Shown: positions 1 through 64,000 of the stretch, piece by piece
Position numbering within the stretch: the stretch's first letter is position 1
Layout of the letters: the number at the start of each line of letters is the position of its first letter
Source of the DNA: Siphlonurus alternatus
Lineage: Eukaryota > Arthropoda > Insecta > Ephemeroptera > Siphlonuridae
Assembly: GCA_949825025.1 (NCBI GenBank)
Contig: OX463781.1
Coordinates: forward strand, 33,617,221-33,681,220
Direction of reading: 5' to 3'
DNA length: 64,000 nt
Translations under genes and position numbers: made by a program
Notes under the pieces: model-generated
The model's input: only the letters and a program-made list of their open reading frames with translations
Told to the model about the DNA's origin: nothing
The model's database searches: none

Positions 1-259
1 GAAAGTTCTTTTTGTGACGTCACGAGACGCCGCTCTTTAAGGGGGCGTTTTCTTACTCGGTCTGACCGGTTTGGCTGTTCCGTTTAGCGAGGCAGGGGGG
101 AAAAGCGGTCAGAATGGTCTATCTTTTTGCAGCAACCAGAGCGACCGTTTCCCCTCCATTTCCCCTCCGAGTGGTCGGCCGACCGGTCTGACCGAGTAAA
201 AAAACAGGTAAGAAAAAGATATGACTTGACGCCGCGTGACGTCACAAATAGGACTTTCA
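1..259. mobile_element. Foldback (MITE-like) element with CRE palindromes, cut by the window edge
   Basis: The two ends are imperfect inverted repeats. Positions 1-75 read GAAAGTTCTTTTTGTGACGT and onward, through a CGCCG block to TTACTCGGTCTGACCGGT. The complement of 180-259 gives GAAAGTCCTATTTGTGACGT, a CGGCG block and TTACTCGGTCAGACCGGT. Each arm contains TGACGTCA (15-22 and 237-244). The centre is GC-richer than the surroundings. No ORF is present, so it is non-autonomous if it is a transposon. The left boundary coincides with the first base of the window, so the true end and any target-site duplication cannot be seen. A long regulatory palindrome is the alternative. Confidence 0.6.
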
Positions 260-1296
260 ATAATTTTCAATAAAAATACTTCCCGGGCTCTAAAAAATCG
301 GAAAAAAATCAGAATAGCATAACTTTTTACCCTCTATCCATTTCTGCAATAAAAAAAATTGAGGACAACACTCCATTCAATTTATTAATTATATTTTTCC
401 TATAACAATAGTTTAGGTTTATAGAAAAAGTCAAAAGTCATACACTTCCATCAGTATATAACTTTATATTGAAATCAATAAAGGTTGCAGCTGCATACAG
501 CTCAGGTTTCTCAAGTTTATTATATATACAATCGCTCTCGAAGCACGGGACTTCGATAAAAATAACTATTTAATTATAAAAATCTTTCTACCAAGTGCAT
601 AAGTGCATTAAAAATTAGATTTTCTTAATTAAAACAGTGCTGAGCAACTTGCACTTGACTGCACAATTCAATGTAATATACCACGTGCAGATCCGCAATT
701 AGCTCTGTGCAAAGCTTCTCATCCACATCTTACTATAATGCTAATAATCGTGGTTCGCCATCGAATACCGCCACCACATACGCCAATCTGATAGGGCCAT
801 TGTAGCACGAAGCTGCATGGGGCTCATTACATCATCAGGCTACACAAAGTCAAACAATAAAATCTCGAGTGCAGATCTTGACCGGGACACGATAAAGGTA
901 AATAACAAGCTCCTTCAACTCCATAATACCGTATACGAAAAAAATTGTTATTCAATTATTGCTATATATAAAAGTTAACTGCACTATAATAACGATGACG
1001 TCATCGCTATTATTAGTATTATTAAATAATAAGTGCACCCGTTTAACCGGTTACAAAAGTTACAATATACGTTCTCGTCTGCATTCAAATCGGTCAAATT
1101 AAGTTTATATTCCCTCCGGAAGTAATAGGATATCCCAAATTTCTGGTCTTCCGGTGCATATTTCTGTTTTTAATTAAATATTCATGTATTAACTTTTGCA
1201 AGGATATTCATTCTGCATGCAAACCGTGCATGTACAGTCAATAGCAAATAAAATGAGTCAACAATGTTCCTTTGTTGTCACGGTACAAAGCGTCAG
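260..1296. other. Non-coding, no gene seen
   Basis: AT-rich sequence with no convincing ORF or exon. It holds one full CRE palindrome (TGACGTCA, 996-1003) and a CCTCCGGAAGT ETS-like site near 1112, which recurs at 17.01 kb. Confidence 0.5.
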
Positions 1297-1439
1297 TTCC
1301 CTCCTTCTACCTTATCACAGCTGTCTACGCATTTTCGCTGTATCAACGATGCCCACTCGATTGTTGAGTGGGCGGGTATCGTTGAGGGTGCGAACATTCT
1401 TGTAGAGCTGTGATAAGCTATAGAATAAGAAGTAGGGAA
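1297..1439. mobile_element. 143-bp foldback element (MITE-like)
   Basis: The left arm starts TTCCCTCCTTCT and runs through CTTATCACAGCTGT, TATCAACGAT and CCCACTC. The right arm is the inverse of the same blocks (GAGTGGG, ATCGTTGA, AGCTGTGATAAG, AGAAGTAGGGAA). The sequence would fold over most of its length around a short loop near 1350-1356. No target-site duplication is obvious. Confidence 0.6.
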
Positions 1440-2318
1440 TTTAAACTACCGTGATGATGACAAAGGACCAAATTGTTAGTTCATTTTATTTGCTATTAAC
1501 TGTACTTTGCTGTAAATTTCAATATATATTATCTATTATATACCAAGTTAACTCAACTGTAGATGCCGCCACGAGGCAAGCAAACACTTTAGTTGACAAT
1601 AAGGTAAGAAAGACAATAAAAACGCCCCCTCCTCCCCAGTTAGCACCCAAGCCCCTTGTTAACTCAGGCCGTTACTGCAAGACTGCAACAATATCTTTGC
1701 ATAACGAGTCAAGGTATACCTTCCATTCTGCAGTAACAATGCATGTAATTTACTTCGACTTTTTCCTTGCAGGTATATTCTTTATTGCTCTCTTAGCGCA
1801 CTTAAACCAGGTGGCAAAATGCTTTTCACTTTTTAAATTGGTTTCACGTTCAAATCAATTTCAGAGTAAATGCAGTACACACTGCAATGTGTGTAATTGG
1901 CATGGTGGGGGGGGGGGGGAATTATAAATAAATTATGGTATATAATTATATGTATTGAAATGAAGCGCGTAATTTAGCATAGCACTTATTTTGCAATGCA
2001 TGGGATGGTTCTTGCATAATATTAAAATAATAGAGCATATTAATGATTATAAAGATTATACGTATTAAATTGAAAATTTCATAAAAAAAATGCAGCAAAA
2101 CAAATCAACACTTAAAGCTTAAAGCATTGTAGTTAAATAACCCTCAGTTGAAAAAGACACTTATATATGTATAGAGAAACTTCATGTCCGTATCTATAAT
2201 TGCTGAAATATTCGCAAGTTCTATCGTTCATTGAAGTAGTGTGTATTTTATAGCACGAAGGCTATATATTATACCCTTGCCTGATTTGCTAGAACTGCAT
2301 CAAGAGACAATGAGATAT
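1440..2318. other. Non-coding, no gene seen
   Basis: This stretch has an open frame at 1451-1927 without recognisable domains, ending in a G run near 1906-1919. Low-complexity AT sequence follows. Nothing supports a gene. Confidence 0.4.
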
Positions 2319-2321
2319 AAT

Positions 2322-2478
2322 GGGTGCGATTCAAGAAGAAGTTAGCCAGATTTCTAACCACGTTTAGATTAACCACGTTTAACTATACCTGTTTTACATG
2401 TTAAACCACCTAGTTAAACATGGTTAAGTTAAACGTGCATGGTTAGGAGCCTGGCTAACTGCTTCGTGAATCGTGCCC
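2322..2478. mobile_element. 157-bp MITE with GGGTGCGATTC/GGGCACGATTC ends
   Basis: The left end reads GGGTGCGATTCAAGAAG then AGTTAGCCAG. The complement of the right end reads GGGCACGATTCACGAAG then CAGTTAGCCAG. Inner blocks (CTAACCA, GTTTAAC) are also inverted. Both ends are flanked by AAT (2319-2321 and 2479-2481), a plausible 3-bp target duplication. There is no coding capacity. The length and duplication fit a PIF/Harbinger-type MITE, but that class is inferred only from the 3-bp duplication. Confidence 0.7.
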
Positions 2479-2481
2479 AAT

Positions 2482-5400
2482 ACATGATCATGTCATAATT
2501 TAATATTCACAATTTTATAGAAAAGATACGGAATTTGATTTTTTTTTTTTAAAAAAAAAGAGAGCTATGGTTGTCAGTCATCTAAAAAAACAAGAATTTT
2601 ATCTTACTTCCTTATAGACTGCGACAAAACACCCAGGGATTCTTGAATAAAATCCTCTAGAGGAACATTCCTGCTGACCCAATGTGTACTGTACGGGCTA
2701 TATGGGTGAAATCGCTGCCTGCTGAGGCACAGCAAGTATACGATATAATGATAATTAATTTTGTCCTGAAATTATCATTTTAAATTCATTTTGTGTAATA
2801 ATATATAGACGTGTTAAAGAAACTTATTATTATTTTGCATGCACTAAAAAAAAACAAAAACAAGATCAAACATACTTATTAAACACTATCGTTCTATATC
2901 AGATTACCCCTATACGTTTAATCTGATAAATTACATGATAAAATAACACGTTAATATCGACTTATTTTTAAGATATAGTAGTTAGAGGAAGATAAACGTC
3001 CTAATCGCCGGTTGTTAAATCTTAATTTCACACTAAAAGAAGTTTGAGCGCGAGATCTTTTTATTTTTACTAGAGAGCAACCTGATATATAGAAAGTTTT
3101 ATTATAGCGGCTTGCGATGACAGATTGCCCGCGCTCAAGTAGTGTCGAGGAGATAATCTTTAAAAAATCAGACACTAGTCACAGTACTCCTCTCAACGCT
3201 TACACAGTGGAGCAAGTCAATAGAAATGTAGTTCATAACAAAAAAATAAATCTCATTCGCCTTATCGATTTCGTCACTTCATCGTCATTTCTAATGCACT
3301 CAAAACCACAACTTTGAGAGCCCGCGCGGTAGCCATCAAGCAATCGCTTATGGCGCGGATGTTTACAGCAAATTTTATATATATGACAAGACAAATAAAA
3401 AGTTATCAACATTTATTATTTTACTTTATTGCCACGTCATCGCTCGAGCGTGCATGAACATGTGTTAACTATAATCGGCTTGGAACGAGCGTGAATATAT
3501 TGCTGCTGCATGCTGCTTATATATTATACAAACTTATTACTTGGGCGTTTATAATATAAGTGGTAGGTAGGTTATAAGATGGATAATATTTTCTGTTCAA
3601 TTTCTCTCACAATAAAAGTGGGAGACGGTCAGGTATGTATAAGAACAGCTTTCTCCACACTGCCATGCAGTAAGTTAATGCTATAATATCTAACTGAGAG
3701 GAGGCATTATACATGTAGGCCATATATAACCTTAAAGTTGGTGTTGGGTCTAATATTAACACCAGTGCTTATTTTATACGCATACATGGATTAATGGTGG
3801 ATCCAAATTAGAGATTGAGCGGCCGGATACAGATTTTTCACACAAAACCTACTATGGTAGATTACTAATATTAATACCTCGATTTCCCAGTTGCAAAGTG
3901 GAAAATTAGCTTGCCAAAAGCATTGATTTTAGTGATTTCACGCGGTGGGCGACAAAATCACGATACGCAATTATTATAAACGTCAATTTGCACCAATGTT
4001 AGAAAATATATAGAGGTGGTATACGATTGTTTTCCATGTTGAAGCATTCTTGCCGACAATATAAAAGATATCGGAAAGTACACACAATGGTTAAGTCTTG
4101 TTTACACGTGTTGGTGAGAGACGACGACCATCACATCACGTGCGCACTGCAGCATTACACGCGACGGTGTGGTCGTGGTGAGAGGCCCAAATCCTCGGGT
4201 TATTAGTGAAAGTGTACCGGATCCCACAGAGTGACTATATATATTTTAATTTATACACCGTCTGTGAGAGGTGTTTGGTGAAAACTAGACAGTAATCAAT
4301 AAAATTGAATACAAAACGCTGCGGTTGTAATGAACAAATGACTATTTATATATTATATTATTATATATTATATAATAAGTGATGAGCCTATCACATAAAA
4401 TTTCCAGTATTCAGGGAGAAGTGACACGTCGCAAAAGAGCAGTAACACTATTTTATATTATTTAATATCACTGTCCCAAAAGCAATTTGATTAACGACAA
4501 CGAAACAATGAAACCTTCAACATTGACCATCAAATCTCTCATTAAGAACTAAAACGGTTGTTAAATTTATAGCATTAAAAAATAAAGTCTAAATTTTCTG
4601 AGACATAATATAGAATCTTATTTGTGTATACCCCTATATCGGAATACTGATCGTTCTAGTATTAATTTAAATTGTTAGTTTGCAACAAACCTATAACAGC
4701 CATGGCTTTTTGTAATTTTTGTCAGATATAGGACTGTATCCGAATAAATTCTCCTCCAAGTATACACAACGTTGATTCTTGATAATGTAATCACCTGTCA
4801 TGAAGTCCTCAGGTACGCATGCTAATCTCTGTTATCACAGTTATAGTCCGCGTGATAACACCTGACTCATCAGTGAATCAGATTTACGTGTGTTGACAAC
4901 ACACGACTGCTTTGGAATGTAACGGCAAAGTAATATATTATGTATTCAAACAGTGGGAAATGAGCAATTAAAAGTTAATTAAGTCAAATATTGCCCATGG
5001 CCGAAGTATTTTAAAACATATCCAAGTTCACATTTTTCATAACAAAATCAACAGCAGCGTTTGTCATTTTACCTTTTCCATGATTTTAAATTCTGTAACT
5101 TCTTTACTTCCATGATCTATGGTAATAAAGAGTTAATCAAAACGCATGAAAGGAACATCAACGACCGAAACATTTAATCTTATTATTTAATAGCAGCTCG
5201 CGTTATAATTATTGTTAACATATTATTGATCAATGTGTGTGAAAAGACGATTAATGAACAAAGATCGAAGTTGATGTCCTCATCGGGATAGCTGGAACGC
5301 ATGCTTCATTTGTTGAAACTGCAGCTCGGACAGAGAGGAAGAGATGCGCAATAATTGCAGTATTGAGGGAGGCAAAAGTGTCAAACATGGCAAAAAGAAT

Positions 5401-5866
5401 ATAAAAAGAAACTACAAAAATATACTCAAAAGTTGCATATACGGTGTACGGCATTTTCTGCTTCTTTTCGCATTAAATTTAATATAAAACTGATTTTTTT
5501 AAACTTTCTTCTTATCTATACACAATGTTTGCAATTTATGCTATAGTGGGAATCTATTTGCCATAATGATTGAAATTCTCAAATTTTGAATTGTCAAACG
5601 TTTTGCAATGCTTCAGCTCCGAATGAGCTGATGAGTGATGAGATCGATTGCACCTCAACAGTTACAATGTGCATTACTTTGGCTGGCGATTGCGCCAGAC
5701 GTGAACATCGCAACAACAATACAAACACACGGTGGCTAGTGGCGGTGCAGCAGTGAAATCAATACAGCTCCTTTGTAAGCGATACACTCCGAGCATCTCG
5801 CGAGTGCACTCAAACAAATTACCAAACTTTTTAAAAATAAACTTTCTCAATAGGAAAAAAACAAAC
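2482..5866. other. Non-coding, no gene seen
   Basis: AT-rich sequence with TA-rich tracts around 4340-4380. Short open frames (for example 3117-3317 and 5251-5454) show no domain, splice context or composition change. No RNA gene was recognised. Confidence 0.5.
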
Positions 5867-6388
5867 TACACTGAAAAAACAGTTGACAGTCTTTGAACTG
5901 TTAGTACAAATTCTACAGTATTCCTTTTAAATATAAACTAGTTATATGTTAAATTCAACAGTTCCAAACACTGTTAAGCGAGGACTGTCAAAATCAACAG
6001 TCTCTACCCTGTTAAATATCAATGTACGCAGTTGCATTGTAAGATTTAGCATTTCAATACGTAAAAGTAGCATTTTACTCTGTTAAAAAGGAAGTACGTT
6101 TTACGGTGTAACTTTTAACCGTGCGAAATTGTTGGAAATTAAATGTTAGAATATGTAAAAAGCAAAGTAACAGTTTGGCAATGTGTAAGCATACATTCAA
6201 CGTTAGAAACTTTGTAACATTTTGAAGTTTCAACGGTTACATTAATTTTAACACATCTACTCTGCAAAAATTAAACGTTTTACCACGTTATAAAATGACC
6301 GTTATTTCTGCGCGACAGACACGTTTTGGTCATTTCCTGTTTCAATCTGCAGGCGTCAGTTCAGTTCTTGTTGTGCTCTCTCTGTGAA

Positions 6389-6934
6389 ATGTATTCTGGA
6401 TCATCAACGGTAAGTTTAATTAATATTTTACTTCCTATAATGTTATGTCATTCATTGTTTTAATAATTGTGTTAATATTTTAAGACACGTGCGGCCAGCA
6501 ATACTGCGTGCCGGAGTGTTTTCGAGGCAAATTCACACGGCCGACGATATTCGAACCGTTGAGGAGCGATGAGGGCTATATAACGCTACACGTGCATATT
6601 TTTTGGTAAGTTGAAGGATTACTTGCCATAAATTTGCAATAATACTAATGCTAGAACTGTGCATTTTTATAGTTGACGTCCATGTGGGGATTATGCATCA
6701 GACTGAATGTCTAGCGAATGCAGTCCAGATTACAACCGCCCTTGTGCTACCACCACTTCCCCGAACGGCCATTCAAACTACCCAGATGGAAAGGAAACCC
6801 AGAATTGACCCTCAAGATGATGCTCCTTTACGTCAGTTGTTGAGTATAATAGTGTAAAAATAGAGTTCAAGTGTGACAAATTTCCATCTTCACCTCATTC
6901 ACAAAATTTATAATGTTTTTAATGTACAAATAAA
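6389..6934 (+). other. Possible intron-containing mini-gene carried in the TIR element
   Basis: A gene-like layout can be read on the plus strand. An ATG at 6389 opens MYSGSST and ends at a donor (ACG|GTAAGT, intron from 6410). An acceptor (TTTTAAG) ends at 6484. A second exon continues in frame for 25 codons to TGA at 6560-6562. A second intron with GGTAAGT at 6606 and TTTTTATAG ending at 6672 follows, then a GC-richer exon, then AATAAA at 6929-6934. The exon segments are more GC-rich than the rest of the element. The predicted product is only 32 residues and matches nothing I recognise. It may be the decayed remains of the element's own gene, a captured host gene fragment, or a non-coding spliced RNA. 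The splice sites are consensus-based guesses. Confidence 0.35.
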
Positions 6935-7139
6935 GTCATCTAATATATTGTATATTGTTTGAATTTTTTTAATTAAATATTTACTATAAATAAATTTTTA
7001 TTTTTTTTTAAATGAATTAACCCTTTTAAATCTTTATTCAGGATTAGCTTGTTTAGTTTGCTCCCTAAACATTATTTAATTATAATATTGTCAATAACTT
7101 ACTATATATTGCTTATGAAACTTGTAATATTTTTTGATG

Positions 7140-7331
7140 GAATGTTCGATAATATAGAAGATGGTGTATTACATGTTGATGCAATTGATCTATTTAATGC
7201 AAACAGTTTTTCTTTACAAGAAAACATTAAGTCCACTTCTACGAAATGGAACTTACGTTTTCTTGTATAAAGAAAAACTGTATGCAATAAATAGATCAAT
7301 TGCATCATCTAATACCAGCTTCTAGAACATT
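7140..7331. repeat. Internal foldback of about 190 bp
   Basis: The left arm blocks are AGAAG, GATGCAATTGATCTATTT, AACAGTTTTTCTTTA and AAGAAAAC. They return inverted at 7255-7331 (GTTTTCTT, AAAGAAAAACTGT, AAATAGATCAATTGCATC, CTTCTAGAACATT). The loop is about 30 bp around 7225-7255. It sits inside the CACTG element, downstream of its poly(A)-like signal. A transcript through it would form a long imperfect hairpin. Confidence 0.7.
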
Positions 7332-7661
7332 ATATATTTAACAGAGTAAAGTTGTAGAATATAAGGAAGTAAATACGTCAGTAGAATCAAGGAATAAACT
7401 GTAGAAATTAAAAGAGTAGAAGTGTTAAAATCAAAAAGATAGAACCTATAAATCTTACATCGCAAACTCTGTCGTTTTTAACATTCATACACTCTACACC
7501 AAATTCTACACATCTAATGTCTAAAATTCAACAGTTCTGAATTTGTAAAAATCTAAAATAGCAACTCTGTTGATTTTAACCAATTTTTATTATGGGTACA
7601 AATACAAATGCGTAAAACAGCTAAATTTAACAGGAAAACTGTCAAGTGTTTTTTCCGTGTA

Positions 7662-10600
7662 TGTATATATTTATCTGTTCAATTTAATTTTACAAACATT
7701 TTCATTTTATTATAATAATAAAATAAATTAGTATAAAATAAGTAGGTAAGTTAAATTTACACATATGATAACATTTCAACTTTATGTATAGAAGAACACA
7801 TGCATGTAGGATACATGCGGGTGTTAACAACGTACAGCCGATTGTTAATGCGTGGCCAACAAGGGGGCAACAAGTGGGGGGCGTGGCAGTGGGCGTTGTA
7901 GGTTAACAATGTCCACCACGACAACGTAATCTTGGTCAAATTACTACGGTCCAGGCATTAGCGCTGATGTGAATCCAGTGAATCTAACAGATACATTTGC
8001 TTCCTCAAGTTAGCTGACTGTCAGTGCTTTAGTATAATTCAATATTTATCCCTTGTCACGGCATTACGACTTGTATATGTCCACAGGTAAATGGACGTGA
8101 AAAGCCGTTTAAACAAACGGCTTTAAATAAATAAACCCCGTCCAGCAGATAAAATATTACTCTTGCTCTGTTTGTGGGCATTGCAACGTGATATAAAATG
8201 AGACGATTTAATGAAAATCACTTTTTGGGATGGTAATACAGGTGTAGATAATAAACTTCCCCAAAAATTACAAATCCACATCTATCTGAACTGCAGCTTC
8301 TACACAGATAAAAATTATGTACAATCGTTGGCACTGCTCGCGAAATACCATGCAAGGTGATTTGTATTATACTTACAACTGCATTTATAAGCAATACATA
8401 AGTAATATAATAATATATTCTAATAATCTGACTAGACTATTAAAGTTGCAAGTACATCGTGTGAACGTATCTTCATAACATAAATAACATTTACAATTGT
8501 ACATTAAAGTGCATGAAAAACAGTTTTTACCAACGGGAATTGTAGCAATAAAACATACTTGAACGTATAAAATATTATAATAATAAAGTATATGCATAAT
8601 AATTTTGTTTGCAGGCAATTTATGTGCTTATGTATAAAAAGGGACAACGCCTTGTTCTGCTAGATGTGATTATGATTAAGGTGGGAAAATATTTTATAAG
8701 TTGTTGCTTCTGCAGGCACAGCAAATAAAACACGAAATGGTTGTTGTTATGACCTTTTTAATTCGCGAGTGGGAGGTAGATACGGTGGCAGCCCCGATAG
8801 AGGGCAGCACCGCTTGCCTTTAGATTGGGGTCATTGAAACCGACGCAAGCAGCAGCAGCGGCGAACATTCATCGCCGCTACACCAACAGATTGCACAAAA
8901 CCGACCTCCGTCAGCAAACCTATACCATCCAGTTCCTTTTATCCGACTGTGCATCTCGGAACAGCATGAACTTTACCCTTGTCTTTCTTACTGTTCAAAG
9001 CTGTAACTCCAAGACTTGCAGATTTACAATTTAGGGTATAAAAACACATTTAAAAAAAACTATACTCAAAAGAGCTTACCACAACCTCCACGACATAGAC
9101 TTCATGATTTCGCCAAACACATAAGATTATAAAAAATCTCATTATCAGTCTGCCCTCTGCAATTTTAAGGCAGTGGGCATATACTTGTGATCCGGGAGTA
9201 TACTGTATATATTATATCATCTGCATATACGTAAGACAGGGAAAATAACGACAAACTATTAAAATTAGCCCTTGCATGCTTTATGACAAGTCTTATATAA
9301 TATATGGACATGACATGGACTTATCAGATCAGTGATATGAAGGAGGTTTGGGGGTTGAAAGTGCATACAGGGTCGACACGAGATCCGGACCGCGGATTAG
9401 GGGTGACCCACACCAATCGGGAAAGCATAACTCCTCACCAATAAAATGTTGATTAATAATTCCTCAGCGCATTATGCTGTAAAGTCCATGCAGATCATTG
9501 TTACTTTGCAGCCAAGGAAGTCAACAACACCATAATTGTATGGAAGAAAATGAATAAAGATTGTTTTTACGACTAAAATAATAGTGTTACAAATTGTTTT
9601 AATTTAAGGTTTCTTTGAAATGGTGCTATAATAAATTTAAATGCTAAACAAATTAACTCAGATTTCTAAGCTGTAAAACTTCATTAAAAATGCATGCACG
9701 TGGTAATTTGCTACATGCGCAACTCATAAAAATTTATCGCCGTATACTTTATAAAAAAAAAATGTTTTTCATGTGCGTCATATTAGGACGTGAGCTAATA
9801 AAAGTTATTACGCACATCTGTTTTCATGATGTCGTCAAGTCAAGCATTGCAAGTGAATTAATATATACGGTCAATATCATAATAAACTGACTCGTGAAAT
9901 TTTATGAGGTATACTTCAATTGAAAAGGCGCAACAAAAAAAGTTGTTTTCAAACCTTAATAAAAATTACAAAAAATATTATAAAATTTGTATAGAGAACA
10001 ACCACATGCAGCGCTCTAGCATCTAAGAAGTAGAAATGACTGACCAATCTGACCATCCTGACTGAGGTTTCCAATGGTTCCCTCAGTCACAACCAGGGAA
10101 ATGTAAACGGATTATGCAATGCCCAGCACCTCAGCCGGATGGGAAGGACCTATAAAACAAAATCCTAAGCAGCGAGTCATAACAAATTTGGCCAACAATT
10201 TGGCCAACACGAAAAAAAAATTCAATAATTCCTATACTATCATATTATATTTTTATTTAATATATAAATATGATCAGATGATCAGACACTGAAGTTGACA
10301 CTGCGATTAGTTTATATTAATCATAAACAACAATAGAAAGTAGTGTAGAACAATGAGTCAATGTAAACATTATTGTAAAACGATTACAAATAATGATCAT
10401 GTTATATGAACTATAAATTTCGTGATAAATACGATATAACTCACGGTATACATATGACACCCCGTATATACTCGCTTATAGGTCATGAAATGAACACATC
10501 GTAAACAAACGATGGTCAAATTATTAAATTTCAACTACAAAAGCCGTGAACTACGTCATTGTGGCAACAATTCACCGAAGCTATCCATTATATTAAAGAC

Positions 10601-11776
10601 AATAGTGACGACGGCATTAATCATCGCCGCCATTTTTGGTCTGAGGTATGAGAATGACTGCAGCAGCCCGCCGAGGTGTTCATATGATAACGATATAATC
10701 TGTACGTATACATCCCTCTGACCAGTCGCTCGACTGCGGTAGTAATCGATATGCGAGACGTTTTCGCAGCACAGGGCCATAAATTTAATGTTTCCAAGCA
10801 AATTCGACTCTGTTATAAAAAAACAAATATGGCTTCCATACGATTTCACAGCAAGTGCGCTACATATACATGACAAAATCGGGCAGAAATCCACCACAAG
10901 ATTTTACAGCATTATTTGCGTTCAAAATGTTTAAGTTTGCATGCGAACTTACATACGGACATAGCTTGTAATAACTATAATGATGCATGCAATATATTTT
11001 TTTTTTTTCTTATTTCAAGACATGTTATTTATATGACAAACAATATAAAATGTATGGGCACGACAACATGTACATCATTAATCACGAATAACGTATCAAA
11101 AAACAACAAAACAGAACACAATACTATCCAACTCGAGGCTATACAAATATATTATGTATAACACAACAAAAGCAATAATCAGGAGCACTGAAAAGTTGCA
11201 GTGCATGCGTTTCTATTGAAACATTAAATTGTATCGATGTCTTCCATATAAGAATGGGTACACGTTTATATATATTTAGAGAGAGAGAGATCAGTCATAT
11301 TCTAGTCGATGGGGACACCCGAGTGTATATTCCTATACTGCATAATACTGCAAGCGTGAGATCTATATGTGTACTATATGTGTAATATTTGAAAGGAGCG
11401 TATGTGAAACGAAAACTTTCATCATGTATCATGCAAGTCTATATAAGAAAAATAAATTTGACAAATAAAAAGGTATCAAGTCTCCGACCAATATGACAAA
11501 ATCGTTATAGAAACACGTCTCACCCTATAACATGCAAGTGACCTAATGGTGTATGCGAATTATTTGTGACTATTACTGCAAAAGTCACCATCAGCTCAAC
11601 CCACACAATTACCTCCTCTGTCCTCGGCCAGCTAAATAGCACGATGAAATTATCTCACCATGATATTATATACACAAAGAGTTGGACTCTTGAGCTCTAC
11701 TTGCCACGAGCTGCATGCAATGAGCCACTATATATGCAGTTTCCGTGTAATATCTGCAACTTAGCCGCTATCGCTT
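7662..11776. other. Non-coding, no gene seen
   Basis: AT-rich sequence with no recognisable gene. It contains a perfect hairpin at about 8099-8122 (AAAGCCGTTT, 4-nt loop, AAACGGCTTT) and a (GA)n run near 11280. Open frames at 10512-10721 and 10556-10897 overlap on opposite strands and have no known domains. Confidence 0.5.
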
Positions 11777-11867
11777 TCAGTTATTATCAAACACTGAAGA
11801 CATAGCTAAGACATTTAAGTTAAAATATATAATTGGAGATATATTTGACACAAAAGACACCGTTTCT

Positions 11868-12608
11868 ATGGCACACTGTGTAGCAGAGGACTTACTTATG
11901 AATGATGGTATAGCTGTGACCTACAAGGATCGGTACGGCCAACTATTATACTTGAAAAATCAGTGTAAAAGTGTTGGTGAAGTGGCTGTACTACCTATTA
12001 GCAACTCAAATTATATATTTTATTTAATAACTAAACCATTGTCTAGAGACCTTCCTACATTCAGTGACATTGAAAAATCCCTAATTCAACTTCGAAATAC
12101 ATGTAACATACTAGGCGTCAACCACCTTGCTATCCCAAAAATAGCATCTGGTAAGGATCAAATGCCGTGGTTTAGTATAGAAAAAATGATATATCGTGTA
12201 TTCAGTAACACAGATATGCAAATTGATGTGTATGTTTTGCCTCGCAAACCCAGAGACATTACACCATGTAACACATTAATCTCAAAAAATAGTTTAGTGC
12301 CAAAGTTGAATGTGAGGAATTATCCATCATTAGGTGCAAAGCCCAGACGTGCTCACTCGCTGTCTCCAGGCTCCTGTCCACTTCTCTCCTCCCCCTCTGT
12401 TGCCCGTAAAAAAGCAAAGAGGAGGTACTCTGAAGGTATGTCTCGCACCTCTGCAGTGCAGGAGACGCACGCAATTGTAAGCACGCAAAGAGAGCGCCGA
12501 GCTGATAGTGACACCCAGCGTCCCCCGTCACAAACACCCTCTCGTCAAGATGACAGTCGACGGACGGCCACCTCATATCAACAAGGTCCTAATATCAGAG
12601 GGAGATAG
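11868..12608 (+). CDS. LINE ORF1: TARG1/OARD1-like macrodomain with basic Ser/Pro-rich tail
   Basis: The N-terminal part is a macrodomain of the OARD1/TARG1 group, enzymes that bind ADP-ribose and hydrolyse ADP-ribose from glutamate and O-acetyl-ADP-ribose. Family signatures run in order: GDIF just upstream of the first ATG, MAHCVAEDL (residues 1-9), MNDGIAV (11-17), GEVAVL (37-42), YLITK (52-56), PTFSDIEKSL (63-72), IPKIASGKDQMPW (89-101), and a final beta strand IDVYVL (119-124). Lys56 and Asp97 match the catalytic Lys84 and Asp125 of human TARG1 with the same 41-residue spacing, so activity is plausible. Gly-Ala in the ligand loop is Asn-Asp here. Residues 125-246 are Ser/Pro/Arg-rich with a nuclear-localisation-like RKKAKRR (180-186). 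No coiled coil, RRM or CCHC knuckle is seen. The domain starts upstream of ATG 11868 (open frame from 11751), so the true start is lost or non-AUG. Confidence 0.85.
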   Translation: MAHCVAEDLLMNDGIAVTYKDRYGQLLYLKNQCKSVGEVAVLPISNSNYIFYLITKPLSRDLPTFSDIEKSLIQLRNTCNILGVNHLAIPKIASGKDQMPWFSIEKMIYRVFSNTDMQIDVYVLPRKPRDITPCNTLISKNSLVPKLNVRNYPSLGAKPRRAHSLSPGSCPLLSSPSVARKKAKRRYSEGMSRTSAVQETHAIVSTQRERRADSDTQRPPSQTPSRQDDSRRTATSYQQGPNIRGR

Positions 12609-12882
12609 AAAGTGCGACGAGGTAAATATCAATAAAACTATTTCTCATGTGATTAAATATGTTAACAATACCCAACAAAATGAGACAAATGTTCCACTTA
12701 CCCCATCAACCAAATATATTTCCTCTTCCTCTCCTAAAAAAGTGTTGCTTGCTGAAGAAATACCTCTCCCTTCTTCAGATAGTGATTTGGATTCAAGTTT
12801 TCATTCTACAGACTCACCCCCCATAAGTCAGAAAACTAATGAAAATTTTTCTCCACATATCAACCTCATATCATTAATTTGA
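12481..12882 (+). CDS. LINE ORF1 C-terminal continuation in the +1 frame
   Basis: This frame opens after a TAA at 12478-12480 and overlaps the macrodomain ORF by about 125 nt. It runs to TGA at 12880-12882, 54 nt before the ORF2 start codon. The protein is Ser/Asp/Asn-rich (for example LPSSDSDLDSSFHSTDSPP) and has no recognised domain. Its most natural reading is the rest of ORF1, reached through a single-base indel or a ribosomal frameshift somewhere in 12481-12605. An independent small ORF is less likely, since no good ATG lies at its beginning. The first ATG in frame is near 12550. Confidence 0.5.
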   Translation, partial: ARKESAELIVTPSVPRHKHPLVKMTVDGRPPHINKVLISEGDRKCDEVNINKTISHVIKYVNNTQQNETNVPLTPSTKYISSSSPKKVLLAEEIPLPSSDSDLDSSFHSTDSPPISQKTNENFSPHINLISLI

Positions 12883-12935
12883 ATAAAGATAGTAACATTC
12901 ACCTCAATTATAAAAACAAACAATTTTACAAATTA

Positions 12936-15881
12936 ATGCAAATTAATATAAATGGCTTGAGTTCAAAAATGTCAACGCTAGAAATCTAAATAGAAAATGA
13001 AGATATTGATATCTTAATATTATCTGAACATGGCTTAAAAAGAGATTTAATAGAAAATGTATGCTTTAAAAATTATAAACTAGTATCATACTTCTCTCGT
13101 AAAAAGAAATCACGAGGTGGTGTTGCCATTTTTATTAGAAACAATTTGCACAGTAAACATGTATTTAAAATTTCATGTGTTGAATTTGTATTTGAATGTG
13201 TAGCTGTAAAAATTGAAATTTGTGGACAATATGTAACTTTTGTGTCTATATATAGATCTCCAGAACCAAAAAATTTAAAAGAGTTCTTTAATCGTTTCGA
13301 GGTGCTCCTGAGTAAAATTTTAGTGCAATTAAAATCCAATGATCATATTTATATAGGAGGAGATTTTAATATAAATATATCAAAGAATACATCAACCACC
13401 AAATCCTATATTGATATATTACAATCGTTTAATCTTCACATTATTAACAATGTTAATACTCGGGTGTCTTCTAAATCTTCCTCAATAATAGATCATGTAA
13501 TAACAAATCAAAGCAAAGAAATTCAATTTGTAACAAAAAGTACAAACATTACTGATCATAACTATACAGTTGTTTTCCTAGGATTGGAAAATATTGAACC
13601 AAATAAATCTATAAAAAATGACACAAGAATTATAAGTAAAAGATCATTTAATATTGCAAATAAAAACTTGTTTTTTAACTGTTTATTTCTTGAAAATTGG
13701 GTTGAAATCTTAAATTTAAATATTGACACAGAAAAAAAATGGGAATTATTTTTTTCTATATTAAAATATCATTTTAATAATTGTTTTCCTATCTTAAGGA
13801 AAAAAATTAAAAATATATTGAAAAAACCAAAATGGATCATTGATAACCCGTGGATAATTACAGAAGGTGACTATTTAAGAAATTTTCATAAATATGTAAA
13901 ACATACTGATAAATCTTTAATGCCAAAATACAAGCAATTATTATCAAATCATAAATTAAAAATAAAAAAAGCAATTCAAAATGACACTAATGAAATAATT
14001 GATAAATCACAAAACAAAATTAGAGCAGCATGGCAAATTATTAATAAAACTTCTAGGTTTAAGCAAAAAAATGTCACTGAAATCTCAGAGGTTTTAGTTA
14101 ATGGTAAAAAAATAACGGACCCCCAAGAGATATGCAACCAATATAATAATTATTTTATTAATTCAATTGAAGAAATTGTTGCAGAAAAAATTCCGGATCC
14201 AATTGATATAACATTAAATGAAAATATTGATATAAAATGCCAATTTGAATTTTATATGTCCACACCAGATATTATATTGAAAATTATAAATAGCCTACCT
14301 ACTAAAAATGCAGCGGGTCCAGACGAAATACCATATTTCTTAGTAAAATTTTGTTCTCACTTATTAGCTGTTCCACTATCTTATTTAATTAACGAATCAT
14401 TATATAACTCAATTTATCCAAGAGTATTAAAAGAAACATCAACCACCCCATATCATAAATCTGGCCCTAAAGAGATCATGTCAAATCATAGACCAATAGG
14501 AAAACAATCAGTATTTTCCAAAATTTTTGAGGGGTTTATAAAATTACAACTTGATGTCCACAGAAAAGAGAATAACTTGATAAGCAAGACGCAACATGGA
14601 TTTGTCGCTAGTAAATCTACTGAAACAGCAACTTTTGACGTATTAAAATCAATTTATCAAAATTTGGATAAAAAGAATAAATGTATTGGGCTGTTTTTTG
14701 ACATGCAAAAAGCATTTGACTGTTTAGATCCCCAGATAATATTAAAAAAATTAACCGAGATCGGGGTACAAGGAAAAAATCTGGATTTTTTTATATCATA
14801 TCTTACCGACCGTACGCAATATGTAGAAATAAAATTCAAAGATAATCATAATTCAATACATTCTGTAAAATCTGATAAATTAAGGGTTCGATTAGGGGTT
14901 CCTCAGGGTACAAAACTGGCCCCTGACCTTTATGGAATATCCACTAATGATTTGTCAGAAAAAGTATTAAGCGCTACAATAGGACAGTTTGCAGATGATA
15001 CTAGTGCTATTGTTTCAGCTAGAAATAATATAGAACTTGTTCAAAAAGCTAACAATGCAGTTAAAGAATTAGAAAATTACTGTATTCAAAATAGACTAAT
15101 ACTAAACCCTAAAAAGACTAATTACATTCAATTTCATACTCAAAGAGACATACCTGACCAGAATCCTTTAGTAAAATTATCTGATGCTAACATACAGTCC
15201 ACTTCTCAAACAAAATTTTTAGGTTTATATATAGATGAAACATTAAGTTGGAATGATCAAATGGATCATTTAAGGAAAAAAATAAACAGGACAAATTTTG
15301 CATTATATTCATTAAAAAATTTAGTGTCAGATAAGACCTTGTTGACTGTATATTTTGCATTTACATATTCTTTTCTTTCACTTAACTGTATTTTCTGGGG
15401 TAGCGATTACTCCAATATAAATAAAATGTTTATACTACAAAAAAGATCAGTTAGGATAATTAAAAATTTAAAACCACGTGAATCTTGTAGATCACATTTT
15501 GCTGATTTGGGTATTATGACAATGCCCTCCATATATATTTTTAATTTAATAATGTTTAGAAGGAAAAATATGGAACAATATACAGAAAATAAGGATATAC
15601 ATACATATAACACACGCAATAGAAATAAAGCAGTTGTACAATTTCATTCATCCACTAATTTTGAAAAAAGTCCATATTACCAAACATCAAAATTTTATGA
15701 TTTTCTTCCTGACTTAATGCGAAATATAAAAAATAATACATTATTTAAAAATATATTAAAAAAAGTGTTAATTTGTAAAGAATATTATGATGTAAAAGAG
15801 TATTTTCAATCTGATTATAAAATATCATGTACAGATATGCTCAAATTTGTTTCAAGAAAAAATATTGAACAGTATTCATAA
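12936..15881 (+). pseudogene. LINE ORF2: endonuclease-reverse transcriptase with one early stop
   Basis: From ATG 12936 the frame reads MQININGLSSKMSTLEI, then TAA at 12987-12989 (codon 18), then stays open to 15881, 981 residues in all. The APE-type endonuclease shows QININ (2-6), SEHGL (Glu31), GGDFNIN (Asp143 region), SIIDHVITN and TDHNYTV (Asp207, His208). The reverse transcriptase shows YHKSGP then NHRPI, TQHGF, FFDMQKAFDCLD, VPQGTKLAPDLYG, QFADDTSA (FADD at 685-688), LNPKKT and KFLGLYID. The C-terminal domain has LQKRSVRIIKNLKPRESCR and a further 140 residues, without RNase H or zinc knuckle. All catalytic residues appear intact. The protein would nick DNA and prime reverse transcription on the target. 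With the stop, only internal initiation or readthrough would give product. It is A+T-rich like the flanking DNA. Confidence 0.9.
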
Positions 15882-16116
15882 CAATGTACAAAAAAATATT
15901 AATAACAACAATGTAACAGTGTCAATCATGTGGTTCAAATCTTAATAAAAAATATTATAATATAATGTAAATACCTGAATATGACAAACTTCATTGTGCT
16001 TTGAATTATTGTTAGTATATAAGTCTTGACAAGATCTATGTTTGTATTGTGATTTAATCACTGTATACTGCCTAATGATCAAATAAATATTTCTAATTTC
16101 TAATTTCTAATTTCTA
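15882..16116 (+). repeat. LINE 3' UTR with TTTCTAA tail repeat
   Basis: A 208-nt AT-rich 3' UTR is followed by three perfect TTTCTAA units and a partial fourth (16090-16116). There is no poly(A). Several LINE clades (I, CR1, L2) end in short tandem repeats that serve as the reverse transcriptase recognition end, which fits here. Confidence 0.8.
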
Positions 16117-17459
16117 TACCAAACTCCTCATGATAACTTTATACGAAGAATACGATGGACACGTACATTTATAGTTAGAGCTTTATTGCGAGTGAAGTAT
16201 GAAACTTATGGCCACACGATACACGTGCTTCGTCCGAAAAAAATTTGAGGTGGACCGATTTGCACGTCTGGAGGATCACTGACGTTAAAACTTTATAGAC
16301 TTAAAAAATTCACAGTCCATCATATGTGCATCATTTTATCGTTATCACGAGTTACTTAACCACGAAAAAAATTGCATCTAGAGATCCAAGTTTTAGGTTT
16401 TAGCGTATATAAAACAGTATTATATATATATATACTCTTCTATCTATCCAGTAAATTATTATTATTATACTTAGAAAATAACACAAACTTTTAAGCAGTA
16501 ATTACCCGTGACGTGTCTTATAATATTATTTATTAATTTATTAATTTTCTCGCGAGTCTGTATAAATCATAATACAACGTAGAGGTAAATATAACTTAAA
16601 TAATATATACATCATGATGCTACCATGTGCTCTATACATGTATGTACCTTGTATTTAGAATGAGAAATTAATTATATAATTCGAATTTGGTCTATAAACG
16701 CTTATCTCAAAGTAAAAAAAAAAAAGAAAAAAAAATGCTATTCGATGCCTTATTTTATTTATTCCAAGAACATTTCTATGCAATGCAGTCAAGGCAGCAA
16801 AACGTCAACAAACGAAACATTTTTCTATTCTTATGGAATGTTTGATCTGATAAGCTATGCCATGGTTGTGAAACGGTTAGCTTCAATCTCACTACTTCCG
16901 GGTGCTGGCTCAATCAATTTTGTGAGTCGAACGGACTTGGTGCATATCACATGCAGTGGACTAAAATATATTATTTGTATATAAAATATACTGCCAAATT
17001 AATTTTATTTCCCTCCGGAAGTGCTATTTTTATGATTTGTATTACAGTATTGATATTTCTGTTATATATAAAAAATAATAGGTGTACGTACATATTTTAC
17101 TTTAGTTGCAAACTTTTTTAAAATTCATATAAAATTCGCACATCAACGCACTGCATCAGGTAGAAACATCACATTTATAGTTTAAACTTTAAACTGATAT
17201 TATGTTATTTTAAGTAATGCTGCTATAATTATCTAGTATAATTATATGTGTGAGCCAAGACAAACGGTGCACAAAACGAGGAGATAGCAGCACTTGATCA
17301 TAGCGCTGGGCTCGCTAACGTCTTCATGATAAGTGGAGCTCGAGACGCGTGATAAATATATCGTAAAGCCAGTAGTACTTATGCACTCGTTTACAACAGA
17401 TCATGCGCAAAGAAATTGGAGGAATATATATAGGTGCAAGAAGTCATTAAACTTATATA
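16117..17459. other. Non-coding, no gene seen
   Basis: AT-rich sequence with a TA run near 16420 and an A-rich stretch near 16713-16736. A second CCTCCGGAAGT site occurs near 17013. The open frame at 16745-16984 has no recognisable domain. Confidence 0.5.
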
Positions 17460-17600
17460 AGGGGCATTTACAAAGTCTTAAGGCCACATTTAGGGCTCGA
17501 TAATTTAAGACTAGAAATTTTGGGTCTAAAAAGCATGCCTAAAATCGGGCTTTAAATTATCGAGCCCTAAATGTGGCCTTAGGGCTTTGTGAATGCCCCT
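17460..17600. mobile_element. 141-bp foldback MITE, AGGGGCATT ends
   Basis: The left arm is AGGGGCATTTACAAAGTC, then TTAAGGCCACATTTAGGGCT, then CGATAATTTA. The complement of the right arm is AGGGGCATTCACAAAGCC, then CTAAGGCCACATTTAGGGCT, then CGATAATTTA. Arms of about 53 bp are almost perfectly inverted, with a 35-bp centre. TATA lies on both sides (17456-17459 and 17601-17604), giving a TA or TATA duplication. High arm identity suggests a fairly recent insertion. Confidence 0.8.
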
Positions 17601-20329
17601 TATAATAAATTAATTTTTACGGAAAAAAAACTTTGCGTAAAAATAATAATTCAATTTTAATGAAAAGCTTTGTACCCCGTTGCTTATAATTATATTGAGG
17701 CTTGGATAATATATTAACTTTTTTTTAGTGTATAATTCATCTACATAATTATATAATTTTATTACAATTCTTTATGTTCCTGACAAGATAAAATGTCACT
17801 CTACAGAAAAAAAAAAGGAATGTCAAATTGTTGGATTTGGTACTTTTTGTAAATCTCATCAATATGATTATCTCTACCTCCGAAAGAATGTATTAAACGA
17901 CCGGTGATCATGATCAACTTCAATTGTTGAATTTTATGAACAAGAAAGCGCAGCACAACAACAACAAAAAACAAGGCGAGCGACGAGTCATTTTTCTCTT
18001 CGCCGATCGCCGCAATGCGATACTAAATTTGCTAAATGTACGCAACACCATCACGACTAAATCACCGCTGGCGTGGAAATGTTCTGCCAATCAAATATGT
18101 GCATGCATATTGCAGCTAAACTGAATAATTAACAAGAAGTGCAATTAATTAACTTGCAAGAATCCAAAATTGATTTGCGATTTGTCACCAAAAAGTGCGC
18201 ATATAAGAGTAAGAGCACTACGAGGTCTTCTTGGTATGCACATATAAGCTTAATTCATTATAGCGTATATATAAGGAATATATAACGTGAAAATCACTTT
18301 TTTTAAAACTCTTAATATGAAGCGCACTTACAATCTGAAGTGTAGTTATCCATTTAATTAGAGTATATAATTCTAGTTATAACACTTATGTTCGTTGCGA
18401 AGGTTTGCTGCTATGCGGGACTCCGTACTCGCGGGCGCGGTTCGCAATCAATCACCGACCAGAGAAAGGGGCGTGGCTCACGTAAACAACCTCGCACATT
18501 CAGATGTCCCACTGGACGCTCTGGTGTAATTGCTGCTCAGCTTTTTAACAACTTGTTGACTTCGTTTTTTACAAATCATCATGAATATACAAGTGAATGA
18601 AGTATACAATGAAAAGGCACTAAAAATCTCATATATACGAATATAATTTGCAAGGTCCTTAAGCTTTCAACGATCAACATCGATATCAACATTGTTAATT
18701 ATTAAGATAATTATTGACAAATTTGACGTAAATTGTTCTTTACGAAACCACACATAAAGATGCTAATTATGTTAGTAATAATATAGCAATTAAGTATTTT
18801 CTCACCACACTTCAGTTTTTTGTGTCAAGTTTTTTAATAGTGAAGTTGCCAATAGTAAAATACACATCATTATGCATAGTGTCACTGCTAACATGTAAAC
18901 ATGACGTTATACATTTAAAGATTGGCACGTGCGAATTTTCAGCTCCGCGTACTTTACGAGTAGCGAAAATTGTGGAAGTGCACAAATATACGCAGCTAAT
19001 GGTACAATGTAATAATTATATAATATTATTCCATTACACACATCATTTCCCCGTACTGCCATTTTTCTTTTTATTGCCCGTGTATCTTTTATACTTACAA
19101 ATAATATTAACAATATTTATGTTCTGTATGTATACTGTATATAGTATACTTCGAGATAGTATTATAAGACAAATTAAAGTAATAAATAATATATTAAGGT
19201 CTTGATGGAGGCTCGTATCAGAGTTGCGATAAGATGTACGAAATAACTTTCTACAATACTCATTGCTTTGCTAATATAGAAGTTTGGTATACGTAATCAT
19301 TTTATATTATATAAAAACTCAATTTATCATGATAAATTACTTAAAAGGCAGCTGCACGCATTTTCCAAATCTCAAGCTTAGCCATTCATTATACGAGAGC
19401 TAAACGAAGGAAGCTGTTGTTAAAAAAAAAATAAAATAAAAAAAGTTGCACGCGTGAGGTGGGCGTGTCCGTTAGCGGTCGATATTGAGCGAGTGCGACC
19501 ACTGGCTCGGCCGCCCGCAGGGAACGATCGTGCGGTGGCCGCCAGCCGAGGTGCTCCGCCGCTCGGGCTCGCACAACTACCGGCCGTTCAGCGATGATCG
19601 CCGCCGGGAAACGATAGAGCGGTCGCCGCCAACAAATCAGCAGCAGCAGGTATGGAATAAATGGTAACCAGCAGCTGCCTGCTACTGTGAAAATATTAGG
19701 AGGAGAGTCCTTTCACGTCAAAATCTTGCGTCATCTTACGTAATAATTATGAAACTTCACAGCTTTGTTTTGCCTCTCTCCCAGCAAGCAAGATTATCTC
19801 GATTACAACAAGAGAGTGACTTTGCACTAAGAAATACGAGACTCAGCACGCAACTTTATGTACAAAACTAGAATTGCGATACGAGCCGCGCGGATATAAT
19901 AATATATAATAGTTGTTAGTTTATGTAGAAGCGATGGCATTACATCGAGTCACTCATTCATAATATGATACTTGTTTACAAAACACATAACCATGCAGCT
20001 GACACGAAGTGCTGACATTAAAATTTGCTGTATATATACCTGGTCTCTATATATATATTATAATATACGTGCGTTCACATAATGCTGATGAGAATGATTC
20101 ATTTATATTTTTTAATCACGAGCAAGACTGAATACTTATGACGTCTATTACATGACGTATCTAGAGAAGGGACTTTTGTTACTGCTGCGTCATGCTATGA
20201 CGTCACTCAGGCCCAGGATCGATTCCCGACCGCGCCTCTAGGCTGCTCATGTGGACGCAGACAGGACGGGTGGTTCTGATTGATTGTTTGGTCCGTGAGC
20301 ACGCCGTGGCAATGAAAACAAGGAATAGC

Positions 20330-20660
20330 TCGCGGGGCCCGTGACCGTGGTACGAAACGGTGAACGAGACTGCACTTGCCGGGTACAAATATCGGCCTCG
20401 GAACACTGACTGGCGAGGTATGTCACCGTTGCACTTGTCAGCCATCATGCACCAATATCGGACATCGCAGTCCATGTCCATTAGTTTTTTTATCCGAGCG
20501 CGGCTTCACTCGGCGGAATGTAAGCACCACTTCTGTCTTCTGGCAGACAATGCAGCCCGTGACCGGTCACCGTGGCAGCGAGCGAGGCGTCACTTGGCGG
20601 CGAACAAACATTGGTCTCGGCGGACTGGCACTATACTACAATCACACTCGATGTAACAAG
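20330..20660. repeat. Degenerate repeated motif in a GC-rich island
   Basis: Three diverged copies of a 30-60 bp segment can be aligned. Their starts are GCACTTGCCGGGTACAAATA (about 20373), GCACTTGTCAGCC with CACCAATATCGGAC (about 20430) and TCACTTGGCGGCGAACAAAC (about 20590). Each continues with an ATyGG block, and the first and third share CTCGG and ACTG. GCCCGTGACCG also occurs at both 20337 and 20554. It looks like an old tandem or segmental duplication, and no coding sense was found. Confidence 0.35.
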
Positions 20661-23600
20661 CCCACTCAACGCTCTGGGTGGTTGCCGCCGCCGCAAACAT
20701 GAGTATAATCTAGCTCTCATGCCGGCCGTGATCCGGTACGTCGGGCATGCACTGAATCGTGATGTGTTCCTATAACGCTAGACTTCAATTTGAGAGTACT
20801 TCGTTATAAATATAATATGAAGAACAATGATATTGCAAATTTAATTCAAGAGACGCAAATTGTAAACTTAATACGATACATTGACATATAAATATATAAT
20901 TATATGAAAAATGGAATATGCAACAAAGAATAAAATATATATTATATAATAATTAATAATATATACAAGATGAAAACCGTTTTAGTTTCAAAATATTTTG
21001 TTTATCTTATTATTATATTATTAGTGTTATTTTATTCCATGAGTATAATATTCTTGATGAACTTGAATCGCTATTTCATTTCATTAATTATATTACTTGT
21101 TAGAACATGGTTAGAAAAGAGTCTAGACATCACACTGAAATATATACTGAAATATAGTATATTATATATAATTACATATTGTATATATATGTTAATTGTT
21201 TGCGAGTTATGCTGTATGTTAATTATTATTAAAACGAGAACTTTTGTTTGTCAAATATCCAACCTTAAAGTTCACATATAAATAATACAAAATAAATAAT
21301 ATAGTCAAGCACCACCACGTGTTCGGGATGAACAAATTAAATTATAAAATTAAGAGGCATAGTTCATTTAGCTTATTTTCTATTAAATACAAATAAAATT
21401 GTCATGATTAATTAATTTTTAAATTGTGTTAATTGTTTGAAATAAGAATTTTCTTTAATAAATGTAACTATTTTGTGCTGAAAATTATGCACTTGAATTT
21501 TATATACAATTACCTATAATTATACAATATAATTGAAACTAAAACTAATATGTTCACATTAAAAGACAAATAATAAATTATAACGAGTTTACAATGTTTA
21601 TAACTATTATACAATTTTTTATGTATAAAAATGAAATGTCCCTACCCTGCATCGACACAGAATCTCCATTTACCTATATTATATAGTCTAATCGTGCAAC
21701 TTCGTCAAAAACATATAAACTGTCCAGCTTCATGCACACGCTTTGGACATCAGCAGGGTTGATATATATATATATATATTTATATAAAACACTTGCAGCC
21801 ATATTATATATATACACAGCCTGTCAAATCGGAGTGCTCACGTAACATCATAGAAATCGTATCAATGAATCCCATACAGCCGAATTATAAATAACATGCC
21901 AATAAAATATGTACGGTCTAATTCTATATCATCACGATTCACTCATGCAATCGGAACAACAAATTTAATACAGGAACAAGGAGGATAGATGTATTCTCCT
22001 TGTACAGGAACATACTTTTTTACTTGCCATCCATCAGTGACATTTTAAATATAAATATTTAGAGTAGGGTTGAAATAAAAAAAGACGAACGAATCTATTT
22101 GTTTAAAAGTAAAATGAAATAAAAAAAGTGTTTCATATATATATAGAATGTATAACAAACACTGATGTCGAGATATTTTGGCAAAGGAATAATTTTGAAT
22201 GTTATACTCTACAAAAATAATTTTTATTGTAATAAATAATATTATTTTATGTTTTTTATACTTTAATAATATACCTTATTTAGCGTACGTCTGTTATTAA
22301 TATAATTATATCATCATTATACAAAAAAAAATCTGCAATCGCACGCAAAATTACTTATATATATATGATTCCTAGCAAGTTCTATTTTTGTTCTTTTTCT
22401 TTCTATCTTTTTCTTTTTTTTTATCATTCTTTTATTATTTTTTTAGCAAAACAGCAGCACGTTATTTTTATTTTTAGTCGCTAATATGCTATCGCTACTT
22501 AATTATATATAGTATCGCTTATCAGTTACATAAATAGAATCGGTAGATTGTGTTTTTGGCAAGAGGTATTACACCGCATAATTGTGGGGGACTGAAGGAT
22601 GGTATATTATGAATTTCACATCATCGAAGTTGTGTATACAAAATGTTCTCCACAAATTGACTCACGTCGTACCGCGAGCTCGGAATGTAAAATGATTATC
22701 TACTTTTTGTGCTCAGATAATTTTTATGTAATACGTATAGTGCACAGCAGCCAAGCAAACATGCAGATGAACACGTTTTAAACGTGCGGTTACAACACAA
22801 GTAACATACGTAAATGTGCTTACCGTTTTGTTAAACTAAATGAAAAGCTCACGTAGACGTGAAAGTATTTCTCCACAGCCGAAACACAACCACCACCGCC
22901 GCCGCGTGCTTATAACGCTTGACATTTAAATGCATGCAGCTCGCTCTCTCGGCCTCGGTGGTGTTGGACTAACAACGTACACGGCTCTCGATTTGCACAC
23001 ACCGAGGCCGCCGTCTGCTGCATGGTGCTGGAGGAGCAGATACTGGCCGCCACGCGCGCTGATAACAAGCTTATCTCTCCGGCTACACTCAAACTGATCC
23101 ATGTTTCCACCGGAAGTGTTCGAAACTTTCTAGAGAACGTGATACTTCTGGATGATAAAGTTACAAAATGTTGATACCAGCATGCCGGTACGAGTGTCAA
23201 ATTAATTGGACGTGGGTATAAGATTGTCTCCGCGGATATATTTGGCTTAGAGACTTCCGTCAATTTTTATAATTTTAACATTTTTAAACACAGAAATTCT
23301 TCAAATTTATTTCGTTTCCTTCTTTTCTGTAATAACATATAAGGAACTTAATTAATAATTATAGATTAATATAATATTACAGCCCGTCACTGTTATAAGG
23401 TAGTGTATAATAGGGATTTTTCAAGCAGTGAAAGTGTATTGTATATATAATTTTTTATAGTCACTTTGTTTGGCATGCACGTCCCCTCAGTAGGCGAGTT
23501 ATCACGGCTTATCAAAGCTCGGGCTTGCAGTGGCAACAGCCTAGTACAATGCATACGTCTATATGGCTTCCCAATGAGGCAGGTAGCAGCATGCAGGGTT

Positions 23601-23999
23601 CGAGGTGATGAAATGTTATCAATGAACAGGAGCGAAAAGCCGATAATTTAACTAATTCAAATTATCAAAAAAATTTAGGGTCTTTCAATAAAACAAAACG
23701 GCAAAGCAAAATAAAAAGTAAGCACTGTTGAAGTGAACGTCGTTGATGAGCACTAATTATTCACATCATGATTTTCTCCAATACATGCACTTATTATTAT
23801 CAAGCAGACGTTTTGATATTTACTTTAAAACGATCTGTTCTCTAAATCACATGTTACAATCTATTGTATAAAAAGAAGCTTGAGCCATGGTGTATTAGTG
23901 ATGGAGTGGTTTAATTAATTTCACAAAACAGTAGTGGTTAAACGGGTTTCATGATTCGTTTCCTGGTACACTTATTATAGATCCGGTCCACACAATCGA

Positions 24000-24262
24000 G
24001 TGGTGGGGAGGCGCCATAATACCAAGTCCAAACATATATTCACGCGTCCCACTCTCAGCCCTCGGAACAAGCGGGGCAAGGACGAACGACAGCCGCTGCC
24101 AAAAAACCCGAGCGCCGGCCGCCGCTGCATTATTTCAACATCTCTCGAGCTCGTCGCAAAAAGCAGCCGAGGAGCTAAAGCACGCGATGGGTCAAGCCTG
24201 GCCCGCGGAGGTGGGCTGCCTGCCGCCGAGCAACTTTCGCTGTGCTGCCCAATCTCTCTCTT
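24000..24262. other. GC-rich island, possible regulatory DNA
   Basis: About 260 bp of CpG-containing GC-rich sequence ends in a CT-rich stretch (24240-24273), embedded in AT-rich DNA. Open frames exist on both strands (24000-24308 plus, 23975-24277 minus), which is expected from composition. The translations are Arg/Ser/Pro-rich and unrecognised. Confidence 0.3.
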
Positions 24263-25030
24263 TCTCTCTTCCAGCAAAAAAACAATATTTCAAGACGTGG
24301 AAATGTAGCCGAAGTTAAAGTATATAACGTCGCTCTATTTCCTCTGCGGCAATATTATATTGAATATATATCGTTGACGTAAATGACTTTTTAATTCATA
24401 ATATGTAGTATAAAACGTCGATAATATATAGAATAAGCGGTGAAGAGAAGCGTTGTGACAGCTGTGAGGTGTTGATTGGCCGCTCATGTGTCGGCTACGT
24501 GTATAATTGTAGGGTGGATTTAACATCCTTGAAGAGCTCACCGAATTTATCACAGTGATTAACACGTCACTTTCTCACTCAATGGTAAATTTACTTCAAT
24601 GGTATATACACGTATAGCGGCAGCTTTTTATAAAGCACATTCTTTTATTTAGACTAGAAATTAACAACCTTGGTGCGCATTTCCGGGTTTGTTTGAACCA
24701 ATCAGAAGGCAAGTCACACATTTTCAATTAAAAACCAAACTGTATATACAGGATGTTAATTTATACGACGTCACTTTTGAGTTCAAATTTTCAAGCAAAT
24801 ATTTTTAACTTCAATTAAGATTTTATAACCTTTGTTGTGAGAACAAGCTTGTGATGCTACAGCGACGGATAATTTGATGTCCCGCCGTCGTGCAGAATGT
24901 CCGGCAGCTCGTCACGGAGCTAAAATCTGTGCATGATAACAATAAAAACACTGCATGTGACCCTTAAAAAAACTGAAGATTTAATAATTGCTGTAATATA
25001 TACGGGTCAGAGCAGACAATTACCGATGTT

Positions 25031-25102
25031 AAAGATGGGGCGGGACCAGGACCCATCTTTATATTGTAAAAACAATAAAGATGGTCCTGGCGGGACGAGG
25101 CC
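25031..25102. repeat. GC-rich hairpin
   Basis: CCAGGACCCATCTTTATATTGT is followed after a 3-5 nt A loop by ACAATAAAGATGGTCCTGG, so a stem of about 19 bp with small bulges forms. The flanks GGGGCGGGACCAGG and CCTGGCGGGACGAGG also resemble each other as direct copies. Confidence 0.6.
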
Positions 25103-28100
25103 TGCCGTATCTGTTTGTGGGCTGAATCGGTGAAATTGATGTCTATATTATAAAAGTCAGCAAATGTTTCCAAATTGTGCCATGGAAAGACGATGACGCA
25201 TGCGTTGTTTTTCAGAGTTCAGCAACAGACTAAACAACACAAGTTGCATAGATGCAATTACTGCAGGATCTAAATTTCTCTTGAGGCACGATTGCTGTAG
25301 CCTTAGTATATATTTCTTACTTTTCCTTAGTATATATTTCTTAATTACTTTTTATTATAACGTAATATGGTGATTTTCTATACATACAAAGATAACATGA
25401 TACAGCAAATCTTTGTTTTTCATATCAAAACGTTTTCGCTTCTCCGACCCCTCATTGGAGAGATCCGGTCAGGGCGAACGCTGCATGGCCCCATTTTCAC
25501 ATAAATGGTGCTCGGTGACCCTTAGGATGAGGGGCTTAAGGGATTACAGGGGTATAGGATCTAGCTTAGACGGTAATCGTCCGCCATATATACGGAGTCA
25601 GGTTGCAAGTTGCATAAAGCAAACATGTGACAATGTCAACTCTGAATAAAAATAACATTTTGGTAAATATTGTTTTTATTGTGTCAAACGGTAATATTAT
25701 ACGGTAGAGAAATAAAACAACAACAACAGCATCCAATATTCAAAGCTATTATAAATTTTAACGCTTTTTATTATAGCTTTTAGTATCACCATCGATGCTT
25801 TTATACGAAGTTTGCTTTTTATGACATAAAGTGATGTCAAGTAAGGACTTAATTAAAATCAAATCGAGTAAAACATATGCTTAATTATAACATCAAAATA
25901 ATATCCTGGTAAAACTTCACATCATAAAACGATTATTAATGATGATGATGTATATTAACAAGCCATTAACATCAATTCACTAAATACAATTGACAAAATA
26001 TTTAATTTTTATCACACTCAAACGCCTATTATTCAAAGAATAAAAATTTAATGTTCAATATATAATACACATAATAAATGCATACTCGACATATTTTATG
26101 TTCAACATCCACAGCGTTGTTTCAGACGATATAATAACATGTTGTTGGCTACTGGGACATTGCGAGGTATTAATGATGAGGCTGCTAACTTTATTATCGG
26201 CGGCGGACGAAGCTGCTGCAATGCAGTCACCATGCACGCCGCTGTATATACCCCCGTGGGTCTAACGATCGATCCACTGCTCCCTCAACAACACCACGGC
26301 GAGACCTGCAGCAGCCTGGTGCACGTGAAGGCCAATCAGTGACGTCATCGGTGCAATCATCTTCGCTCATCACGAGGTGAAGGTAAAGAATCAGGTCTAT
26401 ATTATACTGAAACTACATGCAGGGGTCAGGGATATAGGTATATAGTCAAGCTTATTTAGAAAAATCTTTGCATAGACGTGAGAAAAAGACTATATATCAT
26501 ATAGGGTAATCGTTACTTAAAGTATGAAGTATGGTTACATATAGGAATAAGAAGACCATGAATCTATAGTGAACTTCTATCAGGCTATTAAACAATAATT
26601 AACATGAGGTAACTATCACTCTTTATAGAAAAATGTATACTAAATCATACAATTTTCATAATAGTTTACTGATGTACGATTTTAAATTATTGGAAGATCT
26701 GAGATTATTATATAGATGAACAATTGAATTGCTTGATGTATTGACTTCTGGTCTGTAGTCATTACCCGTAACTGTATATACTGTATAGGTGAATATAATA
26801 CCCTTAAAGGTAAAGATGCCTTTAGCTTTTTCTCAGGTTAATAGTTGAACATGTAAAAAAATAATAAATTATAATAAAGTTATAACATATTGCAAGTAAA
26901 ACATTCAAGCACATTATAAAATGTTATATTTTCCCCCGTTTATTTGCAACGAGAAAGTTCAGTATAGCGAATTAGTCTTGTGGTTGTCACGCTTCAGCAG
27001 GCTTCTGAACGGACTCAAGGAAAAGCATGCGCGGCGGCCTTGCCTCCCTCCTCCACTATATATAATGTATGTAATCTGCATCGAGCGCATGCAGCTGATG
27101 CAGTAGCAGTCAGTTTACATGTACTGAGATAACAAAACAATTGTTCACCAGCACGTCACTCACATCATTGACAGGCGGACGAGTTGAAACTGCTGCATGT
27201 TGGAACTTGTAAAATGAGGTTAATTCTTCCTGTATTTACCGTAGTAACAGATTCAATTGTAAGGACAAAGGAACGATTCATATTGCTTCCTAGAGTACAT
27301 AAAGTGAGTCATTAATGAGGCAGGAAACTTATAGCACTTTTATTGAGGTATAGTTGCGTGATTTACTAAATGCTACATGCAGCGTGAACTTGCGCTTGAA
27401 TTGCCCCAATAAAAAAAATAATCAGATTTGAAATATGTCACGCAGTGATTCAGTAAAAAATGCACCTCTTCGCACACAAAATTCTTCCTTGTTTTGTGAG
27501 CAAACCCAAGCTGGCGTAAAACGTTGCTTCGATTTTACAAACACGAACGTTAATTGTCATGGTTGAAATTGTCTTCGATCTTTTTATATGCATAAGATAT
27601 GCGATATTAACTAATGAGACATTGAACTTTTAAGTTTTTTTTTTTTTTTTACACACTTCAATGAATGACTAGTCTAATTTCCTCACAGTTGTTAGTAATT
27701 TGTTTACATTTTAATTTGATTAAATACAACGTTGATCGTAAATGCACCTTGGCGCCGACACGATAATTTGCCGGCACAAGGAGAACGGGCTCTCCATCAC
27801 TTGAGTGCTGGGAGCTGCTGACTGCCGGCTGTCAAATCGAAGGCCGACCCCGAGTCCCGGAACCAGCTAGCTTGCTCAGAAAACGTCATGTCGATCCACA
27901 CTTCAGTCATTCGTAAGTCACAAGTGAGTACAGAGACAATTTGAAATTGAAACTGACGTCTGAAAAATATGATGAATACTTCTACTCGCGAGTAAACATT
28001 AATAGATTTATATACTAGCTGTATATAATATATTATATACGTATTTCATTCATGAAATATCATTTTACACCATCATAATTGTTAATATATCGAATGTAAT

Positions 28101-31100
28101 TTTATTATTATACAATGTATGTTTTATTTTACAATAAATATTATTTCCGTACCATGCAGTATACATATAATATATATTGATACTATATATAAAAAATGCG
28201 AGGAATAAAGTGATCCGAAAAGAGTGAATTCACTTAATACGCACAATGTTATTATAATTTTATAGCTTGCATCAGTTTTTAATATAATTCTATAATTGTG
28301 TTCATTATTACAGTTGTAAGTTATGATTCTCAACGACTTTGTTTAAAAATGAAGTTGGTGAAATTTGATTTTCCATGAATTCTTAGACATTTCGAATGCC
28401 TCTATATATTCATGCAATTTTTCTAGATTATCAAATGCTCCTTTATCCACGAGTGTACCGAGCACACAGCGTCACGTGACTTCATCAGCCAGGCGCGCCT
28501 CCTAAGCACGTGAGGTTTCAGAGCGATCAGCAGCCGCTTGATTCCAATGGGACGCTATATATAGCTCTTTGTTTTTCAATGGCCCTTCACGGCTGCCCGT
28601 CATGGAGTCTGAGGAGTGTCGTTAATAACAGCCGTACCTGAGCCCGTCAAATTTAGCCACTTTCCAATCAGAGACACCGCACGTCAAATCTCACTACGAC
28701 ATCCAGGTAAATAACAATTCGAATCTCGCAATCAGTCACAATTAAATTTTATATTTCCTCCGGAGGAAGCCGACCTTCCTGTTCTTGAAACTTTGCATTC
28801 CAAACCTCCGAGCGTTACATTAATCGATAATTCTTACGGAATAACAAATTGTCAGAGTACATGTTAATTAAGCGTGTGTGAAATTTCAAAACAGGGATAC
28901 CTCAGAGAAATATTATTGCTCTTCCGGAAGAAATATAATTAATAATTATATATGGTAATTTCATTGGACTGTTTACCCAAGTAATTCCTGATGGACAATT
29001 CACACTGCATGGCGTTTAAAATAATGAAAGTTTCGTCTTATCAACTGTCCAATGAAACACAGGTCTATAATTCAGGTAATGTTTTTGTTTTTCTATAATA
29101 CACGATGATCATAATATAATTCAGGATATGTACACTTCTTATTATATTAACAAGTAAATATATATAATTATGTATGTATATGTGTATGTGTAGGTTGTAT
29201 ATAGGTATACACTTATAATACTATACAGTATATATAATGACAATTGACTCAACAAGTATTAAGCGTATTATACATATAATATATAATGTACAACAAGCGA
29301 GAGCAAAAGAATTTTAATTTGCAAAAATTATCTAGTTGCAGTTTATTGGACTGTCTGTGAAAGTGTATAATATATAATATTGTTGAAACATCATACTACT
29401 TAATCAAAGCCTGCATGCCTATGTTATTTATGATGTATATAAGCATAATTTTTTTCTTCCTTTATAAACCCACAATAAATAGATAATAATTAGTAGCATC
29501 CATCAATTAAATCCACGTCATGTTACTCTAAAGTCCGAACTAACAACACTCTTTAACAAATGTCACCTTGATGTCACAGCAGATGTTTATATGAAGATAT
29601 TATCTATTATGATACTTTTATTACACACTTCAACACCCACGTTATATAATATATGTGAAAATATATTTTCAATGTATCATTATCCGAGCCATCGATTTCC
29701 CCGCTTGAATGGCAGCATTGATGGTCTATAATCTTGTAGAGAGAGAGTCATTCATGTGACGAGAACGTTTCCTAGCTGCTGGCATTTATCTGCGACACTA
29801 GCTGTGCTGGCTAGGTAGGTGGCGGTCGGAGTGTTCAGCTATATTTGTCTCCCCTGGCTCCCGACTAGCGCCCCACAGGGGGAGATCAGCAGAGCCACTT
29901 TACACAGCCTCCTATTTCCTTTAACTCTGATGTAAAACCACGTGTATACGTGCAGTCATGATCAAGTGGTTATTTACTGCTCATTACAGCTCTATCAATT
30001 TGGAGGTACTGCCGGGTCACCACCGCTGATGTTGCAGGTGCGTTGCCTTGTGCGGGTGAACGAACGAGTCAGTGAAGCCAACGTTAACGAATTCTACCAG
30101 TAAATTAAAAGTCAACTTCAAGACTAGAAGGAACATTTTAAAGTTAAAAATATCATGATTAAGATTCTAAATTTAAGTAGAAAATGGTCCACTTTGATCT
30201 GTACATGGAATTTTGTATCTTGTGGACGGGGGATTAAGTTTCGCTAGGTTGGCTACACTGGTGCTCCAGCCGGCCGGCTCCACGGTTCCGCCTCGGTGCT
30301 CCAATGCTGCTGCTCGCAACTCCATCACAGACTAAGACTATAAATAAAGTACACGCGGTGACGTAAAAACAGAGCCAAAGTGACATCCTCCTTGACATCA
30401 AAGCACGTTAATCAGAATACAATATAATAATAATAAAAAAAAAGGTAACCCTTTTTCGTGCGACTTTTATTGCGTTTACTTTCATGTCTTTTATCTGAAA
30501 ATCCTTTTTACGAAAATTCAATCGAATTTCTTTTTTGTGTGTTAAATAAACGTACACAGAGAGACTCGACACGGCTCTATTTACTGCAATGTCCTGTGTA
30601 TTATCTACCGACAAGAGACATTGGAATTTGTAATAGACAAGTTCTTCAGTCACTATATATATAATATATTATTATTGATCACAATAAAAACAACATAATA
30701 TTTTTAAAGTAAAAAATAAGACGCAATTAAACATTTGTTATTCATATTTTGCATATTTATATATGAATTTTTCCATAAAGAAAGAGTAAAATATTATGAA
30801 CTGCATGATGGATTATATAGCTAAAATTTATATACTATACTTATACGTTTTTAATAAAAAAAAAAAAATATACATTTTGTAAAATATTAATTACGTTGGA
30901 AAAAAAAAAAACGCTCAAACGATCAATGCTTTTTTTCTCTTTGAAATTAGTATTATAATATTTATAATGAATTGACGTGTTATGATAGGGCCCGTCGAAA
31001 AAAGCGATACGCCGTTTATCTTCTCCTTATTAGCATAATTTATATCACAATGAATATTAATTGATTTCATCTTTCGAAAAAAAAAACAGCAAACATGTTA

Positions 31101-32556
31101 ATTGTTTGTACTTTTTATCAAAACGACCAAGAGATAGTAATCAAAACTTTTAATTTAGTTTTCTGGAAGGGGGATGAAAACCCTCGGAACTCTGACAGAG
31201 TGTTTTCCTCCCCTCGTGAAGTCGCCTAACGCCCTCTGACAAACACATGCATGAAGTTTGATTCCACTCGAAAAGATAACCATTTTTGTTTTCATAATGT
31301 AATAAAAATTGGAATAAAATTATGCGGAAGATTAATATCAATGCACTGAGTGAAGACAACCTAATATTTGTATATTAAGTTTACAAATTTACTTGGAGTC
31401 TTTGGGCAGTGCTGCACATTCAATGCTGAGATTAGTATATTAATAATTATATACTATAATATTATTAAAAGTAAATGCACGGTTTTATTTATGTATTATA
31501 ATTGTATTGTAAGTGTCGTTTTGAGAATAATAGGAGCAATTCAGACAGAAATAGTAAAATAATAATGTTCTAGAATTTATTAAGGCCAACACCGTAGGCG
31601 CGGAATGTGCAAAAACTGTAGATTCCATATTAATTCATAATAAAGATTCCACATTTAATATTAACATATTATAATAATAATTGTATTGTTCAAACTGAAA
31701 ACTTTTTCTTTTATTATGCATGCTTATGACACTATACATTATTAATTTAAAAATGCTATATGTATGCAATTAATAAGCGTTATAATATTATAGTTACAAA
31801 TGTCACGACAAAATTTATATGTATATAATATAATATGATGTGGTTTGTCCACAGGTTCCACAAGAACATCAAATCAACTCAGCGCGCCCACTTGAAAGGT
31901 TAACGTTTCCGGGTTTCAATCACGCGCGGAACCTCCAAACGTCGATCAAACGTGAAGATTCAGAGCAGAAAAAAATAATATTCCCTTAAGATCAGCAGGA
32001 GCCACTTCGGTTATCGGAAATAAATTTTGTTGTATTCCATCTTCAAGTTTTTATTAAAATATTAATAGAAAATACATGCAGGTATTTTGCTTAAATCGAC
32101 CTATTTTACTTGGGTGAGTTTCTTAACGGATCACTAACATTGAAAGTCTACATAGTGGAAATATCTCTTGTTGTAACGTCTTCTACAATTTACATGAATA
32201 ATATGTTTATTCATGTAAATAGTTATATATTATATATACATATACACATACAGTATAAATATATTATTTTATGATCTTATATATATTATATAGCAGCTTA
32301 TAAATTAAAAATTATAATGAAAAAGAAATTACATTATAAATAAAAATTAAATTAAATGCATTATCGTGTAAGAGTATGATAAATTATTAAAATTGCAACG
32401 CATATCATGCATATAATATAAAAATGTAATTTAAAATAGCCTGATAGGCATTGCATGCAGTTTTTTTCCATACTTTATTCAAATTGCATGCAATATATAA
32501 TACGCATAACCCCTTAATTGAGACATGTATTATACTGTACTGTACAGTATATATAT
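25103..32556. other. Non-coding, no gene recognised
   Basis: AT-rich sequence. A 24-bp direct repeat (CCTTAGTATATATTTCTTAC) is present at 25301 and 25325. GC-richer patches lie at 27770-27900, 28450-28560, 29780-29890 and 30240-30320. A third CCTCCGGA motif is near 28757 and a full CRE at 26340-26347. An ATG followed by a GTAAGT donor (27887-27917) is too short to call as an exon. Confidence 0.45.
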
Positions 32557-32564
32557 AATATATA

Positions 32565-33370
32565 CAGTGGCGTAGCCACGGGGGGGGTTTTCGGGGTTTA
32601 ACCCCCCCCCCATGAAGATCGAGTAGTGACTGGATATAAGAAGAAAAAAGGAAAAATTATAGAAATTTGAAAAAAAAAAGTTAAATAAAAAATTGAAATT
32701 TAGGGGTATCAAGTAGTCTTTTCTTTAAAATAAACAAATTATAAGTTAGTTTCTAATTTTAACAGGAAAAAGTGCGACTCATAAATAAATGTTTTATTTC
32801 CCTTACAAACTGCATGTGCATATAACTACTATTGTATAAATTAAAACGCTCTCACGTGTGCCGCACTTTCATTTAATTGGTTGCTCCACGCGCCCGGTGC
32901 AGACAAAATTTAACAAAAATAAGAGAAACAATTCCCTTTTTTATTTATTTATTTTTCACAATATCTTAATGATGTGAACTCGGATTATTAAATAAATTTT
33001 AAAAATCAAATTCAATTAAATGACACGTACACTGATTCTATAAAAATAATATAAAGTGGTTACATGAATTACTTGATTTAATTAAAATGATTTACTCAAA
33101 GCTTTATTTATTATACGCACGTATTCAAAAGAAATTGAAAAATGGGGTGAAAAAAAATATAAAATGTTAAAAAAATTGCATCAGGCCATATATTTTACCC
33201 TCTAATATAATAGTATTTTTCCATTATTTTACCCTAAAAAAGGGGCGTGTCCTTAAAAAAATCGAGCCTGCGGCGGGCTATTGGGGGGCTTCGCCCCCCA
33301 AACCCCCCAGTGGGCTTTCTCAATCTTTTTCCTGAAGGACCCCCCCTTGGGCAAATCCTGGCTACGCCAC

Positions 33371-33372
<2 letters not shown>
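32565..33372. mobile_element. 808-bp hAT-like non-autonomous element with 8-bp duplication
   Basis: The left end is CAGTGGCGTAGCCACGGGGG. The complement of the right end is CAGTGGCGTAGCCAGGATTT, so 14 terminal bases are perfectly inverted. AATATATA sits directly on both sides (32557-32564 and 33373-33380), the 8-bp duplication size of hAT transposons, whose ends commonly begin CAGNG. Because the target is TA-rich, part of this match could be chance. The interior has C/G homopolymer runs, a GGGGGGCTTCGCCCCCC hairpin near 33282-33300, and AT-rich filler. No transposase is present. CAGTGGCGTAGCC ends are widespread in invertebrate genomes, so this is a known type. Confidence 0.8.
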
Positions 33373-33380
<8 letters not shown>

Positions 33381-33404
<24 letters not shown>

Positions 33405-36400
33405 GGATAGATCTATAATATTATTACTATGATTTATAATAATCTTTATTCGTTTTCGTAGAGGCGTGGTGAAATTCTGAATATTATAGCAAGTCAAACA
33501 AATAATATATAAATAGGGTGGAGTATCAGCTGTCCCAAGGAATACACAACAGGGAAGAAGGAAGAGTAAAAGGACGCAATACGTGACATCTTTTACCACA
33601 AGGTAATTTCATTATTCAAAACAATTTCTTGTAAACATTTTGTGAAACAATACGACTATAATTTAAAGAATAATTCACCACCATGCAACTTGGCACAAAT
33701 AATCAAGTGAATCCAGAAGTGACGCGTTTCCCGGACATAAAATCTAGGAGGAAGGTTAATATGATTGTTTTTACATTAAACGGGATCATCGGTGATATCT
33801 CTTTATACAGAAACACCATGCAGTTCTGAGAACCCGTAAAAAAGGTTTACCACGTAGAAAAGAAGCTCAAACGCGCGTAATCAAATGCTAATGGCAAATA
33901 CATCTGCAGGGCTGTTTTGCGTTGAGGGATTACGTATTCAAAAGGTGTACTCGGAATTTGTTGCTTTGAGCAGACTTCATAAAATAGATACATTCTTCTT
34001 TTGTAGCAGAGATCACAGTTTTATTTACAGCGTCTGACGTGGATTGAAGATTTAAAATGTTTGGGAAAAATATTATTATATTTATGTCATTCTCTGTCAA
34101 GAGACGAGGAAATAAAATATTTGCGTTAATACTCAAAACATTTTGTTAAGTGGAAATTCACAATTCATTTTCTTCAAAAGGATTTATTATAATTAAAGTG
34201 CCAAATTATAATATAATAATTATGTTGAAATTCAATTTACAATTACGTATCTATAAAAATTAATTTTTATATTTTTTAAAAGTTGTTGTATTATAGTAAT
34301 TAATATTGTATGATTATCCAAGCTCGCCAATTATATAGCATAATCATCAGAGGAGAGCAATTAATTTTATATTAGATCTAACTATATAGCATAATCACTT
34401 TTTTTCACGGCGATAAACATTAATTAATGCTCATAATTAAATTATGATCGTTTTGTGCTTCGGAGATAATTTAAATTAATTGCAATCTTGATAATCTATT
34501 TTTGTTATGGCAGCAAACAAATTACATATTGCAAATAAATTAAAAGAATATATCAATATAAACATGATTTCATCATCGCATGAAAAAAAATACTCCAAAC
34601 TTTCTCTCACTATATTACTTCAAATCATGTTGCTGTTTTATTTTTTTTATTAAAACTCTTGAAAAGTCATTAAAAAGAAATAGCAAATCACATTTAAAAT
34701 TGTAGTTTTTTTTTATATAAAAAATACATTAACAAGGTAATTAATGCTGCATTAAAATGTTTTAAAACGACTTGTATGTATAGCAACCGATAAATTTTAC
34801 TGCTAATTAGCTTTGTATATTATATACAGTATAATATAATATGTATTACTATTAGTAAACGTATGTCCGTTTTGTTACTTGATATGTTACATTTATACTG
34901 TACACAGTCTCCGAGCGTATGTGATGTTTTGCTGCGACTGCGGACTATTCATCATCACAACGATTGCCGGAGACAAAAGGTTTTCGCTGATATCGGAGTG
35001 TATATATGACAGGAGCGTAGTATTTGATTGCAGACTGATGAAACTTTTATAGCACCATCGAGATCGAGAGGAGGTGGTTGTTTTTCTTCATCTCAACTCG
35101 CGATGTCAACGTGTTCACAAAACTTTACTAATGAGTCTCGCACTTCACGAGAATCACGTTATATACGAGATATTTTCAAATATTTGAGGGCCATATAAAA
35201 TCAAAGGAATCTTGTGCTGCTACTGTCTTGCGGCCTATCATTATTATTTCTCCTCATGTACAAGGTCTGCTGCTGCTGCTGCTGTCAAGGACAACTTATG
35301 AACAATCACATTTCTACAGTAACTACACTGCTGGCTACACGCGGTTTGTGTTTGTTTATGGTAAGCAATGATATTTGAGAGTGTCGCGGAGTTGTCATCA
35401 TATGGCAGCTATTCTATTAATTATTTTTAAGTTTAAATCGAACATTATTTTCACGGACTTCACATTTTGTGGACGCCATTTTGAAATGTCACTTTGAGTA
35501 TTTTGAGCATAACATAAAAATTTATTTAATTTTCTGTTTACATTCATGCCTGACTTTTTTTTCCCATCAAAAGGTATGCAACCACTGGTGGTTTAAAAAA
35601 TTCACGACGCAATTCACGCAATACTATAATAACTTTAAAAAAAAACTCGAAACATAACAATATAAACATCATGAAAAAAGAAAAATGTAAAATAAAATAT
35701 TACTATAACGTTTTCCGGCTTGATATCTGGTCTCCCTAGTCACGCGACGTAACTACGTCATTGAATTATTCGCGTCAATCACGGGTACTCGGCAGTAAGG
35801 TGGGTTCATTATTCGCTACCTGCTGCCAGCTACGCTAAATAATTAATTCAGTCTCTCCTCCACACTCGCGCGAGCGTATAAACGCGATCAGACAAAGTTA
35901 TGAGATTAATATTATAACGATGTTAGCATTATAATATTCAAGTCGGTCGTTCATTCAACACTTTTTCAACAAACTTATGCCGTATAAGTGCTGATAAAAA
36001 CTACATCACGAGATTTTACATGTTTATAGTACATTAATTTATAAATAAAAAACGTAATAATGTGTTTTTAATAATTGAATTAAATTATATACAAGTGTGA
36101 GCTATAAAAATAACATTAAAAACATGATACTGATGTTTATAGTGCATGCTTTAATTTGAAGATATAAGAATAAATCGACACGAGCGAAAAAACAAAAGAA
36201 CGAATATCGTAATATATATTATGGTCTGTATATTCACTATTCTTTAACGGTGACCATGATGAAGTTTGGAAAAGCGAGAATAATATCTTGAAGTGCAATA
36301 AACTTATGTTGCTTATACGTACAGTATATTATTATAAAACATGATTTTAAGGCAAGGGGACTTTTGAATGAATTTTAATTTTGACTCAAATAATTTTGGT

Positions 36401-39400
36401 TATACATTTTATGAAAAGGTACTTTCTGAGATAAAAATTACTGTATATAACTTGTTTTGTTTGTTTGCTTGTTTTACTACAGAGTAATAACATCTTATAG
36501 GGCCAAGTGATATTTCATCGAATATGGATGGCGCAATACAAGTTCTTGGTTAATTTGTCATTATAAATTTTCTTCATAAAAAAATCGAACAATTATATAT
36601 ATTTTTCAATATTAAAAATGTGTTGATCGAGAAATGCATAACAAAATATAATAATATAATAATGGTGCAGCCAGTGTCCATGTTTGGTACCGCACCGTCA
36701 GTAATATTATCGCTGGACCTCACTCTGCATGCTGGGTGCCGCATTTTGCACTGCATCTCGAACTGAACTCATGTCATGTTTTTAGCAGCTAGGAGCGATG
36801 CGGGATTGTTGTAAATAATAAAAGTGTCGCAGTATTGTGAGGCTCGTGTATCAAACGTTTTGGCGGTAAAACTAAATATTCATACGCCTCTTTCCTTCCA
36901 CGCACAACCTTCTTGTAGTCATAATTCATTTATGATAATTTTTCTTTATTATAACAACTTGGCAGGCAGCAGCAGCAAGCCATCGCACAGCCAGTACATC
37001 ACGCCAACAAAGACTTCATAAGACGTGTGGCTCTAAGTACAAAAAATCTACATTTTTCACTTTTTCATAAATATGGCACATTTTACGAAATATTGACCGA
37101 ATATGTTATAAGTGGCATCATCTGTGGCAGTTTAAACTACAATTCTTTTAAGGTTCTAAGTATAGGAACCGTACATCTTGTATGACCTTTGTCCTCCAAT
37201 TAATGTAACGTAATTTTCACATGCTTGATACAAGTGTCCAAGGTAAGTCGGGACGATTTATTCCGACTCAAGGATGTTCAGTTGCGGCGGCCTTTTTGCT
37301 TTGCTAGCTTTTCCCCGAGTAGCTTGCTGGCGGCCGCGTGGTAGCAGCGAGGAGCAAGCGGGTATGCACGGTGGCAGAATCAATACGCCGCCGCTCCTCG
37401 CCTTGGCTCTGCGAGTGGCGCGGCGGCCCGCTCGCTTGCCTGCCGCTTACCGTTCTCCATCTGGCCACCGCTGGGCGCGAGTCACTCCACTAACTACGTT
37501 TATTAAACCATAAAATGTATATATATCGTTACGTGGAATAACGTTCAGAATAAAACAGCTTAAGTCCATTCTTACAATGAACTAGTAGAGTTCGTCATAA
37601 AAAATGTACATAAACCCGTAAGAAACTATAACTACACCAACGAGGGAAACGGTGAGGGCTTCAATGGAACACCGGTTTTCTGAGTTTTATGTTGATCACA
37701 AGTCATTTATTTACCACCATGCACTGGTATGTGCTAAAAACATTATAAAAAATAAAAATATTATTCCATGTTTCTAATTGTGCATATTTTTGCTAAAAAA
37801 ACAAATTATAAATTAAAGAATAATTTTTAATAATTTCGTCACGATGATGGTGTATTTAGTGTTAGTGTTTTTATTATCATTTTAAGAAAAACATAATGTA
37901 TCTCTTTTTGTTGCGAGCTGTATAATCACGAATTTTAAATTATAACAATGTGCGTTGTTTTCAAGAGCATCAGTGTTGTAACCTGTAATTTTTGGTCGCT
38001 CGTGTTGTTGGTCCCGTTATCCGGACGGGCACGAGTGGGCACCAAGAGCACCAGCCGGCAAGCGAGTGGGCACCGGCCGGGCGAAGAGCACATCGTCGGT
38101 CTTCTCCATGACGGAACGCTCATCATGTAAACTCTCTTGTCAAGGTAGTGTTCAAAGAGGCCACCCACAAAATGTTGGGCCGTGGGGTTTCCTCATAGTT
38201 TGCCAATACGTTCGTTCGACCTGACAGTTTTCATACACTTAGGAGTAGCATGAAATTTACCTTAGCCTCATCAGCTAGAGCTCTATGAAATACTCTATGA
38301 AATACGAAGAGCTGTGAATTTGCAAAATTTTGGCGGCACTAACTAAAAAGCCATTAAAAAAATGAAATTATCAGCTGCATAATATGTAGACTGCGTGACA
38401 ACGCCCAAAGACAAAGCAGGAGTAACGTTCGTGTTATGTCGAGGTATAGTATGGATACTATGGACCCAAATGGGGAAATAGATGCCAAATAACCACACAG
38501 GAGAATAATAAATGTATAGAATGAAGTTCCGAAGTATATATGTATGGTTCAGCGAGTTCCGACCATAATTTTTATTCCTTCAAATAAAAATCTAACCAAT
38601 AATGGACTTGCGTCCTTTCCCGCTACTACATAGCAGAGCACATGACATTATTATTATTGCCTTCATTGCACTGCATAACACAGTTAATATAAGGTATACT
38701 GCACTACAAGTGCAATGAAAATAGAGTTAACTTCCTGGCTCTTGATGAGCCCGACCTATATGCAATTGCTGAAGGTTTTTCCAAACCAGAGCTAGAAATA
38801 ATTTATATTGTAAAAGAAACGTTAATTGCTCTATATATTTAATTTACTTTACTGCACATATATAGTGTATAATATTTAGTACAATTAATATAATATATCA
38901 TATTTCTGATTTATTATTTGTATTTAAATCCACAGAATGCTCTATATACTACAAATTATTTCGCATGGTAGATATTATATAATACCAAAGCACAGAATAT
39001 TACTGATAAAACAATTGTAAACAAACATAAATATGTTTGCTCCAGATTTGTATTCAATTGTGGTATAAAACTTTTTTTACATGATTCTGTATATGTTTTA
39101 AGTGCAAATAATACAACGTTATTTTTTTTTATCCTGTTGCAAGTAGCATCAGACAGCGCCAGTAAAATAACAATTTCGCTGTCGAGTGCAGCAGCAACAG
39201 TAAAAAGTTGACTCCACAGGTCCTAGCTGTGCAGTAAATATAGCAAGTGCAAGTGGGACGCGCGGGCGGCTGACAAATGACTGCCACACGGTTGGGTCAC
39301 GATCCTGCTGGTGCTGCCGCGTGAATGGGGGCACTGCGCGGGTCACCGCCGGGGGTCCCTTTGGTGGTATCTACAAGGTGGAGGATATATGTAGTTTTTC

Positions 39401-40940
39401 AACGAGATTCGACGTGGAACAAAATCCTGAGAAAAGAAGTACACGAGCTTTTCTGACTGTATATATTATGACTCAAGAGAACGTGGAGGCATGCTGAACA
39501 AAGACTGAAAGTGAGGCATTCATCAGATTCTTCTTTAAAATTCAGTTTGTTTAAGAAAATAAATTATTATAATATATATCATGTATTTCCCCAAATCAAT
39601 TAAATGCTGATGGCATGGACTAGCATCCTTTTAAGTATAAATAAGCATTATGCGCATGTATAATATATAATATAAATATATCATTGCATACAAGATAGAT
39701 TTGTATATTTCTGCATATAAAAACTCACAATATAAGGACATGCAAGATACTTTATCAAAGCGGCGTGCACAGAGATCGGTTTACTGAGGGTGTCGGGGTG
39801 ATGGGTTTATCCGATATGATATAGGGGAATTCCCGTGACCGAGAGAGATTAACTGGAGAACAGTGCAGGGCGCCGACGTGACGGCGGCACAAGTCCATAT
39901 ATATTATTTATATTATACAGTATGATGTCGACGTGGTGGTTCGGAACCCTCCAATCATTAGCTTTGCAGAAAATAACACTTTGCTCGTATATTTTTCATA
40001 CTTTTAATTTTTATTTTCATTTTTAGCTGTGGTGTTTAAACCTTAAATCTTGGAACTAATTGAAAGCAAATTACTGCATTTAGGAGTAACCCATGCAATA
40101 TTTAAAGATTTCAAAGGATTATGGTTTTCTGGACATTTGATGTTTCTTTGTTTTGTACTGTTTTTTCCCTTTTTTTTAGTCCCTCTATTATATAATCACA
40201 AAATACATTTCTTAATCATGTTGGACTTATATATAATAATCTTTCAGCTACTTTTAATTATCAAAAAATGGTTCATATTAATGGAACAAAAGTAAATTTG
40301 ACCTAAATCTAGTTTTCATTCTAATATATACATTAAAAATATTAACTTTACCGTGCGCCAAAAAGTTTTTTGTAATTTTTTATAAAGATTTATTTCACAT
40401 AAGGAATTTCAATAAGTTTATAGAGATAACATTATATTAAAAAATATTCTATAGAGATTGTGCTCTATATTAAATGAGGTCTTCAGCAGATCAATTTAGA
40501 GTATAGATACTAAAAAAAAAAAATTACAATACAATAAAACTTCAACCCGATACAACATGATGGCAAACAAGAATATATTTTATACTAAATAATATAAAAA
40601 GTTTTATTTAACGAACAAGAGCATTTTTTTCATTTGAAGCACGTTGAAAAAAGCGTGTGTCACAATATCAGTTTGCTACAAAACGAGTTACTTTGAAATG
40701 CCAATTATGACGGAAAGTCTTCCACGAGAAGAGCTGTTTATACAATTACAAAACTTGGCAGTGACGTTTTTAAAACTTAATTTTACATGAACGCATACAC
40801 TCGGCGAGTGTTCACAAATACATTTACGAGTATACCCGTCATACAACACCGCTCCTCTAGCTTATTACACTTGGATAGCGTACTCTGACACCAAAGACTT
40901 TGGTGTACATACACATTATAATATAATTATAGTGAGATCA
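33381..40940. other. Non-coding, no gene recognised
   Basis: AT-rich sequence with a TA run (33373-33401) and a 15-bp direct repeat TATATAGCATAATCA at 34332 and 34383. There is a CTG/GCTGCT run near 35268-35286 and a near-tandem CTCTATGAAATA pair at about 38281-38304. GC-rich patches lie at 37270-37500, 37990-38100 and 39230-39360. The open frames in these patches look compositional. Confidence 0.45.
37270..37500. other. GC-rich island, possible regulatory DNA
   Basis: About 230 bp of CpG-rich sequence with an Arg/Pro/Ala-rich plus-strand frame (37274-37513). A good donor-like AAGGTAAGT lies just upstream at about 37239. No domain is recognised, and neither coding nor promoter status can be shown. 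Confidence 0.3.
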
Positions 40941-40945
40941 TAATA

Positions 40946-41098
40946 GGCCTGTTCGTAAATCCTGCTCGGTGTACTCTGAGCAAGTTTACGAACAAAAATC
41001 GTGACGTCATTTGCACTGCACTCCCTATACTCCACCCTCTGCGCTGGTGTAAGAAAACGGTGTAAAAGTGTACACCGAGCAGGGTTTACGAACAGGCC
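40946..41098. mobile_element. 153-bp MITE, GGCCTGTTCGTAAA ends
   Basis: The left end reads GGCCTGTTCGTAAATCCTGC then TCGGTGTAC. The complement of the right end reads GGCCTGTTCGTAAACCCTGC then TCGGTGTAC, one mismatch in 29. TAATA flanks both sides (40941-40945 and 41099-41103). It is too short to code. A full CRE palindrome (41002-41009) lies inside. The termini and short AT duplication resemble PIF/Harbinger-type MITEs. Confidence 0.8.
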
Positions 41099-41103
41099 TA
41101 ATA

Positions 41104-44102
41104 TGTCTCTGACGATTTCATGCATCGATATTTCATTGCGAATAATAGCGTTTATCGTATTCCCGTCACTTGATAAGCCCATCAAGCAAATTGGGTAATG
41201 TCAGCTGATCAAAATTGTTTGATTAATTTTAGTTACCGCCCCATGAGATTCTCTCGTCAGTACATGGCAACAGCCTAAACAATGGTCTTTTTACTGGCAA
41301 AAAAACTTTTTCTGGTTGACAGCTGTGTAAATGTTATAGATTCAAGTATATTCCGTGTCATTAAATGCTACGAAATTTTTCATATATACAGCTAGAGGAA
41401 CGAGTGCACCACCATGGCATGTTACTGTTTCTTCTAATCACGCGCTTTTGGAATTCAAATTACTAATTTGTTAGAGTGTACAAACATTTGTCCACGTTTG
41501 CTTTAGTCATTGTTTAGCACCTTTAACTTTTACGGAATTCCATTTGTGGAATGGAATATCATTTTTATTATATTGGTATAATTTGTGAGGCTCAAGGTAT
41601 TGGCTAAACACGTCGAGTGATGGCAACTAGGACACCAGCAGCCATGTCAGAAGTAGGCTGCAGTATTATAGCGGTGGTGGCGAGCTAGCAGGCGGACGAG
41701 CGGGCGGCAACAGCAGCCGCGGACGACGCCGCGATCCTCATACTCCCGGCGTCGTCGCTTTGAATAATAAATTGACGCTTGTGCTATTTCCACGCTCTCC
41801 CGCTCTCCTCCTCTCTCTCTCTCTGACAGTCTTGTCTCTCTCCCTCAGTCTTTACTCTCGCTACAAATTCGTCCCTCCCTTCCTATAGGTAGAAAGAGCT
41901 CGTCATGCCCAAGTGTATGGCCCATGTCGTCAATACATTGTTGTTGTTGTTTGTTTGAAAGTATTGCAATGACGAGCTGTAGAGCTGTGACGTCAACAAG
42001 GAACCACGTGATCATGCACATGATCGGCTCGAGATCGGTTTCGTGAAAAAGTGTAGATAATAGCTTTACAACTCCAGAGAAACGATTTACGAGAGGAAGG
42101 AGTAAGCGATGCTGTATACACCAGCACAGTGCATGCCTCGTGTTTTTTTCACTTTTTTACTATTCTTTTTAGATTCAAGTTGTTTCGTATTTTGTGTTTC
42201 AAACTTACGAAATATAACATGTTATTCCTGTTACTATAATGTACTGTATACTGCTATATTTTTTCGTATTGTAAAATCTTATGCATATATAATAGAAACA
42301 AGTATATATGGTAAATGAATTAGTTTGCAAGAGAACTGCATGCAAAATTTGCTAGAGAATTACACTGCAAACTATAAAAGAGAGAATTAATTTCATTTGC
42401 AAACGACTAATAAGTTTATATATACTGCATATATAAATATACTCGTGCATTACAAACCTATTTCATGCAAGCGCTTATATAGTCTTACGTTCATAAAGAT
42501 GACGTTATTTTCTCATTAACATGGTTTAAGAGACACTTTTTTAAATTTATACTTATTGCATGTTATAATACTCTGAGGCAGTTATGGTACTTTAGTGTCA
42601 AACGGTTTACAATAATATGCCAACCACATAACACGTCGCTTCATATTATGCTCGTGACGACACAAGAAGGGGGCGTGACCCATCCAGTATAGCGGTCGTT
42701 CGCCGATATATCGAATGACTTTTGCCTCAGTTACAGCGATTTGACAAGCACTCCCTTTGGTTTGGTAACTCACGACACCGCACTTACAGCTAATGTACTG
42801 AACTAAAGTACAATGTGTTACACTACTTAAGAAGCACTCGAGTCCAACATATATATGACACAACATGCACGTTAGAGAATTCAATATAATTGAACGCCTC
42901 TTGACACGAATTGCACACAAGCTATAGAGCGTATGCATTGCATTAAATTGTATCCATTGAATCTAGGGTATTTCTGCAGAACACAGAAAGATAGCTTGTT
43001 CGTATATTACGCTATAGTATTCTTTATTTAATACCAGCTTTACATGATAATGATACAATTTTTCTAATTATTGCATACAATATTTTCCTACAAGAAAATT
43101 TAAACGCCATTTATTTGTAAGGAGATGAAATTGTCTTGTAAGGGAAAATTGCATGAAAAATTGTATCGTGCAGTAATACAGACTTAGTTTTTATTATACA
43201 TATAAATTCAATGTGTTCTTCTGAAGAACACTTCTCCTTGAATCTATATATTAATCTTGCTCAAATAAAATTAATAATTCAAATTACTGTGATTTTGGTT
43301 TTGAAGCAGCACCATAACAAGAATACAAGAGGTGAATTTATTTAGAAACAAAGTTGTTTTGTATAAAAAAGATAATAGTCTTAGCGCGTGACGTCACAGC
43401 ATGCGAACGTGGGCCGACGTGTAGCTTGTCGTGATGTTCTACCCGTGCGCACGCGGCGAGCAACAATGAGAAACGCGAGTAGCGAGTCAAGTACGCCCTA
43501 ATTGCAGCCTTCGTACGTACTCCTTTAGCTACTACTCCCTAATTAGCCTTGTTAAACGCATAATTGACCGTTGAAATCTCTGTTATTTTTGTTATATCAA
43601 GTTGACGGGTCACTTACGTTACCCTGACAGTCAAGCTTCAACTCTCCGTCGTCAATCACTCGGACCACCGATTGAAATCTCCCTCTGCATCGTGTCACAC
43701 ACACACTATACGTTTTAACTCGACGTTATTACAAGACACTCGCTGCATGGTATATACGAATGCAGGTATGCAATGAAATTATCAATTAAATCAATAAACT
43801 TTGTCTTGAATTATATGAAAATTTCTTCAACCTCTTGTACAAGTTATGATTGCTAAATTTATAATATTATATGATGAGAATTATTCGACTGCATGTGCAA
43901 ATTAATAATAATATAATTAATTAGCTTTCATTGAACTTTACTCGTGCAGTTTATGGAGGCGTGGTGAACCAAAAAAAATATGTCATGATATATGCTAGGT
44001 ATTAGATATTATACATAATAATATTATATCATATCCCAAAATTGCAAATCTGCATCTTTGTCTATAATATATATTATACTATTGGAGCAAGTGAGGCAGA
44101 TG
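41104..44102. other. Non-coding with a GC-rich and CT-rich patch
   Basis: No gene recognised. A GC-rich segment (41640-41760) runs into a CT-repeat tract (41797-41850), a combination often seen at insect promoters, but no ORF or exon can be tied to it. A perfect short palindrome GTGTTCTTCTGAAGAACAC lies near 43213. Full CRE sites lie at 41988-41995 and 43389-43396. Confidence 0.4.
43048..43171. repeat. Imperfect foldback of about 124 bp
   Basis: GATACAATTTTTC, TGCAT, TTTTCC and TACAAG on the left return inverted on the right as CTTGTAAGG, AAAATTGCATG and GAAAAATTGTATC. It is probably an eroded MITE. The ends and any target duplication are unclear. Confidence 0.5.
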
Positions 44103-44106
44103 TTAA

Positions 44107-44457
44107 GGATTATTGTCACTATAGTCTTAGGAGATGGTGAATGACTCTGAAAATTATAGTAAACCTTCCTTACATTATAACATAAATTTTCAGCAAAAAA
44201 ATTGAAGCAAAAGTCAGTCTAGTTTTTGAGATATTCAGGATACAAATAGTGAGAATATCATTGGAAATCTGGCGGCCATTTTCAAATCAAGTCAAATCGA
44301 CATCTTTTTCAACTAAAAATATTATTATCTCAAAAACGAGACTGAATAATTCATTTTTTTACTTCAGAAAGTGAACAGTCATTTTGTTCTCTATGTTCTG
44401 ATCTAAATTTTGTATTTTTTTACCATACAAAAATAATTACGTTAGTGACAATAATCC
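44107..44457. mobile_element. 351-bp TTAA-flanked inverted-repeat element
   Basis: The termini GGATTATTGTCACTA (left) and TAGTGACAATAATCC (right) are inverted and directly flanked by TTAA at 44103-44106 and 44458-44461. TTAA is the piggyBac target. The piggyBac-typical CCC start is missing, so a TA-inserting mariner-like element sharing flanking bases is possible. Inside, CAGTCTAGTTTTTGAGATA (about 44215) and TATCTCAAAAACGAGACTG (about 44326) form a second inverted pair. There is no ORF. Confidence 0.65.
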
Positions 44458-44461
44458 TTAA

Positions 44462-47400
44462 GTTCGTACTGTTCAGAGGTGAAACCTGAACCTTGTATTT
44501 TTTTTTCCTTACATACATACCATTAAATTAAATTGCACGATATTTGTGTTGAGGAGGTACTGTTCCCAGTGCAGGGACGTTATTGACAATTCCTGGTCAT
44601 GAAAGAAATCTTCTGTGACAACTGCATGTATATTATAATTGCAAAGAGTAAGTAACATGAGTACTTTAATTCATTCAATTGTTATATGATTTACTTGACG
44701 TGAGCGTGTACAAGTGGATTTCAATTAGGACGTCTGCGATGCGACGCGATTTTGACGTTCATTTTTCCAAGTGAATTAACGACGTTGTGATGGTGATATC
44801 ATGCTTTGAGATGAAAAAATCGTGGCGTCAATACCATGCATACAATTTTGTAGCGAGTGCACAATCTTTGTGTACAAAAATCTCTAATATAAATGCAACG
44901 TAACTTGCATTTTCTTTGTCCGTATGTGAACTCGAGATTTGATACGAGGAGTGTGAACCCTTGCATGGTGCATAATTAAAAATTAAATGTAAATTCAAAT
45001 CTCTCTGCTTGGAAAATATTTGGGGTCTCTCTCCCCCCGGTGCCCCATTGTTCTGTACCATCATGAGCGGCGGTGAGGGGCGGTGCTGAGGCAGCTCGCG
45101 GAACCAGCAGTTGCGACGAGGAAGTTAGTTCTCCGCCGCACATGCAGTTATCCAGCACGACGCCGGTCGGTGACCTGACAACGCGAGCTGGCAACTCGCT
45201 GCCGCTGCTGCGGGCTTCTCGCTAGCGCACCGCCTCCAACACCTCGCAAGTACAGCCCGCCCAGAAATTACCGTCTCTATATCGTACACTTAATAACAAA
45301 ATCACTGACGGCGTTCATATAATATACAAGTCAATCAAGCAAGTGAATTCGCCAAGTTGGTTCCATTTAGAGGAAATTATACGAAGAAAAGTATATTTCG
45401 GGATAACTCTTGATTTATTAGCCATATATTTAGCTCGAGAAAAGTCAATCGAGCTATCCCCCAAAAATAGAGGAAAAGAGATTCATCACACTTCCATAGA
45501 TCTCCATGTGGCAACTCTCACAGAGTTACAAGGTGTCATGAAATTAATTCGCACTGTCCGATGAAAAGACTATTTTTGTTATTGCACAGTCACCAATTGC
45601 AGGATGCCGAATGGTATTTTTTCCCCTTTGAAATTAAACTTGTATACCTTTTTTTTTTTAAGACGATTGAGTAAAGAAAAATAATAATTTAAACTGCTGC
45701 AAAGAAGCGTGAAGTCTCCCTATTATTAGTTGACACTGCATGTTAACAGTTTCGTCAGTGTAAATGCTAAAGTTACAGTACTGTAAAAATATAAAATATT
45801 TTCACCTGTTAATTTGTCTATTAAATTCTGAACATTTATTAAGGGTTTGATTGAAAATATACAGCATATATCATGCACGTGATCGTGTATATATTTCGCA
45901 TTGAATCCATCATGTGTAGTGCATGCTGCGTGATGCTTTTTTTCTTTATTACAGATATTAGTCTGTATAAATTTGAACCAATAGAAACTTAATTCAATAA
46001 ATATACAATATTTGCGTGTTGTGTTTAAATAATTATTTTGTTAGTATTATATTAGAAAATTAGCGATCCATGTTCTATTTCATAAAGCCCAGTAAGACTT
46101 AAGTGTCAGGTATATAGTGCAGACGAAGCCAGTTGCTAATACTACCACCACGAGACAAGGAGCACTGAACCGAGCGACACAACTTGCAAATGTCTCGAAA
46201 CTTTGTGCAACTTAGCGAGCACTACTATACGTAATAAATCTGAGAACCAAGCTTTATTGTGTATACAGAAATAACACCCAACTTTCCGACAATGCCTCAG
46301 GTGAAGAGAATCAATCACAACGAGAGAAAAGAAACAAATAATACACGTTTATATCTATGTTAATATAATATCAATATATCATTATTTTAAATAAAATATT
46401 TATATAAAATTATATAAGAATTTATCAATAAATGTTTTAAAAAAAAATTGACTGAAGTGCAATATATACAAGCCGGCAAATTTGCGTGTGAGCAACAGAA
46501 AAAAATATTATATGTTTATTGCAGTACAGTACATATTATTTTTTATATCGATAACATTCTCTTCAAAGCTTATAAGAAGTATATAAAAAGTATAAATAAA
46601 AACTAATAATAACTTTTAATATATTAAAACATGCGCTACCTTATAGGCTTGGTTATGTAAACACACGTAGCAAAGCGAACACACAAATCCTACAACCCCC
46701 ACATGGTATCGCCGCGGTATATAAAGTCATCGAATCTGCACTGGTGAGAGGCCAGTTTTTCAAGTTTCGTGAGATCGCACGCTGATTGCATGGCAAGCAC
46801 ACGGGCGAGGACGCGCGGCTACGTGAGCGGCCTGACGATATGCAGGTGAACGAGGAGGACCCATGTTTGTAATTACCACAGAGATGTGAAGGTCTTCGGG
46901 AGAGTTTCTAAAACCAAACTGCAGTTTACACTTGACAATCACGGTGAAAATATTCGACCAATGTTTTGTAATGGACCCGCTAACATCATTGAAAGAAATT
47001 ACAGTACTTAATAGCTATTAGAAACTCATCAATGATGATACCCTCACTCTACTCCTACGGAACTGCATGCAATCCCTTATAATTCGCACGGTCTTGCTAT
47101 TTAGAGTGCAATATCATTATTATATAATACAATTGATAAATCTTGCCACTGTTTTCTTCACAACTCACGTGTTTTTGTACAAGTAAAATTCTGTACATAA
47201 AATGACGACACGCGCACTTGAATGAATTACTGCAGAGATTCAAGAATCTTCGCAAGTCAGCTATAAATAAAAAATGTCGTGCGCTGATGATATTTATACA
47301 ATGTATATCATATTATTATAGTAGTGGCCACTGTGTTGATACGTGCAATGCGCTCCTCGTTACGCGGGGTAATAATAGTAATAATACTATTAATAGATTG

Positions 47401-50400
47401 CGCTTTTAAAACAACACTAGTTTATATAAATATTTAAAAAAAAAAAAGAAAAACGCGTGTGGATTTTACTATTATTTTGTAGAAATGTTTAATACAATTT
47501 TGATATCAAATTTAGTTAACTAAATAGAGAACAACAACAATTTGTATAATATATACGCTATAAAATCTACCAACCGTAAAGGAGGAAAAAAAAAAGATGA
47601 AATTATATTGGAAAATTTCTCAGTACTGTATAGAAAACGTATTATAAAATTATTATATACAAGTACAGAAATATGCGTTTTTTTATCAGTCACGAGAGCT
47701 TTTATAAATTCAACGTTGGTATTTATAATAAATGACAATAAATGTATACACAATTTGAAATAATTGAACGAACATTGTTTAAATGTAGAACGAAGTAACA
47801 AAGTTTGTGTGGCAAACACTATCGGCAACTTGATTTGACACTCAACGCGAGAGGAAACAAAGTATTTTTTATATTCTTACCGTGTTTGCGAGAGAGCGAC
47901 GTTGCTTGTAAGTTGCAAACTAAGTTATTGTCTCCCCGTTGTTTTGTTATCAAGTATCTCTCACTGAACTACAAACTTCAGAGTATAAATAAGGAATATT
48001 AAGTCTGTCTTATGATTTACTCGTCATTTTGTATATAAATACCTCGTCCGTATTATTATACAACACAAAAATATGATTTGTTATTCATTTTTAGCATGTC
48101 AAATTTACCGATACACCAGGGTGGATAAGAAAAAACTTTCAATCCTTATTTAATTGGCATTTTTTAGAGACTCAAAGACCTTTTATGGTGTCAACTAGTC
48201 AAACTAGTGTATATGACGGCGGTCGGTGGGGGTGACTGGGGTTGGTTTAGGACATTCACCTCAATTTTAGAACGCTTCATTGACTGCAACTGCAAGATAT
48301 CGGTTGCTGCATGGTATTCACAAAATTGATAAGTACTGACTTGGTTCTCAATTCAAAACACCATTTTGAGTTTTGAGCACCATATTTTGATTTCGATTTA
48401 ACTCCTGATAATGATGTTTGAAAATTTACAGAACTAAAATCTCTGTGTTAAAGAGCGTGTGAAGTAAATCCATTTTATTTATACTTTAAAGTATTCCAAT
48501 AATTTATTTAACAATCTCGGCATAAAAAAACTGATATAACAGTGATAGCTTACATTAGTGACATGTTTTATAGCATGCCAATCTCCAAATCGTGTGATTT
48601 TTACGAATTATCCACGGGATCCCGAGTAAAAAAAAAAAAAAAAGAGTCAAGACTCTAATCTTTCCCAATACAAGCAATTGCCTGGCGTGTATATTAAATA
48701 CAACATTATTTAAACCTCTGCAAGTTGGCTGTATGTATATATATTATATATAAACCGTATACTGTGTATATATAACTCGCAATTCCCAGCGCACAATATA
48801 TTTTGCCTAGCAGCACGGGCGTTGTAACCGGTACAAATTAATGTTAGGAAGGATCCGCCCGCCTCTTCGTTTTACATAGGTCGGCTTTTTATCGAAGATG
48901 TTTCTATAGGCGTGCTGTTAGGCCGTGAGTTCATCTCTTCCCAAAAACCGTTAACAGCAGCGCCGGCGTAACCCCCCTCCCGTCAAGTTATAACTCTACG
49001 GCCGTCGCAACCTAGTTTTTACCTCTCAAATCCAGTCCATGCAAGCAATCCCTTCTCTATATAATGTCAAGCAGGAATTAAACCCGAGAAGGTACTCAAG
49101 ACTGTGGAGGTGTAACAATCACTCATTACAACGATCGACCTCAAAATTAAAATACGATAAGCAAAAAGCAAATCATTCATGAATTATAATAACCAGTTAA
49201 AAAAAAAAAAAAAGTAATTGGGGTTTATTGGCACATTACCAAAACAAAACACTACGAAGTCTCAATTGATTTAAATAATGAAACATTGAGCTGTATATTA
49301 TAGAAAGGTCAGTTACGTAATAAGATTATTGAGTGTAAATCAATAGATATTAATCAACGTTGATTGCTTTGGTGAAGAAAAGTCTTTAGGCTAATCTTCT
49401 TATAATTTCTATTGGAGGGCGAGGCTTGGTGTGACGTCACGAGGAACACCCAGGATGTTATAGGCTCGGAACAGCTGGAACGTTTTATTCAATGCCTGAC
49501 GACGTACCTCCAATTTTGGGGAAGAGGGCATCTATTAAATCTTAGAATTTGCTGCCATGTCTTCTTAGACTGCGTCTATAGTCTATAAGATTCCGTGTTG
49601 TGCGTATAAAAGCATTACTTTGAAGAAGGAAGACATTCAGGACGAAGCTCATTATAGTAAAGTGACAAAAGTTGTTGTACTAACAATTACAAGTGGAGGA
49701 TTACGGTATTAATTGTTTTAAAGTTCCAACTAATATCGTCAGAGAGTGCAACGGTAACAATGAATCCACAATAATCCAGTCACTTGACTTGTGACTTTTC
49801 TCAAGCACGACAATTCCAGAAGCTTACATCGGTCTGAGCAGCTTGACACGGCGGGGTCTGCCGCGGGGAACTACCAAGCGGCCGAACAGAGAATCGATTT
49901 TATCGTCCGTGAAGAAGACGACGTCTTTTGACACCGAACTTGAGCACCAATTTCACCTCATGGAGAACAAAAACAGCCCACGTACCTCATTCATGTAGTT
50001 AAGTCCTGAGAAAAATAAATATTATAAAAGGTCTATGATTTAAGAGCCGTGCATGCCTTTCTGACTGCATCGCAGAAATATAATTTTACTATAATATTGT
50101 ATAATTATAAACAGTATATGTATACTGTATTATATTCAAAATATGCAATATGTATAATAATAACTTCTTTCTGATATGTGTGCCCTTTACACATGTATTG
50201 TAATATGAAATATATATTTTACAGTACAATATACCGTGGTGATTTATAATAATCAACTTCATGAATAACAAGAATATTTTTATATGTAATTAAATTATGC
50301 GTGAAATGTATAAATATATTTTTATGTTACAACATTATAAGTATAATAAAATAAAACATTATGGAAATGAAATAGGCGAAGTGACAAACATCATGCATAC

Positions 50401-50672
50401 ACAGATTGCTTTGCAGTCTACCCCACATCATAAATTATTCAAAGAGGTGTTTATTTGGAAGTTACTCCAGAGCTTTGGATTAGCATTGAGAGCGGGCGAG
50501 TTCATCCCATTACCCCCCTTCCAGTGGACAGCGCGAGCAATTAATTACAATGGAAAGTTGGGGGCCATGTCATTATTAATTACCCTTGTATAAACACGAA
50601 ATAATTTGAGGGAAAGCTATAAAAGCGAGCCGGCAAAAAGTCATTGGTGAAAATAAAGGTCAACTATTATTT
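44462..50672. other. Non-coding, no gene recognised
   Basis: AT-rich apart from a GC-rich patch at 45060-45260. The open frame at 45343-45564 is protein-like in composition but matches no family and lacks splice or poly(A) context. A runs occur at about 48627-48643 and 49199-49214. One full CRE lies at 49432-49439. Confidence 0.4.
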
Positions 50673-50754
50673 GATGTTTTTGATCTCCAGGTATATTTAG
50701 GACTGAATTAAAAGATGTTTTTGATCTCCAGGTATATTTAGGACTGAATTAAAA
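50673..50754. repeat. Perfect 41-bp tandem duplication
   Basis: Two identical adjacent 41-bp units (50673-50713 and 50714-50754) begin GATGTTTTTGATCTCCAGG. Full identity points to a very recent duplication or to an assembly artefact. Each unit contains CTCCAG|GTAT, which is splice-site-like. Confidence 0.9.
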
Positions 50755-54918
<4,164 letters not shown>

Positions 54919-55288
54919 GTTGGGTCCTGGTATGTTGGGAGGTATATTATAATATATACGACACTACCAGTTGGGCCCTAGTATATCGGGAGGTCCGACA
55001 CCACTCGTTGGGCCCTGATGGTATATCGGAAGGTATGACACAACTCGTTGGACCCTGGTATTATATGTCGGGAGGTTTATATACGACACTACCAGTTGGG
55101 CCCTGGTATACCGGGAGGTAAGACACCACTCGTTGGGCCCTGGTATTATATGTCGGGAGGTTTATATACGACACCACTCGTTGGGCCCTGGTATACCGGG
55201 AGGTAAGACACCACTCGTTGGGCCCTGGTATACCGGGAGGTAAGACACCACTCGTTGGGTCCTGGTATATCGGGAGGTATGACACCAC
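54919..55288. repeat. Minisatellite of nine units, about 35-51 bp each
   Basis: Each unit starts GTTGGGCCCTGGTAT and continues CCGGGAGGT and a GACAC block. Short units of about 37 bp (GGTATACCGGGAGGTAAGAC) alternate with long units of about 48 bp that carry TTATATGT and TTTATATAC insertions. Two short units near 55190-55255 are identical, showing recent amplification. The three minus-strand frames through it (Pro-Gly-Pro rich) are repeat artefacts. Confidence 0.92.
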
Positions 55289-56490
55289 GTTCGCCACGCT
55301 GATGACTGGCGCGTGACGGGAAGACGCAACAAGCCACGCAGCGGCTCGCACGACGACCACCTCCTCCTTACATGGCCAGCCACAAACTGCATCATATATA
55401 TACAGTCCCTCGATAACTCTGTATTGATTAGTCGTTTTTCATTGTAACACAAGTTTTCTATTGAAGTCGAGTTGCTATTGTAAAATTATACTCGCAACTG
55501 AAGTTGCATATTCAACGATCTTGATAATAATGTATAAATGTATACTACATAGAAGATATATCATCAAACATCAGACAAAAAGAGTAATAGAAATCTGAAA
55601 CTTCAACGATACCCACTGGCTGCAGGTGTATTATAATGTCTGAATGAATTTAGCTCTTGAATTAAAAAAGTAAACATGCAGTTTTATTTAGATATGAGAA
55701 AAATAAACACAAAATATTATTATCTCTGATTGCAATCTCCAGCATGTTATAGAACTTCAAATTAAAATAATTATACATTGTTGAATAGAATAATTATATA
55801 TTTACTGGTATAATTATTTGAGTCCAATAATATCCCCAAAGATGTACGGTCCTGTTAAAAAAAAAGTAAATTTCTCCGAAAAAAGTATTAAGAACTATTA
55901 TGCTATAGCAGCAATTCTCATGATTGCGATTTAATTTATGATTTGTATTTTGCATTCCCTTCTGTAAAGCAATCCATTCTAATATAGGAAACTTGCATAT
56001 ATACACCACTTTCTGTTTACTTGCATATTTGCACAGAACATTAGAGCAATGTTTGCTCGTAAATATTTGCATTTATTGCCTGATTAAATTACACATAATA
56101 CAACTACAAATAATAATAAAACAAAATCTGAACCATTACAATAACAACGCGATCTGTTTCACCGAAACTACTACTCGCTTGCTTTCCCGCAAAGCAAATA
56201 ATTATCATAACGCCCTCTCTCTATGTCAAGCAGCTGGCGGCCCTCGCCATGCACATAAGAGTGGCTTGAGCAACAACTCGCCGGCTCTTATAAACACAGC
56301 AAGTTTCTCATTTCTCAATAGTGCGATTTGCTATACTCGATATAGCTGCTTTGTAATTTCAATTTACAACTTGTCATTTGAATTCTTCGCTGAAGTTACG
56401 CCTGTCAGTTTCAGTTTTATGCAACCTTCAACACACATACTTCATGTATAATATTTCACGGAACCTATTAATACTGTACAGTGCATTATC
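55289..56490. other. Non-coding, no gene seen
   Basis: A GC-rich shoulder (55289-55375) abuts the minisatellite, then AT-rich DNA. The open frame at 55993-56451 is without recognisable domains. Confidence 0.4.
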
Positions 56491-57138
56491 AAAGATTTTC
56501 TGACACCCAAAATTTGAGACTGTATTTTTTTTTTTTTTTTTAATGTTAGAAGCCAGTGTCTTTCAGTTAGACGACATTAAAAAATCGCATATATTTTTCA
56601 GAAAAAAGTCTGAGTGAACATTATGGGTGTTACGAGAACTATATATATATTTTTTCTCTCCAGAATTTCAACGGTAAACTTCAAAGTAATAATTCTGAAA
56701 GTGTTTTGCACATTTGACTTTTAAGCAAACAGTTTTTTTTTTTAATTTTTATTTTTACGAACAATCCTCGTTTGATTTTTCAGAGAAAAATCATGAGATT
56801 CCTATCTAAATTAAAATGGGATCAAACTTTTGTTTGTTTTTTTCTTTCTAAAAAGCTAACTTCGGTTAAAGCTAAATGTGCAGAATACTTTCAGAATTAT
56901 TAATTTGCAGGCCACCACTAAAATTCTGGAGAGAAAAAATAATACAGTTCTCATAAGACCCAATAATGTTAAACGACGCGTTCATTCGGACTTCGATATA
57001 CTTTTCTGACTAAAAATATACAATAAAACAATTTTTTTATATATATTTTTGTTCAACTGAAGGACACTGCATGACTTCTATATAATATTAAGAACAAACA
57101 AAAACAATCTTTGCTTTCTTGGGGGTCAAAAAATCTTT
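56491..57138. mobile_element. 648-bp foldback element with arms of about 300 bp
   Basis: The outer blocks AAAGATTTTCTGACACCCAA (left) and the complement of the right end AAAAGATTTTTTGACCCCCA match. They are followed inward by AGTGTCTTTCAGTT, GTCTGAGTGAAC, ATTATGGGT, GAGAACT, TTTTTTCTCTCCAGAATTT, AATAATTCTGAAAGT and TGCACATTT, all inverted on the right side in the same order. Arms are diverged and carry small indels, meeting near 56800. No ORF or target-site duplication is visible. Transcription from either side would give long double-stranded RNA. Confidence 0.8.
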
Positions 57139-58598
57139 TAACACTCAACATTAATATTATATTTAAGTCGCAAATCAAGGCCCTTTTAAAGTTAATTAAT
57201 AAACACATTTTCTGACTTCCGTTGATAATTTTAGATCTTTCATTCCTTTATACTCTGCAATAATAACATACAACAAAACCATGAATATAATATAATATAT
57301 ATAAAGTTAAGTATATACTGCTGATGCATGCGTTACCAAAGGCATATTTTAACAAATGTGATACAGTTTTTACGGTTTAGAATTTACTAGAATTTTTTGT
57401 CATGATCCAAACGTCTCTAATAGTTAATCGATATAGTTTGAGGCAATTTTATTCAATGGTCAAGAACTCACAGGGGTGACAAATGATGCCTCGACATTAG
57501 CCGATTTCCGATTAGTTATTCGAGTTTCAGTTGAAACCGACTGCAAAATTCAATCAACTGAGAAAACGCAATTCGGGAGAGCACCAACTTTCACCCTTGC
57601 TCTGTTTGTGGGCGCTGTCAACTGGCTAGACAGCATGTTTAGGTTGTTTTCTTTTCATCTCCCTTTAATTAAATTACAAGTTTTCATTTCCTGAAGTTCC
57701 AGCAAATCGGACAGGGATAATGTTCACATGCAAAAAGTGTTCTTATTAAGTGAAACTAAAAAAATGCAATTTCACAGAGCAATATAAAATCTTTTTGTTT
57801 TTATTTTTTACTATAACACTGCTGAGCATAAGACCTTGCCCGGCTGCACCAGAGAAAAAACTGGTGTGAGAAAATGGATAGAGCAATTGCTGACAAACTG
57901 ATACATAAAAAAAGGCATTTTTTGATATCCTTTCTGTAAGCGGTTCCCAATTTGCGTGATAGAGGTGTTCGGGTCAGAGCGAGGTCAAATGCGAGCCCGC
58001 GTGACGACGCAACAAGTTGATGGAGGAGATAGCGCCCGCCAATATTCGGTAACGTGCGTGATATTCGAGACGTGGGGTGCTCAGTCAACCGGTAATATCG
58101 CGCGCAGTCATCTCGGGGATGATGACGAAATCGGGACACCTTAATAGTTGCAATACAGGTGCAAGTCTGGTACCAGCAGGAAAGTTTTGCGTCAAAATGC
58201 CATCGTGACATTTGTTTTGTTCGGTTAAATTAGTTGTCAACCTTATAAAAGTTATAAATATAAATTTCGCTGTTTTATTTCACTGAAAATAAAAATTTCT
58301 CCTTGATTCTATACGACGTAAATATATCAAAATATATCATATATTATGTTGTTTTTAACAATTTTTACAAATTAATAAAATCTAAAAAATCAAATTATAA
58401 GTAAATTACTTGACATTTCCAGAAACTTCCCAGATTGTTTTAAAAGTGCTATAAATTTTAAATGACAATCATTTTACATAAGAGTTGAAGATTTAAATTA
58501 AAAATAGTTGACTTTGGCTAGAATCGTTTTAGAATTCCAGAGCGTTCTTCTCCTAGACTATTGATCTGTTTACTTTCTTCCATGATGGGGTTAAATTT
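57139..58598. other. Non-coding, possible intron of the minus-strand gene
   Basis: AT-rich with a GC-richer patch at 57945-58140. An open frame on the minus strand (57801-58211) has no recognised domain. If the exon at 58.6-58.9 kb is real, this lies in its first intron. Confidence 0.4.
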
Positions 58599-58609
58599 TT
58601 ATGACTCAC

Positions 58610-58922
58610 CACCAAAGAACATTGCAGCCAGCATCATATCCCTTAAACCTTGTGGTAGTCCAGGTTGGCTGGACGTGGTTGTCGTGGTCACAAACGTAGA
58701 CTGATGGTGATTAGGTACCAAAGTACCTGATGACGTCAAAACACTCGTACCATTAGTACCACTTACACTTACACTATTAACAACACCACCACTATTATTG
58801 CTATTATTATTATTATTATTACTATTATTATTATTACTACCAGCACCTCCAGTTAAAGCAGATACTAAGAAACTTTGTAAATGTTGTCGCGGATCAACAA
58901 AATCACACAAACGACACCGCAT
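58610..58922 (-). CDS. First coding exon of an unrecognised Asn/Ser-rich protein
   Basis: The minus-strand frame starts at ATG 58922 with an in-frame TAA 18 nt upstream, so this is a genuine possible start. It ends at a consensus donor (TTTGGTG|GTGAGT, intron from 58609), giving 104 codons plus one base. The product begins MRCRLCDFVDPRQHLQSFLV, with a CxxC at residues 3-6 and a hydrophobic helix-like stretch. An Asn/Ser tract (residues about 29-44), a Gly/Val/Ser/Thr-rich part, and GLPQGLRDMMLAAMFFG at the end follow. Asn and Ser homopolymers are typical of insect transcription regulators, but the family is not identified. No partner exon was found in the window. A possible acceptor (CATTTCTTTAAG) 21 nt upstream of the ATG suggests a separate 5' UTR exon. 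A chance frame is less likely, because the N-terminal third looks constrained. Confidence 0.6.
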
Positions 58923-58999
58923 ATTATAAAATAATGGTTACCACTTAAAGAAATGGTGACCATCGGTTTAAACACTGGTGAACAAAAATATATCCAAAT

Positions 59000-59215
59000 G
59001 GTTTTCAGCGGAGTAGAAGTACGTGAGGACGATACCTCGCGAGATCTCGAACGTAAGTGACGGGAGGGCGAGAGCAGCGGCGAGAAGTCCCGCTATGAGA
59101 GGGAGAAGAGGGGAGGGAGGGGGAACCGCGGAGGGAGAGAGAGCGGCTCGCGGGGGGAGGAGGAAGAGGGAGACCACAACTACGTAGTGGTTACGTACTT
59201 TTAACTCTACATACT
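59000..59215 (-). promoter_or_regulatory. Possible 5' region of the minus-strand gene with G-rich purine tract
   Basis: The plus strand is almost pure purine from about 59090 to 59173, with GGGGAGGGAGGGGG and a later GGGGGG run, flanked by CpG-containing sequence from 59030. It lies 80-250 nt upstream of the minus-strand ATG at 58922. CT-rich transcript-strand sequence upstream of a start codon is common in 5' UTRs and promoters. No TATA box or initiator can be assigned firmly. Confidence 0.35.
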
Positions 59216-60192
59216 TGACTTATACCAACCAGCATATTATTATTATAGAAATAAAATAACAAATTAAGAGGGGAGATTGTGTATGTAACAAATAATAATA
59301 GAAAGATTATAATAACGTTGCGTGCTACTTAATAATCTATTGTCTTTTCTTTCTCCTAATAACATTGTGATTATCTGATTAACATTTAAATATACACTTA
59401 AATTTACGTAAGAGTCCCCACAAGAGACGTAACTTCAATTTTATATCATGTATTACAGCGTCATATACAGGAGTACCATTTGTAACGCCGTTAAGGAGAT
59501 TGGAGGATTATGTCATTTCCGGTGCTGACATTTAATTAATCGGACTGTAGCTGTGTTGAAGATAACAAAGCTAGGAACACAAACACGGTCGCTCGGCATA
59601 AGCAAGTTGCTGCTACTGTTGAATTCGTCTCGCAGCACCTGCATGCAAGCGTGTTCAATTACCTCACAAACCTCCAGCTATTTATGACATACCCTCCACT
59701 TCACCTGGAATTTTCTTCAAGTAGTAAAAAGTGAAAAGTCATGAGTGAGTCTATATAATAGAAAATGGAGGTAAAGCTGGTTTTGTATAACATTGTTTTG
59801 ATTCAAATTTTCGAGGACGACTCTTTCTAGTAAACACATGAAAACTATATACAATGTAAAACATGTACTTGTAATATTTTTCTTTAACTTTTGTTTTTTT
59901 CTATATACATAATTTTAATGCCAGTTTTAATTTCTGAAGAATATACATGGCATAACATAATAAATTATGCACTATTCGATTTACTTACGATGAAAGTAAA
60001 TATAATTACATATATTGAGTGATTTCTTAAATAAATGGATTAGATGCTATGCGAATTAATTTTGTGAATTTTCTGTGAAATCCAAAGACGATCGTTTTCG
60101 CAACGCGACAAATTAAATTTTCCGAGTATATATTATATAATTAATATAATGTTTACTATATATTATAAATGAACTTTTTAAGAACTTTTTAA
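59216..60192. other. Non-coding, no gene seen
   Basis: AT-rich, upstream of the minus-strand exon. One TTTCCGG ETS-like site near 59516. Nothing else supported. Confidence 0.4.
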
Positions 60193-60409
60193 TTATCCCA
60201 CAGTGAACGGCGCTCGCGGACGGGTCATGGGGACGGGGGAGAGGGTGCAAAGCTCGGTCATGGTGGGGCTGATGGTATCTGCGGTGACACTTTCCATTTG
60301 TTTAAGCCCGGGGGTATTGGATCCGGGGCGAATGGATGTGATTCCGTGGAGGCTAGGTAACACCATGGTCGAAAGTCTGGCACTCCAAGGGAAAAAAAAA
60401 AAAAAAAAA
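60193..60409 (+). repeat. GC-rich block ending in an A18 run, possible retroposed fragment
   Basis: About 190 bp of sharply GC-richer sequence begins after AATTATCC and ends CACTCCAAGGG followed by eighteen A. Both strands are open through it (60203-60463 plus, 60193-60489 minus). A GC-rich block with a 3' A run looks like a retroposed RNA copy or SINE. Pol III A and B boxes were not recognised, and no clear target duplication was found. Confidence 0.35.
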
Positions 60410-62666
60410 ATCATAATAATAGAAAGCGACTTCAAACTTTCTGAGACTATTAAAATACTATAACAGATTATTGATGTGGGAAGATGCAAACCATGTAATT
60501 TTCGTGAATCAATTACGATGTATAGTATAGTTAAGCAAATAGTTATAGTAATTTATTGACTCCTTAATAGTACCTGAAAGGAATAATATATTATTTTGTA
60601 AATTTGAAAGGAATAATATATTATTTTGTAAATTTATGACTTAAAGTATACACATCAACAAGTACTATAACTTTTTTTCTTTAATTTTATTACTGTAATA
60701 AAATTTTGTGACCCTGATATAATTGAAACACATAGAAAAACGCTGCTATAATACAAAAACATAGTACTCGCACTGGCACGACATAAATGATCGCGATTAG
60801 TGATTGACTCCAACACGCCTCTGTTAATTTGATATTGGCATTTAATTAAAAACTATATTTTAAATAATTATTATAGGTCATTAATTTTTTACGAGAAACT
60901 CCAGAGTCTGACATTCTTCAAATATTAACATTAATTTATTTTTCATTGAATAAAACCGAAAATTATCTATATTGTAAGCTCTTTGATAAAACTACGATAA
61001 CGTTTATTTCCCCACAGGTTAAAAATAATAAAAATCACTAAAAAATATTTTAGTGAAAAAATGATAACGCGGCGTGAAAATACATAAGTTATATTGACTC
61101 AACGTCTGTTCAGTATTAATGTCGTGAGATGTTGCAGACTTAATCTGAACCTATATCAAGCTAACAGTCGTAAATGGACGTCAATAATTGCAAATACGCG
61201 TAATAATTAACACTCTCCTCACCTATAGGACAATTTCTTTGCGTGACAATATTATTATTAATTTCATTAAGCCTTAATTGTTGTCTTGTTCGAACCATGA
61301 TAATTATGTCCGTGCTATACTCTGAATTCACAGATTCCTTCCACTTGCGGCAGTAATCTGAAACTTGTTCAACTGCATATATATACGGGTCTTTCACCAT
61401 ACGTCACAAAAACATGACGTCACGTGAATGTAGGCAAAAAGCACCTATTTAACATGGTAGTAGCATACCAAAAACTATTTATTTTCTGCGATATGACGAT
61501 TGTGATACCTTTGACAATTATTTTATTTGATAGATTGAAATGTCAAGTAAATGGAAAAAAATGCAATATTTGCCAATGATATCTGTGAAAAATACAATAA
61601 ATCATTAAATAAAATGTAAATCGACTCCAAATTTCACGTCAATAATGACCATTTTACGACACTTATGCACTGATATTGACCCTAACATTCTGAAAAAAAA
61701 TCAGCCAATCACCGACCATTGCTTTCCCCGCGGACTTTTGAATACGAGGGGGAAACGGCACAACAAAGAATAATGATAAAGAAACTAGGTAAAATAAAAA
61801 AAATATATATGTTCAAGTTATGTATATTCATTTCTTACGTATAAATTATTGTTAAAAAAAAATTAAAAATATGTTAAATTAGGAGCAATAAATCAAGTGA
61901 TTCCAGTTCCCCCTAAGTACCTACTGATGAATGTAAACAACAACAAAGCCAAGCAAACACCGTATAGAGGATTGAATGATATTACCAGCAGTGGGTATAT
62001 AAGATTATTAATTAATACTACCCCCCTATAGCTTAATTAATGCACGCGAGTTTCCAGCTGCTTGTGCAACCATGGCGAGTACCTTGCAAGTTTTGTTGCC
62101 AAGAAGTTGATTGTTTATCATCGAATTATCACGTATACAAACTTACTGCATACACAAAGTTTACATCAACTGAACATCGCCGTGCGAGGTCGCTGTGTTT
62201 TGTAACACCCCAACTTTGTAACGTATTGTATATTATCCTACTTGATGGTAATCCGCGCCGCCAAGTTAGTAACACAAACAAAAGCATGTACATCGATTAA
62301 TTGTTAAGTTGGGAAGTGAACATTTAATTATCTCTATAAAGTTTACGTTTGAGTCATCTTCTTCCACTCTAACAAATTTTCAATAAAATTTAACAATTTC
62401 GTTAAAAAAAGAGTCTATTTTCACCACCTAATACACAAATTCTGCGTTTCAAAGAAATTTTCCTTGCCGAACGAAATGTTTTCCAACTATAATAATATTA
62501 CGCAGTATAGACAATCTTCTTCAGCCTTCTTGTCCTCACTAATGTATAATGAGACGTTTTACGTGTCTCGACTGTGCATGCATGTGTCTCAAAGATTGAG
62601 CTTGCACGCTAATTCAATGCATGAATTTTTTGTATTGTGCAGAAATGAGCTAGAGGTTACCAAATA
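60410..62666. other. Non-coding, no gene seen
   Basis: AT-rich, with the 30-bp duplication listed separately. A full CRE lies at 61415-61422. The open frame at 62040-62300 has no recognisable domain. Confidence 0.45.
60575..60634. repeat. Perfect 30-bp tandem duplication
   Basis: Two identical units (60575-60604 and 60605-60634) start TGAAAGGAATAATATATTAT. Recent slippage is the simplest cause. Confidence 0.9.
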
Positions 62667-62872
62667 ATGCTACTTTGATTTTTTTCAAATTTGAGTCCCA
62701 GAACTATTTTTAAATAATTATTGAAGGTGCGGCCACGCCCCCTGGAGGTGTCTTGGCCCTATCCTTTCTATCAAATATTCAGGGGTGCCAACTTAACGTA
62801 CAAGACTTTCAATAAAATTATTTAAAATAGTTCTGGGACTTAAAAGAATCTGAAAAAAAATTCAGAGTGGTA
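62667..62872. mobile_element. Foldback MITE of about 205 bp
   Basis: The left arm carries ACTTTGATTTTTTTC, then GAGTCCCAGAACTATTTT, TAAATAATTATTGAA. The complement of the right arm carries ACTCTGAATTTTTTTTC, then AAGTCCCAGAACTATTTT, AAATAATTTTATTGAA. The centre (62730-62795) is GC-richer. TA dinucleotides occur at both edges, which would fit a mariner-like MITE, but exact ends are uncertain by a few bases. Confidence 0.7.
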
Positions 62873-64000
62873 TACCCTCTAATCATTTAATTCTAATACA
62901 ATAAAAAAAATTCATGCAGGTTGTCCGTTTTATGAACATATAAATTTACATAACACAGTAATTTTATCAGGCACCACGGGGTGTACAATACACAATGTAG
63001 CAGACTGCAGTTCTAGGCCGGGCCTACGTGATTGCTGGCACGAGGGGAGGAGAGACACCATTCTGTGGAGATAGCCCGCCCACGGTATTATAGAGAAGTT
63101 CTAGACCGTACTGAACCATTTCAGCAGTTTTACCAATACTCTCACTTGCATGGGAGAAATTGAGCATGTGACTATACGGTCGATGGTGTTACACATTTTG
63201 AGCCAAGGCAAGAAGCTGTTGGAACAGAAAGGATTTCTTCAGCTTGATAAAAAAAAAATAATATAATAAAATAAGCTCTCTGTGTAGGCGGTGTGAGGCG
63301 GTGGATACATAATATGAAGAAAAAGTTACACATTTTTTCTTATTTCAAATCTATGATAGTTTCATTTTTATTGTTGAAGATGTTCACAAGATTACACTGA
63401 GCACTGTGGGGTGTTGACTATATTGAAGTTTTCAATGACGAGCTTTATTTATGACCTCTTCCCTTGTCAGTTGGGTCAATGAAAATCTAGCAAGTGATAT
63501 GAGAGCGTAATAATATCAGATATGTCATATATTTTGAACAAAAATCTATAAAATTGGACGCAATCAATTCTACATTTTTTTTCCCAAAGTTTCTGATTAA
63601 AGGTATAATACGACAGGAAAACAACACTATAATTTTATAGTCCATGTGAAATTGCGTCCCCACGCATTTTTATATGATTAATATTTGACAGAACTCTATA
63701 ATTTACTGCGAATAATTTTTGCGTGTACCATGACATACATCACAATCTTTTCTAAACTTCGATCCATTTTTTTAGCGGAAGTAACTGATAACATACAACT
63801 GCAGACTTCCGGGTGTGAACGAGTAAATGGTTAACTCAATACTATTTCGTTTTTTCTGATCGATACGGCTGCGATTCAATGATGACATCATCATGATGAA
63901 TTTGATAATGTGTATCTGCAGTGGAGATATAACTAAGGTAGGTAAAATTAGGTGGGTAATTTTACCCACCTTGAATATAACTACAGGCAAAAAGCTATAT
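62873..64000. other. Non-coding, no gene seen
   Basis: AT-rich with a GC-richer patch at 63005-63090. A short hairpin GGTGGGTAA/TTACCCACC lies at 63951-63970, close to the window end, and could be the terminus of an element that continues beyond it. Nothing else supported. Confidence 0.4.

Follow-up and report, generated by a model that had tools for sequence, protein, structure and literature searches.

A macrodomain of the TARG1/OARD1 type serves as ORF1 of a LINE in the genome of Siphlonurus alternatus, and this assignment is strongly supported by full-length copies, by the borders of the mobile unit and by related families. A macrodomain ORF1 is a real and well-supported new type of LINE ORF1, apparently unreported, for which we infer a function in the removal of ADP-ribose. 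The element was recognised in a window of 64,000 nucleotides, the whole stretch of DNA that was analysed, and was followed through the assembly of 455.7 Mb in 102 contigs.

The mobile unit and its copies

The window macrodomain recurs at 99% identity in three other places of the assembly. Two of these, L055 (C2) and L056 (C5), agree at every position (100.000% identity) across 5,008 bp. As these two full copies lie on different contigs and have unrelated flanks, the macrodomain is inside the mobile unit. In L055, a 513-codon ORF1 (2670-4208) is followed in a different frame by ORF2 (4172-7207 between stops), the two overlapping by 37 nt. The intact L055 ORF2 matches the Pfam families Exo_endo_phos (3.6e-9) and RVT_1 (7e-25). 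The third 99% copy, L057, is truncated like that in the window, and ORF2 is divided between two frames there. Membership of the LINEs is indicated by the endonuclease and reverse transcriptase of ORF2, present in L055, and by dispersed copies, some of them 5'-truncated, with one constant 3' end.

The borders of the unit were located by comparing copies within families. In four families (L055/L056, L059/L060, L061/L062/L065 and L067/L068) the longest shared stretch starts 231-261 bp before the ORF1 ATG and extends to the repeat tail, beyond which the flanks are unrelated. In a fifth family (L071, L073 and L074) it starts about 190-250 bp before the ATG, and the outer 5' border is less certain. 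The window copy, L057, L058, L063, L069 and L072 have differing starts inside ORF1, and all reach the 3' repeat tail of their partner. The 5' and 3' end sequences differ from each other in the copies compared. The window copy, L055, L056 and L057 showed no clear target-site duplications and nothing beyond chance; such elements may be without them. The original prediction that the macrodomain serves as ORF1 is strongly supported: further copies of this ORF2, in two full-length elements, another truncated one and related families, come with the macrodomain ORF, which lies within the borders of the mobile unit.

In the window, a 5'-truncated LINE copy occupies positions 11770..16116 of the plus strand, on which all window features given below also lie. 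It is 99.72% identical to L055/L056 over 4,347 bp, differing by 8 substitutions and one 4-nt insertion, and its borders were placed where this identity ends and unrelated flanks begin. Relative to the 513-codon ORF1 of L055 the copy is truncated at 11770, leaving an ORF1 remnant (11770..12605, in an open frame of 11751-12605) that has lost its N-terminal part, is broken in frame near its 3' end and includes the ORF 11868-12608. This ORF, predicted to be the first ORF of the element, is present at its coordinates. It is nevertheless a fragment with an internal ATG, because the copy starts inside ORF1 at 11770 and an insertion ends the frame. The true ORF1 start is not the ATG at 11868, as the first beta strand (YIIGDIF) lies in frame upstream. 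Comparison with L055 places the 4-nt insertion at 12559..12562, and it is because of this insertion that the ORF ends early, at 12608. The remainder of ORF1 runs on in the next frame to 12882, so that the C-terminal part (12508..12882), the same residues of which are in frame in the L055 ORF1, ends where ORF2 begins. The basic cluster RKKAKRR, reported in the tail from the sequence of this ORF, was located at 12405..12425 in the disordered part, and the same part of the L055 ORF1 has a net positive charge; it is a possible nuclear localisation or nucleic-acid-binding stretch.

ORF2 of the window copy (12843..15881) encodes an endonuclease of the APE type and a reverse transcriptase, shares about 37 nt with the end of ORF1 and is interrupted by one stop (12987-12989), in which one of the 8 substitutions falls. 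Its match to RVT_1 (E 5.5e-25) agrees with the prediction of an endonuclease-reverse transcriptase ORF downstream of the macrodomain on the same strand. The reverse transcriptase core (14469..15230; PF00078 at residues 442-695 of window:13146-15878) has the motif FADD in translation. The copy closes with a 3' tail of four short tandem repeats, ATTTCTA (16089..16116), and a similar short-repeat tail closes copies of the L055, L059 and L061 families. Pfam searches of ten other ORFs and an Rfam search of the whole window gave no match.

An ORF2 match was present downstream on the same strand at 20/20 macrodomain loci examined, as in the window, with ORF2 in pieces at L066 and L074. Spacing is constant: from the end of the macrodomain match to an ORF2 match the distance is exactly 1,025 nt in 30/30 cases of the L081 family, and 1,031-1,079 nt in 52/66 of the L080-type family. 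Two macrodomain searches of the assembly were scored, for the best 150 of 306 and the best 150 of 313 candidates. With all of the best 150 of 306, a macrodomain was paired with 67 of the 120 listed ORF2 N-parts and with 22 of the 51 listed ORF2 places; the controls for this pairing gave 0 and 0 on the opposite strand, and 0 and 1 after a 100-kb shift. Using 61 of these macrodomain places, 22 of the 51 ORF2 places were also paired, including 19 of the 27 that are N-terminally complete. An ORF2 from either list accompanies 89 of these 150 macrodomains. Using 102 of the best 150 of 313 macrodomain places, 85 of the 120 listed ORF2 N-parts were paired.

Unpaired among the matches listed were 35/120 ORF2 N-parts, including 4/34 L081-type ORF2s (at least 99% identity), 29/51 ORF2 places, 8/27 N-terminally complete ORF2s and 14/66 L080-type macrodomains. 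The unpaired ORF2s count against the macrodomain as ORF1; the matches come from the best 150 of 306 and the best 150 of 313 candidates, and truncated copies exist. Open frames of at least 400 codons contain 142 of the 150 best macrodomain matches, a list which favours well-kept copies. Five loci were also picked for their short open frames: ORF2 remnants were present at L075, L077 and L078, no ORF2 remnant was found within the stretch examined at L076, and L079 is a probable host gene.

Across families, ORF1 has a common order of parts: it opens with a PPP motif (MQDMSVPPP in the window family), after which come a helix-like stretch, first a WR and then an NRFxxL-like motif, the macrodomain and finally a long tail containing both basic and acidic parts. 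Open frames of 772 and 789 codons contain glutamine-rich stretches and 15-residue tandem repeats. Pfam searches of six ORF1s returned Macro, plus weak matches under their cut-offs; RRM, zinc knuckle (CCHC), Transposase_22, PHD and esterase domains were absent from these six, and seven ORF1s inspected for cysteine patterns showed neither CCHC nor paired cysteines. The proposal that a macrodomain replaces the RRM and zinc-knuckle domains of other ORF1s is consistent with this, neither having been found by Pfam in the six. Outside the macrodomain, ORF1 is predicted to consist of a long N-terminal helix and disordered flanks. A model of P0123, a protein of the same layout from another data set, has a 36-residue N-terminal helix at residues 24-59 (blocks of pLDDT 63-76) and the macrodomain, the other parts being without predicted structure; the model is of low confidence outside the macrodomain, with a mean pLDDT of 52.

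The macrodomain and selection on ORF1

Among solved structures, the product of ORF 11868-12608 best matches human TARG1 (4j5q, E 5.2e-26, residues 1-124, phmmer), and the TARG1/OARD1-type macrodomain spans 11817..12239. An AlphaFold2 model of this product, built with four homologues, has ten-residue blocks of pLDDT 71-97 over residues 11-160 (at least 84 in 13 of the 15 blocks) and a disordered tail. The closest solved structure in a Foldseek search with the macrodomain model was TARG1 with ADP-ribose (4j5s, rmsd 1.0 Å, 42% identity; for 4j5s_C, TM 0.97 by target length). The original assignment of this ORF to the TARG1/OARD1 type is thus confirmed by both match and model. Pfam Macro (PF01661) scored 13.3 bits on the window ORF, below its gathering cut-off of 22, 17.9 bits on P0123 and 11.9-22.1 bits (E 0.22 to 1.6e-4) on six intact ORF1s, of which one, L081, is just over the cut-off. 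Because the general Macro model scores below its cut-off, the assignment is based on the comparison with TARG1 and on the fold, not on Pfam.

Lys56 and Asp97 of the window ORF (K87 and D128 of P0001 minus an offset of 31 residues) align with Lys84 and Asp125 of TARG1. The alignment bears out the spacing noted in the prediction, the two residues being 41 apart in both proteins. The Lys codon is at 12033..12035 and the Asp codon at 12156..12158, and both alignment columns are invariant in 20/20 sequences, chosen to represent families and outgroups and including 14 LINE ORF1s of the S. alternatus genome. In a set of eight ORF1s, where seven have 29-58% identity to the first, both positions are likewise invariant. 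The pair could be retained for ADP-ribose binding alone. Residue 125 is printed as Glu in PMC7050489, whereas the solved TARG1 sequence has Asp.

Selection was estimated as dN/dS by the Nei-Gojobori method in codon comparisons between subfamilies. The eight pairs gave macrodomain ratios of 0.106, 0.076, 0.092, 0.171, 0.090, 0.146, 0.186 and 0.106; these are rough, as some sequences enter more than one pair and many dS values approach or exceed 1 (macrodomain dS 0.69-1.97). The ratio was 0.33-0.77 in the N-terminal part of ORF1, 0.41-0.61 in its C-terminal part and 0.14-0.18 in ORF2, where one of the comparisons covers the endonuclease part only. The macrodomain was below both ORF1 flanks in 8/8 pairs and below ORF2 in 5 of the 6 pairs in which ORF2 was compared, the exception being L067/L071 (0.186 against 0.165). 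L061/L065 and L067/L068 were dropped, having almost no synonymous change. The comparison among copies that accompanied the prediction has accordingly been made, with 0.076-0.186 in the macrodomain against 0.33-0.77 in the other parts of ORF1: purifying selection acts more strongly on the macrodomain than on the rest of ORF1.

Origin, distribution and proposed function

Judged by eye, L079 is probably a separate host OARD1. It has a macrodomain exon, splice-acceptor-like sequence and the TARG1-like motifs RMGAGIA and GCGLD, and no ORF2 was found within the 3 kb fetched. The L079 match has one TAG inside by one genome search and none by the other. The LINE differs from an intron-containing host gene of this kind in its unbroken ORF1 plus ORF2. 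A macrodomain tree including the probable host OARD1, as had been advised, was built: the 14 LINE rows do not group particularly with L079 and fall into more than one clade (fewest changes 3), but a single clade was not rejected (p-AU 0.265; 0.389 with P0123). Single and repeated capture of the macrodomain are both compatible with this tree. Six macrodomain-LINE ORF2s form one clade with a support of 100 among 61 reverse transcriptases (FastTree; the ORF1s of some of these are unknown), and the macrodomain and reverse transcriptase trees both separate L055-type from L067/L070/L071-type elements. From the ORF2 clade and the matching split in both trees, it follows that capture predates the split of these families.

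A protein search with an ORF1 profile gave three matches among 6,937 candidates, of which P0123 has the same layout and the other two are unlike LINE ORF1s; a macrodomain protein search gave one match among 335 candidates. P0123 (492 residues, on a 2,669-bp contig) shares the start motif, helix, macrodomain and tail, and because of this layout the macrodomain ORF1 type is probably not confined to the S. alternatus genome. No neighbouring ORF2 is visible on the 2,669-bp contig. Viral contigs scanned with ORF2, the macrodomain and an ORF2 alignment contained no relative. The macrodomain was found in 0/38 LINE-like contigs from prokaryote assemblies; since some of the 38 are without an ORF1 region, this means only that the trait is not general.

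TARG1 cleaves ADP-ribose from Asp/Glu esters and phosphorylated nucleic-acid ends and can release whole polymers (PMC7050489). For RNA ADP-ribosylation, a part in recognising RNA of transposons or viruses has been suggested (PMC7050489). Human L1 is repressed by SIRT6 via mono-ADP-ribosylation of KAP1 (Van Meter et al., cited in PMC4695847). The role of the macrodomain is most likely the removal of ADP-ribose in the element's favour. The preferred reading, to which we assign a probability of about 0.68, is that the ORF1 protein multimerises by its helix, holds the LINE RNA and erases ADP-ribose in the RNP or at the nick. Multimerisation would occur through the N-terminal helix, and the basic disordered parts would hold the RNA, which is a guess because no RNA-binding domain was found in ORF1. 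The macrodomain would hydrolyse ADP-ribose esters, either those on protein Asp/Glu or those on phosphorylated RNA or DNA ends, in the RNP of the element or at its nicked target. The retrotransposition intermediate would then escape being stalled, tagged or repaired away through host marking.

The roles originally proposed, to undo PARP signalling at the nick or to bind ADP-ribosylated chromatin, are plausible; action on the RNP, its RNA or ADP-ribosylation-dependent silencing is at least as likely. As the site of erasing, the RNP or its RNA ends have a slight edge over chromatin, and an eraser that travels with the RNP is the most economical reading. That this LINE lineage has an ADP-ribosyl hydrolase as its core ORF1 enzyme, with mark removal built into the life cycle, falls a little short of an even chance. 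PARP2 has a role at human LINE-1 insertion sites. ZAP, a PARP-family protein said to recruit active PARPs, restricts human LINE-1 (PMC4441479); its PARP domain is inactive and its zinc fingers suffice for L1 restriction, and human L1 is not inhibited by PARP1 overexpression (PMC4441479). These ZAP and PARP1 results in human cells count against an explanation by an ADP-ribose eraser.

The macrodomain might be a reader and not an eraser, binding ADP-ribosylated chromatin or repair foci and steering the RNP to nicked or open DNA. The PHD-bearing ORF1s of other LINEs have been proposed to target the genome (PMC4120745), and the basic cluster in the ORF1 tail would also fit. A pure reader need not retain both Lys84 and Asp125, however, and these are invariant in the 20/20 chosen sequences, including families whose ORF1 is about 30% identical to that of the window family. 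This makes a reader unlikely, if the foremost of the alternatives.

Slightly less probable still is an anti-silencing role, in which the macrodomain would strip mono-ADP-ribose from chromatin silencing factors (for example KAP1-like factors under SIRT6-like marking) and keep the element transcribed; ORF1 proteins are usually RNP components, which speaks against it. In its favour are the SIRT6 repression of human L1 through mono-ADP-ribosylated KAP1 (PMC4695847), the removal of mono-ADP-ribose by TARG1 (PMC7050489) and an ORF1 tail with a basic, possibly nuclear-localising cluster, although the activity of TARG1 is described for Asp/Glu esters and nucleic-acid ends (PMC7050489).

Action on O-acetyl- or O-acyl-ADP-ribose, which would parallel the SGNH acetylesterase of type IV ORF1s and tie the role to lipids or metabolites, is decidedly doubtful. 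Esters of O-acyl-ADP-ribose are also TARG1 substrates (PMC7050489; PDB names), and other LINEs have an acetylesterase and a coiled coil with no structural RNA-binding domain (PMC3905857), but ADP-ribosylated proteins and nucleic acids are TARG1 substrates as well (PMC7050489). No SGNH esterase match was found by Pfam in the six ORF1s.

Domain capture by mobile elements is common, and a captured OARD1 might be carried along as a passenger without function; this is very improbable given the low dN/dS of the macrodomain relative to the ORF1 remainder, at the dS stated above. Least probable of all, to the point of being negligible, is a host OARD1 gene or retrocopy standing 5' of the LINE by accident: all that favours it is the apparent presence of a separate OARD1 in the host (L079), but each search scored 150 macrodomain matches, and L079 differs in its splice-acceptor-like sequence and has no ORF2 in 3 kb. 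The 20/20 downstream ORF2s, the constant spacing to ORF2 and homology borders that enclose both ORFs rule out this and the host-gene reading.

With the eraser reading preferred, the macrodomain suggests that these LINEs oppose or make use of a host signalling system which is also active against viruses. ORF1 is less well understood than the rest of the LINE, and an ADP-ribose eraser as ORF1 would add a further type with a defined, assayable chemistry. If a hydrolase is indeed the core ORF1 enzyme, it would be the transposon counterpart of viral macrodomains, host ADP-ribosylation would restrict LINEs in S. alternatus, and the marks would be removed from the RNP or RNA ends of the element, from silencing factors or from the nick at the target site. 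The macrodomain LINE offers a direct test of whether ADP-ribosylation marks or restricts retrotransposons, a question already raised for RNA ADP-ribosylation (PMC7050489) and by the SIRT6 silencing of L1 through KAP1 (PMC4695847).

Comparison with known systems

The macrodomain LINE of S. alternatus is presumably of the Jockey superfamily or CR1-L2-like. In common with such LINEs it has two overlapping ORFs, endonuclease and reverse transcriptase, 5' truncation, a constant short-repeat 3' tail and an ORF1 that evolves faster than ORF2 (PMC4120745). LINE ORF1s have been sorted into five structural types (Khazina and Weichenrieder types; Metcalfe and Casane 2014, PMC4120745), and in contrast to types I-V the ORF1 domain here is a macrodomain. 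Among the open-access papers listed in literature searches, none was found that reports a LINE ORF1 with a macrodomain. In one match, PMC5434184, the phrase is part of the gene name MACROD2.

Sequence, fold and the Lys84/Asp125 pair are common to the LINE macrodomain and human TARG1 (OARD1, C6orf130), an ALC1-like macrodomain hydrolase. ALC1-like macrodomains have been called minimal, with no N- or C-terminal extensions (PMC7050489), whereas the LINE macrodomain follows an N-terminal part with a helix, precedes a tail that is disordered and charged, and is encoded by a mobile element. The type IV ORF1 of ZfL2-1, with an SGNH acetylesterase, likewise joins an enzyme to a helical part and has no recognised RNA-binding domain, but its enzyme family and chemistry differ (PMC3905857).

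Capture of a macrodomain by a non-LTR element now stands beside viral and endogenous-retrovirus cases. Macrodomain ORFs are known in fish epsilon-like endogenous retroviruses (Basta et al. 2009, cited in PMC4977317); these also carry the domain on a retroelement, but a retroviral one and as an extra ORF (PMC4977317). The macrodomains of Salmonid herpesvirus 1 (P0002), Kadipiro virus (VP8) and alphaviruses are likewise used by a genetic parasite, but their carriers are viruses and not non-LTR elements, and the alphavirus domains are distant, with 13-18% identity by Foldseek.

Repeats in the window and the COX1 contig

A tandem array with periods of 37 and 85 bp lies at window positions 54957-55288, where the 37-bp unit occurs about eight times. 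The window also holds inverted repeats at 56648-56941, 17446-17614 and 7177-7307; they measure 40-74 bp, are separated by short spacers, and are MITE-like or hairpin elements. Elsewhere in the assembly, COX1 was located on contig C102 (G000:C102:3483-4823) with 11 in-frame TGA codons; this is probably the host mitochondrial contig, with TGA read as Trp.

Macrodomain-bearing LINE copies elsewhere in the genome

In L080 and L081, loci of two LINE families separate from that of the window, the tail of the macrodomain-bearing ORF1 contains 15-residue tandem repeats (TTPGEESGLASVNDG), and a second frame of the same stretch is likewise open, encoding an arginine-rich repeat. At a third such locus, L073, an antisense macrodomain fragment (oriented positions 1553-1245, 38.5% identity) lies approximately 1.6 kb upstream of the locus's own macrodomain, and perhaps marks a second element close by.

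TARG1-like macrodomains in other proteins

The metagenomic protein P0125 (364 aa) carries a TARG1-like macrodomain after an N-terminal part that, judged by eye, we take to resemble an LTR-retrotransposon Gag; a Pfam search of P0125 returned no Gag match. This protein possibly represents an independent capture of the macrodomain by another retroelement.

Among viral proteins, Kadipiro virus VP8 ranked first as a structural match to the window macrodomain, with an E-value of 2.8e-19 at 42% identity. A TARG1-like macrodomain is also present in P0002, a protein of Salmonid herpesvirus 1 (36% identity), and the alignment shows that it retains the Lys/Asp pair equivalent to the catalytic Lys84/Asp125 of TARG1. 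In P0124, a 937-aa protein of the beetle Phaedon cochleariae, the TARG1-like macrodomain follows a long Arg/Asp/Asn-rich region, whereas human TARG1 is a minimal protein.
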